A DNA stretch of 64,000 nt from Massilia frigida (lineage in GTDB: Bacteria; Pseudomonadota; Gammaproteobacteria; Burkholderiales; Burkholderiaceae_D). Each line of letters begins with the position of its first letter. Positions within the stretch are counted from its first letter, which is position 1. Below, in pieces: positions 1 to 64,000 of the stretch. The DNA lies in NCBI RefSeq assembly GCF_011682175.1, contig NZ_WHJG01000040.1, positions 1 to 64,000 on the forward strand, in the 5' to 3' direction. Under the pieces are notes generated by a model that made no database searches, was not told where the DNA came from, and saw only the letters and a program-made list of their open reading frames with translations. The translations under genes and the position numbers were made by a program.

Positions 1-170
1 CGTCGTCCAAAAGGCAAGAGTAAACGCCATTTCGCTACAGTTTACAAGTGGCGGCTGTAACTCCTTGAATGTTAACGGGTTTTCTCGTCATGGCGACAGG
101 GAGTTCGGAGTTGTGTATAACGTGATGACCCGAACCCGGCGTGGCTCCGGAGCATGTTACGATTGTGCTT

Positions 171-923
171 ATGTGGATTTACCCTACCTCTCTCGCGCAC
201 CGCGGCGGCGGCAAACTCGCGCCCGAAAACACCATCGCCGGCCTGCGCTGCGGCCTGGCGCACGGCTTTCGCGCCGTCGAATTCGATGTCATGCTGGCGC
301 GCGACGGCGTGCCGGTCGTGATGCATGATCCTTACCTGGGGCGCACCATCGCCGGTTCCGGCAACGTGGTCGACTACGACGCCGCCGAACTGGTCACCAT
401 GGACGCCGGCAACTGGTTCAGCGCCCAGTACCTGGGCGAAACGGTGCCCCTGTTCACCCAGTTCGTCCAGTTCTGCAAGGACAACGGCATCTGGATGAAT
501 ATCGAGATCAAGCCCGCCCCCGGATTCGAGGAGGAAACGGGCAGGGTGGTCGCCAGCCTCACGCGCGCCTTGTTCGGACTTGAAATCGCGCAGGACGACC
601 CGCGCCAGATACCGCTGCTGTCGGCCTTCAGCCCGGTGGCGCTGGCCGCTGCCCAAGAGGCGGCGCCCGAGCTGCCGCGCGCCTTGCTGCTCGACCGCAT
701 GGATGAGGGCTGGCAAGCCCAGGCCCGCGAACTGGCGGTGGTGGCGATCCATACCAACCACAAGCACCTCGACGAGGCGCTGGCGCATCGGATCAAGGAC
801 GCCGGCTACGGGCTGTTTTGCTACACCGTCAATGATCCTGCGCGCGCCCGCGAAATCCTGGGGTGGGGCGTGGACGCCTTCTGCACCGACCGCATCGACC
901 TGATCGGGCCGGATTTCGCTTGA
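171..923 (+). CDS. ugpQ: glycerophosphodiester phosphodiesterase (UgpQ/GlpQ-like)
   Basis: The 250-residue protein hydrolyses glycerophosphodiesters to glycerol-3-phosphate and an alcohol. The N-terminal HRGGG followed by PENT (residues about 10-20) and the VEFDVMLARDG plus VVMHD segments are the GDPD-family catalytic and metal-binding motifs on a TIM-barrel scaffold. No signal peptide is seen, so a cytoplasmic UgpQ-type enzyme is likelier than periplasmic GlpQ. The ATG at 171 is chosen because the HRGGG motif normally lies near residue 10; an upstream GTG at 141 would add ten residues of no family character. It lies upstream of alaS with its own short gap and shows no operon partner. Confidence 0.85.
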   Translation: MWIYPTSLAHRGGGKLAPENTIAGLRCGLAHGFRAVEFDVMLARDGVPVVMHDPYLGRTIAGSGNVVDYDAAELVTMDAGNWFSAQYLGETVPLFTQFVQFCKDNGIWMNIEIKPAPGFEEETGRVVASLTRALFGLEIAQDDPRQIPLLSAFSPVALAAAQEAAPELPRALLLDRMDEGWQAQARELAVVAIHTNHKHLDEALAHRIKDAGYGLFCYTVNDPARAREILGWGVDAFCTDRIDLIGPDFA

Positions 924-971
924 GCGTTGGCCTACGCGGCCTTGCCCGGCGTTGACTCCAGTTCCATACGC

Positions 972-977
972 TATAAT
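972..977 (+). promoter_or_regulatory. -10 box of the alaS promoter
   Basis: A perfect TATAAT lies 40 bases before the alaS start. A TTGACT is present 14 bases upstream, which is too close for a standard -35; GCGTTG at 949-954 gives a 17-base spacer. The -10 is convincing and the -35 assignment is uncertain. Confidence 0.5.
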
Positions 978-1017
978 CGTTTTTTTATAGCATGCTGCCT
1001 TCTTACGCCCATACGAC

Positions 1018-3627
1018 ATGAAATCATCCGAAATCCGCGACAAATTCCTGAAGTTCTTCGAATCCAAAGGCCATACGATTGTCCGTTCGAGTTCACTCGT
1101 ACCGGGCAACGATCCCACCCTGATGCTGACCAACAGTGGCATGGTGCAGTTCAAGGACGTGTTTACCGGCACCGACAGCCGTCCGTACACGCGCGCCACC
1201 TCGGTGCAGCGCTGCGTGCGCGCCGGCGGCAAGCATAACGACCTGGAAAACGTCGGCTACACCGCGCGTCACCACACCTTCTTCGAAATGCTGGGTAACT
1301 TCAGCTTCGGCGACTATTTCAAGCGCGACGCCATCAACTACGCGTGGGAGCTGCTGACCAAAGTCTACGGCCTGCCGTCCGAGAAGCTGACCGTCACCGT
1401 CTACATGGAAGATGACGAAGCGTACGACATCTGGGCCAACGAAGTGGGGGTGCCGAAAGAGCGCATCATCCGCATCGGCGACAACAAGGGCGCGCGCTAC
1501 GCGTCGGACAACTTCTGGCAGATGGCCGACACCGGCCCGTGCGGCCCATGCACCGAGATTTTCTACGACCACGGCGCCGACATTCCCGGCGGCCCGCCTG
1601 GCTCGCCCGATGAAGATGGCGACCGCTTCATCGAAATCTGGAACCTGGTGTTCATGCAGTTCAACCGCGATGAAGCGGGCGTCATGCACAAGCTGCCCAA
1701 GCCGTGCGTCGATACCGGCATGGGCATGGAGCGCCTGGCCGCCGTGCTTCAGCACGTCCACTCGAACTACGAGATCGACCTGTTCCAGGCATTGATCAAG
1801 GCCGCCGCGCGCGAAACCGGCACCACCGACCTCGAAAACAAATCGCTGCGTGTGATCGCCGACCATATCCGCGCATCGGCCTTCATGATCGTCGACGGCG
1901 TCATCCCTGGCAGCGAAGGGCGTGCCTATGTCCTGCGCCGCATCATCCGCCGCGCGCTGCGCCACGGCCACAAGCTCGGCCAGACCAAGCCGTTCTTCTT
2001 CAAGCTGGTGGAAGACCTCAATACCGAGATGGGCGCGGCCTATCCGGAACTGGCCGCAGTGAAGACGCGTGTCGCCAACATGATCGAAGGCGAAGAAGTC
2101 AATTTCGGAAAAACGCTTGAAAACGGCATGAAAGTGCTGGAAGCGCAGTTGGCCAAGAACGCCGGCAAGCTCGATGGCGCCACCGCTTTCCTGCTGTACG
2201 ACACCTACGGCTTCCCGCTCGACCTGACCGCTGACATCTGCCGCGAGCGCAATATCGAATTCGACGAAGCGGGCTTCCACGTCGCCATGGCGCGCCAGAA
2301 GGAACTGGCCGGCGCGGGCGCTGGTGGGGCCAAGCAGAAAAACGTCGAATACAGCGGCGAGAAAAACAAATTCGTCGGCTACGACAGCCTGGCGCACGCC
2401 AGCCGTGTGGTGGCCCTGTACGCCGACGGCAGCGCGGTGCAGGAACTGGCGGCCGGCCAGCACGGCATCGTGGTGCTCGATACCACGCCGTTCTACGCCG
2501 AATCGGGCGGCCAGGTGGGCGACCAGGGCGTGCTCACGTCCGCTAGCGCTACATTCACCGTGGCCGACACCCTCAAGGTGCAGGCCGACGTGTTCGGCCA
2601 CCATGGCGTGCTGACCTCCGGTGTGCTCAAAGTGGGCGACACGGTCAACGCCAACGTCGACGAAGCCAAGCGCGCGCGCACCATCCGCAATCACTCCGCA
2701 ACGCACCTGATGCACAAGGCGCTGCGCGAAGTGCTGGGCGACCATGTGGCGCAAAAAGGTTCGGTGGTCGATCCGGACCGCACCCGTTTCGACTTCTCAC
2801 ATAACGCGCCGCTGACGGCCGACCAGATCGCCCAGGTCGAAGTGATCGTCAACCGCGAAATCCTGGAAAACCACGCGACGCAGGCGCATAACATGACGTT
2901 CGACGACGCCGTCAAGCATGGCGCCATGGCGCTGTTCGGCGAGAAGTATGGCGACGAAGTGCGCGTGCTCGATATCGGTTCGTCCAAAGAGCTGTGCGGT
3001 GGCGTTCACGTGGGCCGCACCGGCGACATCGGTCTCTTCAAGATCATCGGCGAAGGCGGCGTCGCAGCGGGTATCCGCCGCGTCGAAGCCGTCACCGGCG
3101 AAGGCGCGCTGGCGCTGGTGCAGTCGCTTAACCGCCGCGTGCAGGAAGCGGCCGGCGCACTGAAAACCACCCCGGACGAACTGACCAACCGTATCGCGCA
3201 GGTGCAGGATCACGTCAAGTCGCTGGAAAAGGAATTGGCAGCGCTGAAGTCGAAACTGGCGGCAGGGCAGGGCGATGAACTGGTGACGCAAGCGGTGGAC
3301 GTGAATGGCATCAAGGTCGTTGCGGCGATCCTGGAAGGCGCCGATTCGGCGCGTCTGGGCGAAACCATGGACAAGCTCAAGGACAAGCTGAAAACGGCTG
3401 CCATCGTGCTCGCCAGCGTCGCTGACGGCAAGGTGAACCTGATCGCCGGCGTGACGGCGGATGCCACGTCCAAGGTCAAGGCGGGCGAGCTGGTCAACTT
3501 CGTGGCCCAGCAAGTGGGCGGCAAGGGCGGCGGACGTCCTGACATGGCGCGTGCCGGTGGCACCGATCCGAGCGGCCTGGACGCGGCGCTGGCTGGTGTC
3601 GCGGCCTGGGTGGCTGAGCGCGCGTAA
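1018..3627 (+). CDS. alaS: alanine--tRNA ligase
   Basis: The protein charges tRNA-Ala with alanine and hydrolyses mischarged Ser/Gly-tRNA-Ala. At 869 residues it is full length. The N-terminal class II catalytic core carries the expected [11 protein letters not shown] and [18 protein letters not shown] segments. The editing domain shows the zinc-ligand HSATHLMH (from about residue 559) and [11 protein letters not shown] (from about 660). The C-terminal region holds a coiled-coil stretch and the DHHA1-type [15 protein letters not shown] glycine-rich motif. A TATAAT box precedes it, and a GC-rich repeat rather than a clear T-tailed terminator follows. Confidence 0.98.
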
Positions 3628-3949
3628 GTACGTCGCACTTTGCGCCAATGCCTCTAGCTCCGTCGTCCCCGCCGAGTGCCGCCTTGGCGCGGGGGCGACG
3701 GGGATGCGCGGGGGCGGCGGGGATATGCGGGGGCGGTCGCAGCTTAACCATACGTCATAGTACGGCGCATACCAGCTGGCAACTCCACTTCAGACATTTC
3801 TTACACGCAGCTTACAACTTCCGTTGCAGAGCTGTTATTGTCGTTGTGACCATGCAACAAGCAATTTATATATTGGTGCGGTGCGTCAAATTTGCGGATT
3901 TGGAGTATATTTGTTGGGTGAGTAATTCAATCCACCCTAAGAGCAAGCG
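3628..3949. other. intergenic region alaS-tusA with a repeat-like GC-rich block
   Basis: This 322-base gap holds no credible gene. Positions 3660-3725 contain CGTCGTCCCCGCC and a facing GGCGCGGGGGCGACGGGG, which resemble a degenerate member of the GTCGTT-bounded palindromic repeats found elsewhere in the window. The AT-rich second half (3840-3949) must carry the promoter of the downstream TusA-like gene. TATATT at 3906-3911 is a possible -10, with no good -35. Confidence 0.4.
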
Positions 3950-4207
3950 ATGAGCGATACAACTTTCGACAGCGAGATCATGGAATACCAGAAGGAACTC
4001 GACGCACGGGGACTCAATTGCCCATTGCCGATCCTCAAGGCCAAGAAGGCGCTTGCGGAAATGGAAACCGGGGAAGTGCTGCGCATTGTCGCCACTGACA
4101 CCGGCTCCGTACGCGACTTCCAGGCGTTTGCCAAGCAGACCGGTAATGCCCTCGTTTCCCATACTCAAAACGGCCGCGAATTCATCTTTTTGATGCGCCG
4201 CAAATAA
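3950..4207 (+). CDS. TusA/SirA-family sulfurtransferase-like protein
   Basis: An 85-residue protein of the TusA family, whose members carry persulfide sulfur on a single cysteine for tRNA thiolation, molybdenum-cofactor synthesis or sulfur oxidation. The defining motif LDARGLNCPLPILKAKKAL is present near residues 17-35 and contains the CPxP catalytic cysteine. The FLMRRK ending also fits the family. It stands alone, so the exact sulfur-transfer partner cannot be named. mobB lies in this window but about 41 kb away. Confidence 0.88.
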   Translation: MSDTTFDSEIMEYQKELDARGLNCPLPILKAKKALAEMETGEVLRIVATDTGSVRDFQAFAKQTGNALVSHTQNGREFIFLMRRK

Positions 4208-4216
4208 GATTCCGGA

Positions 4217-4248
4217 CGGGGCCAGGCCACAGCTTGCCCCGCTGGTTT
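4217..4248 (+). terminator. possible weak terminator after the TusA-like gene
   Basis: CGGGGC (4217-4222) can pair with GCCCCG (4236-4241), and the stem is followed by a short T-rich run. The stem is short and the loop imperfect, so the call is tentative. Confidence 0.35.
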
Positions 4249-4314
4249 TCTTCAACAATTTCCCGACATCATGACAAAGCCCGACGATTAGGTGTTTTCC
4301 TCTAGCTAAAAATC

Positions 4315-4326
4315 GCACGATCGTGC
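4315..4326. promoter_or_regulatory. perfect palindrome upstream of etfBA, candidate TetR-type operator
   Basis: GCACGATCGTGC is a perfect 12-base palindrome just upstream of the etfB -35 region. TetR-family regulators of fatty-acid and branched-chain degradation (the PsrA, FadP and LiuQ groups) bind sites of this general shape and often control etfBA. The link to this site is inference; the regulator itself is not in the window. Confidence 0.45.
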
Positions 4327-4332
4327 TTTAAT

Positions 4333-4362
4333 TTGGCGTGAAAACGGTTTATCTCTTATAAT
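4333..4362 (+). promoter_or_regulatory. etfBA promoter
   Basis: TTGGCG (4333-4338) and TATAAT (4357-4362) are separated by 18 bases, a good sigma-70 match. The start codon follows 50 bases downstream. The palindrome at 4315-4326 abuts the -35 box. Confidence 0.55.
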
Positions 4363-4412
4363 CTAGGCCACTTTAGTCAAGTCACCTTATTTATTCTTCC
4401 AAAGGCACCCCT

Positions 4413-5162
4413 ATGAAAGTCCTGGTTCCCGTCAAACGCGTGGTCGACTACAACGTCAAAGTGCGTGTGAAATCCGACGGCAGCGGCGTCGATATCGCCA
4501 ATGTCAAAATGTCGATGAATCCTTTCGACGAGATCGCGCTGGAAGAAGCGATGCGTCTGAAGGAAGCCGGCAAGGTCACCGAAGTGGTGGCCGTGTCCTG
4601 CGGCGTCACCCAGTGCCAGGAAACCCTGCGCACCGGCATGGCCATTGGCGCCGACCGCGGCATCCTGGTCGAAACGACCGCCGACCTCGAACCGCTGGCC
4701 GTGGCCAAGCTGCTCAAGGCGCTGGCCGACAAGGAGCAACCGCAGCTGATCATCCTGGGCAAGCAAGCCATCGATGACGACTCGAACCAGACCGGCCAGA
4801 TGCTGGCTGCCCTGCTGGGCTGGCCGCAAGCCACGTTCGCCTCGAAAGTCGTGCTGGAAGACGGCAAAGTCACCGTCACCCGCGAAGTCGACGGCGGCCT
4901 GGAAACCCTGGCGCTCACGCTGCCGGCGATCATCACGACCGACCTGCGCCTGAACGAGCCGCGCTACGTGACCCTGCCGAACATCATGAAGGCCAAGAAA
5001 AAGCCGCTGGACGTGGTCAAGCCGGAAGAGCTGGGCGTCGACGTTGCGCCGCGCCTGAAGACCTTGAAGGTCGTCGAGCCAGCCAAGCGTTCGGCCGGCA
5101 TCAAGGTGCCGGATGCGGCCACCCTGGTCGCCAAGCTGCGCACCGAAGCCAAAGTTATCTGA
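4413..5162 (+). CDS. etfB: electron transfer flavoprotein subunit beta
   Basis: This 249-residue AMP-binding subunit of the heterodimeric electron carrier accepts electrons from acyl-CoA dehydrogenases and passes them to ETF:quinone oxidoreductase. The start [19 protein letters not shown] and the internal [19 protein letters not shown] segment are characteristic of EtfB. The [20 protein letters not shown] region matches the family signature. It is followed 40 bases later by etfA and then by an acyl-CoA dehydrogenase, a coherent beta-oxidation electron-transfer cluster. Confidence 0.96.
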
Positions 5163-5202
5163 TCGCGGCCTGGCCGTCTCACCTAAAAATACAGGAAAAA
5201 TC

Positions 5203-6135
5203 ATGGTCGCATTAGTTATTGCTGAACACGACAACGCCTCCCTCAAGGGAAGCACCCACCACACCGTCACCGCCGCGATCGCCTGCGGCGGCGAAGTGCA
5301 CATCCTCGTTGCTGGCAGCAACTGCGGCGCCGCCGCCGCGCAAGCAGCCGCCATCGCCGGCGTGACCAAGGTCCTCGTGGCCGACGCGCCTCACCACGCC
5401 GACGGCCTGGCCGAAAACGTGGCCGAGCAGGTCCTGGGCCTGGCAGCGTCGTACTCGCACATCCTCGCTCCGGCAACCGCTTACGGCAAAAACATTCTGC
5501 CGCGCGTGGCCGCCAAGCTGGACGTGGCACAGATCTCCGAGATCACCAAGGTCGATTCGCCGGACACCTTCGAGCGTCCTATCTACGCCGGTAACGCGAT
5601 CGCCACCGTGCAGTCGTCGGACAAGATCAAGGTCATCACCGTGCGCACCACCGGTTTCGATTCGGCTGCGGCCGAAGGCGGCTCGGCTGCCACGGAAGCC
5701 ATCGGCGCGGTTGCCGATTCGGGCAAGTCGACTTTCGTCGGCCGTGAACTGGCCAAGTCGGATCGTCCTGAACTGACCGCCGCGAAAATCATCGTTTCCG
5801 GTGGCCGCGGCATGGGCTCGGGCGACAACTTCAAGATCCTCGAACCGCTGGCCGACAAGCTGGGTGCGGCCATGGGCGCGTCGCGCGCCGCGGTCGACGC
5901 CGGCTTCGTGCCGAACGACTGGCAAGTTGGCCAGACCGGCAAGATCGTCGCGCCGTCGCTGTACATCGCGGTCGGCATCTCCGGCGCCATCCAGCATTTG
6001 GCCGGCATGAAGGACTCGAAGACCATCGTTGCGATCAACAAGGATCCGGAAGCGCCGATCTTCTCGGTGGCCGACTACGGTATCGTTGGCGACCTGTTCG
6101 AGGTAGTGCCTGACCTGGTCAAGCAACTCGGCTAA
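5203..6135 (+). CDS. etfA: electron transfer flavoprotein subunit alpha
   Basis: This 310-residue FAD-binding partner of EtfB starts [18 protein letters not shown] at the ATG at 5203, preceded by ACAGGAAAAA; an upstream in-frame extension is not family-like. The C-terminal FAD domain (from about residue 195) shows the EtfA signature [19 protein letters not shown], then [19 protein letters not shown] and [16 protein letters not shown]-like segments. It is co-transcribed with etfB. Confidence 0.96.
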
Positions 6136-6137
6136 GC

Positions 6138-6173
6138 CGCGTCGGCTACCGCGCCGGCTACCGCGTCGGCTAC
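6138..6173. repeat. three tandem 12-base units after etfA
   Basis: CGCGTCGGCTAC, CGCGCCGGCTAC and CGCGTCGGCTAC follow one another directly from the third base after the etfA stop codon. The last etfA bases (CTCGGCTAA) resemble the unit, so replication slippage from the gene end is a possible origin. Confidence 0.75.
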
Positions 6174-6198
6174 CGTACAGCATCTGCAGCAAACACCT

Positions 6199-6233
6199 GT
6201 AGGGTGGGCACGGGAACCCTGTGCCCACCCTAC
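6199..6233. repeat. 13-base perfect inverted repeat, GTAGGGTGGGCAC type
   Basis: GTAGGGTGGGCAC (6199-6211) and GTGCCCACCCTAC (6221-6233) form a perfect stem with a nine-base loop between etfA and the acyl-CoA dehydrogenase. A degenerate relative sits at 16967-16995. Such short GC palindromes are typical of REP-like elements mobilised by RAYT transposases; no such transposase is in the window. Confidence 0.7.
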
Positions 6234-6267
6234 ACGTCCATTGGAAGCGCAATTTTAGGAGATCAAG

Positions 6268-8058
6268 GTGACTTACAAAGCCCCGCTGAAAGACATGCTG
6301 TTCGTGATGAACGAACTGGCCGGACTGTCCACCGTTAACACGCTGCCCGGTTGCGAAGACGCCACCGCCGACACGGTCGAAGCAGTCCTCGAAGAAAACG
6401 CGAAATTCTGCGCCAACGTCGTCGCGCCATTGAACCACTCCAGCGACAAGGAGCCGAGCTTCTGGCACGACGGCCAGGTAAGCACCTCCAAGGGCTTCAA
6501 GGATGCCTTCAAGGGCTTCGCGGAAGCCGGCTGGCAGGGTGTGCAGCACCCGACCGATTTCGGCGGCCAGGGCTTGCCCAAGCTGGTCGCCACGCCGTGC
6601 ATCGAAATGCTCAACGCGTCGAGCATCTCGTTCGCGCTGGTGGCCTTGCTGTCGGACGGCGCGATCGAAGCGCTGCTGACGGCAGGCTCCGACGAACAGA
6701 AGGCCACCTATCTGGAGCCGCTGGTATCGGGCAAATGGACCGGCACCATGAACCTGACCGAGCCCCAGGCCGGGTCGGACCTGGCCGCCGTGCGCACGCG
6801 CGCCGTGCCGCAGGGCGACGGCACCTACAAGGTATTCGGCACCAAGATCTTCATCACCTACGGTGAGCACGACCTGACCGAGAATATCGTCCACCTGGTC
6901 CTGGCGCGCACGCCGGATGCGCCGGCGGGCGTGAAGGGCATTTCGCTGTTCATCGTGCCCAAGTTCCTGGTCAATGCCGACGGCTCGCTGGGCGCGCGCA
7001 ATGACGCGCACTGCGTCTCGATCGAACATAAACTCGGCATCAAGGCCAGCCCCACCGCGGTGCTGCAATTTGGCGATAACGGCGGCGCCATTGGTACCCT
7101 GGTCGGCGAAGAAAACCGCGGCCTCGAATACATGTTCATCATGATGAACGCGGCGCGCTTCGGCGTGGGCTTGCAGGGCATCGGCCTGGCCGAGCGTTCG
7201 TACCAGCAGGCCGTGGCTTTTGCCAAGGACCGCGTGCAGTCGCGCGACCTGGCCGGTTCCGCCGGTCCGGTATCGATCATCCATCACCCCGATGTGCGGC
7301 GCATGCTCATGTCGATGCGTTCGCAGGTCGAGGCGGCGCGCGCGCTGGCGTATGTAGGCGCGGGCATCAGCGATGTCGCGCATCACCACGAAGACGCCGC
7401 CGTGCGCGCGTCCAACCTGGCGGTGTACGAGTATCTGGTGCCGATCATCAAAGGCTGGTCGACCGAGATGTCGCAGGACGTCACGCGCGACGGCGTGCAA
7501 GTTCACGGCGGCATGGGCTTTATCGAGGAAACCGGCGCGGCGCAGCACTACCGCGACGCCAAGATCCTGACCATCTACGAAGGCACGACCGCGATCCAGG
7601 CGAACGACCTGGTGGGCCGCAAGACGGTGCGCGACGGCGGTGCCGTGGCCAAGTCGATCATTAGCCAGGTGCGCGAGACCGAGGCGCTGCTGGCGGCCCA
7701 GGGCGGCGCGGACTTCAAGGCGATCCATCGCGCGCTGCTTGACGGCAGCGTGGCGCTGGAAGCGGTGGTGGAGTATGTCGCCGCGAACATGAAGACCGAC
7801 ATCAAGGGCGTGTTCTCGGGTAGTGTGCTGTACCTGAAACTGGCCGGTATCGTGCTTGGAGGCTGGGTGATGGCGCGCGCCGCGCTGGTGGCGCAGGCGA
7901 AGATCGATGGCGGTGATGGCGATGCGCTCTTCTACAAGGCCAAGATTGCTACGGCGCGCTTCTTCGCGGACCATATCCTGACGCAGGCGTCGGGATTGCG
8001 TACGGCGATTGTGGAAGGTAGTGCTGGGGTGCTGGCGTTGACGGAAGATCAGTTCTAA
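6268..8058 (+). CDS. acyl-CoA dehydrogenase, large DmdC-like family
   Basis: A 596-residue FAD enzyme that oxidises an acyl-CoA to the enoyl-CoA and passes electrons to ETF. It is longer than classical acyl-CoA dehydrogenases (about 380 residues) because of extra N- and C-terminal domains typical of the DmdC/AidB-like group. LTEPQAGSDLAAVRTRA binds the flavin. The QVHGGMGFIEETGAAQHYRD and ILTIYEGTTAIQANDLVGRK segments hold the family signature and the likely catalytic glutamate. The GTG start at 6268 has TAGGAG six bases upstream. The substrate is not determinable. It lies directly downstream of etfBA and is probably linked functionally to it. Confidence 0.92.
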   Translation: MTYKAPLKDMLFVMNELAGLSTVNTLPGCEDATADTVEAVLEENAKFCANVVAPLNHSSDKEPSFWHDGQVSTSKGFKDAFKGFAEAGWQGVQHPTDFGGQGLPKLVATPCIEMLNASSISFALVALLSDGAIEALLTAGSDEQKATYLEPLVSGKWTGTMNLTEPQAGSDLAAVRTRAVPQGDGTYKVFGTKIFITYGEHDLTENIVHLVLARTPDAPAGVKGISLFIVPKFLVNADGSLGARNDAHCVSIEHKLGIKASPTAVLQFGDNGGAIGTLVGEENRGLEYMFIMMNAARFGVGLQGIGLAERSYQQAVAFAKDRVQSRDLAGSAGPVSIIHHPDVRRMLMSMRSQVEAARALAYVGAGISDVAHHHEDAAVRASNLAVYEYLVPIIKGWSTEMSQDVTRDGVQVHGGMGFIEETGAAQHYRDAKILTIYEGTTAIQANDLVGRKTVRDGGAVAKSIISQVRETEALLAAQGGADFKAIHRALLDGSVALEAVVEYVAANMKTDIKGVFSGSVLYLKLAGIVLGGWVMARAALVAQAKIDGGDGDALFYKAKIATARFFADHILTQASGLRTAIVEGSAGVLALTEDQF

Positions 8059-8108
8059 GCACGTCAAGCAAGTCGCTACCGTTCTATCCGTCCGTTACAG
8101 TTTGATCC

Positions 8109-8250
8109 GTCGTTCCCGCTAGCCCCCGTCGTTCCCGCGCAGGCGGGAACCCAAGTTCGCACCGTAGCCACAGGCTTATCTACGGAATTGGGGGGAACGC
8201 ATGCGTTCCCGCCTGCGCGGGAAGTCGTTTCTGGCAATGCCAGGAACGAC
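8109..8250. repeat. GTCGTT-bounded palindromic repeat cluster
   Basis: This gap between convergent genes is filled with palindromes. A perfect 19-base inverted repeat (8132-8150 against 8205-8223) encloses an inner pair CCGTAG/CTACGG (8162-8167, 8180-8185). It is followed by GTCGTTTCTGGCA and TGCCAGGAACGAC (8224-8250). GTCGTTCCCGC also occurs at 8109 and 8128. The ends match repeats at about 15.7 and 20.6 kb, so this is probably a REP or MITE-like family. It may also act as a bidirectional transcription barrier. Confidence 0.7.
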
Positions 8251-8284
8251 GAAGCTGCATTTAGCGGCGGCAAAGACGCCGGTC

Positions 8285-8872
8285 TTACGACCTGCGAATC
8301 GAATTGCCCGAATTCCGCACACGATCACCACGCTGCATGCCCGGCTGATTGTTAAACTTGAACGAGCGGCGCTGGCCGTTGTCGTACTGGACATCCACCG
8401 TCCACACGGTATGCGCATTCGCGCGTTCCTGGATCTTCTTCCCCGCATACGCACCACCGACCGCACCGGCCACCGTGGCCAGCGCGCGTCCCGATCCGCC
8501 GCCGACCTGATTACCCAGCAGCCCGCCCACGGCGCCGCCGCCAATCACGCCCAGCGCATTCGCACTGCCATTCTGGCGCGCGCTGCGCACCGCCGTCACC
8601 TTGCCGCAGTCGCGGCATGCCGCTGCGCGCGGCGCGTTGCGCTCGTCGTAACGGTCACCCCCACGGGCCGCCGCCAGCGCGCGGTTATTCTCCGACTTGG
8701 CCGCGCGCAGGCATTTCATGCGCTGCCCATCGTTACGCTCGTCGTTGCAGATTTCCCGGTCCTGCGCGTATTGCGCATCGGCGGCGCGCAGCTGCGCGGA
8801 CGAGGCGTGTACCGTGCCCATCGCGCTGCTCAGCGCCAGTACCAGCGCCAGTGTCAAATTGCGTTTCATCAT
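8285..8872 (-). CDS. exported glycine-zipper 2TM-domain protein
   Basis: A 195-residue protein with an N-terminal signal peptide (MMKRNLTLALVLALSSAMG, cleavage near VHA-S). The central region ALGVIGGGAVGGLLGNQVGGGSG then TVAGAVGGAYAGKKIQE (residues about 107-147) is a classic glycine zipper of the kind found in outer-membrane lipoproteins such as SlyB or PcpB. The segment before it is charged and contains several cysteines. AGGAG lies six bases before the first of two adjacent ATGs. It is convergent with the acyl-CoA dehydrogenase gene. The role is unknown, perhaps envelope integrity. Confidence 0.75.
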   Translation of the reverse strand: MMKRNLTLALVLALSSAMGTVHASSAQLRAADAQYAQDREICNDERNDGQRMKCLRAAKSENNRALAAARGGDRYDERNAPRAAACRDCGKVTAVRSARQNGSANALGVIGGGAVGGLLGNQVGGGSGRALATVAGAVGGAYAGKKIQERANAHTVWTVDVQYDNGQRRSFKFNNQPGMQRGDRVRNSGNSIRRS

Positions 8873-8987
8873 AGTATTCTCCTGATCGATTAATCGTGCC
8901 CGGCAACGAGCCGCATACCGTATTGTAGATCACTTGCGAGACAGCAATTATTCGCGGCAAGGTGTGCTTCGTCCTCCCTCAACTGTT

Positions 8988-8993
8988 TATAAT
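8988..8993 (+). promoter_or_regulatory. -10 box for the HELAH lipoprotein gene
   Basis: A perfect TATAAT lies 50 bases before the TTG start at 9044. No convincing -35 is seen at the right distance. Confidence 0.4.
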
Positions 8994-9043
8994 CCACGCA
9001 CGGTCTTTACATCCCACGTTTGCCCTCTTTCACAGGACTTATC

Positions 9044-11059
9044 TTGAACATTCAACAATACGCAGTGCGCCTTCCGGTCGCGCTGGCCATCGCCACCCTG
9101 GTTACCGCCTGCGGCGGCGGGGGCGGTGATACAACCCGGGTGCCGGGCAGGGTCGATATCCCGTCCACGCCAACGCCCACCCCCACCCCCACGCCGAACG
9201 ATACCAAGCCGGATGGCTGCAAAGCGTACATCGTTGCCGACAAAACCGTCGCCGCCGACAAGGCTGCCGGTGCCAGCGTGCTCTCGTGCGGCGCGCCGCT
9301 GGCCGATGTCAGCTGGAGCCAGGTCAGCGGCCCCGCGGTCACCCTGCAGGCGGCGCGTACGCCGACCATCACCTTCGAGGCGCACCAAAAAGGCCTGGTC
9401 GTCCTGCGCGCCGATGTCACCCTGGCCGACGGTTCGCGCCAGTCCCTGACTACCGATGTCACCGTGGGCGAGGCGCCGGTGGGCAGCTTCATCACCCTGC
9501 GCGCCGACCACGCCGTGCGCCCTGGCACCGAAACCTCGGTGCGCGCCTGGCCGAACCTGGTCGGCGGCGACAAGATCGTCGACATCGTCTGGACCCAGGT
9601 CAGCGGCCCGACCGTGAAGATGGATACCGTCGACCCGCAACTGCTGATGTTCAAGGCGCCCGCTGTCACTTCCGACGTGGCGCTGCGCTTCCGCGCCACC
9701 ATGACCTTGAATAGCGGCGTGAAGGATAGCGATGACGTCCTGATCAGCCTCGACCCGCAGGCCACTCCCGGCCAGGACGCGCTGTTCGACATCACCGCGC
9801 GCGTGCACCCCTACCGCCAGGCCGGCGCCTACGCGAGCGTGCTGGCGCGCTGCACCTACGACGTGGGGGTGCGCTACTCCGGTTCGTCGAACACGCTGTG
9901 CAGCTCGCAGGTACTGCCGCCGCTGCAAACCGAAGCGGGCATCGGCGCGGTGCCGAGCGTGGCCCAGGTCATGGGCCGGGTACTCGTCTCGCACGACTTT
10001 TTGGGCGCCAATTTCGAGCAGTTCCTGCTGACCCAGGATGCCAACAGCGACTTCCGCCGCCTGCTGGCGAGCGTGTCGGCCATTGTCATCGGTTCGCACG
10101 TGCGGCCGAGTTTCTACAGCGCCGGCACCGGTGCGATTTATCTGGACGCCAACAACCTGTGGCTGACGGCCGAACAGCGCGACGTCGTCACCGAGGTGCC
10201 GGACTACCGCGCCGCCTTCGATGACAACCTGAACTTCATTCCGCTGGGCCGCTCGGTGAAAAACAACGCGTACGCGCGCCGCAGCTACCCGTCCACGACG
10301 CGCGTGACGCGCACCACGGACGAACTGCTGTTCGACCTGGGCCGTTTGATGTACCACGAGCTGGCACACGCCAACGACTTCCTGCCGTCGGTCGACCGGG
10401 CCATGAATCCGCAACGCTCGATCTGGGAAAATATCAGCGACCGTGTCGGTAACCGCACGCTGCCGTCGGATGCGCTGGCCGTGCAGTTCCCCTTGCAGTC
10501 GAGCGAGATGCTGGGCATGGGGCAGGTGCTGTACCAGGGCAAGAACGCCACGTCCGTGCAAAAGGGATACACGGCGGCCGACATCGGACGCTTCTTCGGT
10601 TCCGACCGCGCGTCGGATGACTATGCCTACTCGATTTTCGAAGATGACAGCTCGCGCGAAGACCTGGCGATGCTGTTCGAGGAATTCATGATGAGCTACC
10701 GCCACGACGTGCGTTACGACGTGGCCTACGCCAACCAGACCACCGGCAGCGAGCTGATCGTCGGCTGGGGCGAGCGCGGCCGCATTGCCGAGCCGGCCAT
10801 CAAGCCGCGCATCAAGCTGGTGTTGCAGCGCATCGCGCCGTGGATCGACGCGAGCGCCGTGGACCGCCTGCCGGCGCCGCTCATGATGCGGGCCGGCGAG
10901 AGCTGGGATGCCAACCTGGTGCTCAATCCACCGGGCGGCCTGTCCAGGCAGTCAGCCCTGCGCATCGAATCGCCTGAGCAGCGCGCCGCGCGCCTGCGCA
11001 GCGACATCAAGCAGCGCGAGCGGCACGGCAAGATGACCCCGGACGCGCGTCAGCCGTAA
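9044..11059 (+). CDS. putative lipoprotein with HExxH zinc-metallopeptidase motif
   Basis: A 671-residue protein starting at TTG 9044, with an ACAGGA ribosome-binding site. The signal peptide ends in a lipobox LVTAC followed by five glycines, and a Thr-Pro linker (TPTPTPTPTPN) follows. Residues about 60-240 contain two Ig/PKD-like beta domains, each with a WSQVSGP or WTQVSGP motif. The C-terminal half carries LMYHELAHANDF (about residue 440), an HExxH zinc site, and an acidic EDDSSREDLAMLFEEFMM segment that could supply the third ligand. It is probably an outer-membrane-anchored, surface or periplasmic peptidase. No close family is recognised. Its end overlaps the convergent TM2 gene by ten bases. 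Confidence 0.6.
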   Translation: MNIQQYAVRLPVALAIATLVTACGGGGGDTTRVPGRVDIPSTPTPTPTPTPNDTKPDGCKAYIVADKTVAADKAAGASVLSCGAPLADVSWSQVSGPAVTLQAARTPTITFEAHQKGLVVLRADVTLADGSRQSLTTDVTVGEAPVGSFITLRADHAVRPGTETSVRAWPNLVGGDKIVDIVWTQVSGPTVKMDTVDPQLLMFKAPAVTSDVALRFRATMTLNSGVKDSDDVLISLDPQATPGQDALFDITARVHPYRQAGAYASVLARCTYDVGVRYSGSSNTLCSSQVLPPLQTEAGIGAVPSVAQVMGRVLVSHDFLGANFEQFLLTQDANSDFRRLLASVSAIVIGSHVRPSFYSAGTGAIYLDANNLWLTAEQRDVVTEVPDYRAAFDDNLNFIPLGRSVKNNAYARRSYPSTTRVTRTTDELLFDLGRLMYHELAHANDFLPSVDRAMNPQRSIWENISDRVGNRTLPSDALAVQFPLQSSEMLGMGQVLYQGKNATSVQKGYTAADIGRFFGSDRASDDYAYSIFEDDSSREDLAMLFEEFMMSYRHDVRYDVAYANQTTGSELIVGWGERGRIAEPAIKPRIKLVLQRIAPWIDASAVDRLPAPLMMRAGESWDANLVLNPPGGLSRQSALRIESPEQRAARLRSDIKQRERHGKMTPDARQP

Positions 11060-11466
11060 GCGCCGCCCGTCGAAATCAGGTCGTTCAGGCGGGCGAGGGT
11101 GGCAATGCCCACCGTCGCCGCCACCAGCATTGTGCAAACCAACAACAGTGCCAGCACCCAGCTCGATTCCGACGTGCGGCCCGAGCCGGGATTGAAGGCG
11201 GCGTCGAATTTATCGTCGGGGGTCAGGCCGATCACCAGCGCTTCGATGCAGCCGATGATGCCGGAAACCACCAGCGGCAGGATCTTGAAAAACCAGTCGG
11301 CCTGGGGCGCCAGTCCATACACCAGCCCGGCAACGGGCAGGCTGGCCAGGTGCAGCAAGCCCACCTTGTCGAGGCTGCCGCGCAGGTAAAAGCGGTGCGC
11401 GCCGAGGGCGCCGAGGAGCAGGGCCAGGAAGCTGGCGAAGGTCTTGTTTTTGTGCGATGTGGACAT
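11050..11466 (-). CDS. TM2-domain membrane protein
   Basis: A 138-residue integral membrane protein. The first segment KTFASFLALLLGALGAHRFYLRG contains the GxHRFYLG-type TM2 motif with an arginine before the final glycine. At least three more hydrophobic helices follow. The ATG at 11466 is chosen because the TM2 motif normally starts within the first 20 residues; the longer upstream reading frame looks noncoding. The function of TM2 proteins in proteobacteria is poorly defined. Confidence 0.7.
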   Translation of the reverse strand: MSTSHKNKTFASFLALLLGALGAHRFYLRGSLDKVGLLHLASLPVAGLVYGLAPQADWFFKILPLVVSGIIGCIEALVIGLTPDDKFDAAFNPGSGRTSESSWVLALLLVCTMLVAATVGIATLARLNDLISTGGAYG

Positions 11467-11641
11467 GAATGTAAGCCTGAAACGGGCGCGGGAAGCGGGA
11501 AAGCAGGCAGTATCGGTCAATTCTGACCGGAAAGCACGGCGTTTCCTGAGACAGAGATCGACGATGCAGTTGCCGCTACAGGGCAAAATCGGCGATAATC
11601 TTTGCTTCGCCCCGAAGTGCGCGCCCTGTTGTCATTAACGC

Positions 11642-11671
11642 TTGCTGCTGCGCGGCATTGCGCGCTATAAT
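11642..11671 (+). promoter_or_regulatory. promoter of the rpsP-rimM-trmD-rplS operon
   Basis: TTGCTG (11642-11647) and TATAAT (11666-11671) are separated by 18 bases, and rpsP begins 40 bases downstream. This fits a strong vegetative promoter for a ribosomal-protein operon. Confidence 0.6.
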
Positions 11672-11711
11672 TGTCGGCTTTTTCCGCCCAGCACAACTTT
11701 TTGGAATTATT

Positions 11712-11975
11712 ATGGTCGTTATTCGTTTAGCTCGTGGAGGCGCCAAGAAGCGCCCGTTCTTCAACATCGTTGCAACGGACTCGCGCAATCGCCGCGACGG
11801 CCGCTTCATCGAGCGCATCGGTTTTTACAACCCGATGGCAGCTGGTGGCGAAGTCGGCCTGCGTATCACCGCAGACCGTCTGGCTTACTGGCAAGGCGTT
11901 GGCGCACAATTGTCGCCAACCGTTGCACGTCTGGTGAACAGCCAGCCTGCAGTCGCAGCGCCAGCAGCAGCCTAA
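11712..11975 (+). CDS. rpsP: 30S ribosomal protein S16
   Basis: The 87-residue S16 begins [19 protein letters not shown] and contains [19 protein letters not shown], both diagnostic. It is the first gene of the conserved operon that also encodes ribosome maturation and tRNA modification enzymes. The ATG at 11712 is fixed by the family start. Confidence 0.98.
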
Positions 11976-11987
11976 GCAGGTCCGGGT

Positions 11988-12554
11988 TTGAGCGGTCCAG
12001 CAGCATCCGGGGTGCAAATCCCTGACGATCTGACGCAAGTCGGATATGTGTCCGGCGCCTTCGGCGTCACCGGTTCGATACGGGTCACCCCGTTTTCCAC
12101 CGACGCGGATGGGTTGCTGAGCGTGAAAACCTGGTGGCTGGATAAACCCAGCCTGCAATCCGTTTCCGTACGGACTGCGAAAATACACGGCGGCGACGTC
12201 GTGGCCCAGTTGGCAGGTACGCTCGGGCGGGATGCCGCGGAGGCGCTCAAGGGCGCCGCTGTTTCCATCCCGCGCAGCCAATTCCCGCAACTGCCGGCCG
12301 ATGAATTTTATTGGTCCGATCTGATCGGGCTGAATGTAGTGAACCTGCAAGGCGAAGCCTTGGGGCTGGTGTCCGACATGATGCATAACGGCGCGCAATC
12401 GATTTTGCGCATCACGCCGGTGCCGGAAGCTGCGTCGGGTACCGCAAGCGATGACAAGGCGCCCGAGCGCCTGATTCCGTTTGTGGACCAGTTCGTCAAA
12501 ACAGTTGACCAGACAAGCAAGACCATCACGGTGGACTGGGGTCTGGATTATTAA
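11988..12554 (+). CDS. rimM: ribosome maturation factor RimM
   Basis: This 188-residue factor binds S19 and assists assembly of the 30S head domain. The N-terminal [17 protein letters not shown] motif and the C-terminal PRC-barrel ([14 protein letters not shown] then WGLDY) are both visible. The start is TTG at 11988, 12 bases after the rpsP stop. trmD follows after 23 bases. Confidence 0.95.
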
Positions 12555-12577
12555 GGCTCAAGCAAGGCGAGAACGCG

Positions 12578-13324
12578 ATGCAATTTGATGTCGTGACCTT
12601 GTTTCCCGAGATGTTTGCCGCACTGACGCAGTCGGGTGTCACCCGCCGCGCCTTCGAGCAGAAACGCTGGGGCTTGTCGACCTGGAATCCGCGCGATTTC
12701 ACCACCGACAACCACCGTACCGTCGACGACCGCCCGTATGGCGGCGGACCGGGCATGGTGATGCTGGCCAAGCCGCTCGAAGCGGCCATCGGCGCCGCCA
12801 GGCAGCGCCAAGTCATGCTCGACTTGCCGGTGCCGCGCGTGGTCTTCATGTCGCCGCAGGGCAGGGCGCTGACCCACGAACGGGTGATGGACCTGAAAGA
12901 TGAAGCGGGCTTGATCGTGTTGTGCGGACGCTACGAAGCGGTCGACCAGCGCTTGCTGGACCGCTGCGTGGACGAGGAAATCAGCCTCGGCGACTTCGTG
13001 CTGTCGGGCGGCGAACTGCCGGCGATGGCGCTGATGGATGCGGTGGTGCGGCAATTGCCGGGCGTACTGAACGACGACGCTTCGGCGCTCGAAGACAGTT
13101 TCGTCAATGGCTTGCTCGACTCGCCCCATTACACCCGTCCCGATACGTATGACGGCGTGGCGGTGCCGCCGGTCCTGATGGGCGGCAACCATGCCGAGAT
13201 TATCAAGTGGCGGCGCGAGCGCATGCTCGAAGCCACCGCGAAGAAACGGCCCGATCTGCTGGTCAAGGCGCGCAACGCCGGACTGCTGAGCAAGGCCGAT
13301 GAAAAGTTTCTTGCAGGTTTGTAA
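12578..13324 (+). CDS. trmD: tRNA (guanine37-N1)-methyltransferase
   Basis: This 248-residue SPOUT methyltransferase forms m1G37 in tRNAs, preventing +1 frameshifting. [11 protein letters not shown] at the start, [24 protein letters not shown] and [15 protein letters not shown] are the canonical TrmD segments; the last two build the trefoil knot that binds S-adenosylmethionine. Confidence 0.98.
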
Positions 13325-13430
13325 ATCTGCTATTGCAGTGCCACTGTACGGGCAATGTCGCCCGCATCAGTAACCCCATCCTCTACTGGGCGAATGCAGC
13401 GCCAGCACGATGGTTATCGGAGTCCTAAAA

Positions 13431-13817
13431 ATGAATTTGATTCAGCAACTTGAGCAAGAAGAAATTGCCCGTCTGGGCAAGACTATTCCTGATTTCGCAC
13501 CTGGCGATACCGTTATCGTCAACGTCAACGTGGTCGAAGGCACCCGCAAGCGCGCCCAGGCATACGAAGGCGTCGTGATCTCCCGTCGTAACCGTGGCCT
13601 GAACTCGAACTTCATCGTTCGCAAGATCTCGTCCGGCGAAGGCGTCGAGCGTACGTTCCAGCTGTATTCCCCGCTGATCGCATCGATCGAAGTCAAGCGT
13701 CGTGGTGATGTTCGCCGCGCCAAGCTGTACTACCTGCGTGAGCGTTCGGGTAAATCGGCACGTATCAAAGAAAAACTGCCAAACCGTCGCGCTGCAACTC
13801 CAGCCGCTGCCAAGTAA
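13431..13817 (+). CDS. rplS: 50S ribosomal protein L19
   Basis: The 128-residue L19 starts [40 protein letters not shown] and [11 protein letters not shown] are family hallmarks. It is the last gene of the rpsP operon and is followed immediately by a strong terminator. Confidence 0.98.
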
Positions 13818-13833
13818 TCGGCATCTGCGTTGC

Positions 13834-13866
13834 AAAAAAGGCATCCCTACCCGGATGCCTTTTTTT
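13834..13866 (+). terminator. intrinsic terminator of the rpsP-rplS operon
   Basis: AGGCATCC (13839-13846) pairs with GGATGCCT (13853-13860) over a six-base loop, flanked by an A run and followed by eight Ts. Confidence 0.9.
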
Positions 13867-13885
13867 GTTTTGAAGGACAATACCC

Positions 13886-14551
13886 TTGCCCAAGATTATT
13901 TTCGATCCAGAAAAATTGCCCGTCGAAGCTGTCGGTGGCGAAGCGGCGCTCGATCCCGAGCGCCTCACGCCCGGCTGGCTGCGCCAGCGTTTCGCCAGTC
14001 CCGCCGACTGGCAGCCGGAGCCGCAGGGCGAATCCTGGGCCGGGCGCACGGTGATGACGCCGGCTTCGGTGCTGCTGCCGCTGGTGCAGCGCGAGGATGG
14101 CCTGACCATGCTGCTGACCGTGCGCACCGCGCACCTGTCGGCGCATGCGGGGCAGATCAGTTTTCCGGGCGGGCGCGCCGAAAGCTACGACGCCTCCGCC
14201 ATCGATACGGCGCTGCGCGAGAGCGAGGAAGAAATCGGCTTGCAGCGCCGCCATGTGGACGTGATCGGCACCTTGCCTGACTATATTACCGGCACCGGCT
14301 ACCGGGTCACGCCGGTGGTGGGCCTGATCGCGCCGCCGTTCGAGCTGGCCGCCGACGCCAATGAAGTCGCCGAAATTTTCGAAGTGCCGCTGCGCTTCCT
14401 GATGGATGGCATGAACCACCAGCGCCTCTCGCTGGAACTACCCGAGGGCGCGGGACAGCGCAGCTTTTACGCGATGCCGTATGATCGCTTCTTCATCTGG
14501 GGCGCCACCGCCGGCATGCTGCGCAATCTGTTTCACTTCCTGCGTGCCTGA
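13886..14551 (+). CDS. CoA pyrophosphatase-type Nudix hydrolase
   Basis: A 221-residue Nudix enzyme that probably hydrolyses CoA or acyl-CoA to 3',5'-ADP and phosphopantetheine. LLTVRTAHLSAHAGQISFPGG is the NuCoA signature directly preceding the Nudix box (GRAESYDASAIDTALRE then SEEEIGL, residues about 93-117). The CoA subgroup, as here, lacks the first glutamate of the standard box. The TTG start at 13886 lies just after the rplS terminator with GAAGGA nearby, so the gene has its own promoter or depends on read-through. Confidence 0.88.
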   Translation: MPKIIFDPEKLPVEAVGGEAALDPERLTPGWLRQRFASPADWQPEPQGESWAGRTVMTPASVLLPLVQREDGLTMLLTVRTAHLSAHAGQISFPGGRAESYDASAIDTALRESEEEIGLQRRHVDVIGTLPDYITGTGYRVTPVVGLIAPPFELAADANEVAEIFEVPLRFLMDGMNHQRLSLELPEGAGQRSFYAMPYDRFFIWGATAGMLRNLFHFLRA

Positions 14552-14676
14552 ACCAGGGCGGGGCCGGTCTGGCCGGCCCGCCCGCCAATATGTTTGATTG
14601 AATCGGTGCTCTGCGCTATCGTAGCGGGCATTGATGAATTGCTCTGCTTCATTTCAAAAAGTACAAAGGACGTTCG

Positions 14677-15651
14677 ATGACATTTCTCTCCATTCTCTGC
14701 GCGCTGCTGATCGAACAGCTCAAGCCGCTGCGGGCAGACAATCTGATTTATGCGGAGATCAAGAGCTTTGCGATGCGCATGGAGGGGTGGTTCAACGCGG
14801 GCGACGCCAGCAACGGCCGCATGGGCTGGGTGCTGGTCATCCTGCTGCTGGTGGGTCCGACAGCGCTGATTTCCTGGCTGCTGTACCACTACCAGCTGGT
14901 GTTCATCGCCTTTGCGTGGAATGTGCTGATCGTCTACCTGACGCTCGGTTTCCGCCATTACAGCCACTATTTCAGTTCGATCCAGGCGGCGCTGAGCGCC
15001 GGCGACGACGCTGGCGCGCGTGCGCTGCTGTCGGAATGGGTGCGGGTTGACACGGTCGGGATGGAAGCGTCGGAAGTGGCCCGCATCGCCGTGGAAAAAT
15101 CCTTGGTGACCACGCACCGCAATGTATTCGGGGTATTTTTCTGGTTTTTGATCGTGGGGCCGGCCGGCGCGGTGATGTACCGCGTGTCGGAATACCTGGC
15201 GCGGGCGTGGAACGAGCCGGATCACATGCGCAACGAAGCCTTCGGCCAGTTCGCCGCGCGCGCGTTTTACTGGATCGACTGGCTGCCGGTGCGCCTGACG
15301 GCGGTGGCGTTCGCGGTGGTGGGCAATTTTGAAGATGCCATTTACGCATGGCGCAATTTCGCCCATCGCTGGAATGATGAAGCGCGCGGGATTATTTTGT
15401 CGGCGGGTGGCGGCGCGATGGGGGTGCGTTTGGGCACGCCGAACGAGAACGCGTCCAAGGTGTTGCCGCCGGACGCGGCCACTGTCGACAGCACCTACAG
15501 CGAAGTGGAAGTGATGCCGGGCGAAGAGCCGAACGCACGGGCGCTGCAAAGCACGGTGGGATTGGTGTGGCGGGCGTTGCTTTTATGGATGCTGCTGCTG
15601 TTGCTGTTGTCGGGGGCGGTTGGTTTGGCTAATATTGGGCAGGCGGCGTAA
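14677..15651 (+). CDS. CobD/CbiB-family membrane protein
   Basis: A 324-residue polytopic membrane protein related to adenosylcobinamide-phosphate synthase and AmpE. The N-terminal FLSILCALLIEQLKPLR, the ALISWLLYHYQLVFIAFAWNVLIVYLTLGF helices and the conserved FGVFFWFLIVGPAGAVMYRV segment support the family. No cobalamin gene lies nearby, so a cobalamin role is not supported by context; homologues are widespread in betaproteobacteria as orphan genes. The C-terminal helix (LLLWMLLLLLLSGAVGL) is strongly hydrophobic. Confidence 0.75.
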   Translation: MTFLSILCALLIEQLKPLRADNLIYAEIKSFAMRMEGWFNAGDASNGRMGWVLVILLLVGPTALISWLLYHYQLVFIAFAWNVLIVYLTLGFRHYSHYFSSIQAALSAGDDAGARALLSEWVRVDTVGMEASEVARIAVEKSLVTTHRNVFGVFFWFLIVGPAGAVMYRVSEYLARAWNEPDHMRNEAFGQFAARAFYWIDWLPVRLTAVAFAVVGNFEDAIYAWRNFAHRWNDEARGIILSAGGGAMGVRLGTPNENASKVLPPDAATVDSTYSEVEVMPGEEPNARALQSTVGLVWRALLLWMLLLLLLSGAVGLANIGQAA

Positions 15652-15995
15652 GCAAAGGGCCTTTTGGTAATCGCGTACTCGCATACCAGCGTCGTCCGCA
15701 TACCCCACTATCGTCGTTCCCGCCAAGGGGGCCGCCTAGGCCGGGAACGACGAGGCGGGTGGCCGGAACGACGGGGTGGGTGCCCGGAACGACGAGCTTA
15801 GTTGCCGCAACAACGAGATGGATGGCCCGAACGACGAGCGTGGCGAACGGCTCCCCCTCTAACCACACTGCATCATTCTGCAAGCTCAACTCTTCTATAA
15901 GATATAATACTCACGTTCCACCGCAGCACCTGATTCACTGGCCCGGCGCTTGCGCCTTCGTCTCCACGCATCTTCTTGTTCCCACGACCCGCCCT
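15652..15995. other. 344-base gap with palindromic repeat, tandem 21-mers and the DUF3579 promoter
   Basis: CGTCGTTCCCGCC near 15713 and GGGAACGACG near 15743 belong to the GTCGTT repeat family. A decaying 21-base tandem array follows (15744-15840). TATAAT at 15903-15908 is the likely -10 box for the DUF3579 gene. No credible gene is seen; the reading frame running through the 21-mers into the next gene is a by-product of the 21-base period. Confidence 0.55.
15744..15840. repeat. degenerate 21-base tandem repeat, about five units
   Basis: The core GGAACGACG recurs at 15744, 15765, 15786, 15807 (as GCAACAACG) and 15828 (as CGAACGACG), always 21 bases apart. The variable halves (such as AGGCGGGTGGCC and GGGTGGGTGCCC) drift progressively. 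Each core is the right end of the GTCGTT family palindrome. Confidence 0.7.
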
Positions 15996-16340
15996 ATGGC
16001 CGAGTTATCCGAAAGCAAGAAAAAACTCGCCGACGAGTTTTTCATTCTTGGCCTCACCAGCGATGGCAGGCAGTTCCGTCCCAGCGACTGGGCTGAGCGG
16101 CTGTGCGGCGTCATGTCCTGCTTCCGTCCCGAAGGCTCGGGCGGACGTAACGCGCACCTGCAGTTCTCGCCCTACGTGCGCCCCACCATGCTCGACGGCG
16201 TCAAGGCCGTGGTGGTCAACAACGACCTCCAGAAACTCGAACCGCTGGCCTACCACTTCGTCCTCAATTTTGCCAAAGATAACGATTTGCAAATCGTTAA
16301 CGCCTGCTTCCTGCCCCTGCCCGGCGACCCAAAAATCTGA
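15996..16340 (+). CDS. DUF3579 domain protein
   Basis: A 114-residue soluble protein of a family found mainly in betaproteobacteria. The pattern GLTSDGRQFRPSDWAERLCGVMS, then HLQFSPYVRPTMLDGVKAVVV and the KLEPLAYHFVLNFAKDN stretch is typical. The role is unknown; homologues are often near genes for PEP-CTERM or nitrogen metabolism without firm linkage. The ATG at 15996 follows a TATAAT 88 bases upstream. Confidence 0.75.
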   Translation: MAELSESKKKLADEFFILGLTSDGRQFRPSDWAERLCGVMSCFRPEGSGGRNAHLQFSPYVRPTMLDGVKAVVVNNDLQKLEPLAYHFVLNFAKDNDLQIVNACFLPLPGDPKI

Positions 16341-16464
16341 AATAGCGTCACCACTGCTTTGAGCAGGATCAAACCGACATCAGAAAGCCCGCGTAAGTTT
16401 AAGCCTGTCGCGCGCAACCCTGCGCGCGCGCAACGATAAACGCTGGGCCGCTCGGGAGGAAACA

Positions 16465-16914
16465 ATGCGCATAGGCGAAATCTGTACTGTCCCATCCATC
16501 TATTGCAAGGGCGACGAAACCGTCCAGGCCGCCGCCTTGCTGATGCGAAAGCATCACGTCGGCGACCTGGTCGTCATCGAACCAGCGGAAAGCGAACGCA
16601 TTCCGGTTGGCATTATCACCGACCGCGACATCGTGGTCTCCGTCATCGCGCTCGGGCTCGACCCTGGCAGCCTGCTGGTGGGCGACATCATGAGCGCCGA
16701 CCTGTTGACCGCAGCGGAAGACGACGACGTCTACGAAACGATCGAACGCATGCGTTCGCGCGGCATCCGGCGCGTGCCGGTGGTCAACAACGCGGGTGGC
16801 CTGGCCGGCATCGTCAGCGTCGACGACCTGCTCGAATTCCTGGCCGAGGAAATGGGCGAACTCTCACGCATCAGCTCGCACCAGCAATCGCACGAGAAAC
16901 GCGCGCGCCAGTAG
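16465..16914 (+). CDS. CBS-domain pair protein
   Basis: This 149-residue protein consists of two CBS motifs (residues about 1-60 and 72-130). GIITDRDIVVSVI and LAGIVSVDDLLEFLAEE are the conserved strand-helix ends that bind adenine nucleotides. There is no fused catalytic domain, so it is a stand-alone nucleotide-sensing module. GGGAGG lies six bases before the ATG. It is monocistronic as far as can be seen. Confidence 0.85.
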   Translation: MRIGEICTVPSIYCKGDETVQAAALLMRKHHVGDLVVIEPAESERIPVGIITDRDIVVSVIALGLDPGSLLVGDIMSADLLTAAEDDDVYETIERMRSRGIRRVPVVNNAGGLAGIVSVDDLLEFLAEEMGELSRISSHQQSHEKRARQ

Positions 16915-16966
16915 CTCGCCGGCGCGCCAGCCGCCCTCTGGTATGATGGCTCGCGCCGGGGTCCGC

Positions 16967-16995
16967 GTGGGCACGGCAAACCGTGTCCACCCTAC
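16967..16995. repeat. imperfect GTGGGCACGG inverted repeat before the M16 gene
   Basis: GTGGGCACGG and CCGTGTCCAC pair around a CAAA loop, with a trailing CCTAC. It is a degenerate copy of the palindrome at 6199-6233. It ends 11 bases before the M16 peptidase ATG, so the stem borders the ribosome-binding site. Confidence 0.6.
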
Positions 16996-17006
16996 CAGAA
17001 GACCTC

Positions 17007-19712
17007 ATGAACCAAATTCGCTGGATCTGCGCCGCCGCTTACTTCGTCACGGGCGCCGCGCTCGCCCTGCCGATGCCGAAAGGCGTCGTGCAGGGGCCTG
17101 CGGTCGAAGGCATCACCGAATACCACCTGCCGAACGGCCTGAAAGTGCTGCTGTTTCCCGACTCGTCCAAGCCCACTGTCACCGTCAACGTCACCTACCT
17201 GGTCGGCTCGCGCCACGAAAACTATGGCGAGACCGGCATGGCCCACCTGCTCGAACACCTGATGTTCAAGGGTGCGCCCAACAACCGCAACATCGCGCAG
17301 CAATTCTCGCAGCGCGGCATGCAGTTCAACGGCACCACGGCGCTCGACCGCACCAATTACTATGAAGTGTTCCAGGCCGGCGACGACAACCTGCAATGGG
17401 CGCTGCAGATGGAAGCGGACCGCATGGTCCATTCCTACATCGCCAAAAAGGATCTCGACTCCGAAATGACGGTGGTGCGCAACGAGTACGAAAGCGGCGA
17501 GAATTCGCCCGGCGAAGTGCTGATGAAGCGCATGCAGAGCCTCGGCTACGACTGGCACAGCTACGGCCGTTCGACCATCGGCAACCGCAGCGATATCGAG
17601 AACGTCAGGATCGAGAACCTGCAAGCGTTCTACCGCACCTGGTACCAGCCCGATAACGCGGTGCTGCTGGTGGCCGGCAAATTCGATCCGGCGCGCACGC
17701 TGGGCTGGATCGCGAAAAGTTTCGGCGCCATCCCCAAGCCCAAGCGTACCTTGCCGCAGTTCTGGACGGTGGAACCGACCCAGGACGGTGAGCGCAGTTT
17801 CACCGTGCGCCGCCAGGGCGACGTGCAAATGATCGCGGTCGGCTACAAGGTGCCCGCCGCCCTGCATGACGACAGCGATCCCCTCAGTTTCGCCTCCGAA
17901 GTACTGGGCGCGGCTACCACCGGGCGCCTGCACAAGCTGCTGGTCGAAAGCGGCAAGGCCAGCGACGTCTTCGCCTACGCCGAAACCGGCTATGCGCCCG
18001 GCATGCTGTATTTCGGCGCCATGGTGCGCAAGGGCGACCCGATCGAACCGGTGCGCGACGCGCTCACGGCCGCCGTCGAGGACTTCGCCAAGACCCCGCC
18101 CACCGAGGCCGAGCTCGAGCGCGTGCGCCGCAACTACACCAACAGCATCGAGAAAAGCCTGAACGATCCGCAGCAGGTCGGCGTGGCCTTGTCCGAAGTG
18201 ATCGCACTGGGCGACTGGCGCCTGTTCTTCGTCGGACGCGAACGCATCGCCACCATGACTGCGGCCGAAGTGGCCGAGGCGGCGGGACGCTACCTGCGCC
18301 GCGACAACCGCGTGACCGGCCACTTCTTGCCGGACGACGCCCCGCGCCGCGCCGAGATCCCGCCCGCGCCGTCCCTGGCTTCCGTGATGAAGGACTTCAA
18401 GCCGAAAGCGGCCAGCCAGAAGTCGGAAGACTTCGAGCCGAGCCAGGCCAACATCATGAAGCGCACCACGCTGACCAGCGCGGGCGGCATCAAGCTTGCG
18501 CTGCTGCCCAAGAAGAACCGTGGCGAGGCCGTTGTTGTGGACCTGAACCTGCACTGGGGCGACGAGAAAAGCCTGTTCGGCAAAGGCATGCTGCCGGCGA
18601 TGACGGGCGCCATGCTCACGCGCGGCACCACCCGATACACGCGCGAGCAGCTCTCGGACGCCTTCGACAAACTCAAGATCAGCGGTGGCCTGATGGAGTT
18701 CGAAACTACCCGTTCCCACCTGGCCGAGGCGCTGCGCCTGATGGCGCATGTGCTCAAGGAGCCAACCTTCCCGGAAGCCGAATTCGAGCAGCTGCGCCAG
18801 CAAATGCTGGTCAGCCTGGAGTCGGGCCGCAGCGAGCCGCAATCGGTGGCCGTGCGCGTGCTGAGCGAGCATTTCGACCATTATCCGAAGGGCGACATCC
18901 GCGCCAGCCGCACCCTCGATGAGCAGATCGCCGACGTCAAGGCGGTGCGCCTGGACGATGTGAAGGCTTACCACCGCGATTTCTACGGCGCCTCGCACGG
19001 CGAACTGGCGATCGTCGGCGACTTCGACGCGGCGCCCGTGGCACCGCTCATCGACGAGTTGTTCGGCAAGTGGCAGAGCCGCGCCAGCTATGCGCCGGTG
19101 CTGCGCACGCACGCGGCCATCGCGCCGATGAACAAGACGGTCAACCTGGCCGACAAGGAAAACGGCGTCGTCATGGCGCGCATGAACCTCGACCTGCAAG
19201 TCGACGATGCGGACTATCCGGCGCTGATGCTGGCCAATTACATTTTCGGCGACGGCGGCCTGGAATCGCGCCTGATGAACCGCATCCGCCAGAAGGATGG
19301 GCTGTCGTACGGCGGCGGCTCGCAGCTGGGGGCGGGGGACCTTGACCGCGCCGGCAGCATGACGATGAGCGCCATCGCCGCGCCGCAGAACCTGGTCAAG
19401 CTCGATGCCGCCATGCGCGAGGAATTGACGCGCGCCGTCATCAAGGGCTTTACCCCGGGCGAACTGGCGGCGGCCAAATCGGGACTGTTGCAGCAGCGCG
19501 CGCAAAACCGCGCCGACGACAGCATCCTGGCCGGCGGCTGGACTTCGCTGCTGTATCAGGGCAAAACCTTCGAATGGAGTGAACGCTTTGAACAAAAACT
19601 GGCCGCTGTGTCGTTAGAACAACTAAATGCCGCCTTCCGCAAGGCGATCGATCCGGCCAAGCTCAGTGTGGTCATTGCGGGAGATCAGGAAAAAGCCAAG
19701 CTCAAGCGGTAG
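17007..19712 (+). CDS. exported M16-family zinc peptidase, two-domain (pitrilysin type)
   Basis: A 901-residue protein with a signal peptide (ICAAAYFVTGAALALP). The N-terminal M16 domain carries the inverted zinc motif HLLEH within ETGMAHLLEHLMFKG (about residue 80), followed by the glutamate of SEMTVVRNEYE. A second, non-catalytic M16 half (residues about 480-900) has the expected RQKDGLSYGGG-like segment. Such periplasmic enzymes degrade oligopeptides. The ATG at 17007 directly precedes the signal peptide; the upstream in-frame extension runs through the palindrome and is unlikely. Confidence 0.92.
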   Translation: MNQIRWICAAAYFVTGAALALPMPKGVVQGPAVEGITEYHLPNGLKVLLFPDSSKPTVTVNVTYLVGSRHENYGETGMAHLLEHLMFKGAPNNRNIAQQFSQRGMQFNGTTALDRTNYYEVFQAGDDNLQWALQMEADRMVHSYIAKKDLDSEMTVVRNEYESGENSPGEVLMKRMQSLGYDWHSYGRSTIGNRSDIENVRIENLQAFYRTWYQPDNAVLLVAGKFDPARTLGWIAKSFGAIPKPKRTLPQFWTVEPTQDGERSFTVRRQGDVQMIAVGYKVPAALHDDSDPLSFASEVLGAATTGRLHKLLVESGKASDVFAYAETGYAPGMLYFGAMVRKGDPIEPVRDALTAAVEDFAKTPPTEAELERVRRNYTNSIEKSLNDPQQVGVALSEVIALGDWRLFFVGRERIATMTAAEVAEAAGRYLRRDNRVTGHFLPDDAPRRAEIPPAPSLASVMKDFKPKAASQKSEDFEPSQANIMKRTTLTSAGGIKLALLPKKNRGEAVVVDLNLHWGDEKSLFGKGMLPAMTGAMLTRGTTRYTREQLSDAFDKLKISGGLMEFETTRSHLAEALRLMAHVLKEPTFPEAEFEQLRQQMLVSLESGRSEPQSVAVRVLSEHFDHYPKGDIRASRTLDEQIADVKAVRLDDVKAYHRDFYGASHGELAIVGDFDAAPVAPLIDELFGKWQSRASYAPVLRTHAAIAPMNKTVNLADKENGVVMARMNLDLQVDDADYPALMLANYIFGDGGLESRLMNRIRQKDGLSYGGGSQLGAGDLDRAGSMTMSAIAAPQNLVKLDAAMREELTRAVIKGFTPGELAAAKSGLLQQRAQNRADDSILAGGWTSLLYQGKTFEWSERFEQKLAAVSLEQLNAAFRKAIDPAKLSVVIAGDQEKAKLKR

Positions 19713-19811
19713 AAATAGCAATTGTTGCTGGCGGGATAGCAACGTTTACGGTATTCTGTTGCTTCGAGGAAGTATTTGCTTCCTCTGTAGAACATACGGA
19801 GATGTTGGATC

Positions 19812-20591
19812 ATGGCCAGGGAGAAGCAGAAGGAATCCTCGTTCGCGGGTAAGGTTGTTCTCGTGACGGGCGCGGCTGGCGGCATTGGCCGCGCTGCCGC
19901 GGTGGCGTTCGGACGCGCGGGTGCGTGCGTGGTGGTGGCCGATACTTCGGTCGATGGCGGCCACGCGACGGCGGCGATGATCGTCGAAAATGGCGGCAAG
20001 GCGCTGTTCGTGCAGTGTAATGTGACGCGCGCGGCGGAAGTCGAAGCGCTGATCGACAAGACGGTGGCGTATTACGGGCGGCTTGATTGCGCGTTTAATA
20101 ATGCGGGCATCGAGGAAGAGCACCTGCCGCTGGCGGAGGCTGACGAAGCGCTGTTCGACCGCATCATGAACGTCAACGTCAAAGGTACGTGGCTGTGCAT
20201 GAAGTACGAGATTCGCCAGATGCTCAAGCAGGGCGGCGGGACGATCGTGAACACGGCGTCGGTGGCCGGTCTGGTGGGCGCGCCGACGCAGTCGATTTAC
20301 GCGGCCAGCAAGCACGCGGTGGTGGGCATGACCAAGACTGCGGCGGCCGAGTATGCGCGCGAAGGGATTCGTATTAATAGTGTGTGCCCGGGCGTGGTCA
20401 ATACGCCGATGATGGGCCGCGCGCTGGAACGCGAACCGCTGCGCGAGAAAAAGCTGCGCAATGTGCACCCGATGGGCAGGTTCGCCGAGCCGGTGGAGAT
20501 TGCCAATGCGGCGATGTGGCTGTGTTCGGACCAGAGTTCGTTCGTGACCGGGCATCAGCTGGCGGTTGATGGTGGCTTGACCGCGATTTAA
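19812..20591 (+). CDS. short-chain dehydrogenase/reductase
   Basis: A 259-residue classical SDR. The TGAAGGIG nucleotide-binding motif is at about residues 19-26, then NNAG, the catalytic serine in NTASVAG, the YAASK catalytic pair and the PGVVNTPM segment. The C-terminal WLCSDQSSFVTGHQLAVDGG resembles glucose or 3-alpha-hydroxysteroid dehydrogenase-like members. The substrate cannot be told from sequence. GGAG precedes the start by ten bases. It converges with the GntR gene over a repeat-filled gap. Confidence 0.88.
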   Translation: MAREKQKESSFAGKVVLVTGAAGGIGRAAAVAFGRAGACVVVADTSVDGGHATAAMIVENGGKALFVQCNVTRAAEVEALIDKTVAYYGRLDCAFNNAGIEEEHLPLAEADEALFDRIMNVNVKGTWLCMKYEIRQMLKQGGGTIVNTASVAGLVGAPTQSIYAASKHAVVGMTKTAAAEYAREGIRINSVCPGVVNTPMMGRALEREPLREKKLRNVHPMGRFAEPVEIANAAMWLCSDQSSFVTGHQLAVDGGLTAI

Positions 20592-20597
20592 CCCCCC

Positions 20598-20690
20598 GTC
20601 GTTTCTGCCGATGGCAGGAAGTCGTTTCTGCCAATGGCAGGAAGTCGTTTCTGCCAATGGTAGGAACGACAGGGTCGCAGGAACGACGAG
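20598..20690. repeat. three tandem 23-base palindromic units plus tail
   Basis: The unit GTCGTTTCTGCCAATGGCAGGAA (one variant base in units 1 and 3; positions 20598-20620, 20621-20643, 20644-20666) recurs in direct tandem, and each unit is itself a small palindrome (CTGCC/GGCAG). The array ends with GGAACGAC and GCAGGAACGACG. It fills the gap between the SDR and GntR stop codons. Confidence 0.8.
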
Positions 20691-20693
20691 GTT

Positions 20694-21434
20694 TTACGTC
20701 GTACTCAACTCCGCCACGAAATCATACATATCCCCCCTGAAGTACGAGCGGCAAAACTCCACCGCTCGTCCATCCCTCAGGAACGCCAGCCGTTCCACGC
20801 ACAATCCCGCATCGCCTTCCTTCGACTGCAGCAGCTTGGCCTGTTCCGCATTGAGCAGCAACGCCGATAGCCGTTGCAGCGCACGCGTGGGCCGGTTGCC
20901 GGCCGCTTCCAGTGCTTCGTACATCGACACCCCCACCACATCGAGCGATGGCAGGCAGGACGCCACGATGGTCGCGTACTCCAGGCACATCGGCAACTCG
21001 TCCGCATAGCGGATCCGGTTGAAGCGGTACACCGGCGCACCCGGCGACAAGCGCAGGCGCAAGGCTTCCTCCGGCGTCACCGTCCCCTCCGAGCGTTTCA
21101 GCCACACGCTGCGCGGCGTGCGCCCGCGCGCCCGCATATCCTCCGAAAACGAGGTCAGCTTGGCGAAATTCTTCTCGATGCGCGTGTTGATGAAGTTGCC
21201 CGAGCCGGGCCGCTTGACCAGCAAGCCCTCGCTCACCAGCCCGTCGATCGCCTTGCGCACCGTGATGCGCGAGATCGCCAGGTCCAGCGCCAGCTGCCGT
21301 TCCGCCGGCAGGGCTTCGTCCGGGCCGAAGATGCGCTGGTCGATCGCTTCGCGCAGGGCGCGCTGCAATTGCTGGTACAGCGGCTGCGAGCTGGTCTGGG
21401 CCAGCGTCTGCATGATGTGGACAAGGGAACTCAT
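20694..21434 (-). CDS. GntR-family regulator with UTRA effector domain (HutC/NagR type)
   Basis: A 246-residue repressor-type protein. The winged helix-turn-helix (residues about 12-75) shows PLYQQLQRALREAIDQRIF, LPAERQLALDLAISRITVRKA and GLLVKRPGSGNFI. The UTRA domain (about 90-240) contains TSFSEDMRARGRTP, which binds sugar phosphates in NagR/YvoA relatives. The ATG at 21434 is chosen because the HTH starts shortly after it. It is divergent from the TonB receptor and paralogous to the GntR in the nag operon, so it probably controls GlcNAc or chitooligosaccharide uptake. Confidence 0.88.
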   Translation of the reverse strand: MSSLVHIMQTLAQTSSQPLYQQLQRALREAIDQRIFGPDEALPAERQLALDLAISRITVRKAIDGLVSEGLLVKRPGSGNFINTRIEKNFAKLTSFSEDMRARGRTPRSVWLKRSEGTVTPEEALRLRLSPGAPVYRFNRIRYADELPMCLEYATIVASCLPSLDVVGVSMYEALEAAGNRPTRALQRLSALLLNAEQAKLLQSKEGDAGLCVERLAFLRDGRAVEFCRSYFRGDMYDFVAELSTT

Positions 21435-21802
21435 ACCAATCTGCTTTCTTTCGTGAGGGTGGGACCACTTTTTCCGTCGCCTGGCGCAAATTCGCCACAT
21501 CATGCAGTTGTCGCATTTGCATATACCGATAATACCAAAAAAAGACCGCTGGAATAGTCTTCCCTCTTGCAACTACGCTGAATTCGCCCTGAATGACCAG
21601 ACCACTTGGCTAAAATCCCAGTCCACCCGTGTGTTATCGAAACAACATATGAAAAAATTCACTTAACTGGTAGTGTTCTGGTATTAAAGAGGAGTATATT
21701 GGCGTTAGATTGGTTTTAGACGTGGTGGTACCCGTAGCACATAAAAAGTCGTTGTTAAAAATGAACTGGCTTACTCACGGAGCCAACATCAAGGGGGAAG
21801 TA
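21435..21802. promoter_or_regulatory. divergent control region between gntR and the TonB receptor
   Basis: This 368-base region has no gene. TAATACCA at 21530-21537 (TGGTATTA on the minus strand) lies on the gntR side and TGGTATTA at 21679-21686 on the receptor side. The second overlaps a possible -10 (TATTAA, 21682-21687) with TTCACT (21658-21663) as -35. The same 8-mer occurs twice upstream of the nag operon. A strong ribosome-binding site (GGGGGA) precedes the receptor ATG. Confidence 0.55.
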
Positions 21803-24595
21803 ATGAAGCGCAATCAGTCAGTAGTGAATAAGAACGCAGAGCGTCCTGTATCGACCAGCCTGACGCCGGTAGCGTCGGCCGCAGCAATTCTGGTGTTGAG
21901 CATCGCGATGTCGGCCCAGGCCCAGGCCCAGGGTCCCGCCACGGCACCAAGCCTGGACCCGGACGCCAAGGGCGAAGTGGTGATCGTCACTGGTATTCGC
22001 GCTGCAATGCAGCAGTCGCTGAACCAGAAACGCAATTCCGACAGCCTGGTCGAAGTCATTACTGCTGAAGACGTGGGCAAGATGCCCGACAAGAACGTGG
22101 CCGATTCCCTGCAGCGCCTGCCCGGCGTGAGCGTGGCCGCCGCCGGCGGCTCCGAAGGCAGCTTCGGCGAAAACGACCGCGTGGCCCTGCGCGGCACCCC
22201 GTTCGGCCTGACCCTGACCACCCTGAACAGCCACACCGTCTCGAGCGGCGACTGGTTTGCCGATAACATCATCGGCGGCGGGCGCAGCGTGAGCTTCTCC
22301 CTGTTCCCGTCCGAACTGATCGGGCGCGTCACGGTGCATAAAGGTTCGCAGGCCAATCTGCTCGAAGGCGGCGCTGTCGGCGTGGTGGACATCGAAACGC
22401 GCAAACCGCTGGACTTCAAGAAGGGCATCAGTGCACAGATCAGCCTGGGCGCCGTGAATTCGCAAAACTCGGGCAAGAACGATCCCCAGTTCAACGGCCT
22501 GGTGAACTGGAAGAACGAAGCCGGCAACCTGGCCGTGATGGTCCAGGGTTTTCATGAAAAACGCACCCTGAGCCGCGTCGGCCAGGAAAACGGGATCTGG
22601 TACGATCCGGTCGAAGCCGGTTCGCCGGTCGACAAGGCCTTGCCTGGCGCAGCGACCGCCATCCAGACCGATCCGGTCAAGGGCGCCAAGGCGAATTACC
22701 TGGGCGGCACCGCCTGGTTCGAGCAGGAACGTACCCGCAAGGGTGGTCTGATCGATGTCCAGTTCAAGCCGATCAGCGACATCACGCTCGACCTGACCGC
22801 TTTCCGTTCGCACCTCGACGCACCGAACATCAACCACAACTTCATGCAGTCGCTGGGCCGCTTCCTGGCGCCGAACTGGGCGACCAAGGATTTCCCGGCT
22901 GGTAACGTGAGCGGCACCGTGAACAATGGCGTGCTGACCCAGCTGACCGGCACCGTGCCGGCCAACTGTGCCACCTGTTCGAGCATGTCGAGCGCGGTGC
23001 AGGAAGAATTCAGCCGTCCCGTGGCCGAAAGCCAGTCGCAGTTCGTCAACCTGGACGGCAAATGGCGCGTCAACGACAAGCTGACTTTCGCCACCAAGGT
23101 CGGCACCACCAAGGGCCTGGGCAACACCGTGAGCGGCGCGCTCGGCGTGTGGATGCCATACACCGGCGGCAGCTACACCATCCATGGCGTCGACAAGGCA
23201 GTCACCTATGTGACCCCGGGCGCCGACAAGTTCTCGATCGGCGGCGGTCCTGACGGCGGCGGCAACGTGCCTTACACCTACGGCTCGCACGTCACCGCGA
23301 TCGACAAGGAAACCTACGGCCAGATCGACGGCACCTTCAAGACCGACCTGGCCAGCGTGCAGTCGATCCAGTTCGGCGTGCGCGGCGCGGAGCACAAGCG
23401 CGACCTGACCGCCATCGGCATCAACGCCTTGCCGGGCCTCGCCGTGGTCGGCAACCTGCCGATGGGCGGCCTGACCTCGTTCCCGACCGAGTTCAACGAC
23501 CTTGACGCGAACGGCGCCGGCTACTGGACGTTCTCGCGCGAAGCCGTCAACAGCTGGCTGAGCACCTACGCCAAGTACGAAGGCCACCTCAAGCAAAACG
23601 AATTCAAGATCAAGGAGCCGACCCGTTCGGCCTACGTGATGGCGAACTTCGGCGCCGAAGGCTTCTCGGGCAACGTCGGCGTGCGCGTGGTGCACACCAA
23701 GGAAGAAGTCGAGCGCAACGAGATCGCGCCGTCCGGCAGCTTCGAGCCGCGCCTGTACACCAACACCTATCTCGACTTCCTGCCAAGTGCGAACTTCCGC
23801 ATGGACCTGTCGAAAAACCTGGTGGCGCGTTTCTCGACCAGCCGCACGATGGCGCGTCCGGAGCTGGGCCAGATGGCCGGCACCGACCTGCGCGACGTGC
23901 AGGGCACCGGCAGCGCCGGCAACCCGAACCTGCGTCCTATCCGTGCCAACAACTTCGACCTGGGCGTGGAGTGGTATTTCGCCGAGAAGTCGCTGCTGGC
24001 GGCCGGTGCGTTCTACTCGGCGCTGGACGGTTATGTGACCTACGGTTCCGGCACCGCCACCTTCTACAACCAGTTGCAGAAGAAAAACACCGTGTACCAG
24101 ATCGACACCCCGCTCAACACCACGGCGGAAGTGAAGGGCATGGAGTTCTCGTACCAGCAGGCGCTGCCGGCGGGCTTTGGCGTGAATGCCAACTACACCT
24201 ACACCCTGGGCAAGGAAACCGGCAAGGCGCCGGGTTCGGTCTGCGGCAAGCTGACCTATGCCGACTGCACCCTGATCGGTACCTCGAAGAACGCTTACAA
24301 CGTCGGCGCTTTCTATGAGCAGGACAAGCTCAGCGCGCGCCTGACCTACAGCTGGCGCTCGGGCTTCCTGAATGGCACCAGCCGCAATTCGGCCTCGTAC
24401 CAGGCTGCGGTCGGTTCGCTGTCGGCCTCGCTGGCGTACCAGATCAACGAGAACTTCAGCGTTACCCTGGACGGCAAGGACTTGAACAATCCGATGGTGC
24501 GTTCGGTGATCCACACCGCCGGCGCGATGGATGTGCCGGGTTCGCTGTACAAGAATGGCCGCCAGATTTATCTGGCGCTGCACGGCAAGTACTAA
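21803..24595 (+). CDS. TonB-dependent receptor, Xanthomonas/Caulobacter carbohydrate class
   Basis: A 930-residue outer-membrane receptor with a signal region (residues about 25-45, ending SAQAQAQ). The plug domain begins EVVIVTGIRAAMQQSLNQKR and has VVEVITAEDVGKMPDKNVADSLQRLPGVSV-like elements typical of the TIGR01782 group, which imports oligosaccharides. The rest is a beta barrel ending in LALHGKY with an aromatic last residue. Divergent from a NagR-like regulator, it is a good candidate for GlcNAc or chitooligosaccharide uptake. The ATG at 21803 has GGGGGA nine bases upstream; the longer reading frame is not supported. Confidence 0.9.
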   Translation: MKRNQSVVNKNAERPVSTSLTPVASAAAILVLSIAMSAQAQAQGPATAPSLDPDAKGEVVIVTGIRAAMQQSLNQKRNSDSLVEVITAEDVGKMPDKNVADSLQRLPGVSVAAAGGSEGSFGENDRVALRGTPFGLTLTTLNSHTVSSGDWFADNIIGGGRSVSFSLFPSELIGRVTVHKGSQANLLEGGAVGVVDIETRKPLDFKKGISAQISLGAVNSQNSGKNDPQFNGLVNWKNEAGNLAVMVQGFHEKRTLSRVGQENGIWYDPVEAGSPVDKALPGAATAIQTDPVKGAKANYLGGTAWFEQERTRKGGLIDVQFKPISDITLDLTAFRSHLDAPNINHNFMQSLGRFLAPNWATKDFPAGNVSGTVNNGVLTQLTGTVPANCATCSSMSSAVQEEFSRPVAESQSQFVNLDGKWRVNDKLTFATKVGTTKGLGNTVSGALGVWMPYTGGSYTIHGVDKAVTYVTPGADKFSIGGGPDGGGNVPYTYGSHVTAIDKETYGQIDGTFKTDLASVQSIQFGVRGAEHKRDLTAIGINALPGLAVVGNLPMGGLTSFPTEFNDLDANGAGYWTFSREAVNSWLSTYAKYEGHLKQNEFKIKEPTRSAYVMANFGAEGFSGNVGVRVVHTKEEVERNEIAPSGSFEPRLYTNTYLDFLPSANFRMDLSKNLVARFSTSRTMARPELGQMAGTDLRDVQGTGSAGNPNLRPIRANNFDLGVEWYFAEKSLLAAGAFYSALDGYVTYGSGTATFYNQLQKKNTVYQIDTPLNTTAEVKGMEFSYQQALPAGFGVNANYTYTLGKETGKAPGSVCGKLTYADCTLIGTSKNAYNVGAFYEQDKLSARLTYSWRSGFLNGTSRNSASYQAAVGSLSASLAYQINENFSVTLDGKDLNNPMVRSVIHTAGAMDVPGSLYKNGRQIYLALHGKY

Positions 24596-24631
24596 GACGA
24601 CGATGGAGGGACTTCGGTCCCGCCATAAAAA

Positions 24632-24660
24632 ACGGGACGCTCGCGCGTCCCGTTTTTTTT
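24632..24660 (+). terminator. intrinsic terminator after the TonB receptor
   Basis: ACGGGACGC (24632-24640) pairs with GCGTCCCGT (24645-24653) over TCGC and is followed by eight Ts. Confidence 0.92.
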
Positions 24661-24886
24661 ATGGGAGACCGTCGTGCCTGATCCATAGCGCGCCGGGTTG
24701 AAGAATCATTGGGCGCTTCTCCGGGCAGCGCGGCCACGCCGATGTTTTGCGGCACCTGGGATAGCCCTGCGCCGCTCGTGCGGCAGCGCACGCCGCGCGT
24801 GCCATCAGTAACGCGCAGCACCGATCGGCATGCCGCCGCCTCTGCAAGCAAGGCATGCGCCGTTCGTCAGTTGCGTCGTTCCGAAC

Positions 24887-25429
24887 CTACTTGCGGTTGC
24901 GCCGCCGCCGCGTGAAGGCAGCCAGCGACAACAGGCCCGCACCGAGCATGAGGTAGCTGTGAGGTTCAGGTACCGCGGTAATCGTCGCGACTGTCCGGGC
25001 GTCCCATGTGTATCCAACGTCCTCCCCGTCTCCACCCCACCACATCGCGTAGCCCCAGTTTTTGCCCGAGTGGACCCAGTCGTGGTGCCCGGAGGATTCG
25101 GAGGAGCGCCTGAACTCGTAGTCGAACGACAGTGCGCCCGCGGGATTGTACGAAAACGTTGACAAACTGCATGTGATATTGCCTGCGTTGATGCACGGCT
25201 GTTTGCCAACCATATCGTAGGTGAAAGACTTAACTTCGGTAAGATCGAAGATCCCATCCTGATTCAGATCGTTGACGACGAACTGTCCCGTGATCTTGGC
25301 ATCAGGAAAAAAATCCGGTCCACCTTTGTAGGCAAAACCCTGGAAAGACCATTCATATGCTTGATCGGCCGCGTTGGCGGTCAAAGCGCACAGCGTGAGG
25401 GCGGCGCAGCTCGCCAGTTTCATAAACAT
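24887..25429 (-). CDS. PEP-CTERM sorting-domain exported protein
   Basis: A 180-residue secreted protein with an N-terminal signal peptide (MKLASCAALTLCALTANA) and the C-terminal sorting signal VPEPHSYLMLGAGLLSLAA followed by TRRRRNRK. The VPEP motif, hydrophobic helix and basic tail direct processing by an exosortase in exopolysaccharide-producing proteobacteria. The body is beta-rich with GQFVVNDLNQDGIFDLTEV resembling a calcium-binding loop. The ATG at 25429 has AAGG six bases upstream; a second ATG lies two codons later. No exosortase gene is in the window. The surface role is unknown. Confidence 0.82.
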   Translation of the reverse strand: MFMKLASCAALTLCALTANAADQAYEWSFQGFAYKGGPDFFPDAKITGQFVVNDLNQDGIFDLTEVKSFTYDMVGKQPCINAGNITCSLSTFSYNPAGALSFDYEFRRSSESSGHHDWVHSGKNWGYAMWWGGDGEDVGYTWDARTVATITAVPEPHSYLMLGAGLLSLAAFTRRRRNRK

Positions 25430-25517
25430 GAGAGACCTTGTTGATCGTATTGTCGGAACAGGCATATTATCAGAAAGTTAATTTACCCGGGGCTAATTTG
25501 CGGCTCGTTGACGCGGC

Positions 25518-25787
25518 ATGTGGGCACATCCGTCAATGTTTGTCGTTGGTGGCTGCGCTGCAAAGGCCCCGATCTCCGTTACCGGCATGGCTGTCATGCA
25601 TGCGGATGTGGCCGGGACGATGGTATTCAAGCCGCTGCCGGACCGCCACGCGAGCCGCGATGTCCATGCCGCTCACGGCTGCCCCACCGTCGAACGGGAA
25701 GCGACGCCGAAACAAGCCGGCTGGCCTGCGCACATCCAGCGCAAAGACAGCGCAAAGGCAGCGCCACCAAGGGCATCCCTGATTTGA
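25518..25787 (+). CDS. doubtful hypothetical ORF
   Basis: An 89-residue reading frame from ATG 25518. No domain is recognised. Its stop at 25787 overlaps the TTG that could start the next frame, so the two may be coupled or be a frameshifted single gene. The region lies in an accessory patch with duplicated fragments nearby. It may simply be noncoding, because high-GC DNA yields such frames by chance. Confidence 0.2.
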   Translation: MWAHPSMFVVGGCAAKAPISVTGMAVMHADVAGTMVFKPLPDRHASRDVHAAHGCPTVEREATPKQAGWPAHIQRKDSAKAAPPRASLI

Positions 25788-26320
25788 CAAAAGGGCTGGT
25801 GGGGCAGCAGGTCCGCATGGATGGTCAGCGCGCGCGGCTCGCGCCTATGCGCGGTAGCGCCCCGCACTCGGCGCCGCTGCAAATGATGACCGGGTCGGGC
25901 GTGCTCGGCGGCTTGGGCCTCGCCGGTGCCGGCGCGCTTGCCGCCACGGCGCTGGGTGTGGGCGCGGGTGCAGGCTTGGTAGCGGCAGGCGGCCAGGGTC
26001 TGCTCGGCGCGGCCCTTGGCGGTGGTTTACGCCGCGCGAGCGCGAATACCGCGAGCGGGGTTCCGCCAACGACACCGATGCTGACGTCTGTGCACAGCAA
26101 TGAACTGGCCGGCCTGCGCAGCGAAAAGCAGATTCAGCCGCTCGATGTGCATTGGGATGCGGCGATCACTGACGAGCTTGCGGGACGCCGGCGCGAGCCC
26201 GACAGCTATCGGCAATGGCAACCCGGCGCACCTGGTCCCCACGGACGGCTCAACAATGCCGATGGCATGGCGCTGGTGCCGGGTCGCTATATCTATGTCG
26301 TTACCGTGCAAAAGGAATGA
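25784..26320 (+). CDS. hypothetical protein with a Gly/Ala-rich hydrophobic segment
   Basis: A possible 178-residue product from the TTG at 25784, or 167 residues from ATG 25817. Residues about 36-85 are a hydrophobic Gly/Ala-rich stretch (GSGVLGGLGLAGAGALAATAL then GVGAGAGLVAAGG) reminiscent of membrane-inserting segments. The C-terminal 60 residues are polar and protein-like, ending LVPGRYIYVVTVQKE. No family is recognised. The fragmentary context argues for an eroded accessory gene. Confidence 0.3.
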   Translation: MTKGLVGQQVRMDGQRARLAPMRGSAPHSAPLQMMTGSGVLGGLGLAGAGALAATALGVGAGAGLVAAGGQGLLGAALGGGLRRASANTASGVPPTTPMLTSVHSNELAGLRSEKQIQPLDVHWDAAITDELAGRRREPDSYRQWQPGAPGPHGRLNNADGMALVPGRYIYVVTVQKE

Positions 26321-26490
26321 TATCGACGATCCAGCCACGAAGGCAAAAATGCCATTTTAAGTGCCTGCGCAGCCAGCCCCGCATCTGCGCCACTTGCTCA
26401 AGCCGGGGCTTCGCTTGTCAATGAAGACGGTGAAGGACAAGGTCGCTTGCGGCGCGGACGGTATCGCGCTGAACATGCCTCAGCGAAAAC

Positions 26491-26526
26491 GGGCGGGCCC
26501 GGCTTGCGCCGGAACCTGCCCGATCA
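26491..26526. repeat. hairpin copy, 35 of 36 bases identical to 27365-27400
   Basis: GGGCGGGCCCGGC, TTGC and GCCGGAACCTGCCC form a long stem-loop. The second copy at 27365-27400 differs by one base and serves as the terminator of the TPR gene. This copy has no gene to terminate and sits beside a TonB-receptor-like fragment. Confidence 0.75.
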
Positions 26527-26527
26527 T

Positions 26528-26590
26528 GGCGCTGCACGGCAAATACTGAGGCTTGGATGGCGGGGCTTCTTCGGTCCCGCTGAAAAAGGA
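26528..26590 (+). pseudogene. remnant of a TonB-receptor 3' end and its downstream flank
   Basis: GGCGCTGCACGGCAAATACTG encodes an in-frame ALHGKY-stop, identical to the C-terminus of the receptor ending at 24595. The similarity continues past the stop codon (GATGG, GGG, CTTCGGTCCCGC, AAAA), as in 24596-24630. This is best explained by a partial duplication or a lost paralogous receptor. Confidence 0.55.
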
Positions 26591-26615
26591 GCAGTGCCGA
26601 GGATGAAGGGAGTCG

Positions 26616-26906
26616 CTATAGCCGCAAGCCGGCTTCCCGTTGGTGCCGGATGGACAGCGCTAAAACGACGTCCCGCTTGACATGGTAGTTGTATAGCGCG
26701 ATGTAAGCACTTTTCCCTTTTGAAATTACCAGCTCATGCAACCCCGTTTCGGCCGGCCTGCCAACGAAGGGATGACGAGCAAGAATGTGGATGGCTTCAT
26801 CGATCAAGTCGAGCGTGTCGGAAACGTCCAGCTTGCTCGTGGCGAGGAGGTGACTGATGCGTTCCAGGTCAGCAATCGCCCGGTTCGAGTAACTTATTTT
26901 CGCCAC
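26616..26906 (-). CDS. ParE/RelE-family toxin
   Basis: A 96-residue type II toxin-antitoxin toxin. It starts AKISYSNRAIADLERISHLL and has HPFVGRPAETGLHELVISKG, then YIALYNYHVKRDVVLALSIRHQREAG, the standard RelE/ParE fold pattern. ParE toxins poison DNA gyrase and RelE types cleave mRNA; the sequence looks more ParE-like. The start overlaps the upstream antitoxin gene by 13 bases, indicating translational coupling. It lies in an accessory patch. Confidence 0.85.
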   Translation of the reverse strand: MAKISYSNRAIADLERISHLLATSKLDVSDTLDLIDEAIHILARHPFVGRPAETGLHELVISKGKSAYIALYNYHVKRDVVLALSIRHQREAGLRL

Positions 26907-27178
26907 GGCTTGGCCTCGGGCCTGGCTGCGTCGCTATTGCTAAGGCGCTCACGCAAATAGGTACGCACATCGTCAGCGTCATAGCCCAGTCCGCTTTCCT
27001 GCATGTCGGCGAGAGCACTTTGCGCCTGCGCGACAAATTCCGCTCGCTGCTCGGCCGCATCCGTCGCTTGGCTGATTGCCCCGACCATGAACGCGTGCGT
27101 GCTGATGCCCAATTGGTCTGCTGCAGCGACCGCTCGCTCCTTGCGTTCAGGGGATAGTTGTAGTGATGTCGTTGACAT
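26894..27178 (-). CDS. ribbon-helix-helix-type antitoxin of the ParE pair
   Basis: A 94-residue antitoxin. The N-terminus MSTTSLQLSPERKERAVAAA followed by LGISTHAFMVGAISQATD is a CopG/RHH-like DNA-binding module. The C-terminal half (QSALADMQESGLGYDADDVRTYL) is the usual toxin-wrapping helix-strand region. The ATG at 27178 has GAAGG nine bases upstream; a GTG two codons earlier is too close to that site. It would autorepress the pair's promoter in the 239-base region upstream. Confidence 0.82.
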   Translation of the reverse strand: MSTTSLQLSPERKERAVAAADQLGISTHAFMVGAISQATDAAEQRAEFVAQAQSALADMQESGLGYDADDVRTYLRERLSNSDAARPEAKPWRK

Positions 27179-27364
27179 GATCACGAACCTTCATACAGTA
27201 GGGGTTACTAGGGTAGCGCCTTTCTGTCGACGGGTAAGTAATGTGCTCCACTATCTGCGCAAAACCGGAACAGCTACCAAGTTCAGAGGCCGGCGGCATG
27301 CGATTGGTTCAACGCCCGTCATCCTGTTTGAACCGGATCAATCTTGAGCGCGTTAACAACAAAA

Positions 27365-27400
27365 GGGCGGGCCCGGCTTGCGCCGGAACCCGCCCGATCA
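27365..27400 (-). terminator. intrinsic terminator of the TPR-protein gene
   Basis: On the minus strand the stem GGGCGGGTTCCGGC / GCCGGGCCCGCCC with a GCAA loop is followed by TTTTG. It lies 18 bases past the stop codon of the gene at 27418-28731. Confidence 0.75.
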
Positions 27401-27417
27401 GACAGCGATGCCGTGAA

Positions 27418-28731
27418 TTACTTGGCTGCTGGCGCCGCGGCCGTTGCCGGACGCTTGAGCCACATGGTCCAGTAACGCGCCAGGTCGCCGATGCCATCGT
27501 GACCCTTGACGGTTTCAAAGGTCTTGATCGCATCATCCTTGCGGCCAGCCTTGGCGTACGCCATACCCAGCTTGAGCTTGGCTTCTTCCGGACGCTTCAG
27601 GCCGCCCTTGGCGATGCCTTGTTCGATCCGCTCGATACCCTTGTCGAATTCGTCCATGGTCACGTAGGCATAGCCCAGATTCACCAGGCCGGTGCCGTCT
27701 TTCATCTTGGCAGCGCTGGCTTCGCCGCTGGCGATGTTCTTGGCGTCGTCGGCCGCACCCTTGTTGACGCGGTCGCGCAACGCCTTGTGCTTGCCGGCGT
27801 CGGCGCCGGTGCCCAGGACGTTGGCGGCGAAGCCGGCGTCAACCGCCTTCTTCGCTTCGACCGGGAAGCCGGCGCGCACTGCTTCTTCAGCCATGTTGAC
27901 GTAAGTCTCGGCTTCCAGCTGTTTCAGCACGGCCGACTCAAGACGGTAGGCGTCGAGCAGCAGGCGCGCGTTGAAGCTGGTCTTGCCATACATGCGGTGC
28001 AGCAAGTCGGTCCACAGCTCTTCGCTCGGGTAAGACGCGATCAGCTTCTCCAGTGCGGCCGTGTAAGCCGGCCAGTCTTTTTGCTTGCCGGTGATGGCGA
28101 CCACCAGGCGCAGGTCGCCCTCGGTCGACGCGGTGCCGGTTTTCTCGTTTTCGGCCAGCACCGCCAGCGCTTCGGTCTTGGCCGTGGCCAGGTCGTTATT
28201 CAGGTAGTAGGCGCGGGCGATCGAGCCGCGCACGCGCGCCGGCGAGCCGCCTTCGGCGACGTAGCGCTTCATCCATTCAATCGCCTTCGGATAGTTCTTG
28301 GCGTTGGTTTGCAAATTGCCCATCGCCAGGATGAATTCCGGCTTGTCGATGGCCGGCGTGCTTGGCGAGTTGATGATCGCTTCGAGCGAGGTCGCCGTCA
28401 TCGCTTCATTGCCACTGGCCGAACCGAGCGAGAATTTCATGCGCTCGATGACGTAGTTTTCGTACGGGGTGCGGTTGGCGTAGGCTTCGGCGGCAGTCAG
28501 TCTTTCCTGGACTTCAGCGAATTTCTTGCCATCGATCAAGACCTTGACGGCGGCCGGGTCGAGCAGCTTGTACAGTTCCGGACGAACGGTTTCCGGTTTG
28601 GTCGGAGCGGCGCTGGTCGCAGGCGTGGCAGGGGCGGATTGCGCGCTGGCGCTGGTCATCAGGGCGGGTGCGGCGTTCAGGCCGATGGCGGCCAAGATCA
28701 GACTGATACGGGCAAGACGAAACTGGGACAT
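27418..28731 (-). CDS. exported TPR-repeat protein
   Basis: A 437-residue protein with a signal peptide (RLARISLILAAIGLNAAPAL, cleavage near ASA-Q). The mature protein is helical with tetratricopeptide-like repeats, clearest in NLGYAYVTMDEFDKGIERIEQGI and KLGMAYAKAGRKDDAIKTFE near residues 350-415. It is probably a periplasmic protein-interaction scaffold. The ATG at 28731 has AAGGA six bases upstream. It sits downstream of the nag operon on the same strand, separated by 172 bases, and its own terminator follows, so it is probably an independent unit. Confidence 0.75.
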   Translation of the reverse strand: MSQFRLARISLILAAIGLNAAPALMTSASAQSAPATPATSAAPTKPETVRPELYKLLDPAAVKVLIDGKKFAEVQERLTAAEAYANRTPYENYVIERMKFSLGSASGNEAMTATSLEAIINSPSTPAIDKPEFILAMGNLQTNAKNYPKAIEWMKRYVAEGGSPARVRGSIARAYYLNNDLATAKTEALAVLAENEKTGTASTEGDLRLVVAITGKQKDWPAYTAALEKLIASYPSEELWTDLLHRMYGKTSFNARLLLDAYRLESAVLKQLEAETYVNMAEEAVRAGFPVEAKKAVDAGFAANVLGTGADAGKHKALRDRVNKGAADDAKNIASGEASAAKMKDGTGLVNLGYAYVTMDEFDKGIERIEQGIAKGGLKRPEEAKLKLGMAYAKAGRKDDAIKTFETVKGHDGIGDLARYWTMWLKRPATAAAPAAK

Positions 28732-28903
28732 GGAAAATCCTTCAATCAAAGACATAAAGACAGCCTGACGCTATAACGCATCAGCCCGCCGAACCGTGGA
28801 CACCTGGCCTACATGGGCGTCGTCCGCTTGGTGCGAATTTCGGACGAAGCGCATATTGTCACATAAACTTCATTTCTGCATCCTGATTTCCGTGCGGACT
28901 GGT

Positions 28904-30010
28904 TCAGGCGCGCAAAAACGCGCGTCCCCGGCCGTCGAACAGATGGCAGTGCGCGGGCGGCAAATGCAGCGCGATGCGCTCGCCCGCGCGCAGCATGGCG
29001 CCGCCCTGCGGCTGGCGCAGTGCGATCAGGGCAGGGTCGCCCGGCATGCTGGCGTACACGATGGTCTGGTCGCCCAGGTACTCGACGTGGCCGACCACGG
29101 CCGCGATCGCATTCGACTGCTGGGTAGCGGCCGGCAGCAGCGTCATGTGCTCGGCGCGGATGCCGAGCGTGACTTTGTCGCCGGTCATGGCGTCGCTGCC
29201 GTCGGCGTCGGCATCGACCAGGGTGCCGTCGGCCAGGCGCACGCGCACGCCGATGGCGCCGATATGCGTGACCTCGGCGGCGATGAAGTTCATCTTCGGC
29301 GCACCCAGAAAGCCGGCCACGAACAGGTTGCCTGGGTTGTTATACAGCTCGTACGGTGTGCCCACCTGCTCGATGCGCCCGCCGTTGATGACCACGATGC
29401 GCTGGCCCAGGGTCATCGCCTCGACCTGGTCGTGGGTCACGTAGATCATGGTGGTCTTGAGTTCCTTGTGCAGGCGGCTCAGCTCCACCCGCATCTGCAC
29501 GCGCAGGCTGGCGTCGAGGTTCGAGAGCGGTTCGTCGAACAGGAATACCTCGGGTTTGCGCACGATGGCGCGCCCGATCGCCACGCGCTGGCGCTGGCCG
29601 CCCGAGAGCTCCTTGGGGCGGCGCTGCAGCAGATGGGTGATCTGCAAAATCCCGGCGGCGCGCCCGACCTGCGCTTTCAGTTCCTCGCCCTTGTGGCCGG
29701 CCAGCTTGAGCGCGAACGCCATGTTCTCGAACACCGTCATGTGCGGATACAGCGCATACGACTGGAACACCATCGCCAGCCCGCGCTTGGCCGGCGCGAT
29801 CTCGTTGGCCAGCAGGCCGCCGATATGCAGCTCGCCGCCGCTGATCTCTTCCAGGCCCGCGATCATGCGCAGCAAGGTCGATTTGCCGCAGCCGGACGGC
29901 CCCACGAAAACCACGAATTCGCCATCGGCGATATCGAGGTCGACGCCGTGGATGATGGTCTGCCTGTCGTCGTAGCGCTTGACGACCTGCTTGAGGGTGA
30001 CGGCGGCCAT
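28904..30010 (-). CDS. sugar ABC transporter ATP-binding protein (UgpC/MsmK/MalK type)
   Basis: A 368-residue ATPase that powers a carbohydrate importer. Walker A GPSGCGKST (about residues 38-46), Q-loop, the signature LSGGQRQRVAIGRA, Walker B VFLFDEPLSNLDA and the H-loop YVTHDQVEAMTLG are complete. The C-terminal TOBE/OB domain (about 240-368) is characteristic of MalK-like proteins. The ATG at 30010 lies two bases after the stop of the carrier gene, so it is the last gene of the nag operon. It probably energises the two permeases encoded upstream. Confidence 0.95.
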   Translation of the reverse strand: MAAVTLKQVVKRYDDRQTIIHGVDLDIADGEFVVFVGPSGCGKSTLLRMIAGLEEISGGELHIGGLLANEIAPAKRGLAMVFQSYALYPHMTVFENMAFALKLAGHKGEELKAQVGRAAGILQITHLLQRRPKELSGGQRQRVAIGRAIVRKPEVFLFDEPLSNLDASLRVQMRVELSRLHKELKTTMIYVTHDQVEAMTLGQRIVVINGGRIEQVGTPYELYNNPGNLFVAGFLGAPKMNFIAAEVTHIGAIGVRVRLADGTLVDADADGSDAMTGDKVTLGIRAEHMTLLPAATQQSNAIAAVVGHVEYLGDQTIVYASMPGDPALIALRQPQGGAMLRAGERIALHLPPAHCHLFDGRGRAFLRA

Positions 30011-30012
30011 GC

Positions 30013-31329
30013 TCAGCGCACCGGCGACAGCTTGGCGGCCGCCAGTTCGGCCTGTTGGCGTTCGCTCGCGCTCATTGGAATGATCTGCGACAGAATCGCC
30101 ACCGGCACCGCGGCCGCCAGCACCCACAGGAAGAAGTTGTGGTAGCCGAGCGCGATCTGGATATCGCCGCTGATCCATTTGAACAGCGAGAAGCCCAGCT
30201 GCATGATCCCGGTCGCAAATGCATAGTGCGCGGTCTGGTATTTGCCCGGCGCGACCACCTGCATCATGTACAGGATGAGGCCCACAAAACCGAAACCGTA
30301 GCCGAACATCTCCACGCTGAGCGCCGCGCCGATCAGGGTCAGGTCGGTAGGCAGGGTGGTCGACAGATAGTAGAACACCAGGTTGGGCAGGTTCACCGCC
30401 AGGATCAGCGCCAGGATCGCACGTTTGAGGCCCAGCCAGGAGGTAAAGTAGCCGCCCGCGATACTGCCGACCACGAAGGCGATAGTGCCCGCCGTGCCGT
30501 ACACGGCGCCCACTTCGGTTGTGCTCAAGCCCAGCCCGCCCAGGTTGCGCGCTTCGCGCAGGAACAGCGGGCCTATCGTCTGCACCTGCGCTTCGCCCGC
30601 GCGGAACAGGATGATGAACAGGACCGATACCCAGATGCCCGGCTTCTTGAAAAAGTCGATGATGACTTCCTTGAGCGTGCGCGCAATCTGCGCCGCCGTG
30701 ATGTCGGCGCTGGCCGGGTTTTTCGCCAGCGGCAGCGCCCAGCCGTTGTACAGGCCAAGGACGGCCATCGTCGCCGCCAGGATGCAGAATACGATGGTCC
30801 AGGCCGAGACCACGCCCATGGTTTTTTCGAAATACCCGGCCAGCAGCAGCAGGCCGCCGGACGAGATGAAGCGCCCGGCGTTGAAGAAGGTGCCGGTCCA
30901 GCCGGCGTAGGCTGCCTGTTCCTTCTGCGTCAGGCTGGAGATGTACAAGCCGTCGCAGGCCACATCGTGGGTGGCTGATGAAATGGCGACCAGCGTGAGC
31001 ATGACGACGCAGGCTGCAAACCAGAACGGCATGTGCAGCGCCACCGCCACCAGGCCAAGGCAGGCGCCCCCGATCAGCTGGAAGCCGACCACGATGATTT
31101 TTTTGCTGCTTGCCAGCTCCAGGAAAGGGCTCCAGAGCGGCTTGAAAATCCAGGCCGACATGATGGCGGCGGTCCAGTGGGAGATATCGTCGTTGGCCAC
31201 GCCCATGCTCTTGAACATCTGGCCAGCCACCATCGCGACCGCGAAGAAGGGCAAGCCCTGCGCCAGGTACAAGCTCGGTACCCAGGCCAGTGGGCTGCGT
31301 TCTTTTTTAGTTGTTTTAGTCAGTTCCAT
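30013..31329 (-). CDS. AmpG-like MFS transporter
   Basis: A 438-residue major facilitator with about 12 to 14 membrane helices. WVPSLYLAQGLPFFAVAMVAGQMFKSMG and the HDVACDGLYISSL loop place it in the AmpG/SLC33 (PAT) family, which imports GlcNAc-anhydromuropeptides. Lying inside a GlcNAc operon with a complete ABC importer, it likely supplies a second GlcNAc-containing substrate. ATG 31329 has AAGGA five bases upstream; ATG 31335 leaves no room for a ribosome-binding site. Confidence 0.8.
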   Translation of the reverse strand: MELTKTTKKERSPLAWVPSLYLAQGLPFFAVAMVAGQMFKSMGVANDDISHWTAAIMSAWIFKPLWSPFLELASSKKIIVVGFQLIGGACLGLVAVALHMPFWFAACVVMLTLVAISSATHDVACDGLYISSLTQKEQAAYAGWTGTFFNAGRFISSGGLLLLAGYFEKTMGVVSAWTIVFCILAATMAVLGLYNGWALPLAKNPASADITAAQIARTLKEVIIDFFKKPGIWVSVLFIILFRAGEAQVQTIGPLFLREARNLGGLGLSTTEVGAVYGTAGTIAFVVGSIAGGYFTSWLGLKRAILALILAVNLPNLVFYYLSTTLPTDLTLIGAALSVEMFGYGFGFVGLILYMMQVVAPGKYQTAHYAFATGIMQLGFSLFKWISGDIQIALGYHNFFLWVLAAAVPVAILSQIIPMSASERQQAELAAAKLSPVR

Positions 31330-31360
31330 CGACATCCTTGGGTGGGGTTTCTTGACAGCG

Positions 31361-32179
31361 TTACTTGACTGCGCCGTCCATGCCGCGCATGAAGAAGCGC
31401 TGCGTGAACAGGAAGGCGGCCAGGGTGGGCAGGATCGTCAGCACGGTGCCGGCGGCGATCACGCGGGTACTGCTGCCGAAGGTGCCGCGCAAATACAGCA
31501 CGCCCACCGACAGCGGAAATTCATCCGGCTTGCTCATCACGATGGATGGCCAGATGTACTCGTTCCAGGCTTCGACCGCCGTCAGGATGCCGACCGTGGC
31601 CAGCCACGGCGCGATCAGCGGCAGCATGATCTTGCTGAAGATGATCCATTCTGACGCGCCATCCACGCGCGCCGCGTCGATCAGGTCTTGCGGTACTTCC
31701 TCGAACGCTTGCTTGAGCAGCAGGATGGCGACTGCGGTTACCACGTTCGGCAAGATCACGCCGGTGTAGGTGTCCACCAGCGACAGCTTGGTGATGGTGA
31801 TGAAGTTCACCAAAAAGTTCACTTCCGACGGCAGCACCAGGGTGGCCAGGATCACGCCGAACACCAGTTTGCGGCCGCGAAACTGCATGCGCGCCAGCGG
31901 ATAGGCGGCCATCGAACACAGTGCCAGCTTCCAGAACACGGTGCATACGGCGATCAGCACCGAGTTCTTGAAAAACGCGATGATGGGAATCGCGCGAAAT
32001 ACCTCGGCGAAGTTCTCCAGCGATGGCGCGCGCGGCCAGAAGGTGGGCGGAAAGGCGAATACATTGCCTTCGGTCGAAATGGCCGTGACCAGGGTCCACC
32101 AGAACGGGAACACGCACACCACGGCCAGCACGCACAGGATCAGGTAATGGCCGAACGTGGCCAGCGGACGGGCGCGCAT
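31361..32179 (-). CDS. carbohydrate ABC transporter permease (MalG/UgpE type)
   Basis: A 272-residue inner-membrane permease with six predicted helices. The EAA loop DAARVDGASEWIIFSKIMLPLIAPWLATVGI docks on the ATPase. The ending TLAAFLFTQRFFMRGMDGAVK is typical of MalG-like subunits. The ATG overlaps the stop of the upstream permease by one base, so the two are translationally coupled. Confidence 0.94.
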   Translation of the reverse strand: MRARPLATFGHYLILCVLAVVCVFPFWWTLVTAISTEGNVFAFPPTFWPRAPSLENFAEVFRAIPIIAFFKNSVLIAVCTVFWKLALCSMAAYPLARMQFRGRKLVFGVILATLVLPSEVNFLVNFITITKLSLVDTYTGVILPNVVTAVAILLLKQAFEEVPQDLIDAARVDGASEWIIFSKIMLPLIAPWLATVGILTAVEAWNEYIWPSIVMSKPDEFPLSVGVLYLRGTFGSSTRVIAAGTVLTILPTLAAFLFTQRFFMRGMDGAVK

Positions 32180-33045
32180 CAGCGGTGCTTCGGTTTGAGG
32201 TAGCGCAGGCACACCAGCGCAATACCGATGCAGATGCTCGATACCACCAGGCTGGCGGCCAGCGCGCGCGGCAGCTTGAGGTGCTTGAGGCCCTGGTCGT
32301 AGGCGTAGTACAGGGCGGTGAAGGTCGAATTCATCGGCCCGCCCTGGGTCAGCACATCCACTTCCTGATAGGCCTTGAGCGCGGCCAGCACCGACAGGAT
32401 CGAACATACCGCAATGGTCGGACGCAGCATGGGCACGGTGATCTTCCAGAACTGCTGCCAGCGGTTGGCGCCATCGAGCATGGCGGCTTCCTGCATGTCG
32501 GCGGGGATGGCTTGCAGCGCGGCCAGGTACATCACCATGTACCAGCCAAGCCCGCGCCACAGGGTGACGAACATGACGGCGAACAGCGCCAGCGTGTCGT
32601 CGGTCAGCCAGCCGATGGGCGCATTCGCCAGGCGCAGCTGCATGAAGACGTAATTGAGCGTGCCCTGCTCGTGGAACATGAAGCCCCACATGATGCCGAC
32701 CACCGAGACCGTGGTCACCACCGGCACGTAGAAGGCGGCGCGGAACCAGCGGATGCCGGGCAGCTGGTTATTGACCAGCACCGCCAGCGCAATCGCGCCG
32801 ATCTGCACGAACGGCACCATCACCAGGAACAGCAGTGAATTTTTGAGCCCCGTGACGAACATGTCGTTGTCGAAGATGTAGCGAAAATTATCGAGGCCGA
32901 CGAAGGACGTTGGCCGTATCAGGCTGTAATCGGTGAATGCGAGGAAGGAGCCGTAGGCCACCGGCCAGAACGAAAACACGGCCAGCAGCACCAGTGCCGG
33001 TGCCAGGAACATCCATGCCTGCAAGGTGTGGCGCCGTGTACTCAT
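32179..33045 (-). CDS. carbohydrate ABC transporter permease (MalF/UgpA type)
   Basis: A 288-residue permease with six helices. It opens WMFLAPALVLLAVFSFWPVAYGSFLAFTDYSL and has the EAA loop AAMLDGANRWQQFWKITVPMLRPTIAV. It forms a heterodimer with the downstream permease. Its ATG overlaps the binding-protein stop by four bases. Confidence 0.94.
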   Translation of the reverse strand: MSTRRHTLQAWMFLAPALVLLAVFSFWPVAYGSFLAFTDYSLIRPTSFVGLDNFRYIFDNDMFVTGLKNSLLFLVMVPFVQIGAIALAVLVNNQLPGIRWFRAAFYVPVVTTVSVVGIMWGFMFHEQGTLNYVFMQLRLANAPIGWLTDDTLALFAVMFVTLWRGLGWYMVMYLAALQAIPADMQEAAMLDGANRWQQFWKITVPMLRPTIAVCSILSVLAALKAYQEVDVLTQGGPMNSTFTALYYAYDQGLKHLKLPRALAASLVVSSICIGIALVCLRYLKPKHR

Positions 33046-34304
33046 TCGTGCAGCCTCTGTTTGGACAGTTTCTTGTTCCAGATCGCGACCGCCTGGTCGA
33101 GCGCCTGCTGCACGTCCTGCTTGCCGGTGACGCCCGCTTCGACAGCTTTCACCAGCGAGCGCCGGAGTTCGTCGTAGTCGTCGATGCCGGCCACGTACAA
33201 GGTGTGCGAGTGCGCCATCGAGCGCGCGCCCGCTTCGACGGCCTTTTCGGCCGCACCGGCGTTGGCCGGCAGTGCCAGGAAGTAGGGATCGGCGGCCGCC
33301 CTGACGGTGGTGGGGAACACGCTGGCCTGCTTGGCAAAGGCCAGCTGGCTGGCGTCGCCAGTCAGGTACAGCGCGAACTTGCCGACCGCAGGGAGTAACT
33401 TCGCATCGACACCTTTGGGTATCGCGAAATGAATCAGCCAGCCGCCGTCGGCGATGCCGGTCGGGCCGAGCGGCGCCGGCGCCACGCTGGTGATGGCGTA
33501 GATATCTTTTGCATCGTTCAGGATGCGTTTCAGAGCGGTTGGTGGCGCCAGCAGCATGCCGAGACGGCCGCCCTTGTAGGCGTCGACCACGGCGGGGAAG
33601 TTATCCTCGGCGAACAGGCTTTCCTTGAGCAGGCCGCCGGCCTTGTAGGTCGCGGCGAGTTTCTGCACCAGCGCCACGTGCTGCGCCGAATTGAACACCG
33701 CCTTGCCATCCTTGATGACGGCCAGGCCCTGCCACATGAACAGGCCATCGATTTTCGACAGCGCCGGGGCGATGCCGGCCTTGCCGGTGCGCGCGGCGAT
33801 CTGGCGCGCGAACGCAAGCTGCTCGTCGAAGCTGTGCGGTCCGCGCGTCAGGCCCGCATCCTTGAAGATGGCCTGGTTGTAGGCGATCACGGCGACGTTG
33901 CTGTACATCGGGAAGCCGTAGGTCTTGCCCTTGAAGCGCAGGTCTTCCAGGGTGCTCGGGATGTAGCTGGCCTTGGACGTGCCGAGCAGGGCGTCGATCG
34001 GCGTGAGCAGTTCGTCGCGCGCATATTCGTCGGCCCAGGGCACGTTCAGGTTGACCAGCGCCGGCGGCGTGCCGGCCACGATGCGCGTGACCAGCTTGGT
34101 CTGGATCACGTCCCACGGAAAATCGATCCACTCGATCTTCACGCCCGGATTGGCTGCCTCGTAATTGCGCGCCACCGATTCGAAAAACGGTGTGAACTTG
34201 GGCTTCATGCTGAAGGTCCAGAATTCGATTTTCGTGTCGGCGGCGGCTGCGGAAGCTGCCAGTCCCGTTGCCATCAATGCCGTCAGCAGTGTCTTTATCT
34301 TCAT
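33042..34304 (-). CDS. extracellular sugar-binding protein of the nag-operon ABC transporter
   Basis: A 420-residue periplasmic solute-binding protein of family 1. The signal peptide MKIKTLLTALMATGLAASAAAA is followed by the mature start DTKIEFWTFSMKPKFTPFFESV. YGFPMYSNVAVIAYNQAIFKDAGL is the hallmark hinge segment. It lies 16 bases after the SIS-type deaminase gene and no obvious Shine-Dalgarno precedes it. The operon context points to GlcNAc or chitobiose as ligand, but the ligand cannot be read from sequence. Confidence 0.92.
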   Translation of the reverse strand: MKIKTLLTALMATGLAASAAAADTKIEFWTFSMKPKFTPFFESVARNYEAANPGVKIEWIDFPWDVIQTKLVTRIVAGTPPALVNLNVPWADEYARDELLTPIDALLGTSKASYIPSTLEDLRFKGKTYGFPMYSNVAVIAYNQAIFKDAGLTRGPHSFDEQLAFARQIAARTGKAGIAPALSKIDGLFMWQGLAVIKDGKAVFNSAQHVALVQKLAATYKAGGLLKESLFAEDNFPAVVDAYKGGRLGMLLAPPTALKRILNDAKDIYAITSVAPAPLGPTGIADGGWLIHFAIPKGVDAKLLPAVGKFALYLTGDASQLAFAKQASVFPTTVRAAADPYFLALPANAGAAEKAVEAGARSMAHSHTLYVAGIDDYDELRRSLVKAVEAGVTGKQDVQQALDQAVAIWNKKLSKQRLHE

Positions 34305-34320
34305 TGATGGCGGGCGTGCG

Positions 34321-35343
34321 TCAGTTGGTCTTGGTGACTTTGCTGAGGTGGCGCGGGCGGTCCGGGTCCATGCCGCGCGCTTTCGACAGGTGCGCCGCCA
34401 TCACGTAGAAGGCTTGCACGGCGACGATCGGGTCCAGGTCCGGGGTGGCGGCGGTCGGCAGGGTCAGGTCGCGCTCGGGCACGTCGCTTGGCGCCGCCAG
34501 CAGCACGCGCGCGCCGCGGGTGCGCATTTCGGCCGCCAGCGCAATCAGCCCGGCCTGGGTCGGTCCGCGCGTTGCGAAAATCAGCAGCGGATAGCCATCT
34601 TCGATCAGGGCCATCGGGCCGTGCTTGATTTCGGCGCCGCTGAAAGCTTCCGCCTGCAAGGCCGAGGTTTCCTTGAACTTGAGCGCCGATTCGAGCGCGA
34701 TCGGAAAACTGATGCCGCGTCCGACCACCATGATGTTGCGGGCCGGCGTGAGTACCTCCAGCGCCGGCGACCAGTCCACCTGGGCGGCGCTGCACAGCGC
34801 CTCCGGCAGGGCGGCCAGGCCTTCGGTCAGTTCCGGGTCGTTCTGCCACTGCGCGACCAGGCGCGCACCGGCCACGAGACTGGTGATGAAGCTCTTGGTG
34901 GCGGCCACGCTCTGCTCCTTACCGGCGCGCAGCGGCATCGCCCATTCGGCGGCGGCGGCCAGCGGCGAATCGATATCGTTGACCAGCGCGATGGTGGTGG
35001 CGCCGCCGTCGCGGAAATAGCGGATCGGTTCGACCACGTCCGGGCTCTGGCCCGATTGCGAAATCGCGATGGTGAGCGTGTCGCGCGTGACCAGCGGCGA
35101 CTTGTACAAGGTCACCAGTGACATCGGCAGCGAAGCGACGATGCGCCCCATGCGTGCCATGATCAGGTAGGCACAGTAATTGGCGGCGTGGTCGGAGCTG
35201 CCGCGCGCCACCGTCAGCGCGGTGTTGAAGGTGGTGGTCCTCAGCTTGCGGCCCAGTTCCGCGTAGCGTTCGACGTCGTTTTCCAATTGCAGGGCGACGC
35301 AGTCGGCGGCGGACAGGGCTTCTTTAAGCATCAGTGAGGTCAC
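34321..35343 (-). CDS. SIS-domain glucosamine-6-phosphate deaminase (NagB-II type)
   Basis: A 340-residue protein with two SIS domains (residues about 40-180 and 200-320) that resembles the isomerase half of GlmS. ARGSSDHAANYCAYL and TIAISQSGQSPDVVEPIRYFR are the first sugar-phosphate site, and GRGISFPIALESALKFKETS the second. NagB-II enzymes convert glucosamine-6-phosphate to fructose-6-phosphate and ammonia in place of classical NagB, which is absent here. The GTG start at 35343 has AAGGAG six bases upstream and overlaps the nagA end by 20 bases. Confidence 0.88.
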   Translation of the reverse strand: MTSLMLKEALSAADCVALQLENDVERYAELGRKLRTTTFNTALTVARGSSDHAANYCAYLIMARMGRIVASLPMSLVTLYKSPLVTRDTLTIAISQSGQSPDVVEPIRYFRDGGATTIALVNDIDSPLAAAAEWAMPLRAGKEQSVAATKSFITSLVAGARLVAQWQNDPELTEGLAALPEALCSAAQVDWSPALEVLTPARNIMVVGRGISFPIALESALKFKETSALQAEAFSGAEIKHGPMALIEDGYPLLIFATRGPTQAGLIALAAEMRTRGARVLLAAPSDVPERDLTLPTAATPDLDPIVAVQAFYVMAAHLSKARGMDPDRPRHLSKVTKTN

Positions 35344-36436
35344 ACTTTTCTCCTTCGATATAGACAGCTTTGATTTTCAAATCGCGGTCCAGGACCACCA
35401 TGTCGGCAAAGGTGCCTGGCGCCAGGCGTCCGCGTTCGGTTTCGCCGAGGTAGTCGGCGGCGTAGGTCGAGACCCGGTGCGAGGCATCTTCCAGCGACAG
35501 GCCCAGGCTCACCAGGTTGCGCAGCGCCTGGTCCATGGTCAGCGTGCTGCCGGCCAGGGTGCCGTCGGGCAGGCGCACGCCGCCCATGCATTTCTGCACG
35601 CTGTGGCGGCCAAGCTTGTAGTCGCCATCAGGCATGCCGGTGGCGGCGGTGGAATCGGTGACGCAGTACAGGTGCGGAATTGCGCGCAGCGCCACCTTGA
35701 TCGCGCCCGGGTGCACATGCAGCAGGTCGGGAATCAGTTCGGCGTACTGCGCATGCGCCAGCGCCGCGCCGACCATGCCCGGCTCGCGGTGATGCAGGCC
35801 GCTCATGGCATTGAACAGGTGCGTAAAACCGGCCGCGCCGTGCTCCAGCGCCGCCACGCCATCTTCGTACGAGCCGAGCGTGTGCCCGATCTGCACGCGG
35901 ATGCCGGCGTTACTGAGTTCGCGCACCAGGTTCAGGTGGCCGGCGATTTCCGGAGCCACGGTGATCAGGCGCATCGGCGCGTAGGTGCCCAGCTGCTGCA
36001 CTTCGGCCAGGGTGGCGGCGCGCGCGTAGTTCGGTTGCGCTCCCAGCTTGCCTGAGTTGATGTACGGGCCTTCCAGGTGCACGCCGAGGATGCGCGCCGC
36101 GCCGGGCCGGCGGTCGGCACAGGCCGCGCCGATGGCCTTGAGGGCACGCGTGATTTCGTGCGGCGGCGCCGTCATGGTGGTGGCCAGCAGGCAGGTGGTG
36201 CCGTGCTTGGCATGCATGGCGGCGATCACGTGGGGCGCGTCGCCGGCCTCCATGATGTCCTTGCCGCCACCGCCGTGCACGTGCAGGTCGATGAAGCCAG
36301 GGATGACGTAGTCGTCGCCGTTGACCGATGGATCGATCGCGCCGCCGCTGATGCTCGTCACGCGTTCGCCGAAGCTGATCGCACCGTTGATCCAGCCGCT
36401 GGTGGTCAGGATGTTGCCTTTGATTGCATCGTTCAT
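35324..36436 (-). CDS. nagA: N-acetylglucosamine-6-phosphate deacetylase
   Basis: This 370-residue amidohydrolase removes acetate from GlcNAc-6-phosphate. FIDLHVHGGGGKDIMEAG gives the metal site, then LGVHLEGPYIN with the ligand glutamate, IGHTLGSYEDG and HLFNAMSGLHHREPG with histidine ligands, and VTDSTAATGMPDG with the catalytic aspartate. It overlaps gntR by four bases upstream and nagB-II by 20 downstream, so it is embedded in the operon. Confidence 0.96.
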   Translation of the reverse strand: MNDAIKGNILTTSGWINGAISFGERVTSISGGAIDPSVNGDDYVIPGFIDLHVHGGGGKDIMEAGDAPHVIAAMHAKHGTTCLLATTMTAPPHEITRALKAIGAACADRRPGAARILGVHLEGPYINSGKLGAQPNYARAATLAEVQQLGTYAPMRLITVAPEIAGHLNLVRELSNAGIRVQIGHTLGSYEDGVAALEHGAAGFTHLFNAMSGLHHREPGMVGAALAHAQYAELIPDLLHVHPGAIKVALRAIPHLYCVTDSTAATGMPDGDYKLGRHSVQKCMGGVRLPDGTLAGSTLTMDQALRNLVSLGLSLEDASHRVSTYAADYLGETERGRLAPGTFADMVVLDRDLKIKAVYIEGEKCDLTDA

Positions 36437-37167
36437 CGGCGCGACTCCGCTACGAATTCATAATAATCACTGCGGCAGAACGAGTGGGTCAGTTCCACCG
36501 CCGCGCCGCTGTCCAGGTAACTCACACGGGTAATGTGCAGCATTGCCGCCCCCGGGGCCAGGCCGGCCAGGCGCGCCTGCTCCGCATTGGCGTTGACGGC
36601 GCGGATATGCTGCAGCGCGCGCATCGGAATCGCGCCGCGCGCCTCAAGGTAGCCGTACAGCGAATCGGTTACGCCGTGCGGGTCGGGCATGTGGATGGCC
36701 GGGATGGTGGTCGTTTCGATCGCCATCACCACGTCGTCGGCGGTGCGCAGGCGGCGCAGGCGCGCCACCGGCATGTTGGGCGACAGGCCGAGCGAGAGCA
36801 GTTCGAGCGGGGCCGCCACGCCGATTTCGCGTTCCAGCCAGCGCGAGCCGGCGGTGAAACCGCGCTGGCTCAGTTCTTCCGAAAAGCTGGTCAGGCGCGA
36901 GAGCGGCTGTTCCAGCTTCGGCGTGATGTAGGTGCCGGAGCCGCGCCGGCGCGTCAGCATGCCGCGCTCGCACAGCATGTCGATGGCTTTGCGCGCGGTG
37001 ACGCGCGAGATGTCGAGCACGTCGGAAAGCATGCGCTCGGACGGCAGCGCTTCGTTGGCGCGCCAGTCGCCGCTGGTGATGCCGGCCGATAGCTTGTTCG
37101 CCAGTTGCATGTAGAGCGGGGTGACGCTGTCGGCGTCGGGCTTGAAATCGCTGAGCTGCGCAAGCAT
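36433..37167 (-). CDS. GntR-family regulator with UTRA domain (NagR/YvoA-like)
   Basis: A 244-residue regulator. The HTH shows TPLYMQLANKLSAGI, ALPSERMLSDVLDISRVTARK and MLTRRRGSGTYI (residues about 18-80). The UTRA domain follows with LTSFSEELSQRGF and ends FCRSDYYEFVAESRR. It lies between nagK and nagA, so it is probably the local repressor, released by GlcNAc-6-P or GlcN-6-P as in NagR/YvoA. The ATG at 37167 has AGGA eight bases upstream; longer reading frames run back into nagK. It is paralogous to the regulator at 20694-21434. Confidence 0.9.
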   Translation of the reverse strand: MLAQLSDFKPDADSVTPLYMQLANKLSAGITSGDWRANEALPSERMLSDVLDISRVTARKAIDMLCERGMLTRRRGSGTYITPKLEQPLSRLTSFSEELSQRGFTAGSRWLEREIGVAAPLELLSLGLSPNMPVARLRRLRTADDVVMAIETTTIPAIHMPDPHGVTDSLYGYLEARGAIPMRALQHIRAVNANAEQARLAGLAPGAAMLHITRVSYLDSGAAVELTHSFCRSDYYEFVAESRR

Positions 37168-37169
37168 GG

Positions 37170-38042
37170 TTAGTGTCCTCTCACGTGGAGTTCGATCATG
37201 CGCAGCGCGCCGCTGGCGGAGTCGCCCAGCGGAGCGACGCTGCGTGCCAGCAGGTCTGGCGGCAGGTAGGCGCGCAACGGCACGCCAAGGCCACCGCACA
37301 GTGCCAGCGGCAGTTGGCCGGATGGGTCGAGCGCGTGCGCCATCAATGCCACTTCGCCCCCGGCGTCGGCCAGGATGGCGCGCGCGGTGTCGCTGGTGTC
37401 GGCATGGGCCACCACCAGCGGTGCGAGCGAGGCAAAAGCGGTCTGGGTGGCGCGGCCGATCCAGACCTGGATCGCATTGCGTTCGCCGCCGCAGGCATCG
37501 ATCACCGCTTGCGCAAAGGCGCTGTGCGGCGCGCGCCCGTCAATGACTTTTTCGATGTGGGCGATGGCGCGCAGGCCGATCCAGCCGCCGCCGGCTTCGT
37601 CGCCGGTCGGGAAGCCCCAGCCGCCCACTTCGCGCTGGCTGCCATCGGCCAGCAAGGCCTGGCCCACGCTGCCGGTGCCGATGGCGACGATGGTGCCCGG
37701 TTTGCCGCCGTGCGCGCCCATCAGCGTGGTGAAGCCGTCGTTCTCAAGGCGGATGGTGCCGAAGCCGGGATCGGCGGCCAGGAATTGTTCGGCCCACAGC
37801 GGATTGTGCACGCCGGCCAGGCCCAGGCCGATGGCGATGCTGGCGTTGGCCGGCTGCGCAATGCCGGCCGCGCCGCAGGCCGAGGCGAGCGCCTCGGCGA
37901 CCGAGTTCCATGCCTGCGCGATGCCGAGCGAGAGGCCGGACGGGCCGCCCTGGCCTTGTGCCAACTGGCTGCCACCGGCGCGCGCCAGGCGCACCCTGGT
38001 ACCGGTTCCACCGCCATCGACGCCGATGAGATATTCGATCAT
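37170..38042 (-). CDS. nagK: N-acetylglucosamine kinase, BadF/BadG/BcrA/BcrD ATPase family
   Basis: This 290-residue ASKHA-fold kinase phosphorylates GlcNAc to GlcNAc-6-phosphate after ABC-type uptake. The phosphate-1 motif IGVDGGGTGTRVRLA is at the start, and TIVAIGTGSVGQAL, GGWGFPTGDEAGGGWIG and LALCGGLGVPL are the other ATP-site segments. It is the first gene of the nag operon, read from the TTGACA promoter 40 bases upstream. The gntR start lies three bases after its stop. Confidence 0.9.
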   Translation of the reverse strand: MIEYLIGVDGGGTGTRVRLARAGGSQLAQGQGGPSGLSLGIAQAWNSVAEALASACGAAGIAQPANASIAIGLGLAGVHNPLWAEQFLAADPGFGTIRLENDGFTTLMGAHGGKPGTIVAIGTGSVGQALLADGSQREVGGWGFPTGDEAGGGWIGLRAIAHIEKVIDGRAPHSAFAQAVIDACGGERNAIQVWIGRATQTAFASLAPLVVAHADTSDTARAILADAGGEVALMAHALDPSGQLPLALCGGLGVPLRAYLPPDLLARSVAPLGDSASGALRMIELHVRGH

Positions 38043-38083
38043 GTGTGTTGTTGTCCGGGTTCTGAAGTGGGGAAGGTGTGGGC

Positions 38084-38112
38084 ACTATATGATCGCCTAA
38101 CCACCTTGTCAA
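38084..38112 (-). promoter_or_regulatory. nag operon promoter
   Basis: On the minus strand TTGACA (38112-38107) and TATAGT (38089-38084) are separated by exactly 17 bases. This is one of the best sigma-70 matches in the window, and nagK begins 42 bases downstream of the -10 box. Confidence 0.8.
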
Positions 38113-38113
38113 C

Positions 38114-38224
38114 AGGTATTTAAGTGGTATTATAAAATACTGAATTGGCCTTGCGTCCCCGGGCCTCGATATCGTCGTAAGCTATTGTTTTTAAATACTT
38201 TATGAAACTGGGGTAATGGTATTA
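38114..38224. promoter_or_regulatory. candidate GntR/NagR operators upstream of the nag operon
   Basis: TGGTATTA occurs at 38125-38132 and again at 38217-38224. The first lies within GTATT-ATAA-AATAC, an inverted repeat, and on the minus strand AATACC is repeated 11 bases apart, directly upstream of the -35 box. The same 8-mer occurs in the gntR/TonB-receptor region at 21530 and 21679. Binding by either GntR is inferred. Confidence 0.55.
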
Positions 38225-38419
38225 ATCTGGCTTTGGTTTAGTGCCAATTTGGTATGGGGAGTGTGGTGGCGCGGGCGTGCAGCTTTGTTGCCCGGCGCCT
38301 GATGAGCCCTGGCGGTCTAGCGCTGATGGGGGGCGGACGGAACTGCCCGCAAGGCAGGTTTTTCCGCGCTCCGCGCGTATTCATAAGGCATTGTCAGGTA
38401 AGTCGTGTGCGCGCCCCGC

Positions 38420-38968
38420 TCACGTCGATGGCCTTGGCGTGTATACCAAATAGTGGAGCCCTGCAGGGGTTGCACGGGAGTGCTTCAGGTCCAGTTGTAC
38501 CGGATCGCCCTGGTTGTCAAGCAGGCGGCGTCCGTGTCCCGCCATGACGCGACAAAGAAGAAAATGCAGTTCATCCAACAGGCCAGCGAGCAGCAATGAT
38601 TGGACCAGGCTGATGCTGCCGTGTACGCCGATCGTCTTGCCCGTTTGCGCCTTGAGTTCGCCAACGGCAGCCGCAAGGTCGCCATCGAGCAGCGTTGACT
38701 GCTTCCACTCCACATTGCGCAAAGTGCGGCTGACGACAAACTTCGGGTTGTTGTTAATGAAGGATGCAAATGGCTCAATCGTCGAATCCGGCCAACATTG
38801 CGACCATTCCTGATACGTCTTGCGGCCGAGCAGAATGGCCTCTTGCCCGGCGACCGTGTCGCGCGTGAACTCATCAACGTCGGCGTACAAGTTCGGACGG
38901 ACGAAGGTATCGGGCGCTTCGACGACGCCGTCGAGCGAAATAAAAAGGTGGGATGTCAGCTTTCGCAT
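38420..38968 (-). CDS. dihydrofolate reductase-family protein (RibD C-terminal domain)
   Basis: A 182-residue protein that starts MRKLTSHLFISLDGVVEAPD and contains AILLGRKTYQEW and GVHGSISLVQSLLLAGLLDELH, the pattern of the RibD_C/YyaP-like reductase family. These proteins bind NADPH, but most, including this one, have no known substrate. It is a single gene divergent from nothing close and unlikely to be true FolA. Confidence 0.85.
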   Translation of the reverse strand: MRKLTSHLFISLDGVVEAPDTFVRPNLYADVDEFTRDTVAGQEAILLGRKTYQEWSQCWPDSTIEPFASFINNNPKFVVSRTLRNVEWKQSTLLDGDLAAAVGELKAQTGKTIGVHGSISLVQSLLLAGLLDELHFLLCRVMAGHGRRLLDNQGDPVQLDLKHSRATPAGLHYLVYTPRPST

Positions 38969-39127
38969 GGTGTTCTCGTCGGTTGGTGAGAGCTGCACGA
39001 TGCAGCTCTCTTGCCTTGACGACGAGCGGCGATGTCCGGAATCGACGTCCGGCCATCACTTTTTCCAAGCAGCAGGCGTCCCGGCCGCCGGCACTGGCAT
39101 CGGCGGCCATGCCGCCCTCGGGAGCAC

Positions 39128-40030
39128 TCAGTTGCGCGTCGTGCTGGCGCCTTTGCGGTCGTAGTGCACCAGTTGCGCGCTGGCCGAAGCGGTCGGTTTG
39201 ACCCGCACTTCGGCAGTGCCCGAGCCGCGCACGGTCACGCTGGCCTGTTGCGCCTCCAGGTTTTCGCCCTCCACGCTGCCCGAGCCGTTCAGGTCCGCGC
39301 TCAAGCTGCCGACCGTGCCGTCGATCTGGATCTCGCCGGAACCGGTGAGCACCAGCCGTGCCTTGTCGGCCCGCAGCTGCCTGACCGTCAGTTCGCCCGA
39401 GCCGTGCACTTCACCCTGGAATTGCCCTGTGCCGCCGGGCACGCACGCTTCGCCCGAACCGCGCAGCACGGCGCTGGTGCGTTCGACCGCCAGGCCGCAG
39501 GCTTCGAGCTCGCCCGAGCCATGCGCGTCGACTTGCAAGGTGCGCGCGGCGCCGGCCAGGTGGACGTCGCCGGAGCCTTTCATCGACAGTTGCAGCTTGC
39601 CGGTTTTAAGCTGGTACACGTCCACGTCGCCCGAGCCGCTCAGGTTCAGCGCGAACTGCTCGCCTTCGACCTGGCTCAGGGACACGTCGGCGCTGCCCGC
39701 ATTGGCCAGGCTGCGCAGGCCCGGCGCGGCGATGGTGATGGTGGTGCGCTCGTCATCGCCGAAGCTGATGTTGATGCCGGTGCGCGAACGCGGGCGCACG
39801 ATCAGGGTGTCGCCCTTGACGATGGTTTCGATGCGCTCCAGCTCCTTGCGCTGGCCCGACAGTTCGAGCGCTTGCGTGCCCTGGGCGGTGATCACTACTT
39901 TATAAGGGCCGGACAGTTCGATCGCGTGGAAAGGTGCGACCTTGCGCACGTCGGAGGTGGCCTGGGCCTGGCTGGCCGCGGCGGCGCACAGCAGGGTGGC
40001 GAAGGTGGCTTGCTTGAGGTAGGTCGTCAT
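39128..40030 (-). CDS. exported GIN-domain (DUF2807) protein
   Basis: A 300-residue protein with a signal peptide (FATLLCAAAASQAQA). The mature part is a putative auto-transporter adhesin head GIN domain: a right-handed beta helix whose turns repeat the G-S-G motif (NLSGSGDVDV, MKGSGDVHL, AHGSGELEA, LRGSGEA, LTGSGEIQI, LNGSGSV, VRGSGTAEV). At least eight rungs are visible between residues about 130 and 280. The location is periplasmic or outer membrane and the ligand is unknown. Confidence 0.82.
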   Translation of the reverse strand: MTTYLKQATFATLLCAAAASQAQATSDVRKVAPFHAIELSGPYKVVITAQGTQALELSGQRKELERIETIVKGDTLIVRPRSRTGINISFGDDERTTITIAAPGLRSLANAGSADVSLSQVEGEQFALNLSGSGDVDVYQLKTGKLQLSMKGSGDVHLAGAARTLQVDAHGSGELEACGLAVERTSAVLRGSGEACVPGGTGQFQGEVHGSGELTVRQLRADKARLVLTGSGEIQIDGTVGSLSADLNGSGSVEGENLEAQQASVTVRGSGTAEVRVKPTASASAQLVHYDRKGASTTRN

Positions 40031-40243
40031 GGCGGGTCTGCCGCTGGGCGGCGTTGGGTTCGGAGCATGAACAATACGGCCGGGTGCGCGGGCGCGCGAG
40101 CGAAAATCGACAGATGGTCGAATCGGCGGCTTGAACGGTCGGGAGGAGGGGGTAGGGCGAGCAGGTCGGAAAACCCGAGGAGGCGTCGGGTTTTCCGGTT
40201 TGAACTGTGCTGCGGGCGAACGGTCCGGGGCGGACCGGCGCGA

Positions 40244-40480
40244 TTAGTTCTTGTACTGTTCCAGCTGGACGGCGAAAGCGGTCTTGTAGTTCTTGACGAA
40301 TTCGACGGCTTCGGCGCTGACATCGCTGCGGCTGCGCGACTGGTTGATGGTCACGGCTGGCACGCTCAGGCTCGATGCGGCGGCCGATACGGCGGTGCTG
40401 GCGGCCGGGGCGTCGGCGGCAAAGGCGGAACCGGTCAGGACCAGGGCTGCTACGGCGGTAAACAATTTCGATGCGTTCAT
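40244..40480 (-). CDS. small exported protein, paralogue A (DUF4148-like)
   Basis: A 78-residue protein with a signal peptide (KLFTAVAALVLTGSAFA). The mature 55 residues are Ala/Ser-rich then SRSDVSAEAVEFVKNYKTAF, resembling the short helix of DUF4148-type proteins common in Burkholderiales. CTGGAGAAA precedes the ATG. It is a close paralogue of the gene at 40628-40876, with a matching ribosome-binding site, so the pair arose by tandem duplication. Function unknown. Confidence 0.7.
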   Translation of the reverse strand: MNASKLFTAVAALVLTGSAFAADAPAASTAVSAAASSLSVPAVTINQSRSRSDVSAEAVEFVKNYKTAFAVQLEQYKN

Positions 40481-40627
40481 AATATTTCTCCAGTATTAGG
40501 TCAACGTCGCGATTGTCTGCGGCGGCAAGAGCGGTGCTCTTTGATTAAGGTCAGTGTATGACGTCTGATTGATTCGAAAAAGGCCGAATGACGCAATGCA
40601 CAATTGCGGAATTCGCAATAATCAAGC

Positions 40628-40876
40628 TTAGTTTTTGGACATGTCCAACTGATTGGCCAACGTCGGCTTCGCATTCTTGGCGGCCTCAAGCGCCTCGGCG
40701 CGTACTTCAGCGCGGGTGCGGCTTGATGGGGCGCTCAGTTCCGGCACATTCAGGCGGGTGGCGCTGATGCTGCTCGCGGCGGCACTCACGCTGGCATTCG
40801 CCACGGGTGTGTCAGCCGCAACAGCGGAACCAGCAACAAACAAGGCAACTGCGGCAACGAAGGACAATGATTTCAT
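40628..40876 (-). CDS. small exported protein, paralogue B (DUF4148-like)
   Basis: An 82-residue protein with a signal peptide (LSFVAAVALFVAGSAVA). The mature part has SAAASSISATRLNVPEL then SRTRAEVRAEALEAAKNAKP, aligned with paralogue A over its whole length. The leader CATTACTGGAGAAACACC resembles that of its neighbour. The TRAEVRAE segment is close to the DUF4148 consensus. Function unknown. Confidence 0.7.
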   Translation of the reverse strand: MKSLSFVAAVALFVAGSAVAADTPVANASVSAAASSISATRLNVPELSAPSSRTRAEVRAEALEAAKNAKPTLANQLDMSKN

Positions 40877-41035
40877 GGTGTTTCTCCAGTAATGAGGTGA
40901 ACGTCGCTCGCTTGCGGCGTTGACGAGTTGCCTGTGTGCGTTTGCTCGTCCATGTGAAGCAGTCTATACGTTGCGCTATCCGCAAAAAAGGCGAATAATC
41001 GCAATGCAACGTTGCGCTAACAGGGATAATCCGAT

Positions 41036-41953
41036 ATGGACAGGCTTCAATCGATGCGCGTGTTCGCCAAGGTCGTCGAGCAGGGCAGCTTTGCCCGCGC
41101 GGCGCAGGCGATGGATATGTCGAACACGGTCGTCACGCGCAATATCGCCGACCTCGAAGCCCATCTCGGTACGCGCTTGCTCAACCGCACCACGCGCAAG
41201 CTCTCGCTCACCGAAACCGGCAAGCAATACCTGGAGCGCGTGCGCCAGATCCTGGCCGATATCGACGATGCCGATGCCATCGCTTCCTCGTCGGCGCGCA
41301 AGGCCAGCGGCACGCTGCGCATTTACTGCCATCCCGGCTTCGGCCAGTACCAGCTGGCCAGGCTGCTGCCGCTGTACGCGGCCACCGTGCCCGACGTGGT
41401 GCTCGACGTCAGCCTGTCCGATCATTCGGTCGATATCGTCGAGGAAGGTTTCGACGTCGGCATTTTCATGGGCTTGCAAAAATTCGATGCGAGCCTGATC
41501 GCGCGCCGCCTGGCCACCTCGAGCGTGGTGCTGTGCGCCTCGCCCGACTACATCGCCCGGCGCGGCGCGCCGCTCACGCCGATCGACGTGTCGTCCCACG
41601 ATTGCCTCAATTTCGCCTTCGAGCAACTGCGCCACAGCTGGCCCGTGAAGTGGGACAACAAGCAGGTCGACGTGCCGATCACCGCGCGCATGGTGTCGAA
41701 CGACGTCTCGGTGCTGCGCCAGGCGGCCATCGCCGGCATGGGAATCATGGTGCGTTCCTCGCTGACCCTCGAAGACGACCTGAGTAGCGGACGCCTGGTG
41801 CAACTGCTCAAGGGCCACCACCTGGGCCAGATGTCGCTGTCGCTGGTCTATCCGAGCCGGCGCCTGCTGTCGTACAAGGTGCGCAGTTTTGTCGATTTCA
41901 TGACGGCCCAGTTTCCGCGTCCGGAAAGCGATCCCTGGCTCGCGCACATGTAA
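41036..41953 (+). CDS. LysR-family transcriptional regulator
   Basis: A 305-residue regulator. The N-terminal HTH reads MRVFAKVVEQGSFARAAQAM then LEAHLGTRLLNRTTRKLSLTETG, the CrgA/DmlR-like subgroup. The C-terminal effector domain covers residues about 90-300. It is divergent from the small exported paralogues over a 159-base gap, so it might control them, but LysR targets cannot be assigned from this alone. Confidence 0.92.
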   Translation: MDRLQSMRVFAKVVEQGSFARAAQAMDMSNTVVTRNIADLEAHLGTRLLNRTTRKLSLTETGKQYLERVRQILADIDDADAIASSSARKASGTLRIYCHPGFGQYQLARLLPLYAATVPDVVLDVSLSDHSVDIVEEGFDVGIFMGLQKFDASLIARRLATSSVVLCASPDYIARRGAPLTPIDVSSHDCLNFAFEQLRHSWPVKWDNKQVDVPITARMVSNDVSVLRQAAIAGMGIMVRSSLTLEDDLSSGRLVQLLKGHHLGQMSLSLVYPSRRLLSYKVRSFVDFMTAQFPRPESDPWLAHM

Positions 41954-42022
41954 GGCGCTTGAGTCGTTTCTTTCTTGCCACACTCGCTGACATTTTGTTC
42001 ATGACAGGTCAACATCGTGTGC

Positions 42023-42155
42023 TATATTTCTAGTCGGAATTTAGTGATTCCAGAGTGGCATGTGTAATATGCTTTCTGGCAAATTTTACAAAAACAAGAT
42101 GTTTGACGGGCACTTGCTGTCCACCTCGAAAGCCCGCTCCGTGCGGGCTTTTTTT
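42023..42155 (+). ncRNA. candidate small RNA with its own promoter and terminator
   Basis: A TATATT (42023-42028) with ATGACA 16 bases upstream precedes about 120 bases that end in a strong hairpin, AGCCCGC/GCGGGCT (42131-42149), followed by seven Ts. No recognised gene lies inside; a 47-codon frame starting at ATG 42060 runs through the terminator and is unlikely. The terminator could alternatively serve the LysR gene ending 180 bases upstream. Confidence 0.35.
42131..42155 (+). terminator. strong intrinsic terminator
   Basis: AGCCCGC (42131-42137), loop TCCGT, GCGGGCT (42143-42149), then a run of Ts. It ends either the LysR transcript or a small RNA. Confidence 0.85.
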
Positions 42156-42268
42156 CGTGCGCTAACTTTGCCCCGGGTAGCGAAATCGCGCCGGGCAGTG
42201 TCATAATGTGACGATGTGAGAACAACCGAGGTTTATTCGCTCCGCTCACGGAATAAAAAGGAGGAATA

Positions 42269-42454
42269 ATGATCCGCTATATGGGCACGCGACAGAACGA
42301 CGACGGTGCCATCGTATATGTGTTTATTATCAATGGTTTGCAGAAGGAAATTCGTGAGCATGCGCTCAAGCAGTATCCCGGCTGTTTCGAGCTGCTGCCC
42401 GCCGCTGCCAAGCAAAAAATCGCTGCGAACCGCAATTGGCTGTCCAAGCTATAG
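42269..42454 (+). CDS. small hypothetical protein
   Basis: A 61-residue soluble protein with no recognised domain. Its reality is supported by an excellent AAGGAGG ribosome-binding site (42258-42264) five bases before the ATG. An inverted repeat TTTATTC/GAATAAA (42232-42257) ends exactly where that site begins and may modulate access. It is followed 21 bases later by another tiny gene with its own AGGAG, suggesting a small operon. Confidence 0.6.
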   Translation: MIRYMGTRQNDDGAIVYVFIINGLQKEIREHALKQYPGCFELLPAAAKQKIAANRNWLSKL

Positions 42455-42475
42455 AATCGTTATCAGGAGTTCACA

Positions 42476-42586
42476 ATGAGTAAAGCGCAAGACAGTAAGA
42501 AAGAATCGAAAAAAGAGCCGGCCAAGTCGGTGAAAGAGAAAAAGGAACAAAAGAAGGTCAAGAAGGAAGAGCGCGCGCGTCAGTAA
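42476..42586 (+). CDS. 36-residue lysine-rich peptide
   Basis: A tiny gene, MSKAQDSKKESKKEPAKSVK then EKKEQKKVKKEERARQ. AGGAG (42465-42469) sits six bases before the ATG. Fourteen of the 36 residues are lysine and eight are glutamate. Such a peptide would be a charged helix that could bind nucleic acid, but nothing proves this. The position, between two genes with good ribosome-binding sites, supports expression. Confidence 0.45.
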   Translation: MSKAQDSKKESKKEPAKSVKEKKEQKKVKKEERARQ

Positions 42587-42609
42587 GCACGCGGGCCAAG
42601 GGAGCTTGG

Positions 42610-43161
42610 ATGCGCCTGGCGATGGCTTCGGAACAGGTTTTCCCGCTGGCAGGGCGCATGCGCGCACTGCTGGCGCGAAGCTGCGCCCCGGCCTCGCTGG
42701 CCTCGCTGGCCTTTCTGGCGCTCCTGCCTTGTTCCGCCCCCGCCTTGGCCGCGCCGTCGACCTTCGGCCCCGTCATCGGCAGCGCCATCCTGTGCCGCAG
42801 CCATCTCGACAATGCCTACTTCCACGATTATCTGGTGAGCGCCTTCGGCCCGTCGTACAAGCACGAGGGCGGCGCCTACTGGTTCAAGGCCGACGGCACC
42901 TTGTGGGGCGCGCCGGTGACCGACATCATGATCAGCGACGATACCAGCGAACTGGTGTTCGTGGCCGCCGTGGCCGACACCACGCCCGACAAGCTCGAAG
43001 AGTCGATCCGCAACGCCGTGGGCGTGCGTCATCTGTCGATGGACAACTCGGCTTATCCCGTGCGCGCGTCCAATCCCGGCAGCAAGATCGTCTACTTCAA
43101 GACCAAATCCAAGATTTACTGCGCCAAATACAAGCCGCTACCCGTCGGCCGCCAGCGGTGA
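42610..43161 (+). CDS. exported hypothetical protein
   Basis: A 183-residue protein. A long N-terminal signal region (RALLARSCAPASLASLAFLA then LLPCSAPALA) is followed by a mature part with two cysteines (ILCRSH and IYCAKY). No family is recognised. GGGAG precedes ATG 42610 by six bases; ATG 42658 would give a more usual signal peptide. The gspA gene follows after 18 bases. Confidence 0.55.
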   Translation: MRLAMASEQVFPLAGRMRALLARSCAPASLASLAFLALLPCSAPALAAPSTFGPVIGSAILCRSHLDNAYFHDYLVSAFGPSYKHEGGAYWFKADGTLWGAPVTDIMISDDTSELVFVAAVADTTPDKLEESIRNAVGVRHLSMDNSAYPVRASNPGSKIVYFKTKSKIYCAKYKPLPVGRQR

Positions 43162-43179
43162 TGCACTTCCAGGGAATCC

Positions 43180-44814
43180 ATGTATAAGCAATTCTTCAGC
43201 CTGAAGCAATCACCGTTCTCGATCGCCCCCGACCCGCGCTACCTGTACATGAGCGAACGCCACCGCGAAGCGCTGGCGCACCTGCTGTATGGCGTCGGCA
43301 GCGGCGGCGGCTTCGTGCTGCTGACCGGCGAAATCGGCGCCGGCAAGACCACCGTGTGCCGCTGCTTCATCGAGCAGATTCCGGCCGATTGCCGCCTGGC
43401 CTACATCTTCAATCCCAAGCTGACGGTGGAAGAGCTGCTGCTGTCGATCTGCGATGAATTCCGGATCGACCTGCCGCCGGCGCCGGCCGGGGCGGTCAGC
43501 GTCAAGAGCTATGTCGACGCCATCAACCGCTACCTGCTGGCCAGCCACGCGCAGGGCAAGAACAATGTGCTGATCATCGACGAGGCCCAGAACCTGTCGG
43601 CCGACGTGCTCGAACAGCTGCGCTTGCTGACCAACCTGGAAACGAGCGAGCGCAAGCTGCTGCAGATCATCCTGATCGGCCAGCCGGAGCTGCGCGCGAT
43701 ACTGGCCCGGCCCGAACTCGAACAGCTGGCCCAGCGCGTGATTGCGCGCTATCACCTGGGTTCGCTCACGGAAGCGGAAACCGCCAGCTACATCGCGCAC
43801 CGGCTGGCGGTGGCGGGCGGCGGTTCCTCGCGGCCATTCCCGCGTTCGGTGATGCCGCAGGTATTCCACTTGTCCCAGGGCGTGCCGCGCCGCATCAACC
43901 TGCTGTGCGACCGCGCGCTGCTGGGGGCCTACGTCGAAAACAGCCGCGAAGTGACGCGCCTAATCCTGCGCCGCGCCGGCAGCGAAGTGTTTTCCGGCGG
44001 CGCCAAGCCGCCCGCGCCGAAAAAGCGCTGGCCGGTCATCGCGGCCGGGGTGCTGGCCGGGGCCGTGCTCAGCGCGGCCGCCGCGTGGCAGATGCGTCCG
44101 GCCGCCTCGGTCGAGCCGCAGGCGGCCGCCCCGGCGGCGGTGGCGGCCACGGTGCTGGCCGCCGCGCCGCAGTCGCGCGCGGTGCAGGCGGCGCCCGCGC
44201 CACGGGTTGCCGTTGCGCCGCTGGCGCACGCCAGCGAGTCGCAGGCGCTGGGCGCGCTGGCAGCCCTGTGGGGCGTGGCCGTGCCGGCCGGCGCCACCTG
44301 CGAGGATGCCTTGAAGCTGAACCTGCGCTGCCACCAGGGCAAGGGCGGGCTGTATGAATTGCGCCTGCTCGACCGTCCGGCCATCCTCACCCTGCGCGAC
44401 GGCGCGCAGGTGAGCTACGCGCTGCTGACCGGCATGGATGATACCCACGCGCGGCTGGATGTCGATGGCAAGCAGCAGAAGATCGACATCGGCGCGCTCG
44501 CCACCCGTTCGGACGGCAGCTTCGTGACCCTGTGGGTGATGCCGCGCTACTACCGCGACCAGGTCAGCACCGGCGAGCAGGGCGCCGACGTCGACTGGAT
44601 CGCTTCGCGCCTGGCCAAGATCAACGGGCTGGTGCCGCCCGCGGCCGACCGGCCGCTGAGCGGCCAGACGGTGGAATTGCTGCGCACCTTCCAGACCCGG
44701 CAGAACCTCAAGGCGGACGGCGTGGCCGGTCCGCGCACCTACATGCGCCTGAACCAGCTGACCGGCGTGGCCGAGCCGCGCCTGCTGGCCGCCGCCGCAA
44801 CGGGGAAACCATAA
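43180..44814 (+). CDS. gspA: GspA/ExeA-type AAA ATPase with peptidoglycan-binding domain
   Basis: A 544-residue inner-membrane ATPase that, with GspB, helps insert the type II secretion secretin through peptidoglycan. Walker A GEIGAGKTT (residues 50-58), Walker B VLIIDEAQ (130-137) and the sensor region GQPELRAIL are intact. A single membrane helix (VIAAGVLAGAVLSAAAAW) precedes an Ala/Pro-rich linker. The C-terminal residues about 490-540 (VELLRTFQTRQNLKADGVAG) are a PG_binding_1 domain. No other gsp gene is in the window. It is coupled to gspB two bases downstream. Confidence 0.9.
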   Translation: MYKQFFSLKQSPFSIAPDPRYLYMSERHREALAHLLYGVGSGGGFVLLTGEIGAGKTTVCRCFIEQIPADCRLAYIFNPKLTVEELLLSICDEFRIDLPPAPAGAVSVKSYVDAINRYLLASHAQGKNNVLIIDEAQNLSADVLEQLRLLTNLETSERKLLQIILIGQPELRAILARPELEQLAQRVIARYHLGSLTEAETASYIAHRLAVAGGGSSRPFPRSVMPQVFHLSQGVPRRINLLCDRALLGAYVENSREVTRLILRRAGSEVFSGGAKPPAPKKRWPVIAAGVLAGAVLSAAAAWQMRPAASVEPQAAAPAAVAATVLAAAPQSRAVQAAPAPRVAVAPLAHASESQALGALAALWGVAVPAGATCEDALKLNLRCHQGKGGLYELRLLDRPAILTLRDGAQVSYALLTGMDDTHARLDVDGKQQKIDIGALATRSDGSFVTLWVMPRYYRDQVSTGEQGADVDWIASRLAKINGLVPPAADRPLSGQTVELLRTFQTRQNLKADGVAGPRTYMRLNQLTGVAEPRLLAAAATGKP

Positions 44815-44815
44815 G

Positions 44816-45556
44816 ATGTCGTATATTCTCGAAGCACTTAAAAAAGCCCAGGCCGAGCGCCAGCTTGGCAGCGCGCCGACCATCCACGCGGTGCCGCTCC
44901 ATGCCGGCGAAATTGAGCGCGAGGGCAGCGGCGCCAGGCCGCTGGTGATCGGGCTGGCGCTGCTTGCCTTGGGCGCTGCCGTCGCCGCCATGGTTGTCTG
45001 GCGCCAGCCGGCCACGCCGGCGCCCGTGGTGCAGGCCGCTGCGCCGGTGCATGCCGTGCCCGTGCCTGCTGCTCCTGCGCCCGCGCCGGCTCCCGCTCCC
45101 GCGCCTGCTGCTCCTGCGCCCGCGCCGGCTCCCGCTCCCGCGCCGGCTCCCGAACCGGTGCCCGTGGCGGTGGCGGAAGCGCCGCCGCGCAAGCCTGAAC
45201 CGGTCAAGGTCGCCGTGGCGGAGCCTGTCGCCAAGCCCGAGCGCGTCAAGAAGCCCGAGCCAGCCATGCCCGCAGCCGCGAAAACCGCGCTGGCCAAGGC
45301 CGACACTGCGCCGACAGCGCCCGACGAGAAACTGCGCACCCTGCGCGAGCTGCCCGAAGCCTTGCAGCACGAGATTCCAGCGATCGCGGTCGGCGGCTAC
45401 ATTTACTCGAAGAATCCGGCCGACCGGCTCTTGCTCATCGACAAGGTACTGCGGCGCGAAGGCGAGGAAGTGGCGCCCGGCCTGGTTCTTGAAAAGTTGT
45501 TGCCCAAGGCGGCTGTCATGAAATACAAGGGCGAGCGCTACCGCCATCCGTATTGA
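44816..45556 (+). CDS. gspB: general secretion pathway protein GspB
   Basis: A 246-residue membrane protein that partners GspA. It starts MSYILEALKKAQAERQLGSAP, diagnostic of GspB, then has a membrane helix (LVIGLALLALGAAVAAMVV). A Pro-Ala linker of about 50 residues follows, encoded partly by two tandem 39-base units from 45064. The C-terminal domain (about 175-246) contains IAVGGYIYSKNPADRLLLIDK and is the conserved periplasmic fold. Confidence 0.9.
   Translation: MSYILEALKKAQAERQLGSAPTIHAVPLHAGEIEREGSGARPLVIGLALLALGAAVAAMVVWRQPATPAPVVQAAAPVHAVPVPAAPAPAPAPAPAPAAPAPAPAPAPAPAPEPVPVAVAEAPPRKPEPVKVAVAEPVAKPERVKKPEPAMPAAAKTALAKADTAPTAPDEKLRTLRELPEALQHEIPAIAVGGYIYSKNPADRLLLIDKVLRREGEEVAPGLVLEKLLPKAAVMKYKGERYRHPY
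45064..45141. repeat. two tandem 39-base units in the gspB linker
   Basis: The 39-base unit beginning GCCTGCTGCTCCTGCGCCCG at 45064 recurs at 45103 in frame and encodes 13 residues of Pro-Ala linker per copy. Slippage would change linker length without a frameshift. Confidence 0.7.
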
Positions 45557-45602
45557 TGCCTTTGTATAATGGCGGACTCACTTTACGGCGGAAAGGCCGC
45601 AC

Positions 45603-46118
45603 ATGCACAATCTACTTGGTGTGATCGGCTGGTCGGGCAGCGGCAAGACGACCTTGCTGGAAGTGCTGGTCCGCCAGCTGGCGGCCGACGGCCTGCGCAT
45701 CAACGTCGTCAAGCACAGCCACCACGACGTGATGCTCGAACCGCCCCACAAGGATAGCGCCCGCCTGCGCACGGCCGGAGCGGCGCAGGTGATGATCGCC
45801 TCGCCATTTCGCGTGGCCGTCATCCGCGAACTGCGCGGCGAACCCGAACCGACCCTGGCTGAACAGCTGGCGCTGCTGGGCCAGGCCGACCTGACCCTGG
45901 TCGAAGGCTACAAATGGGAAGCCATTCCCAAGCTGGAAGTGCAGCGGCCTTCGCTCGGCCATCCGGCGCTGTATCCGAACGATCCGCATATTGTCGCCGT
46001 GGCATCGGATGGGCCGCAGCCCGATGATCTGCCCGATAATGTGACTTGGCTCGACCTGAACGCACCGGCGGCGGTGCTGGCCTGGCTCAAGGATAGAATT
46101 AATTCGCCGCAAGCCTAA
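45603..46118 (+). CDS. mobB: molybdopterin-guanine dinucleotide biosynthesis adapter MobB
   Basis: This 171-residue GTP-binding protein assists MobA in forming molybdenum guanine dinucleotide. Walker [19 protein letters not shown] is at residues 9-25, then [26 protein letters not shown] and [15 protein letters not shown], all family marks. It is a lone molybdenum-cofactor gene here. A TATAAT at 45565-45570 lies in front. Confidence 0.93.
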
Positions 46119-46176
46119 AGTCCTGGCCAGTGCGGCCGTTACCATTCGTGATAGCCATTAACACGGGAGAACTCTC

Positions 46177-46368
46177 ATGGATGTTTCAGGAATCGCCTCA
46201 CTGTCAAGCAGCATGGCCGAGACAGGCATCAAGCAGGAAGTCGGCTACGCCGTCTTGAAAAAAGCGCAACAGATGCAAGGCCAGGTCGCCGCCCAGCTGA
46301 TCGACGCGCTGCCGACGCCCCAGCGTTTGCCATCGAATCTCGGCAATACCATCAATACGACCGCCTGA
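46177..46368 (+). CDS. YjfB-family putative motility protein
   Basis: A 63-residue protein. MDVSGIASLSSSMAETGIKQ followed by GYAVLKKAQQMQGQVAAQLI is the signature of the small YjfB family, annotated as putative motility proteins. GGGAGA precedes the start. A strong terminator follows. No other motility gene is adjacent; a FliT-like gene lies 9 kb away. Confidence 0.75.
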   Translation: MDVSGIASLSSSMAETGIKQEVGYAVLKKAQQMQGQVAAQLIDALPTPQRLPSNLGNTINTTA

Positions 46369-46416
46369 GTGCGCCCGTGCCCGCGAGGGCGCCAGCGCCT
46401 GGACCGGCCGTGCAGC

Positions 46417-46456
46417 ACCCGGTGACCTCCCGTCAAAGGAGGCGCCGGGTTTTTTT
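46417..46456 (+). terminator. intrinsic terminator after the YjfB-like gene
   Basis: ACCCGGTGACCTCC (46417-46430) pairs with GGAGGCGCCGGGT (46438-46450) with one interruption, followed by seven Ts. It separates the upstream genes from the bufferin cassette. Confidence 0.85.
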
Positions 46457-46487
46457 ACGTTAAAATTGCCGGCGTCACGGGGAAAGT

Positions 46488-46498
46488 TGTAAGGAACT
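46488..46498 (+). promoter_or_regulatory. possible ECF sigma -35-like element upstream of bufA
   Basis: TGTAAGGAACT contains GGAACT, the usual ECF sigma -35 core, about 95 bases before the start codon. A matching -10 is not clear. Related DUF2282 operons elsewhere are under ECF sigma control, but no sigma gene is in the window. Confidence 0.3.
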
Positions 46499-46592
46499 GA
46501 AAAGCGCGCCGGGTAATCGGGCGGCTGGGCTTTACAATCGCCTCCGACCTGGCAATTCCTGGTTCACTTCATCATTTCCAAGGAGATTTACG

Positions 46593-46856
46593 ATGAACAA
46601 ACGTCAAGCCCTGATCGCCGCCGCTCTCGCCGGCGTGTACGCGGTATCGAACGGCGCGGCCGCGCACGATCCGGTCGACAAGGCTGAGAAAGAGAAGTGC
46701 TACGGCATCGCCAAGGCCGGCCAGAACGATTGCGCCAGCGCCAACGGTTCGCATTCCTGCTCGGGCCAGGCCAGTGTCGACAAAGCCCCGGAAGAGTGGA
46801 AATACGTGGCCAAAGGCACTTGCGAAAAAGCCGGCGGCAAGCTTTCCGGCAAGTAA
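46593..46856 (+). CDS. bufA1: bufferin-type metallophore precursor, DUF2282 (BufA1 family)
   Basis: An 87-residue exported precursor with signal peptide ([21 protein letters not shown]). The mature peptide has four cysteines at 36, 47, 56 and 77 in [21 protein letters not shown] and [10 protein letters not shown], the DUF2282 pattern. Characterised bufferins are ribosomally made peptides whose cysteines are converted by an MNIO enzyme to sulfur heterocycles that bind copper in the periplasm. AAGGAG precedes the ATG by seven bases. The maturase gene starts three bases after the stop, so the two are coupled. Confidence 0.9.
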
Positions 46857-46859
46857 GTC

Positions 46860-48524
46860 GTGACCGGCGGGGACTTACCGGCCGGTCTTCCATCCGGTCC
46901 CGCCGCGCCGGGCACCGGCGTCGGCTTGCGCGCCCCGCATTACCGTCAGTTTCTCGAACAGCGTCCGGCGGTCGGCTGGCTGGAGGTGCATACCGAAAAC
47001 TTTCTCGACCGCGCGGGCTGGGACTGGCATGTGCTGCGCGAACTGCGCCGCGATTATCCCATCAGCCTGCATGGCGTGGGCCTGGGACTGGGCTCGGCGC
47101 GCGGCTTTTCAGCTTCCCATCTTGAACGCGTCTGTGCCCTGGTCGAGCGGGTCGAGCCCATGCTCGTGTCCGAGCACCTGTGCTGGGGCGCCGTGGCCGA
47201 CCGCCAGCTCAACGACCTGCTGCCGATGCCGCTCACCCAGGCCGCGCTCGACCTGCTGTGCCAGCGTGTCGAGCAAGTGCAGGATCGCCTGCATCGGCGT
47301 ATTTTGCTGGAAAATGTCTCCACTTACGTGCGTTTTAACGACGATGCGATGAGCGAGGCCGAGTTCATGGCCGAGCTGGCCAGCCGTACAGGCTGCGCGC
47401 TGCTGCTCGATGTGAATAATCTCTACGTCAACCAGTGCAACCACGGCGAAGACGCGCTCGCGGCGATCGCTGCCATCGCGCCCGGCAGCGTGGGCGAAAT
47501 CCACCTGGCCGGCCACCTGGTGACACCGCAGGCCGTGATCGACCACCATGGCGACGTGGTGGCCGAGCCGGTCTGGGCGCTGTACCAGGCGGCGCTGGCG
47601 CGCTTCGGACGCTTGCCGACCCTGGTCGAATGGGATACCGACGTGCCCGCGCTCGAGGTGCTGCTGGGCGAGGCGCGCCGCGCGCAGGACATCGCCAGCG
47701 CTTATCCGCTGCCGCACGCCGCCAACCCCTGGCGCGGCCGGCACGCCCGCCCGCTGGCCTCGGACGCCCTGGCTGGCACCCAGCAGCGCTTCGCGGCGGC
47801 CCTGTTCGAGCGCGCCGAAGAGGGCGCCGCGCTGGCGCAGTTCAAGGGCGAGGCCAATCAGCACCGCTTCGGCCTGTATCGCGGCAACCTGACCGTGACC
47901 TGGAACAAAACCCTGGCGGCGGCCTGTCCGGTGCTGCGCCAGCTGGTCGGCGAGGAATTTTTCGGCGGACTCACGCGCGCGTACGGCATGGCCCAGCCCT
48001 CGCTCGACGCCGACCTGAACCGCTTCGGCGCCGGATTCGCCCGCTTCCTGGACGGTTTTCCCCACATCGCCGATTATCCTTACCTGCCCGACATGGCGCG
48101 CCTCGAATGGGCCGTGCACCGCGCCCATTACGCGCCCGACGCCGACCCCATCGGCGCCGCCGCCCTGGCGACCCTGAGCCCCGAAGCCTTCGAGGATGCG
48201 CGTTACACGCTCCATCCGGCTTGCAGCCTGATCGCGTCAAGCTGGGCGGTGGTGCCGCTGTGGCAGGCGCACCAGCCGGACAGCGGCGTCGATTTTCCTT
48301 CAGCCATGAATTACCCCAGCGCAGCCCTGGTGGCACGCCCGCGCTGGAAGACCGAACTGGTGGCGCTGACCCCGGCGCACGCTGGCGCGCTCGCCGCGCT
48401 GGCGGGCGGCTATACAATGGGTGAGGCGCTCGACGCCGCCTTCGCCCTCGATGAGCAGTTCGACATCGGGGCGCATCTGGCGCAGTGGGTCGCGCTGGGC
48501 ATCCTGCTGGCGCCGCCGGGCTAA
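46860..48524 (+). CDS. fused bufferin maturase: MNIO (DUF692, BufB) plus DUF2063 (BufC)
   Basis: A 554-residue protein joining two normally separate genes. Residues about 18-285 are the MNIO TIM barrel, with likely iron ligands in HGVGLGLGS (H71), SEHLCW (H106), LLENVSTYV (E151), LLDVNNLYV (D184), NHG (H195), EIHLAGH (H215), DHHGD (D228, H230) and VEWDTD (E257). After a linker (286-300), residues about 301-554 match DUF2063/BufC, including [22 protein letters not shown] and [16 protein letters not shown]. The reading frame is continuous, with no stop or internal ribosome site. It would oxidise cysteines of the BufA1-like peptide. No BufD/DoxX gene is adjacent. Confidence 0.9.
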
Positions 48525-48607
48525 AGCGGCCGCTTTCCCGCTGTGCGGAACGGGTGGAATTTTTCCGCGCCCGTGCGTACGCCAGAAGGGTTGCGTTTTA
48601 CTCAAGC

Positions 48608-48613
48608 TATAAT
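48608..48613 (+). promoter_or_regulatory. -10 box before the 48637 gene
   Basis: TATAAT lies only 23 bases before the start codon, which would give a very short leader; no Shine-Dalgarno is seen. A good -35 is absent. Confidence 0.35.
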
Positions 48614-48636
48614 CATCCTTTATATCGATTTTATCC

Positions 48637-49158
48637 ATGTCCATGAGCGCTGATCAAGCAATCGACGAATACCTGAGCAATGGCAATACCGTGACTACCG
48701 CGGTGGGGACCGTGCTGCTCTCCCCGGAAGCGCGGCGCGCGATCTACAAGCGCCTGGTCGATGAACCGGCGGCGCCGTTCCACGTCTTGCTGACCCAGAT
48801 GCTGGCGGAAGAAGTGAAGTTCCGCACCTGGATATCCGAAGAAATCGTGCAGGACGACATGAATTACTACGAAGGCATCTACCAGTGCGCCTTCCTGCTC
48901 TACCGTGTGGGCGATGCGCGCGATACCCTGGCCTTATGGGAAGCCAAGTACATCAATATGGATGTGGGAAGTTCCATGGGCGCCGAGTATTTTGTCGGTG
49001 CCGGGCTGGACCAGACCCTGGCGTTCCTGGCAAGCTCGCCGGTACCGCAAGCGGCCGAGATTGCGGCCTATCTTCACGGCTGGTTCGACCAGCCGGGCGC
49101 CATCACCTGGCAAGAAGCGTGGGAGCGGGAACGCGCCTCGAATATTGCCTGCGCCTGA
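48637..49158 (+). CDS. hypothetical protein
   Basis: A 173-residue soluble, mostly helical protein with no recognised domain. YYEGIYQCAFLLYRVGDARDTLALWEAKYINMDVGSSMGAEYFVGAGLDQTLAFL resembles small helical immunity-type proteins by composition only. The ATG at 48643 is an alternative start. It lies seven bases before the LRR/NTF2 gene, so they are probably co-transcribed. Confidence 0.55.
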   Translation: MSMSADQAIDEYLSNGNTVTTAVGTVLLSPEARRAIYKRLVDEPAAPFHVLLTQMLAEEVKFRTWISEEIVQDDMNYYEGIYQCAFLLYRVGDARDTLALWEAKYINMDVGSSMGAEYFVGAGLDQTLAFLASSPVPQAAEIAAYLHGWFDQPGAITWQEAWERERASNIACA

Positions 49159-49165
49159 GCCGGGC

Positions 49166-50110
49166 ATGCTGGACGTCCCCGCGCGCCCGCGTTTTCTTGA
49201 CTTCAAGGAGCGCTCCTTCAGCGCCGAGGATATTGCCTTTCTGCTCAGCAAGCCCTCGATTCGCGGCCTGACCTTCACCGGCTGCGCGATCGGCGACGAC
49301 GCCGTGCAAGCCCTGTGCGCGCTGCCCAAGCTGGAACGCCTGTGGCTAGCCGCCAGCGCCGTGACCGACGCCGTGCTGCCCGCGATCGCCCGCATTCCCG
49401 CCCTGAACTGGCTGGTCCTCGACCATACCGGCATCACCGGCACGGGCTTGGCGGCGTTTGCCGGGCATGCCAAATTGCGCCACCTGTCGCTGCGCTGCAC
49501 CAAGGCCGACGACGCCTGCGTGCGCCACATTGCCGCCATCCCGCGCCTGTCCCACGTGGACCTGCAGGGCAGTGCGCTCACGCCCGATGGCATGCTTGCG
49601 CTGGCAATCCATCCAACCGTGCGGCCCGGCATCGGCAAGGCGTTCGGGCCGGACCTGGCCGACGCTTTCCTGCGCGAACAGCGCCGCCTCGCCAGCCGCA
49701 CCCCGCCCGGTTTCGTGCCGGCGGCCGGCGAAGCGCAGGCGCTGCTGGACGTGCTGCAAGGCTTCTGGGAGGCGATCAGCGCCTGGGAAACCCAGCTCGC
49801 GCTCGATCTCAAGGAAACGCCGGACACGGAGGAGTGGCGCCAGCCGGCCTGCGCCGCCATCTTCGATCGTTTCTGCACGCCAAAGGAGCGCACATTCGGC
49901 CGTCCGCACGCGCTCAGCTTCAGCAGCCCGCCCGAATACCAGCGGCACACCTTGCTCGACGTGGAATGGCTGTCGGCACGCAAGGCGTGCGTGTACACCA
50001 GGGACCATTGCGGTAAGCAAAGCCGCTTCCTGTTATTGAAAAAGGGCAGCGCCTGGCGGCTCGATCACAAGCAACAGTTGTTCGACGGGTGGACCACGGC
50101 GTATTTGTAG
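49166..50110 (+). CDS. leucine-rich-repeat plus NTF2-like immunity-type protein
   Basis: A 314-residue protein. Residues about 15-150 show four to five LRR-like units (for example LPKLERLWLAASAVTDAVLP and LRHLSLRCTKADDACV). The C-terminal half (about 185-314) resembles NTF2-fold immunity proteins of polymorphic toxin systems: FWEAISAWE, AIFDRFCTPKERT, FSSPPEYQRH, and RFLLLKKGSAWRLDHKQQLF. No toxin gene is adjacent. The joining of LRR and NTF2 parts is unusual. The ATG at 49166 follows the preceding stop by seven bases. Confidence 0.55.
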   Translation: MLDVPARPRFLDFKERSFSAEDIAFLLSKPSIRGLTFTGCAIGDDAVQALCALPKLERLWLAASAVTDAVLPAIARIPALNWLVLDHTGITGTGLAAFAGHAKLRHLSLRCTKADDACVRHIAAIPRLSHVDLQGSALTPDGMLALAIHPTVRPGIGKAFGPDLADAFLREQRRLASRTPPGFVPAAGEAQALLDVLQGFWEAISAWETQLALDLKETPDTEEWRQPACAAIFDRFCTPKERTFGRPHALSFSSPPEYQRHTLLDVEWLSARKACVYTRDHCGKQSRFLLLKKGSAWRLDHKQQLFDGWTTAYL

Positions 50111-50175
50111 CCGCGCGCAGCAGGCGCAGCGGCGGGCGGAACCAGCGGCGTAGGGAACAGGCGCCGCTGGCGTGC

Positions 50176-50460
50176 TTATTGGAAGGCGCGCATGATGCGC
50201 GCTTCGCCGGACAGATCGGCGTGGTCGGCGTTGGCGGCATGGCTTGCTTCGATCATGCGCCCGAGCTGCTCATCCTCGAACCTGGCGAGTTCTTCGGTGG
50301 CCGCGTTCAGTGCCAGCGCCAGCTTGGCGCGGGCACTGCGGTATAACACGCTGGTGTACTGATCCGTGTTCTTCAGCAATTCTTCCGCATTTTCGATCAC
50401 GAGACGCAGGTCGCCGATCAGTCGGTCTTGGGTTTGCTGGTTTTCTTCAGGGTTATCCAT
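50176..50460 (-). CDS. DUF883-like protein lacking the membrane anchor
   Basis: A 94-residue, highly helical protein. DRLIGDLRLVIENAEELLKN then ALNAATEELARFEDEQLG resembles the soluble part of ElaB/YqjD proteins, which tether stationary-phase ribosomes to the membrane. The usual C-terminal membrane helix is missing. ATG 50460 has AAGGTGG five bases upstream. It converges with the LRR/NTF2 gene. Confidence 0.6.
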   Translation of the reverse strand: MDNPEENQQTQDRLIGDLRLVIENAEELLKNTDQYTSVLYRSARAKLALALNAATEELARFEDEQLGRMIEASHAANADHADLSGEARIMRAFQ

Positions 50461-50619
50461 GGCGGCCACCTTGAATCGGTTAATCACGTCTTAGAATATA
50501 AACAAAGCAAGAGTTTTCGTGTTTGTCGCGCCGCAATCAGCTCCGCGCCGCAGCTTGTCTCTGCTCAGCATATTTCTAATATTGCCCGATTACAAGGTGT
50601 TTATTCTGCGCCAGCGCAA

Positions 50620-50853
50620 TCAGGCGCCATCTGTGCCATGGCTGCGTACGCTGATGCGGATGTCGCCGATGCCGACCACCTGGCTATCGCGGATCTTGGC
50701 CGTCTTGCGCAATTCCTTCTTGCCGTCGACCGATACCACGCCCGTGGCGACCAGGTTCTTGCCGGCGCCGCCGCTGTCGCACAGGCCCGACAATTTGAGT
50801 AACTGGTTCAGTTCGACGAACTCGCCTGCCAGGTCAAAAGTGACTTTCTGCAT
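50620..50853 (-). CDS. S4-domain RNA-binding protein (YbcJ type)
   Basis: This 77-residue protein is a stand-alone S4 domain: FVELNQLLKLSGLCDSGGAGKNLVATGVV then VDGKKELRKTAKIR. Such proteins bind RNA, possibly ribosomal. The ATG at 50853 matches the family start. It lies downstream of fumC on the same strand, behind a GC-rich hairpin. Confidence 0.85.
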   Translation of the reverse strand: MQKVTFDLAGEFVELNQLLKLSGLCDSGGAGKNLVATGVVSVDGKKELRKTAKIRDSQVVGIGDIRISVRSHGTDGA

Positions 50854-50901
50854 TCCTGCTCGTCCTAAAAAAGTATGTAAGAACCGCAGTGTGGCGGGAT
50901 C

Positions 50902-50934
50902 GGCGCGGCGCGTCAACGTCCCACGCGCCGCGCC
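50902..50934. other. 11-base GC inverted repeat between fumC and the S4 gene
   Basis: GGCGCGGCGCG (50902-50912) and CGCGCCGCGCC (50924-50934) are perfectly complementary around an 11-base loop. There is no T run on either side, so it may be an mRNA-stabilising end or a weak, Rho-assisted stop for fumC. Confidence 0.5.
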
Positions 50935-50938
50935 GCCA

Positions 50939-52330
50939 TCACAGTCCGGGCCGGGTCATGTCGAGCGGCACGATCCAGTCCTGGAACTGTTGTTCTGTGA
51001 CAAAACCGAGCGCCAGCGCCGCCTGTTTCAGGGTCGTGCCTTCGTGCTGCGCCTTCTTGGCGATCTGGGCCGCGCGGTCGTAGCCGATGTGCGGCGCCAG
51101 CGCCGTCACCAGCATCAGCGAGCGCTCCATCAGCTCGCCGATCCGATCGCGGTTCGGCTCGATGCCGTGGGCGCAGTGTTCGTTGAAGGAACGCATGCCA
51201 TCGGCCAGCAGGCGCGCGCTTTGCAGGAAATTATGGGCGATCATCGGCTTGAACACGTTCAGCTCGAAGTTGCCCGAGGCGCCGCCCATGGTAATGGCGA
51301 CATCATTGCCGAATACCTGGCAGCACAGCATGGTCAGCGCCTCGCACTGGGTCGGATTGACCTTGCCCGGCATGATCGAGCTGCCCGGCTCGTTTTCGGG
51401 AATGCTGATTTCGCCCAGGCCCGAGCGCGGGCCGGATGCCATCCAGCGCACGTCGTTGGCGATTTTTGTCAAAGCCGTGGCCAGGGTTTTCAGGGCGCCG
51501 TGGGTGCCGACCAGCGCGTCGTGCCCGGCCAGGGCGGCGAACTTGTTGGGCGCGGTCTTGAAACTGATGGCCGTGCGCGAACCGATTTCGGCCGCGATGC
51601 GGGCCGCGAAATCGGGATGGGTATTCAAGCCCGTGCCGACCGCCGTGCCGCCGGCGGCCAGTTGCAGCAGGCCGGGCAGGGTGGACTTGATCGCATGTTC
51701 GGAGTATTCCAGCTGCGCCACGTAGCCCGAGAATTCCTGGCCGAGCGTCAAGGGCGTTGCATCCTGCAAGTGGGTGCGGCCGATCTTGACGATGTCGGCG
51801 AAGTCGCGCGCCTTGATTTCGAGCGTGCCGCGCAGGCGCGCCAGGGCCGGCAGCAGCGACTGCACCACGGCCTGGGCCGCCGCCACGTGCATTGCGGTCG
51901 GAAAGATATCGTTCGACGACTGGCCCATGTTCACATGGTCGTTCGGGTGCAGCAGGCGGCCTTCGCCGCGCGCGCCACCGCTTAGTTCGGAAGCGCGGTT
52001 GGCCAGCACCTCGTTCATGTTCATATTGCTTTGCGTGCCGGAACCGGTCTGCCATACCACCAGCGGGAATTCGTCCGGATGGCGCCCGTCGAGCACCTCG
52101 TCGGCCGCCTTGACGATGGCGTCCGCCTTGTCCGCAGGCAGCAGGCCGAGCGAGCGGTTGACGGCGGCGGCGGCGCGCTTGACCTGGGCCAGCGCGGCCA
52201 CCAGCTCAGGCGCCATGCGCTCGCTCGAAATGGCGAAGTGCTCCAGCGAGCGCTGCGTCTGCGCACCCCACAAGCGCTCAGCCGGTACTGCGATCGGGCC
52301 AAAACTGTCCTTTTCGATTCTTGTTTCCAT
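50939..52330 (-). CDS. fumC: class II fumarate hydratase
   Basis: This 463-residue iron-independent fumarase converts fumarate to malate. [53 protein letters not shown] and the catalytic [19 protein letters not shown] are all present. It is full length. It is read divergently from the FimV-like gene, and the 118-base gap holds both promoters. Confidence 0.97.
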
Positions 52331-52448
52331 TTAGCTACCTGTTTATTTGGGACTGGGGTTAAAGAAGTTTATATGAGCGTACGTTAATTACGGCAGGGCT
52401 ACAGATTTCACTGCGTCCGCCATCATTAGCTGAGCAACATTACCATAT

Positions 52449-53495
52449 ATGCACCATTCAGGAATCCTCCGGCTGGTCCGGTCCGGCATTACCCTGTTCC
52501 TGGCCCTGGTCCTGGGCGGCGCGCTGGCCTGCGTCCACGCGGCCGAGCTGGGCGAGGTCCAGGTGCGCTCGTACAGCGGGCAGCCGCTGGTGGCCGACAT
52601 CGAACTGACCTCGCTGGCCGAGCCCGGCGCCAGCGTGCAGGTACGGCTGGCCGATCCGGACGTGTGGCGCGGCGCCAATGTGCGCATGCATCCGGTGCTG
52701 TCGAACCTGACCTTGTCGGTGATGCGGCGCGAGGGCCGCCAGTTTCTGCACATCACCTCGGTCAAGCCGGTCGAAGGCGATTACGTACACCTGTTCCTGA
52801 CGCTGGGCGAAGGCGGCAAGCGTGAAGTGCGTGCCGCCACCTTGTGGCTGAGCCCGGATCCGCAGCCGGCCCCGCCGCCACCAGTTTCCGCGCCAGCGGC
52901 GCTACCCGCACCCGCACCCGCACCCGCACCCGCACCCGCACCCGCGCGAACCGTGCACGCGGAACCCGCCGTCATCGCTCCGGCGGCGCCGCGCCCGGTA
53001 CGGGTATTGCAGCTGCCATCGGCGCCGGCTTCCTGTCCCCAGCCATTCAGCGATGAACAAATCAAGCTCTGCGCCGCGCTCGATCACAAGAACGGCGTAC
53101 TGACCGCCAAGATTGTTGAACTGGAAGAAAAGGTCAAGCTGCTGCTACTGGCCACCGACAACAAGGGCGCGGCGGCGAGCAGCCATACCGAAGCGGCCAG
53201 TACGCCGGTGCCGGTCCTGTCGCGCGCCGCCCTGGCCAAAAAGAATGCCGCAGCCGCCAAGAAAGGGGAGGAGCTGCCCTGGATGCTGATCGGGGGCGCG
53301 GCCGGCGCCCTGATCGTGATCGGCCTGGCGGTCTGGTTCCTGCTGCGCCGTCGCAAGCGCAAGGCCGCGCTTCCCGCCGAAGCCGCCGCGCCGGCCGCAC
53401 CGGCGACGGGCATGCTGGCCAGGCTGGCCGCGCGCTTCAAACGCAAGCCGAAAGCGCCCGCGGCGGTCGCGCATGGCGAGCCCGGCGCCGGCTGA
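52449..53495 (+). CDS. FimV/HubP N-terminal-domain membrane protein
   Basis: A 348-residue protein. The signal peptide (LFLALVLGGALACVHAAEL) is followed by LGEVQVRSYSGQPLVADIEL, the FimV core motif, to about residue 145. A Pro-Ala linker encoded by about seven CACCCG hexamers follows, then a coiled coil (residues about 210-240) and one membrane helix (MLIGGAAGALIVIGLAVWFLL, about 278-298) with a basic tail. It is shorter than true FimV (about 900) and lacks the TPR tail. It may organise polar or pilus machinery. Confidence 0.7.
   Translation: MHHSGILRLVRSGITLFLALVLGGALACVHAAELGEVQVRSYSGQPLVADIELTSLAEPGASVQVRLADPDVWRGANVRMHPVLSNLTLSVMRREGRQFLHITSVKPVEGDYVHLFLTLGEGGKREVRAATLWLSPDPQPAPPPPVSAPAALPAPAPAPAPAPAPARTVHAEPAVIAPAAPRPVRVLQLPSAPASCPQPFSDEQIKLCAALDHKNGVLTAKIVELEEKVKLLLLATDNKGAAASSHTEAASTPVPVLSRAALAKKNAAAAKKGEELPWMLIGGAAGALIVIGLAVWFLLRRRKRKAALPAEAAAPAAPATGMLARLAARFKRKPKAPAAVAHGEPGAG
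52904..52945. repeat. CACCCG hexanucleotide microsatellite in the FimV-like gene
   Basis: About seven uninterrupted CACCCG units encode a Pro-Ala run. Gain or loss of units keeps the frame and changes only the linker length. Confidence 0.75.
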
Positions 53496-53854
53496 TTTCA
53501 TTGTATTTAGCAAAATGTTGTAAAAAAGATCCGCCCACACACGAAGTCGTCTACACAAGTCGGAGAACTGCGTTATACTTGTTTCCGTGGTCCTGCGGGA
53601 CTGCACAAACGGGCCCAGGATCTGGCGCAGCCACCAACGATAGCGTGGCGCGGCAAGCAGATAATCGTTGAAGAAACGCCTGTCCCCGGAAGCGGTCCGC
53701 CAGCCAACGATGCGCTTGCGGACGCCGGATGCAACCGGCAAGAGGCGACACCAGGAGATACCTGGTGCTCGCTCTCCAGAATTCTTTCCTCCCCCAGCGA
53801 TCGATTTGCCTTCACGCTATACTCTTCGGTGATCCCATCACCGAAAGCAAGCTC
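53496..53854. other. 359-base gap with a hairpin-rich segment of unknown role
   Basis: TATACT at 53574-53579 is followed by about 180 GC-rich bases with several inverted repeats (AACGAT/ATCGTT, GTCCGC/GCGGAC, CACCAGG/CCTGGTG). It could be a structured RNA. No RNA family, including 6S, is recognised. A second TATACT at 53818-53823 lies before the aminotransferase gene. Confidence 0.35.
53825..53845 (+). promoter_or_regulatory. 9-base-pair hairpin just before the aminotransferase start
   Basis: TTCGGTGAT and ATCACCGAA are perfectly complementary around a CCC loop, ending nine bases before ATG 53855, where the ribosome would bind. The ribosome-binding site is weak, so the stem may affect translation. 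Confidence 0.45.
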
Positions 53855-55075
53855 ATGACGACGGCAACACACTCAGCGCAAGCGCAATACGACCTGTTCC
53901 TGCAACGCGGACTCAAGCTCGACATGTCACGCGGCAAACCGGCCCCGGAACAACTCGACCTCTCCAACGATTTGCTCGACGCTCTGCCCGGCTTTACTGC
54001 GGCCGACGGCACCGATGCCCGCAACTACGGCCTCGGCGTCGGCCTGCCGGAAGCGCGCGCGCTGTTCGGCGGCTTGCTCGGTGTGCCGGCCGCGCAGGTG
54101 GTGGTCGACAGCAGCGCCAGCCTGTCGCTGATGCATGATGTAATCGTGTACGCCCTCTTGAACGGCGTGCCGGGCGGCCAGCCCTGGGTCGGCCAGCAAG
54201 CGGTGTTTTTGTGCCCGGTGCCCGGCTACGACCGTCATTTTTCGATTTGCGAAGCGCGCGGCATCAAGATGATCAACGTGCCGCTCAACGACGACGGGCC
54301 GGACATGGACATCGTCGAGCGGCTCGTGGCGAACGATGCCAGCATCAAGGGCATGTGGTGCGTGCCCAAGTACAGCAACCCGTCGGGCACCGTGTATTCG
54401 GACGAGGTGGTGCGCCGCCTGGCCGCCATGCCAACGGCCGCCCCCGACTTTCGCCTGATGTGGGACGACGCCTATCGCTTCCACCATCTGACGGACGAGA
54501 ACGTGCGCATTGCCGAGATCATCGCCGAATGCGCCAGTGCCGGCCATCCGGACCGGGCGATCGTGTTCGCATCGACGTCGAAGGTGAGCTGGGCCGGGTC
54601 GGGGCTTGCCGCGCTGGCATCCTCACCGGCCAATATCGCCTGGTGGACGAAGCATGCGGGCATCCGCAGCATCGGCCCGGACAAGATCAACCAGCTGCGC
54701 CACGTGCGCCTGCTCAAGGATGCGGCGACGGTGGAAGCGCTGATGACGCGCCACGCGGCGCTGCTCAAGCCCAAGTTCGACGCGGTGCTGGCGCAGTTCA
54801 GCGCGCATCTGGGCGAGGTGGCCGGGGTGTCGTGGACCGTGCCGAAGGGCGGGTATTTCATCGATCTGGTGACGCCGCCGGGTGCCGCGAAGAGGACCAT
54901 CGCGCTGGCGAAGGAAGCCGGGATTACGCTTACGCCGGCGGGCGCCGCGTATCCGTACGGGGTCGATCCCGAGGATAGCCATATCCGGATCGCGCCGAGT
55001 TTTCCGTCGCTGCCGGAAATTACCCAGGCGGCGGAGGGGATTGCGCTGGCGCTGAAATTAGCCGTGGCCGGCTGA
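53855..55075 (+). CDS. PLP-dependent aminotransferase (aspartate-aminotransferase-like, MocR-like type)
   Basis: A 406-residue fold-type I enzyme. LKLDMSRGKPAPEQLDLSN near the start, NYGLGVGLPEARALF, VPKYSNPSGTVYSDE, LMWDDAYRFHHL and the lysine motif FASTSKVSWAGSG (about residue 240) place it in the PF12897-type group of aminotransferases. The substrate is not certain. The ATG at 53855 starts exactly before the conserved N-terminus; the longer reading frame covers the hairpin region. A terminator follows. Confidence 0.85.
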   Translation: MTTATHSAQAQYDLFLQRGLKLDMSRGKPAPEQLDLSNDLLDALPGFTAADGTDARNYGLGVGLPEARALFGGLLGVPAAQVVVDSSASLSLMHDVIVYALLNGVPGGQPWVGQQAVFLCPVPGYDRHFSICEARGIKMINVPLNDDGPDMDIVERLVANDASIKGMWCVPKYSNPSGTVYSDEVVRRLAAMPTAAPDFRLMWDDAYRFHHLTDENVRIAEIIAECASAGHPDRAIVFASTSKVSWAGSGLAALASSPANIAWWTKHAGIRSIGPDKINQLRHVRLLKDAATVEALMTRHAALLKPKFDAVLAQFSAHLGEVAGVSWTVPKGGYFIDLVTPPGAAKRTIALAKEAGITLTPAGAAYPYGVDPEDSHIRIAPSFPSLPEITQAAEGIALALKLAVAG

Positions 55076-55113
55076 TTAACCCCACCCCGACGGGGGAGGG
55101 CCAGGCCAACAAA

Positions 55114-55136
55114 AAAGCGCCCTCAGGCGCTTTCAT
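55114..55136. terminator. bidirectional terminator between aminotransferase and fliT-like gene
   Basis: AAAGCGCC and GGCGCTTT pair over CTCA, with As on the left and Ts on the right, so it works for both converging genes. Confidence 0.8.
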
Positions 55137-55154
55137 TCACATCATGTAACTGGC

Positions 55155-55433
55155 TCAGTGCGTTGCGCACATCAGGTCCGACAACTGCCACGGCTCGGTA
55201 ATCTCGCGCACGGCGCGGTCATTGGCCATGATCTGCTTGAGCAGATCGATCTTGCGCATGCGCGGAGCGCCATCCAGTGCCGGCACGCCGGTCTTGGTCG
55301 CCGACGCCTGCTGCGCGCACTGCGTTTCCAAAGTCGCCAGGCCATTCCAGTCGCCCGCTTTTGCCGCAACCGCCATCTTGCCAGTCAGGCCAGCAATATT
55401 TTCGTACATCGAGAGAACTTCGTTGGAGGTCAT
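55155..55433 (-). CDS. FliT-like flagellar protein
   Basis: A 92-residue helical protein: VLSMYENIAGLTGKMAVAAKAGDWNGLATLE then IDLLKQIMANDRAVREITEPW matches the FliT family, which chaperones the filament cap FliD and can antagonise FlhDC. AGGTGA precedes the ATG by five bases. Other flagellar genes are not in the window. Confidence 0.75.
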   Translation of the reverse strand: MTSNEVLSMYENIAGLTGKMAVAAKAGDWNGLATLETQCAQQASATKTGVPALDGAPRMRKIDLLKQIMANDRAVREITEPWQLSDLMCATH

Positions 55434-55546
55434 GCGCTCACCTAGCCAAAAAATTTATAAAGATTACCGCGTGTCCTTCCATAACGTCGGGATTGCGCGG
55501 AACTTTAGGCTTTTTTTCAAAAAATCCGAAATATTTTTTAACTTGC

Positions 55547-56374
55547 TTAATTGATAAGCTCTTCCAGCCCGCCGCTCAGCTCGCCCAGCGGCGGAATGCT
55601 GGCGAACAAGACATCGGGCGGCACGCCCAGTCCGGTCGCCAGCGCCGGCGTGAAACAGGCCGCCAGTTCCGCATCGTTCGGCTGGCGCTCTTCGTAGCGT
55701 GCGCGTAGCACGGCCAGGTGAATCACCGCCGCCATCCGGTACGAAGGCGACTCCGGGGTCGGATCGCCGACGTGGCGCAAGGTCTGGTGAAACAGGTCGG
55801 GAAATTTCCAGCGTGCCGCCAGTTCCGCTCCCACTTCGGTGAAATCGTAGCCGAACAGGGCTTTTTCGGCGGCGATGCGGCCATGTTCGTACGGTCCGAC
55901 CGTCTGGTCCAGCTCGCGCGCCTGCTGCGCCACGCCCGCATGCATCACCAGTTGCCCGATCCCGTGCATCATCCCGATCGTGAACGCCAGGTCGGTATTG
56001 GCGCCGATCTGCTTGGCGATCCACTTGGCCGCCACCGCCGTGTGCAGGCTGTAGCGCCAGAAGCGCTTCAGGTCCAGCCCCGGCACGGTCTTGAAGCTGC
56101 CCACCAGGCCGGAACTGATCACCAGGGTGCGCACGGTCACGAAACCGAGCATGCGCACCGCGTCGCCCACGTTGCCGATCCGGCGCGAGACGTGATAGTA
56201 GGCCGAATTGGCCAGGCGCAACAGCTTGGCGCTCAGCACCGGGTCGAGCGAGAGCTTGCGCGCGATCTCTTCGACCGCCACATCCGGGTCGTCGAAGCTG
56301 CTGATCAGTTCCGCCACCACTTTGGGCGCGGAGGGCAGGGCGTTCGGATTTTGCAGCAGGGCTTCAAGGGTCAT
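55547..56374 (-). CDS. HDOD-domain protein
   Basis: A 275-residue protein made essentially of one HDOD domain (residues about 12-210): LPSAPKVVAELISSFDDPDVAVEEIARKLSLDPVLSAKLLRLANS at the start, then FTIGMMHGIGQLVM. HDOD proteins relate to HD phosphohydrolases but usually lack catalytic residues and act in motility or stress signalling. AGGAGA precedes the ATG. It shares its strand with the FliT-like gene, with 113 bases between. Confidence 0.9.
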   Translation of the reverse strand: MTLEALLQNPNALPSAPKVVAELISSFDDPDVAVEEIARKLSLDPVLSAKLLRLANSAYYHVSRRIGNVGDAVRMLGFVTVRTLVISSGLVGSFKTVPGLDLKRFWRYSLHTAVAAKWIAKQIGANTDLAFTIGMMHGIGQLVMHAGVAQQARELDQTVGPYEHGRIAAEKALFGYDFTEVGAELAARWKFPDLFHQTLRHVGDPTPESPSYRMAAVIHLAVLRARYEERQPNDAELAACFTPALATGLGVPPDVLFASIPPLGELSGGLEELIN

Positions 56375-56456
56375 CGTGTCTCCTGGTCGATGCGGGGCAG
56401 GGAGGACTATATAGCGATTCCTGCGGGCACGCCACCACCGCGCCCCTGGCCGCCGC

Positions 56457-57362
56457 TCACGCTTCGTCGAGCTGTTCGAAACGGGTGGCCAGAAAGTCGA
56501 TCAGGGTGCGCACGGCGGGGCGCAGCCAGCGCCGCGACGAATACACGGCGTGAATGATCCCGCCTTTGGGAATCCAGTCCGGCATCAGGATGACCAGCGA
56601 TCCCTGCCTGAGTTCTTCCGTGATCATCATCAGGGGCAGTTGCACCACTCCCACTCCCGCCACCGCCGCGGCGCGCAGCGCGAGCATGTCGTCGGTGACC
56701 AGGCGCGGCGTGTGCCGGATGCTCGCCACCGCGCCATCGGGGCCGTCCAGGTGCCAGGTGTGCTGCGCCACGGGACCGCCCCAGTCCAGGGTCGGCACGC
56801 CGCTCAACTCCGCAGGCGCGTGCAAGGCCGGATGGCGTGCCAGGAAATCCGGGCTGGCCGCGACACACCAGCGGCGCGTGCTCAGCACCTTCATCACCAG
56901 GTCGCTGTCCTGGAGCGGCGGCACGCGCACCCGGATCGCGATGTCGGTGCCCTCGGCCACCACGTCGACCCGCCGGTTGCTCGCTTCCAGGTGCAGGGTG
57001 ACCATGGGATGCTCGACCATGAACTGGGCCAGCATCGGCCCGACCCGCACATGCAGCAGCGCGATCGGGCAAGCGATGCGCACCACGCCGCTCGGCTCGG
57101 CCCGGGTCCGGTCCACGGCTTCCTGGGCGGCCTGGGCTTCGACCAGCATCGCCTTGCAATGGAAAAAATAACTCTTGCCGATTTCCGTGACTGAAAACTG
57201 GCGGGTCGAGCGCTGCAGCAGGCGCACCCCGAGATGCTCTTCGAGGATGCAAATCCGCCTGCTCAGCTTGGATTTCGGAACACCGATCGCCCGGCTGGCC
57301 GGCGCGAACCCTTCATGTTCGACCACCTGCACAAAGTAAAACAGATCGTTCAGGTCTTGCAC
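56457..57362 (-). CDS. LysR-family transcriptional regulator
   Basis: A 301-residue regulator. The HTH reads VQDLNDLFYFVQVVEHEGFAPASRAIGVPKSKLSRRI then LEEHLGVRLLQRSTRQFSVTEIG. The effector domain ends PAVRTLIDFLATRFEQL. The reading frame extends far upstream, but homologues start at this point; GTG 57362 is chosen because the ATG expected at this position is a valine codon. It is divergent from the cysteine hydrolase over 168 bases, which is the classic arrangement of a regulator and its target. Confidence 0.85.
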   Translation of the reverse strand: MQDLNDLFYFVQVVEHEGFAPASRAIGVPKSKLSRRICILEEHLGVRLLQRSTRQFSVTEIGKSYFFHCKAMLVEAQAAQEAVDRTRAEPSGVVRIACPIALLHVRVGPMLAQFMVEHPMVTLHLEASNRRVDVVAEGTDIAIRVRVPPLQDSDLVMKVLSTRRWCVAASPDFLARHPALHAPAELSGVPTLDWGGPVAQHTWHLDGPDGAVASIRHTPRLVTDDMLALRAAAVAGVGVVQLPLMMITEELRQGSLVILMPDWIPKGGIIHAVYSSRRWLRPAVRTLIDFLATRFEQLDEA

Positions 57363-57530
57363 GCCGGTGTCCAGTGTTCCATTGGTAGGACGCTGAGTAT
57401 AGATTCCGGCGTCTGGCGGCGCAACCGCGTAAAGACTACGATGCGGGTCCGCCATCGGGCCAGGTACGTCGACCAACGTGCCGCAGCCCGACGGCGCCTC
57501 CATTTTTATGTGCCATTCAAAGGACTTACC

Positions 57531-58169
57531 ATGACCAGTGAAACCATCCGGGACGCCAGCAAGGACCATCTGCTGACCCCGCAAAATTCGGCCTTGATCG
57601 TGATCGACTACCAGCCGGTGCAGGTCAATTCGATCGCCTCGATGGACCGCCAGCTCCTGATCAACAATATTGTCGGCGTATCGAAGGCGGCCATTGCCTA
57701 CGGCCTGCCGATCGTGCACTCGACGGTCAACGTCAAGACCGGCTTGAACAAGCCGCCGATTCCCCAGTTGCGCAAGGTGCTCGAAGGTATTCCAACCTAT
57801 GACCGCACCACGATCAATGCGTGGGAAGACGTCCAATTCCAGGCCGCCGTGAAAGCCACCGGCCGCAAGAAACTGATCATGACGGCGCTCTGGACCGAGG
57901 CATGCCTGACCTTTCCGGCGCTGGACGCTTTGCGCGACGGCTATGAAGTCTATGTCGTGGTCGATGCCGTCGGCGGCACCTCGGGCGCGGCGCACGAGGC
58001 GGCATTGCGCCGCATCGAACAGGCGGGCGGCAAAATGATCAGCGTGGTGCAGATGTTCTGCGAGTTGCAACGCGACTGGGCGCGCCATGACACGGTTCCC
58101 GCTTTCATCGACTTGTTTGTCGACACCGGCGGCACGGCAGGCATTCAATTCTCGTACGACAAGGCTTGA
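57531..58169 (+). CDS. isochorismatase-family cysteine hydrolase
   Basis: A 212-residue enzyme. SALIVIDYQPVQVNSI gives the catalytic aspartate, the RKKLIMTALWTEACLTFPALDAL segment the conserved lysine and nucleophilic cysteine, and GYEVYVVVDAVGGTS the ending motif. Related members hydrolyse amides or small esters; YcaC-like enzymes match well, but the substrate is unknown. AAGGA precedes the ATG by seven bases. The divergent LysR probably controls it. Confidence 0.88.
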   Translation: MTSETIRDASKDHLLTPQNSALIVIDYQPVQVNSIASMDRQLLINNIVGVSKAAIAYGLPIVHSTVNVKTGLNKPPIPQLRKVLEGIPTYDRTTINAWEDVQFQAAVKATGRKKLIMTALWTEACLTFPALDALRDGYEVYVVVDAVGGTSGAAHEAALRRIEQAGGKMISVVQMFCELQRDWARHDTVPAFIDLFVDTGGTAGIQFSYDKA

Positions 58170-58343
58170 CGCCCGACCCGGACATGGCGCGGCCCTGGGC
58201 GGCAAGGCAATGTCCGGCTTTCGGCACTCTGGCGGCCTATTGTGCAGTTGGTCGCATTTGGTGTACGTTTCGCCCTGCGCTCGATTAGAGTGCAGGCTGG
58301 GAAGTCGCGCCGTTCCTGGCGCCGCCATGAAGAGAGAAAACAC

Positions 58344-60971
58344 ATGACATTATTGAAAGCCAGACGTCTGGCCGCCGCCACTGCGCTGGCCTGTACCGCT
58401 TTTGCCGCCCACGCCGAAGCCCCGTATTCGTTCGCCGCCACGCCGGGCAAGCTGCCCAAGGATATCGTGCCGGTGCAATACGCTGCCCACCTGATCCCCG
58501 ACCTGGCCGCCAATACTTTCCTCGGTTCCGAAACGGTCGAAATCGAAGTGCTGAAAGCCACCTCCCTCATCATGCTCAACGCCGTCGACCTCGAGATCGA
58601 CGCCGCCAGCCTGTCCGGCAAGAACATCGGCTCCCTGAAACTGGTACCCAAGATCGACAAGGAACAGGAAACGCTCAGCTTCGCGCTGGCGCAGCCGCTC
58701 GAACCGGGCCGCTACAACCTGGCCCTCAAGTTCCACGGCACGATCAACCGCGAAGCGCGCGGCATGTTCCACATGAAGTACAAGGCCGGCAGCGCATCGC
58801 GCACCATGATCGCCACCAACATGGAGCCGACCGATACGCGCCGCATGCTGCCGACCTGGGACGAACCGGCCTTCCGCGCCGCCTTCAAGCTCACCGTCGA
58901 CCTGCCGGCCAGCTTCAAGGCCTACTCCAACACCCCGCTCGAACGCCAGGAAAAGCTCGACGGCGGCTTGCAGCGCTTCCACTTCGGCGTCACCCCCAAG
59001 ATGTCGAGCTACCTGGTGGTGCTGGTGGCGGGCGAACTGGAACGGGTCAGCGCCAGGCAGGACGGAGTCGACATCGGCATCGTCACCACCGAAGGCAAGC
59101 AGGAATCGGCCGCCTACGCGCTGGCCGCCACCAAGGACCTGCTGCGCTACTACAACAAGTACTTCGGCCAGCCCTACCCGCTGCCCAAGCTGGACCAGAT
59201 TGCCATCCCCGGCGGCTTTAACGGCGCCATGGAAAACTGGGGCGGCATCGTCTATAACGAATCGACCCTGCTGGTCGACCCCAAAAAGAGCCCGGACAAC
59301 GTGCGCCAGACCTCGTTCGGCATCAACGCCCACGAAGTGGCGCACCAGTGGTTCGGCAACCTGGTGACCATGGGCTGGTGGGATAACCTGTGGCTCAACG
59401 AAGGCTTCGCCTCCTGGATGGCGACCAAGGCCACCGACCATTTCCATCCCGAGTGGCGGGTCCAGCTGGGCGCCCTGGCCGAGCGCGAAAGCGTCATGAA
59501 CCTGGACGCGCGCAAGACCACGCACCCGATCCAGACCCCGGTACTGACCGAAGCGCAGGCCGCCGACGCCTTCGACTCGATCACCTATGCCAAGGGCCAG
59601 GCCTTCCTGCGCATGCTGGAGGCTTACCTGGGCGAAGAGCCCTTCCGCAAGGGCATCCGCGCCTACATGGCCAAGCACCAGTATGGCAACACCACCACCG
59701 CCGACCTCTGGTCCGCGCTTGAAAAAGCCTCCGGCAAACCGGTCGAAAAACTGGCCTCCGACTGGACCACCCAGCCCGGCTTCCCGCTGCTCAAGGTCGA
59801 GCAAAGCTGCGAAAACGGCAAGCGCAAGGTCACGCTGTCGCAGGAACAGTTCCGCCTCGACGAACCGGCCCTTGAGAAACGCCTGTGGAACGTGCCGGTG
59901 CAAGTGGGCACCGTGGGCGGCAAGGCCAGTTACGCCTTGCTCGCGGGCGCCAGCAGCACGGTCATGCAAGCCTCGTGCGACGGCGCGCTGGTGATCGACC
60001 CGGCCAGCGTCGGCTACTTCCGCGTCCAGTACGACAAGGCCGGCTTCGACGCGCTGGCGGGGCAGGCCGCCAGGCTGCCCGACACCACCCGCCTCAAACT
60101 GCTGGGCGACACCTGGAGCCTGGTGCAGGCCGACCGTTTGCAGCTCGATAGCTACCTCAAACTGGTCTCGGCCTACGCCGACGAACCGCGCCTGGCGGTA
60201 TGGAATGCCATGCTCGACAACCTGGCCACGCTCGACACCCTGGCCGAAGGCGAACCGGAACGCGCGCTGGTGCGGCGCTACATCACCGGGCTGGCCGGAC
60301 CCAAGTTCGCGCGCCTCGGCTGGGACGACAAAGCGGGCGAATCGACCGAAGAGCGCCAGTTGCGCGCCCTGCTGGCCGGCGCGCTGGCCAAGATCGGCGA
60401 CCCGGCCGTGATCGCCGAAGGGCGCGCCCGCTTCGCGCGCTTCCTGGCCGACCCGGCCAGCGTGCCGCCATCGATGATCGACTTCGTCATGCGCGTGGCC
60501 GGCCGCTATGGCGACACCGCCACCTACGACGCCCTGGCCAGCCGCGTGGCGCAAGCCCAGACCGACGAAGAGCGCAACCGTTACGCGCGCTCCATGGCGC
60601 TGGCGCGCGACCCGGCGCTGGCCCGGCGCACCCTGGCCATGGCGCTCTCGCCCGACTTGCCGGCCCAGCTGACCTCGACCCTGGTGCCGGAGGTGGCGCG
60701 CAGCGAACACGTCGAACTGGCGTGGGCCTTCGCCACCGCCAACCGCGCCGCGCTGCTCAAGGACCAGGAATCGATTGGCCAGAACCGCTTTTTCCCGAGC
60801 GTGGTATCGTCCTCCTCCAATCCGGTCCACGCGGACATGATGGAAGCCTACGTGAAGCAGAACTTCGGCCCCGATGCCCAGGTCGAAGCGCAACGCGTGG
60901 CCAATGCCATCCGCACCCGCGCCGCCCAGAAAACCCGTTTGCTGCCGCAAGTGCGCGCGGCGCTCAAATAA
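58344..60971 (+). CDS. exported M1-family aminopeptidase
   Basis: An 875-residue zinc aminopeptidase with signal peptide (RRLAAATALACTAFAAHA). GAMENWG (about residue 295) binds the substrate N-terminus, and HEVAHQWFGNLVTMGWWDNLWLNEGF (about 330-355) provides the HExxH-x18-E zinc site. The C-terminal half is the ERAP1-like helical domain. Its stop is 20 bases before the M13 gene, so the two exported peptidases form an operon for periplasmic peptide degradation. Confidence 0.95.
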   Translation: MTLLKARRLAAATALACTAFAAHAEAPYSFAATPGKLPKDIVPVQYAAHLIPDLAANTFLGSETVEIEVLKATSLIMLNAVDLEIDAASLSGKNIGSLKLVPKIDKEQETLSFALAQPLEPGRYNLALKFHGTINREARGMFHMKYKAGSASRTMIATNMEPTDTRRMLPTWDEPAFRAAFKLTVDLPASFKAYSNTPLERQEKLDGGLQRFHFGVTPKMSSYLVVLVAGELERVSARQDGVDIGIVTTEGKQESAAYALAATKDLLRYYNKYFGQPYPLPKLDQIAIPGGFNGAMENWGGIVYNESTLLVDPKKSPDNVRQTSFGINAHEVAHQWFGNLVTMGWWDNLWLNEGFASWMATKATDHFHPEWRVQLGALAERESVMNLDARKTTHPIQTPVLTEAQAADAFDSITYAKGQAFLRMLEAYLGEEPFRKGIRAYMAKHQYGNTTTADLWSALEKASGKPVEKLASDWTTQPGFPLLKVEQSCENGKRKVTLSQEQFRLDEPALEKRLWNVPVQVGTVGGKASYALLAGASSTVMQASCDGALVIDPASVGYFRVQYDKAGFDALAGQAARLPDTTRLKLLGDTWSLVQADRLQLDSYLKLVSAYADEPRLAVWNAMLDNLATLDTLAEGEPERALVRRYITGLAGPKFARLGWDDKAGESTEERQLRALLAGALAKIGDPAVIAEGRARFARFLADPASVPPSMIDFVMRVAGRYGDTATYDALASRVAQAQTDEERNRYARSMALARDPALARRTLAMALSPDLPAQLTSTLVPEVARSEHVELAWAFATANRAALLKDQESIGQNRFFPSVVSSSSNPVHADMMEAYVKQNFGPDAQVEAQRVANAIRTRAAQKTRLLPQVRAALK

Positions 60972-60991
60972 ACACCGCATCAAGGAACCAC

Positions 60992-63040
60992 ATGAAAACC
61001 AACTGGACCCCAATCAAGACCGCCCTCAGTCTCGCCCTGTGCGGCGCCTCGCTGGCCTTTGTCCCGGCCCACGGCGCCGGCCAGGATGGCGCCCCTGCCG
61101 CCAAGGCCATGACCGCCCCGGTGCTGCCGGGCGACGACTTCTTCGCCTACGCCAACGGCGACTGGCTCGCCAAGACCGAGATCCCGGCGGACCGCAGCAG
61201 CTGGGGCGCGTTTGCCGCCATGGCCGAAAGCAGCAATGCGCGCATCGTCAAGCTGATCGAAGAAATCTCGGCCAACAAGAAGGCCAAAGGCGAGGCGCGC
61301 CAGGTCGCCGATTTCTACAACACCTTCATGGACGAAGCGGCCATCGAAGCCAAGGGCACGGCCCCGCTCAAGCCGCTGCTGGCCAGGATCGACGCCATCA
61401 AGGACAAGGCGCAGCTGGTGCGCGCGCTGGGTGCCTCGCTGCGCGCCGACGTCGACCCGCTCAACGCCACCAACTTCTTCACCGAAAACCTGTTCGGCCT
61501 GTGGGTCGCGCAGGGCCTGAACGACCCGGCCCGCAATACCCCCTATCTGCTGCAGGGTGGCCTGGGCATGCCCGACCGCGCCTACTACCTGACCGACAGC
61601 CCGCGTATGGCCGAACTGCGCACCAAGTACAAGCAGCACATCGGCGCCATGCTCAAGCTGGCCGGCTATGCCGATGCCGACGCGCGCGCCGCCCGGGTGT
61701 TCGATCTCGAAATGAAGATCGCCCAGTCGCACGCCAGCCGCGAAGATTCGGCCGACGTCCTCAAGGCCAACAACAGCTGGACCCTCAAGGACTTTGCCGC
61801 CAAGGCCCCGGGCATGGACTGGACCGCGTTCTTCAAGAGCGCCGGCCTGTCCGGTGCGCAGCACTTCATCGTCTGGCATCCGGGCGCATTGACAGGCGCG
61901 GCCGCGCTGGTCGACAGCACCGACATCGCGACCTGGAAAGACTTCCTCGCCTTCCACCAGGTGAACCACTTCGCGCCGACCCTGCCGAAGGCCTTCGCCG
62001 ACCAGCGTTTCGAATTTTCCGGCAAGGCCCTGAGCGGCACGCCGCAGCAGTCGCTGCGCTGGAAGCGCGCGCTGGCCGCCACCAACGACGCGCTCGACGA
62101 AGCGGTCGGCCACCTGTACGTGGAACGCCACTTCCCGGCCGAGAACAAGGCGCGCGTGCAGAAAATGGTCGGCAACATCATCGCCGCCTTCAGCAAGCGC
62201 ATCGACCAGCTGGACTGGATGGCCCCGGCCACGCGCGCCCAGGCGCAGGAAAAGCTCAAGACCATGTACGTCGGCGTGGCCTATCCGGACCGCTGGCGCT
62301 CGTACGCGGGCCTGAAGGTCGTGCCGGGCGATGCGCTCGGCAACGCCGTGCGCGCCGAACAGTTCCACTACGCGCAGCAGCTCGCGCTGCTCAAGCAAAA
62401 GGTCGACCGTACTGCCTGGGCGATGCCGCCGCAACTGGTCAACGCGGTCAACCTGCCGCTGCAAAACGCGATGAACTTCCCGGCCGCGATCCTGCAGCCG
62501 CCGTTCTTCGATCCCAAGGCCTCCGACGGTGAAAACTACGGCGCCATCGGCTCCATCATCGGCCACGAAATCAGCCACAGCTTCGACGACCAGGGCGCCC
62601 AGTTCGACGCCCAGGGACGCCTGCGCGACTGGTGGACCAAGGAAGACATGGCCCACTTCAAAGGCGCCGCCGACAAGCTGGTGGCGCAGTTCAGCGCCTA
62701 CAAACCGTTCCCCGACCTGGCGGTCAACGGCCAGCTGACGCTGAGCGAAAACCTGGCCGACCTGGCTGGCGTGGCGGCGGCGTACGATGCGTACAAAACC
62801 TCACTGGGACAGGCCGCGCCGGCCGACGCCGACAAGCAGTTCTTCCTCGGCTACGCGCATGCCTGGCAGACCAAGGTGCGCGAAGCGGCTGCGCGCCAGC
62901 GCGTGCTGACCGACGGCCACGCGCCGGCCGAATACCGTACCGCCATCGTGCGCAATCTCGAGCCGTGGTACAAGGCCTTCGACGTCAAGCCCGGCCAGGC
63001 CCTGTACCTGGCGCCGGCCGAGCGCGTGAAGGTATGGTAG
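60992..63040 (+). CDS. exported M13-family metallopeptidase (neprilysin/PepO-like)
   Basis: A 682-residue endopeptidase with signal peptide (TALSLALCGASLAFVPAHGA). DDFFAYANGDWLAKTEIP is the M13 N-terminal mark. GHEISHSFDDQGAQFDAQG (about residue 525) holds the HExxH motif and LSENLADLAGVAAAYDAY (about 585) the third zinc ligand. The usual C-terminal W follows RVKVW. AAGGA lies five bases before the ATG. Co-transcribed with the M1 gene. Confidence 0.95.
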   Translation: MKTNWTPIKTALSLALCGASLAFVPAHGAGQDGAPAAKAMTAPVLPGDDFFAYANGDWLAKTEIPADRSSWGAFAAMAESSNARIVKLIEEISANKKAKGEARQVADFYNTFMDEAAIEAKGTAPLKPLLARIDAIKDKAQLVRALGASLRADVDPLNATNFFTENLFGLWVAQGLNDPARNTPYLLQGGLGMPDRAYYLTDSPRMAELRTKYKQHIGAMLKLAGYADADARAARVFDLEMKIAQSHASREDSADVLKANNSWTLKDFAAKAPGMDWTAFFKSAGLSGAQHFIVWHPGALTGAAALVDSTDIATWKDFLAFHQVNHFAPTLPKAFADQRFEFSGKALSGTPQQSLRWKRALAATNDALDEAVGHLYVERHFPAENKARVQKMVGNIIAAFSKRIDQLDWMAPATRAQAQEKLKTMYVGVAYPDRWRSYAGLKVVPGDALGNAVRAEQFHYAQQLALLKQKVDRTAWAMPPQLVNAVNLPLQNAMNFPAAILQPPFFDPKASDGENYGAIGSIIGHEISHSFDDQGAQFDAQGRLRDWWTKEDMAHFKGAADKLVAQFSAYKPFPDLAVNGQLTLSENLADLAGVAAAYDAYKTSLGQAAPADADKQFFLGYAHAWQTKVREAAARQRVLTDGHAPAEYRTAIVRNLEPWYKAFDVKPGQALYLAPAERVKVW

Positions 63041-63053
63041 GAAGGCGCATGCC

Positions 63054-63677
63054 ATGAGCGAGGAGATCGACGCCATCACGCGCCGCACCCTGGCTCACTA
63101 CGACAGCAGCGCCGAGCAGTTCTTTCGCGGTACGGTGGACCACGACGTCAGCCAGAACATCGCGGCGCTGCTGGACGCCATCGAAGGGGAGGCGCCGTAC
63201 ACCTTGCTCGACCTGGGCTGCGGCCCGGGTCGCGACCTCAAGACTTTCAGCGCCCTTGGCCACCGCGCCATCGGCCTGGATGGGTCGGGCGAATTCGCGG
63301 CCATGGCGCGCGCCTACAGCGGCTGCGAGGTGTGGCAGCAGGACTTCGTGCACCTCGACCTGCCGGCAGGGCTGTTCGACGGCGTGTATGCCAACGCGGT
63401 GCTGTTCCACGTGCCGAGCCGGGCGCTGCCCGAGGTGCTGGGCAAGCTGTACGCGGCGCTGAAACCGGGCGGCGTGCTGTTCAGTTCCAACCCGCGCGGC
63501 AACAACCAGGAAGGCTGGAACGGCCCGCGCTACGGCAGCTACTACGACCTCGCGACCTGGACGGAATACATGATCGCAGCCAACTTTTCCCCGCTGCATC
63601 ATTACTATCGTCCAGATGGCTTGCCGCGCGAACAGCAGCCGTGGCTGGCGAGTGTCTGGCGCAAGCCGACGGGATAG
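63054..63677 (+). CDS. class I SAM-dependent methyltransferase
   Basis: A 207-residue methyltransferase. LLDLGCGPGRDLKTFSALGHRAIGLDGSGEFAAMA is motif I with the post-I acidic residue, and LFHVPSRALPEVLGKLYAALKPGGVLFSS matches the later motifs. It belongs to the broad Methyltransf_11/25 group; the substrate is unknown. It starts 13 bases after the M13 stop and is probably the third gene of the operon. Confidence 0.88.
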   Translation: MSEEIDAITRRTLAHYDSSAEQFFRGTVDHDVSQNIAALLDAIEGEAPYTLLDLGCGPGRDLKTFSALGHRAIGLDGSGEFAAMARAYSGCEVWQQDFVHLDLPAGLFDGVYANAVLFHVPSRALPEVLGKLYAALKPGGVLFSSNPRGNNQEGWNGPRYGSYYDLATWTEYMIAANFSPLHHYYRPDGLPREQQPWLASVWRKPTG

Positions 63678-63784
63678 CGCTTCGGTTAGGTAGCGAACGG
63701 AACGGTTGAACGGAATGTCCTATTCTGGGTCCGTCGCACAAGGCAGTGCGCTTGCAGTTTCACTCACCATATGAGGTAGCGAAA

Positions 63785-63967
63785 ATGAACAAGGACCAAG
63801 TAAAAGGCAAAGCGAAAGACATCGGCGGCAAGATCCAGGAAGAAGTCGGCAAAGTGGTCGGCAGCAGCGAACAGCAAGCCAAGGGCTTGTCGAAGCAAGT
63901 CGAAGGCAAAGCCCAGGAAAAATTCGGTGATGCCAAAGAAGTGCTCAAGGATCAAGGAAACCGCTGA
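63785..63967 (+). CDS. CsbD-family stress protein
   Basis: A 60-residue, very hydrophilic protein. MNKDQVKGKAKDIGGKIQEE then AKGLSKQVEGKAQEKFGDAK is the CsbD pattern. These are abundant, stress-induced proteins of unknown mechanism (YjbJ in E. coli). GAGG lies eight bases before the ATG at 63785; the longer frame starting upstream is not family-like. Confidence 0.9.
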   Translation: MNKDQVKGKAKDIGGKIQEEVGKVVGSSEQQAKGLSKQVEGKAQEKFGDAKEVLKDQGNR

Positions 63968-64000
63968 TCCAGCGCTCAATCCCCTACAACCGGGGTGGGG

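Follow-up and report, generated by a model that had tools for sequence, protein, structure and literature searches.

A two-gene bufferin-1 cassette with a predicted single-chain MNIO-partner maturase in Massilia frigida

Introduction

MNIO enzymes are mostly active only with a partner protein, and the reason for this need is still being worked out. The bufferin-1 systems Caulobacter BufABC, the Cupriavidus gig operon and the four-gene set of a Burkholderia glumae plasmid share a DUF2282 precursor, a BufB-type MNIO and a DUF2063 partner (PMC12452194). The same set was found in a 64,000-nucleotide stretch of Massilia frigida DNA (the window), but while BufB and BufC are encoded by separate genes in those systems, they form one chain in the window. 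The locus raises the question of whether this fusion is genuine, how it arose and what it may contribute to the maturation of the precursor.

In the available text of PMC12452194, the partners are the products of separate genes, and the fusions listed are precursor fusions, not MNIO-partner fusions. A Pfam count of 2009 recorded DUF692 ahead of DUF2063 in one protein among 216 (PMC2954202). This was the sole mention of the architecture found, and no functional account of a natural MNIO-DUF2063 fusion or cassette was returned by a full-text search of article bodies.

Results

The features of the cassette are listed in Table 1. As initially annotated, the maturase gene starts three nucleotides past the precursor stop, and the precursor is a four-cysteine DUF2282 protein. 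It reached 84.9 bits with PF10048 (cut-off 22.4) in the Pfam profile scan and carries the four conserved cysteines of Buf1 clusters, while its score with the NCBIfam BufA2 model, 30.6 bits, was below the cut-off of 60 and did not indicate a BufA2 (Buf2) bufferin. In Buf1, the first and last cysteines form a disulfide, and modification takes place on those in the centre (PMC12452194, Fig. 3 legend). Modification would thus be expected on Cys47 and Cys56 only, and not on all four cysteines as had been proposed, Cys36 and Cys77 being unexpected targets. Five cysteines were counted in 77 of the 80 precursors of L111-L190; by eye, the extra one mostly belongs to the signal peptide, in TVCAA or a related sequence, at a position where the window has a tyrosine.

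Table 1. Coordinates of the cassette features in the window
Feature	Position	Strand	Details
ECF-type promoter motif remnant (putative function)	46488..46516	+	TGTAAGG (46488-46494), 16 nt, GGGTAA (46511-46516)
bufA-type precursor, DUF2282/Buf1, 87 aa	46593..46856	+	ATG 46593, stop ends 46856; Cys36/47/56/77
N-terminal signal peptide, about residues 1-24, likely leader	46593..46664	+	by eye; residues 1-16 strongly conserved
bufBC, single-chain MNIO + PME-type 1 partner, 554 aa	46860..48524	+	GTG start; internal stop absent
MNIO (BufB) TIM-barrel domain, residues 19-279	46914..47696	+	PF05114 (MbnB_TglH_ChrH) 335 bits, cut-off 25
Interdomain linker, residues 280-301	47697..47762	+	variable length and sequence
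DUF2063 domain, residues 307-397	47778..48050	+	PF09836 63.5 bits, cut-off 27.2
RRE-like C-terminal module, about residues 445-554	48192..48521	+	fold search, C-half model

Ahead of the cassette, 46177-46368 encodes a small motility protein of the YjfB type (PF14070, 54 bits); in L125, L184 and L189, what seems by eye to be the end of the same gene lies 5' of the precursor. A downstream frame at 48905-50110 encodes an NTF2-fold immunity domain (PF15655, 71 bits) with a weak LRR match; it is overlapped in another reading frame by the frame 48637-49158 (173 aa), which is without a Pfam match.

Separate BufB and BufC proteins are usual, though not defining, for Buf1 clusters; here both Pfam cut-offs were passed in one open frame, which agrees with the earlier claim of a complete MNIO and a complete partner. 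The MNIO half is of the BufB type, as it scored 360 bits with the NCBIfam bufferin-maturase (BufB) model NF050167 (cut-off 310). The NCBIfam models for BufA2, HvfB, ApyH, MbnB, ChrH and HvfC all remained below their cut-offs here, and the 41.4 bits of the MbnB model TIGR04159 (cut-off 325) did not indicate a methanobactin MbnBC. In HvfB, loss of N175, D242 or H244 abolishes activity (PMC13419390). These residues appear to match N187 (or N186), D228 and H230 of the window protein, as read by eye via an alignment with 3bww, and the latter did not vary among 18 fused proteins, four of which are distant. The MNIO motifs are retained, as annotated.

In a fold search with the whole model, almost only the MNIO half was matched, and TglI appeared once among the 50 rows listed; a separate model of the C-terminal half was therefore made, and its search returned TglI matches. 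The MNIO half shares its fold with the MbnBC and TglHI heterodimers, and the C-terminal half matches TglI. The region initially annotated as one DUF2063/BufC-like domain (about 301-554) is indeed the partner, but it consists of two modules, DUF2063 and an RRE-like fold, the combination of a PME-type 1 partner. NGO1945 (PDB 3dee) is also a PME-type 1 protein, but it stands alone, whereas the partner in the window is fused behind the MNIO. The fold and family matches of both halves support the reading of a single-chain bufferin maturase. We consider it quite probable that the locus is a two-gene bufferin-1 cassette, whose predicted single-chain maturase would form thiooxazoles on Cys47 and Cys56.

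Of the 17 genus genomes, 16 had a frame of at least 553 aa through the MNIO match; the remaining genome, G013, is 48% complete and has stops in two of its matches. An intact fused frame was also found in all 80 named loci kept, which were the best 80 of 305 relatives, a sample biased towards fusions. They belong to Massilia, Duganella, Rugamonas, Janthinobacterium, Pseudoduganella, one Herbaspirillum and metagenome bins, and the closest named relatives among them were Massilia rubra (88%) and M. aquatica (87%). This recurrence in the genus genomes and the named loci rules out a sequencing or assembly error as the source of the fusion, with a negligible probability left for it; a sequencing error had been named in the initial annotation as a possible refutation. 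One fused cassette (L160), with a lipoprotein-like precursor N-terminus, comes from a bin labelled Bifidobacterium breve, which is probably mis-binned.

In the family sample, about 148 of 392 genomes (counted by eye; 6 of those rows were flagged for a stop inside) had, among the matches listed, one match that spanned over 500 residues of the query. Among 24 further genomes of this set with a short best match, both halves were in one frame in 15, with shortened frames in G131 and G025 and a distant fusion in G058; separate genes were found in 8 (L201, L202, L206 and L208-L212), and the remaining one was G021. The class search matched 222 of 369 genomes, and the 29 class loci examined comprised 4 fused loci, 24 with separate genes and 1 without a partner match. 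Plasmid records gave 352 matches, all below 60% identity. The best 40 of these rows were B. glumae with two separate genes, and in 50 spread rows the matches reaching the second half were in at least two pieces, with annotation often missing. The proposed search for DUF692-DUF2063 architectures in relatives showed that the fusion is common in the family with the precursor upstream, and that separate fusions occur elsewhere in the class; the fusion stands, but not its peculiarity to this locus. The precursor lies directly 5' of the maturase in 30 of 30 family loci and directly 5' of the fused frame in all 80 kept named loci, where 0-79 nt separate its stop from the first in-frame maturase start codon.

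The M. frigida genome contains one DUF2282 gene and two MNIO genes, and one DUF2063 match was obtained at E 1e-3. The single DUF2282 gene and the single DUF2063 match favour the bufferin-1 reading of the cassette. The single-chain enzyme could instead serve mainly another protein or metal, the DUF2282 peptide being one among several substrates, and bufferin-like peptides are indeed tied to other metals through MerC fusions and gold-induced genes (PMC12452194). However, this seems improbable given the lone DUF2282 gene and the DUF2282-type precursor that adjoins the maturase in every one of the 80 loci.

The second MNIO of the genome (L258:4624-6045:-, contig C199, 474 aa) is fusion-like too, with a PF05114 match of 127 bits followed by a DUF2063-like part of 18.1 bits, below the cut-off of 27.2. 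An 86-codon frame just 5' of it is without an obvious signal peptide; it occurs in six relatives at 51-59% identity, all of them with a CPAC motif where M. frigida has CPAW.

Compared with six close loci (five distinct relatives, since the L036 and L113 sequences are identical), dN/dS was 0.07-0.11 in the MNIO half, 0.11-0.26 in the PME1 half and 0.17-0.93 in the linker. The respective values against two more distant loci were 0.14-0.15, 0.32-0.47 and 0.73-0.79. Purifying selection acts on both halves, and far less on the linker. From the column of residue 279 to that of residue 307, the linker span ranged from 14 to 58 residues in 52 sequences, with a mean identity of 23% to the window sequence, and block 291-300 of the predicted structure had a lower mean pLDDT of 55. 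The linker looks like a tether.

In all eight unfused sisters, a possible bufC start lies 4-19 nt before the end of the bufB stop codon in another frame, and the annotated bufB and bufC genes of B. glumae overlap by 17 nt (L260). Because the genes overlap in different frames, one indel there could fuse them. The fusion may then be neutral, an indel having joined genes that already cooperated without any gain in activity; the variable and weakly constrained linker and the existence of unfused relatives with both genes also fit this explanation. However, several genera have retained the fusion under constraint on its two halves, and a single origin for all fusions examined was rejected on the MNIO domain tree (AU p 1.3e-48), so that fusion seems to be recurrent. 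We give the neutral explanation somewhat less than an even chance.

The careful tree contained 46 MNIO domains, hand-chosen from 89 rows of a quick tree, and its bootstrap was not settled; on it, six changes are required to explain the fused state, and at least three of these fall on supported branches. Placing the Oxalobacteraceae fusions and L199 in one clade was also rejected (AU p 0.0015), whereas one clade of the 19 Oxalobacteraceae fusions, a group defined after tree inspection, was not (AU p 0.25). The unfused L201 and L202 are placed next to or within the Oxalobacteraceae fusions, so that either a single fusion followed by splits or several fusions may have occurred in this family. Across the whole set, the domain phylogeny suggests that the fusion apparently arose more than once.

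Outside the main clade, fusions with identical domain order were found in L090, L095 and L105 (one genus), L104 and L199, and both Pfam cut-offs were passed in L090, L104, L105 and L199. The precursor ahead of the L104 fusion has a signal-like start and six cysteines, four of them followed by lysine; it is Buf2-like by eye and was unmatched by any Pfam model in the Pfam scan. This arrangement suggests that the fusion may extend beyond Buf1.

The N-terminus of the window precursor is typical of the Sec type by eye (KR, a hydrophobic stretch, AAA) and is conserved. In 77 of 81 precursors (L119, L160, L180 and L186, with an unusual start, were left out of the conservation, codon, motif and identity counts), mean pairwise identity was 85% for residues 1-16, 30% for the spacer to the core and 68% from the Cys core to the end. 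Synonymous and nonsynonymous differences amounted to 29 and 16% in the leader codons, 17 and 66% in the spacer codons and 26 and 23% in the Cys-core codons, respectively. As a control, TolB signal peptides from the same family were 24% identical (31% in the last 16 residues) and mature TolB 70%; the control comprised 30 loci from the 96 genomes in which TolB was matched, and it covers more genera than the precursors. Signal-peptide conservation far above that of TolB, as a leader would be expected to show, indicates amino-acid selection beyond export within the maturase clade. Residues 1-16 of 15 unfused precursors across the class were only 30% identical, so the leader is conserved in the maturase clade and not in all Buf1 precursors. 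The leader type tracks this clade: it is shared by the unfused L201 and L202, so that it is not restricted to fused cassettes, and other types occur in L206-L212 and L199. According to preliminary results of Antoine and co-workers, the recognition sequence includes the signal peptide (PMC12452194).

The pattern TGTAAnn-N13-17-CGAC, usually as TGTAAGG-N16, was found in 34 of 77 upstream regions, compared with a mean of 0.135 and a maximum of 2 in 200 Markov resamples. It lies 53-87 nt 5' of the precursor start in 33 of the 34, and at 214 in L162. Its layout is like that of the Caulobacter sigma-F promoter, GTAACC-N16-CGAA (PMC3511200). The upstream region of the window kept the first block and the spacing and did not match the full pattern; at the position of 46511-46516, relatives carry CGAC, usually plus TA. 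Exact TGTAAGG-N16-CGACTA was absent from all four whole genomes searched, M. frigida included. A scan of 46360-46620 for sigma-70-like sites and terminators found none, and together with the degenerate motif this makes the expression of the cassette uncertain. Of 18 other loci scanned, 7 had the motif (unfused L202, L206, L208, L209, L212 and L087, and fused L199); it was missing in unfused L201, L210 and L211 and in fused L090, L095, L104 and L105. An NrsF-type regulator as sigma partner was unsupported, as NrsF occurs in 7 of 17 genus genomes and the M. frigida copy is on another contig. In L259 (from 2192, M. frigida contig C178), an ECF sigma factor adjoins an NrsF-type anti-sigma factor, away from the cassette.

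In the B. glumae plasmid set doxX follows, whereas a search of the 64 kb of the window with the B. glumae DoxX gave no match at E 1e-3, as expected from the annotated lack of an adjacent DoxX gene. This absence is not a property of the fusion, since 34 of the 80 fused loci carry doxX directly 3' of the maturase gene. Among these 80, 33 had both motif and doxX, 44 had neither, 2 had the motif alone (L119 and L183) and 1 had doxX alone (L181, where a near motif is present); the association was strong when relatedness was ignored (Fisher p 6e-19). In the eight unfused sisters, doxX was found within 1.5 kb flanks in L202, L206, L208, L209 and L212, the five with the motif. The tree-aware test had 6 pairs on supported branches, of which a mean of 4.6 went the same way and 0 the opposite way, with a median p of 0.0625, not below 0.05. 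We infer from these patterns that the ancestor had motif and doxX, which were probably lost jointly several times.

The window and L111-L113 all keep the first block, have a degenerate second block and are without doxX. These features would fit a decaying cassette, in which the promoter has eroded, doxX has been lost and the maturase has fallen out of use. Against those same relatives, however, dN/dS was low in both halves, and the four cysteines and the MNIO motifs are retained without a frameshift, so that decay is an unlikely explanation.

Discussion

The preferred reading suggests the following course of events. The C-terminal PME-type 1 half, with its DUF2063 domain and RRE-like fold, would capture the precursor in the cytoplasm via the signal peptide, which would act as the leader. 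The tethered MNIO half would then oxidize Cys47 and Cys56 to thiooxazoles using an iron cluster and O2. The modified peptide would be exported by Sec and cleaved, after which the outer cysteines could pair as a disulfide, and the mature peptide may bind excess copper in the periplasm. The fusion would secure contact between the enzyme and its partner.

A fixed 1:1 enzyme-partner ratio, as initially claimed, follows from the fusion itself. The accompanying term "substrate chaperone" is right about a tethered partner but too narrow, since the partner of the oxazolin system is also required for the active mixed-valent diiron state (PMC13419390). In this system, a 2026 preprint reported that HvfB and HvfC bind weakly as separate chains, and that an engineered fusion of HvfB followed by HvfC, HvfBCfusion, was more active than the co-expressed pair, an observation on oxazolin and not on Buf1 (PMC13419390). 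HvfBCfusion and the window protein share the order of MNIO then partner in one chain, but the former is laboratory-made, linker-free and acts on another precursor family, while the latter is natural and has a linker of about 22 residues (PMC13419390). By analogy, the natural fusion resembles an evolved counterpart of the HvfBC construct. MovX and ChrH, named as exceptions in PMC13419390, are also MNIOs with an extra in-chain domain, but theirs is an RRE or a domain of unknown function rather than a whole DUF2063-RRE partner (PMC13419390).

A wider proposal is conceivable, if doubtful: a recurrent and selected fusion, in at least three lineages, might hold the mixed-valent iron site and force signal-peptide capture before Sec, while the cassettes of the family would alternate between a form with ECF-sigma promoter and doxX and a form without both. 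The sister lineages with separate genes are matched natural controls, and the link between promoter and doxX bears on the role of DoxX. The conserved signal peptide bears on how export waits for modification. As a natural 1:1 single chain, the maturase is a ready object for structure determination, iron spectroscopy and peptide engineering.
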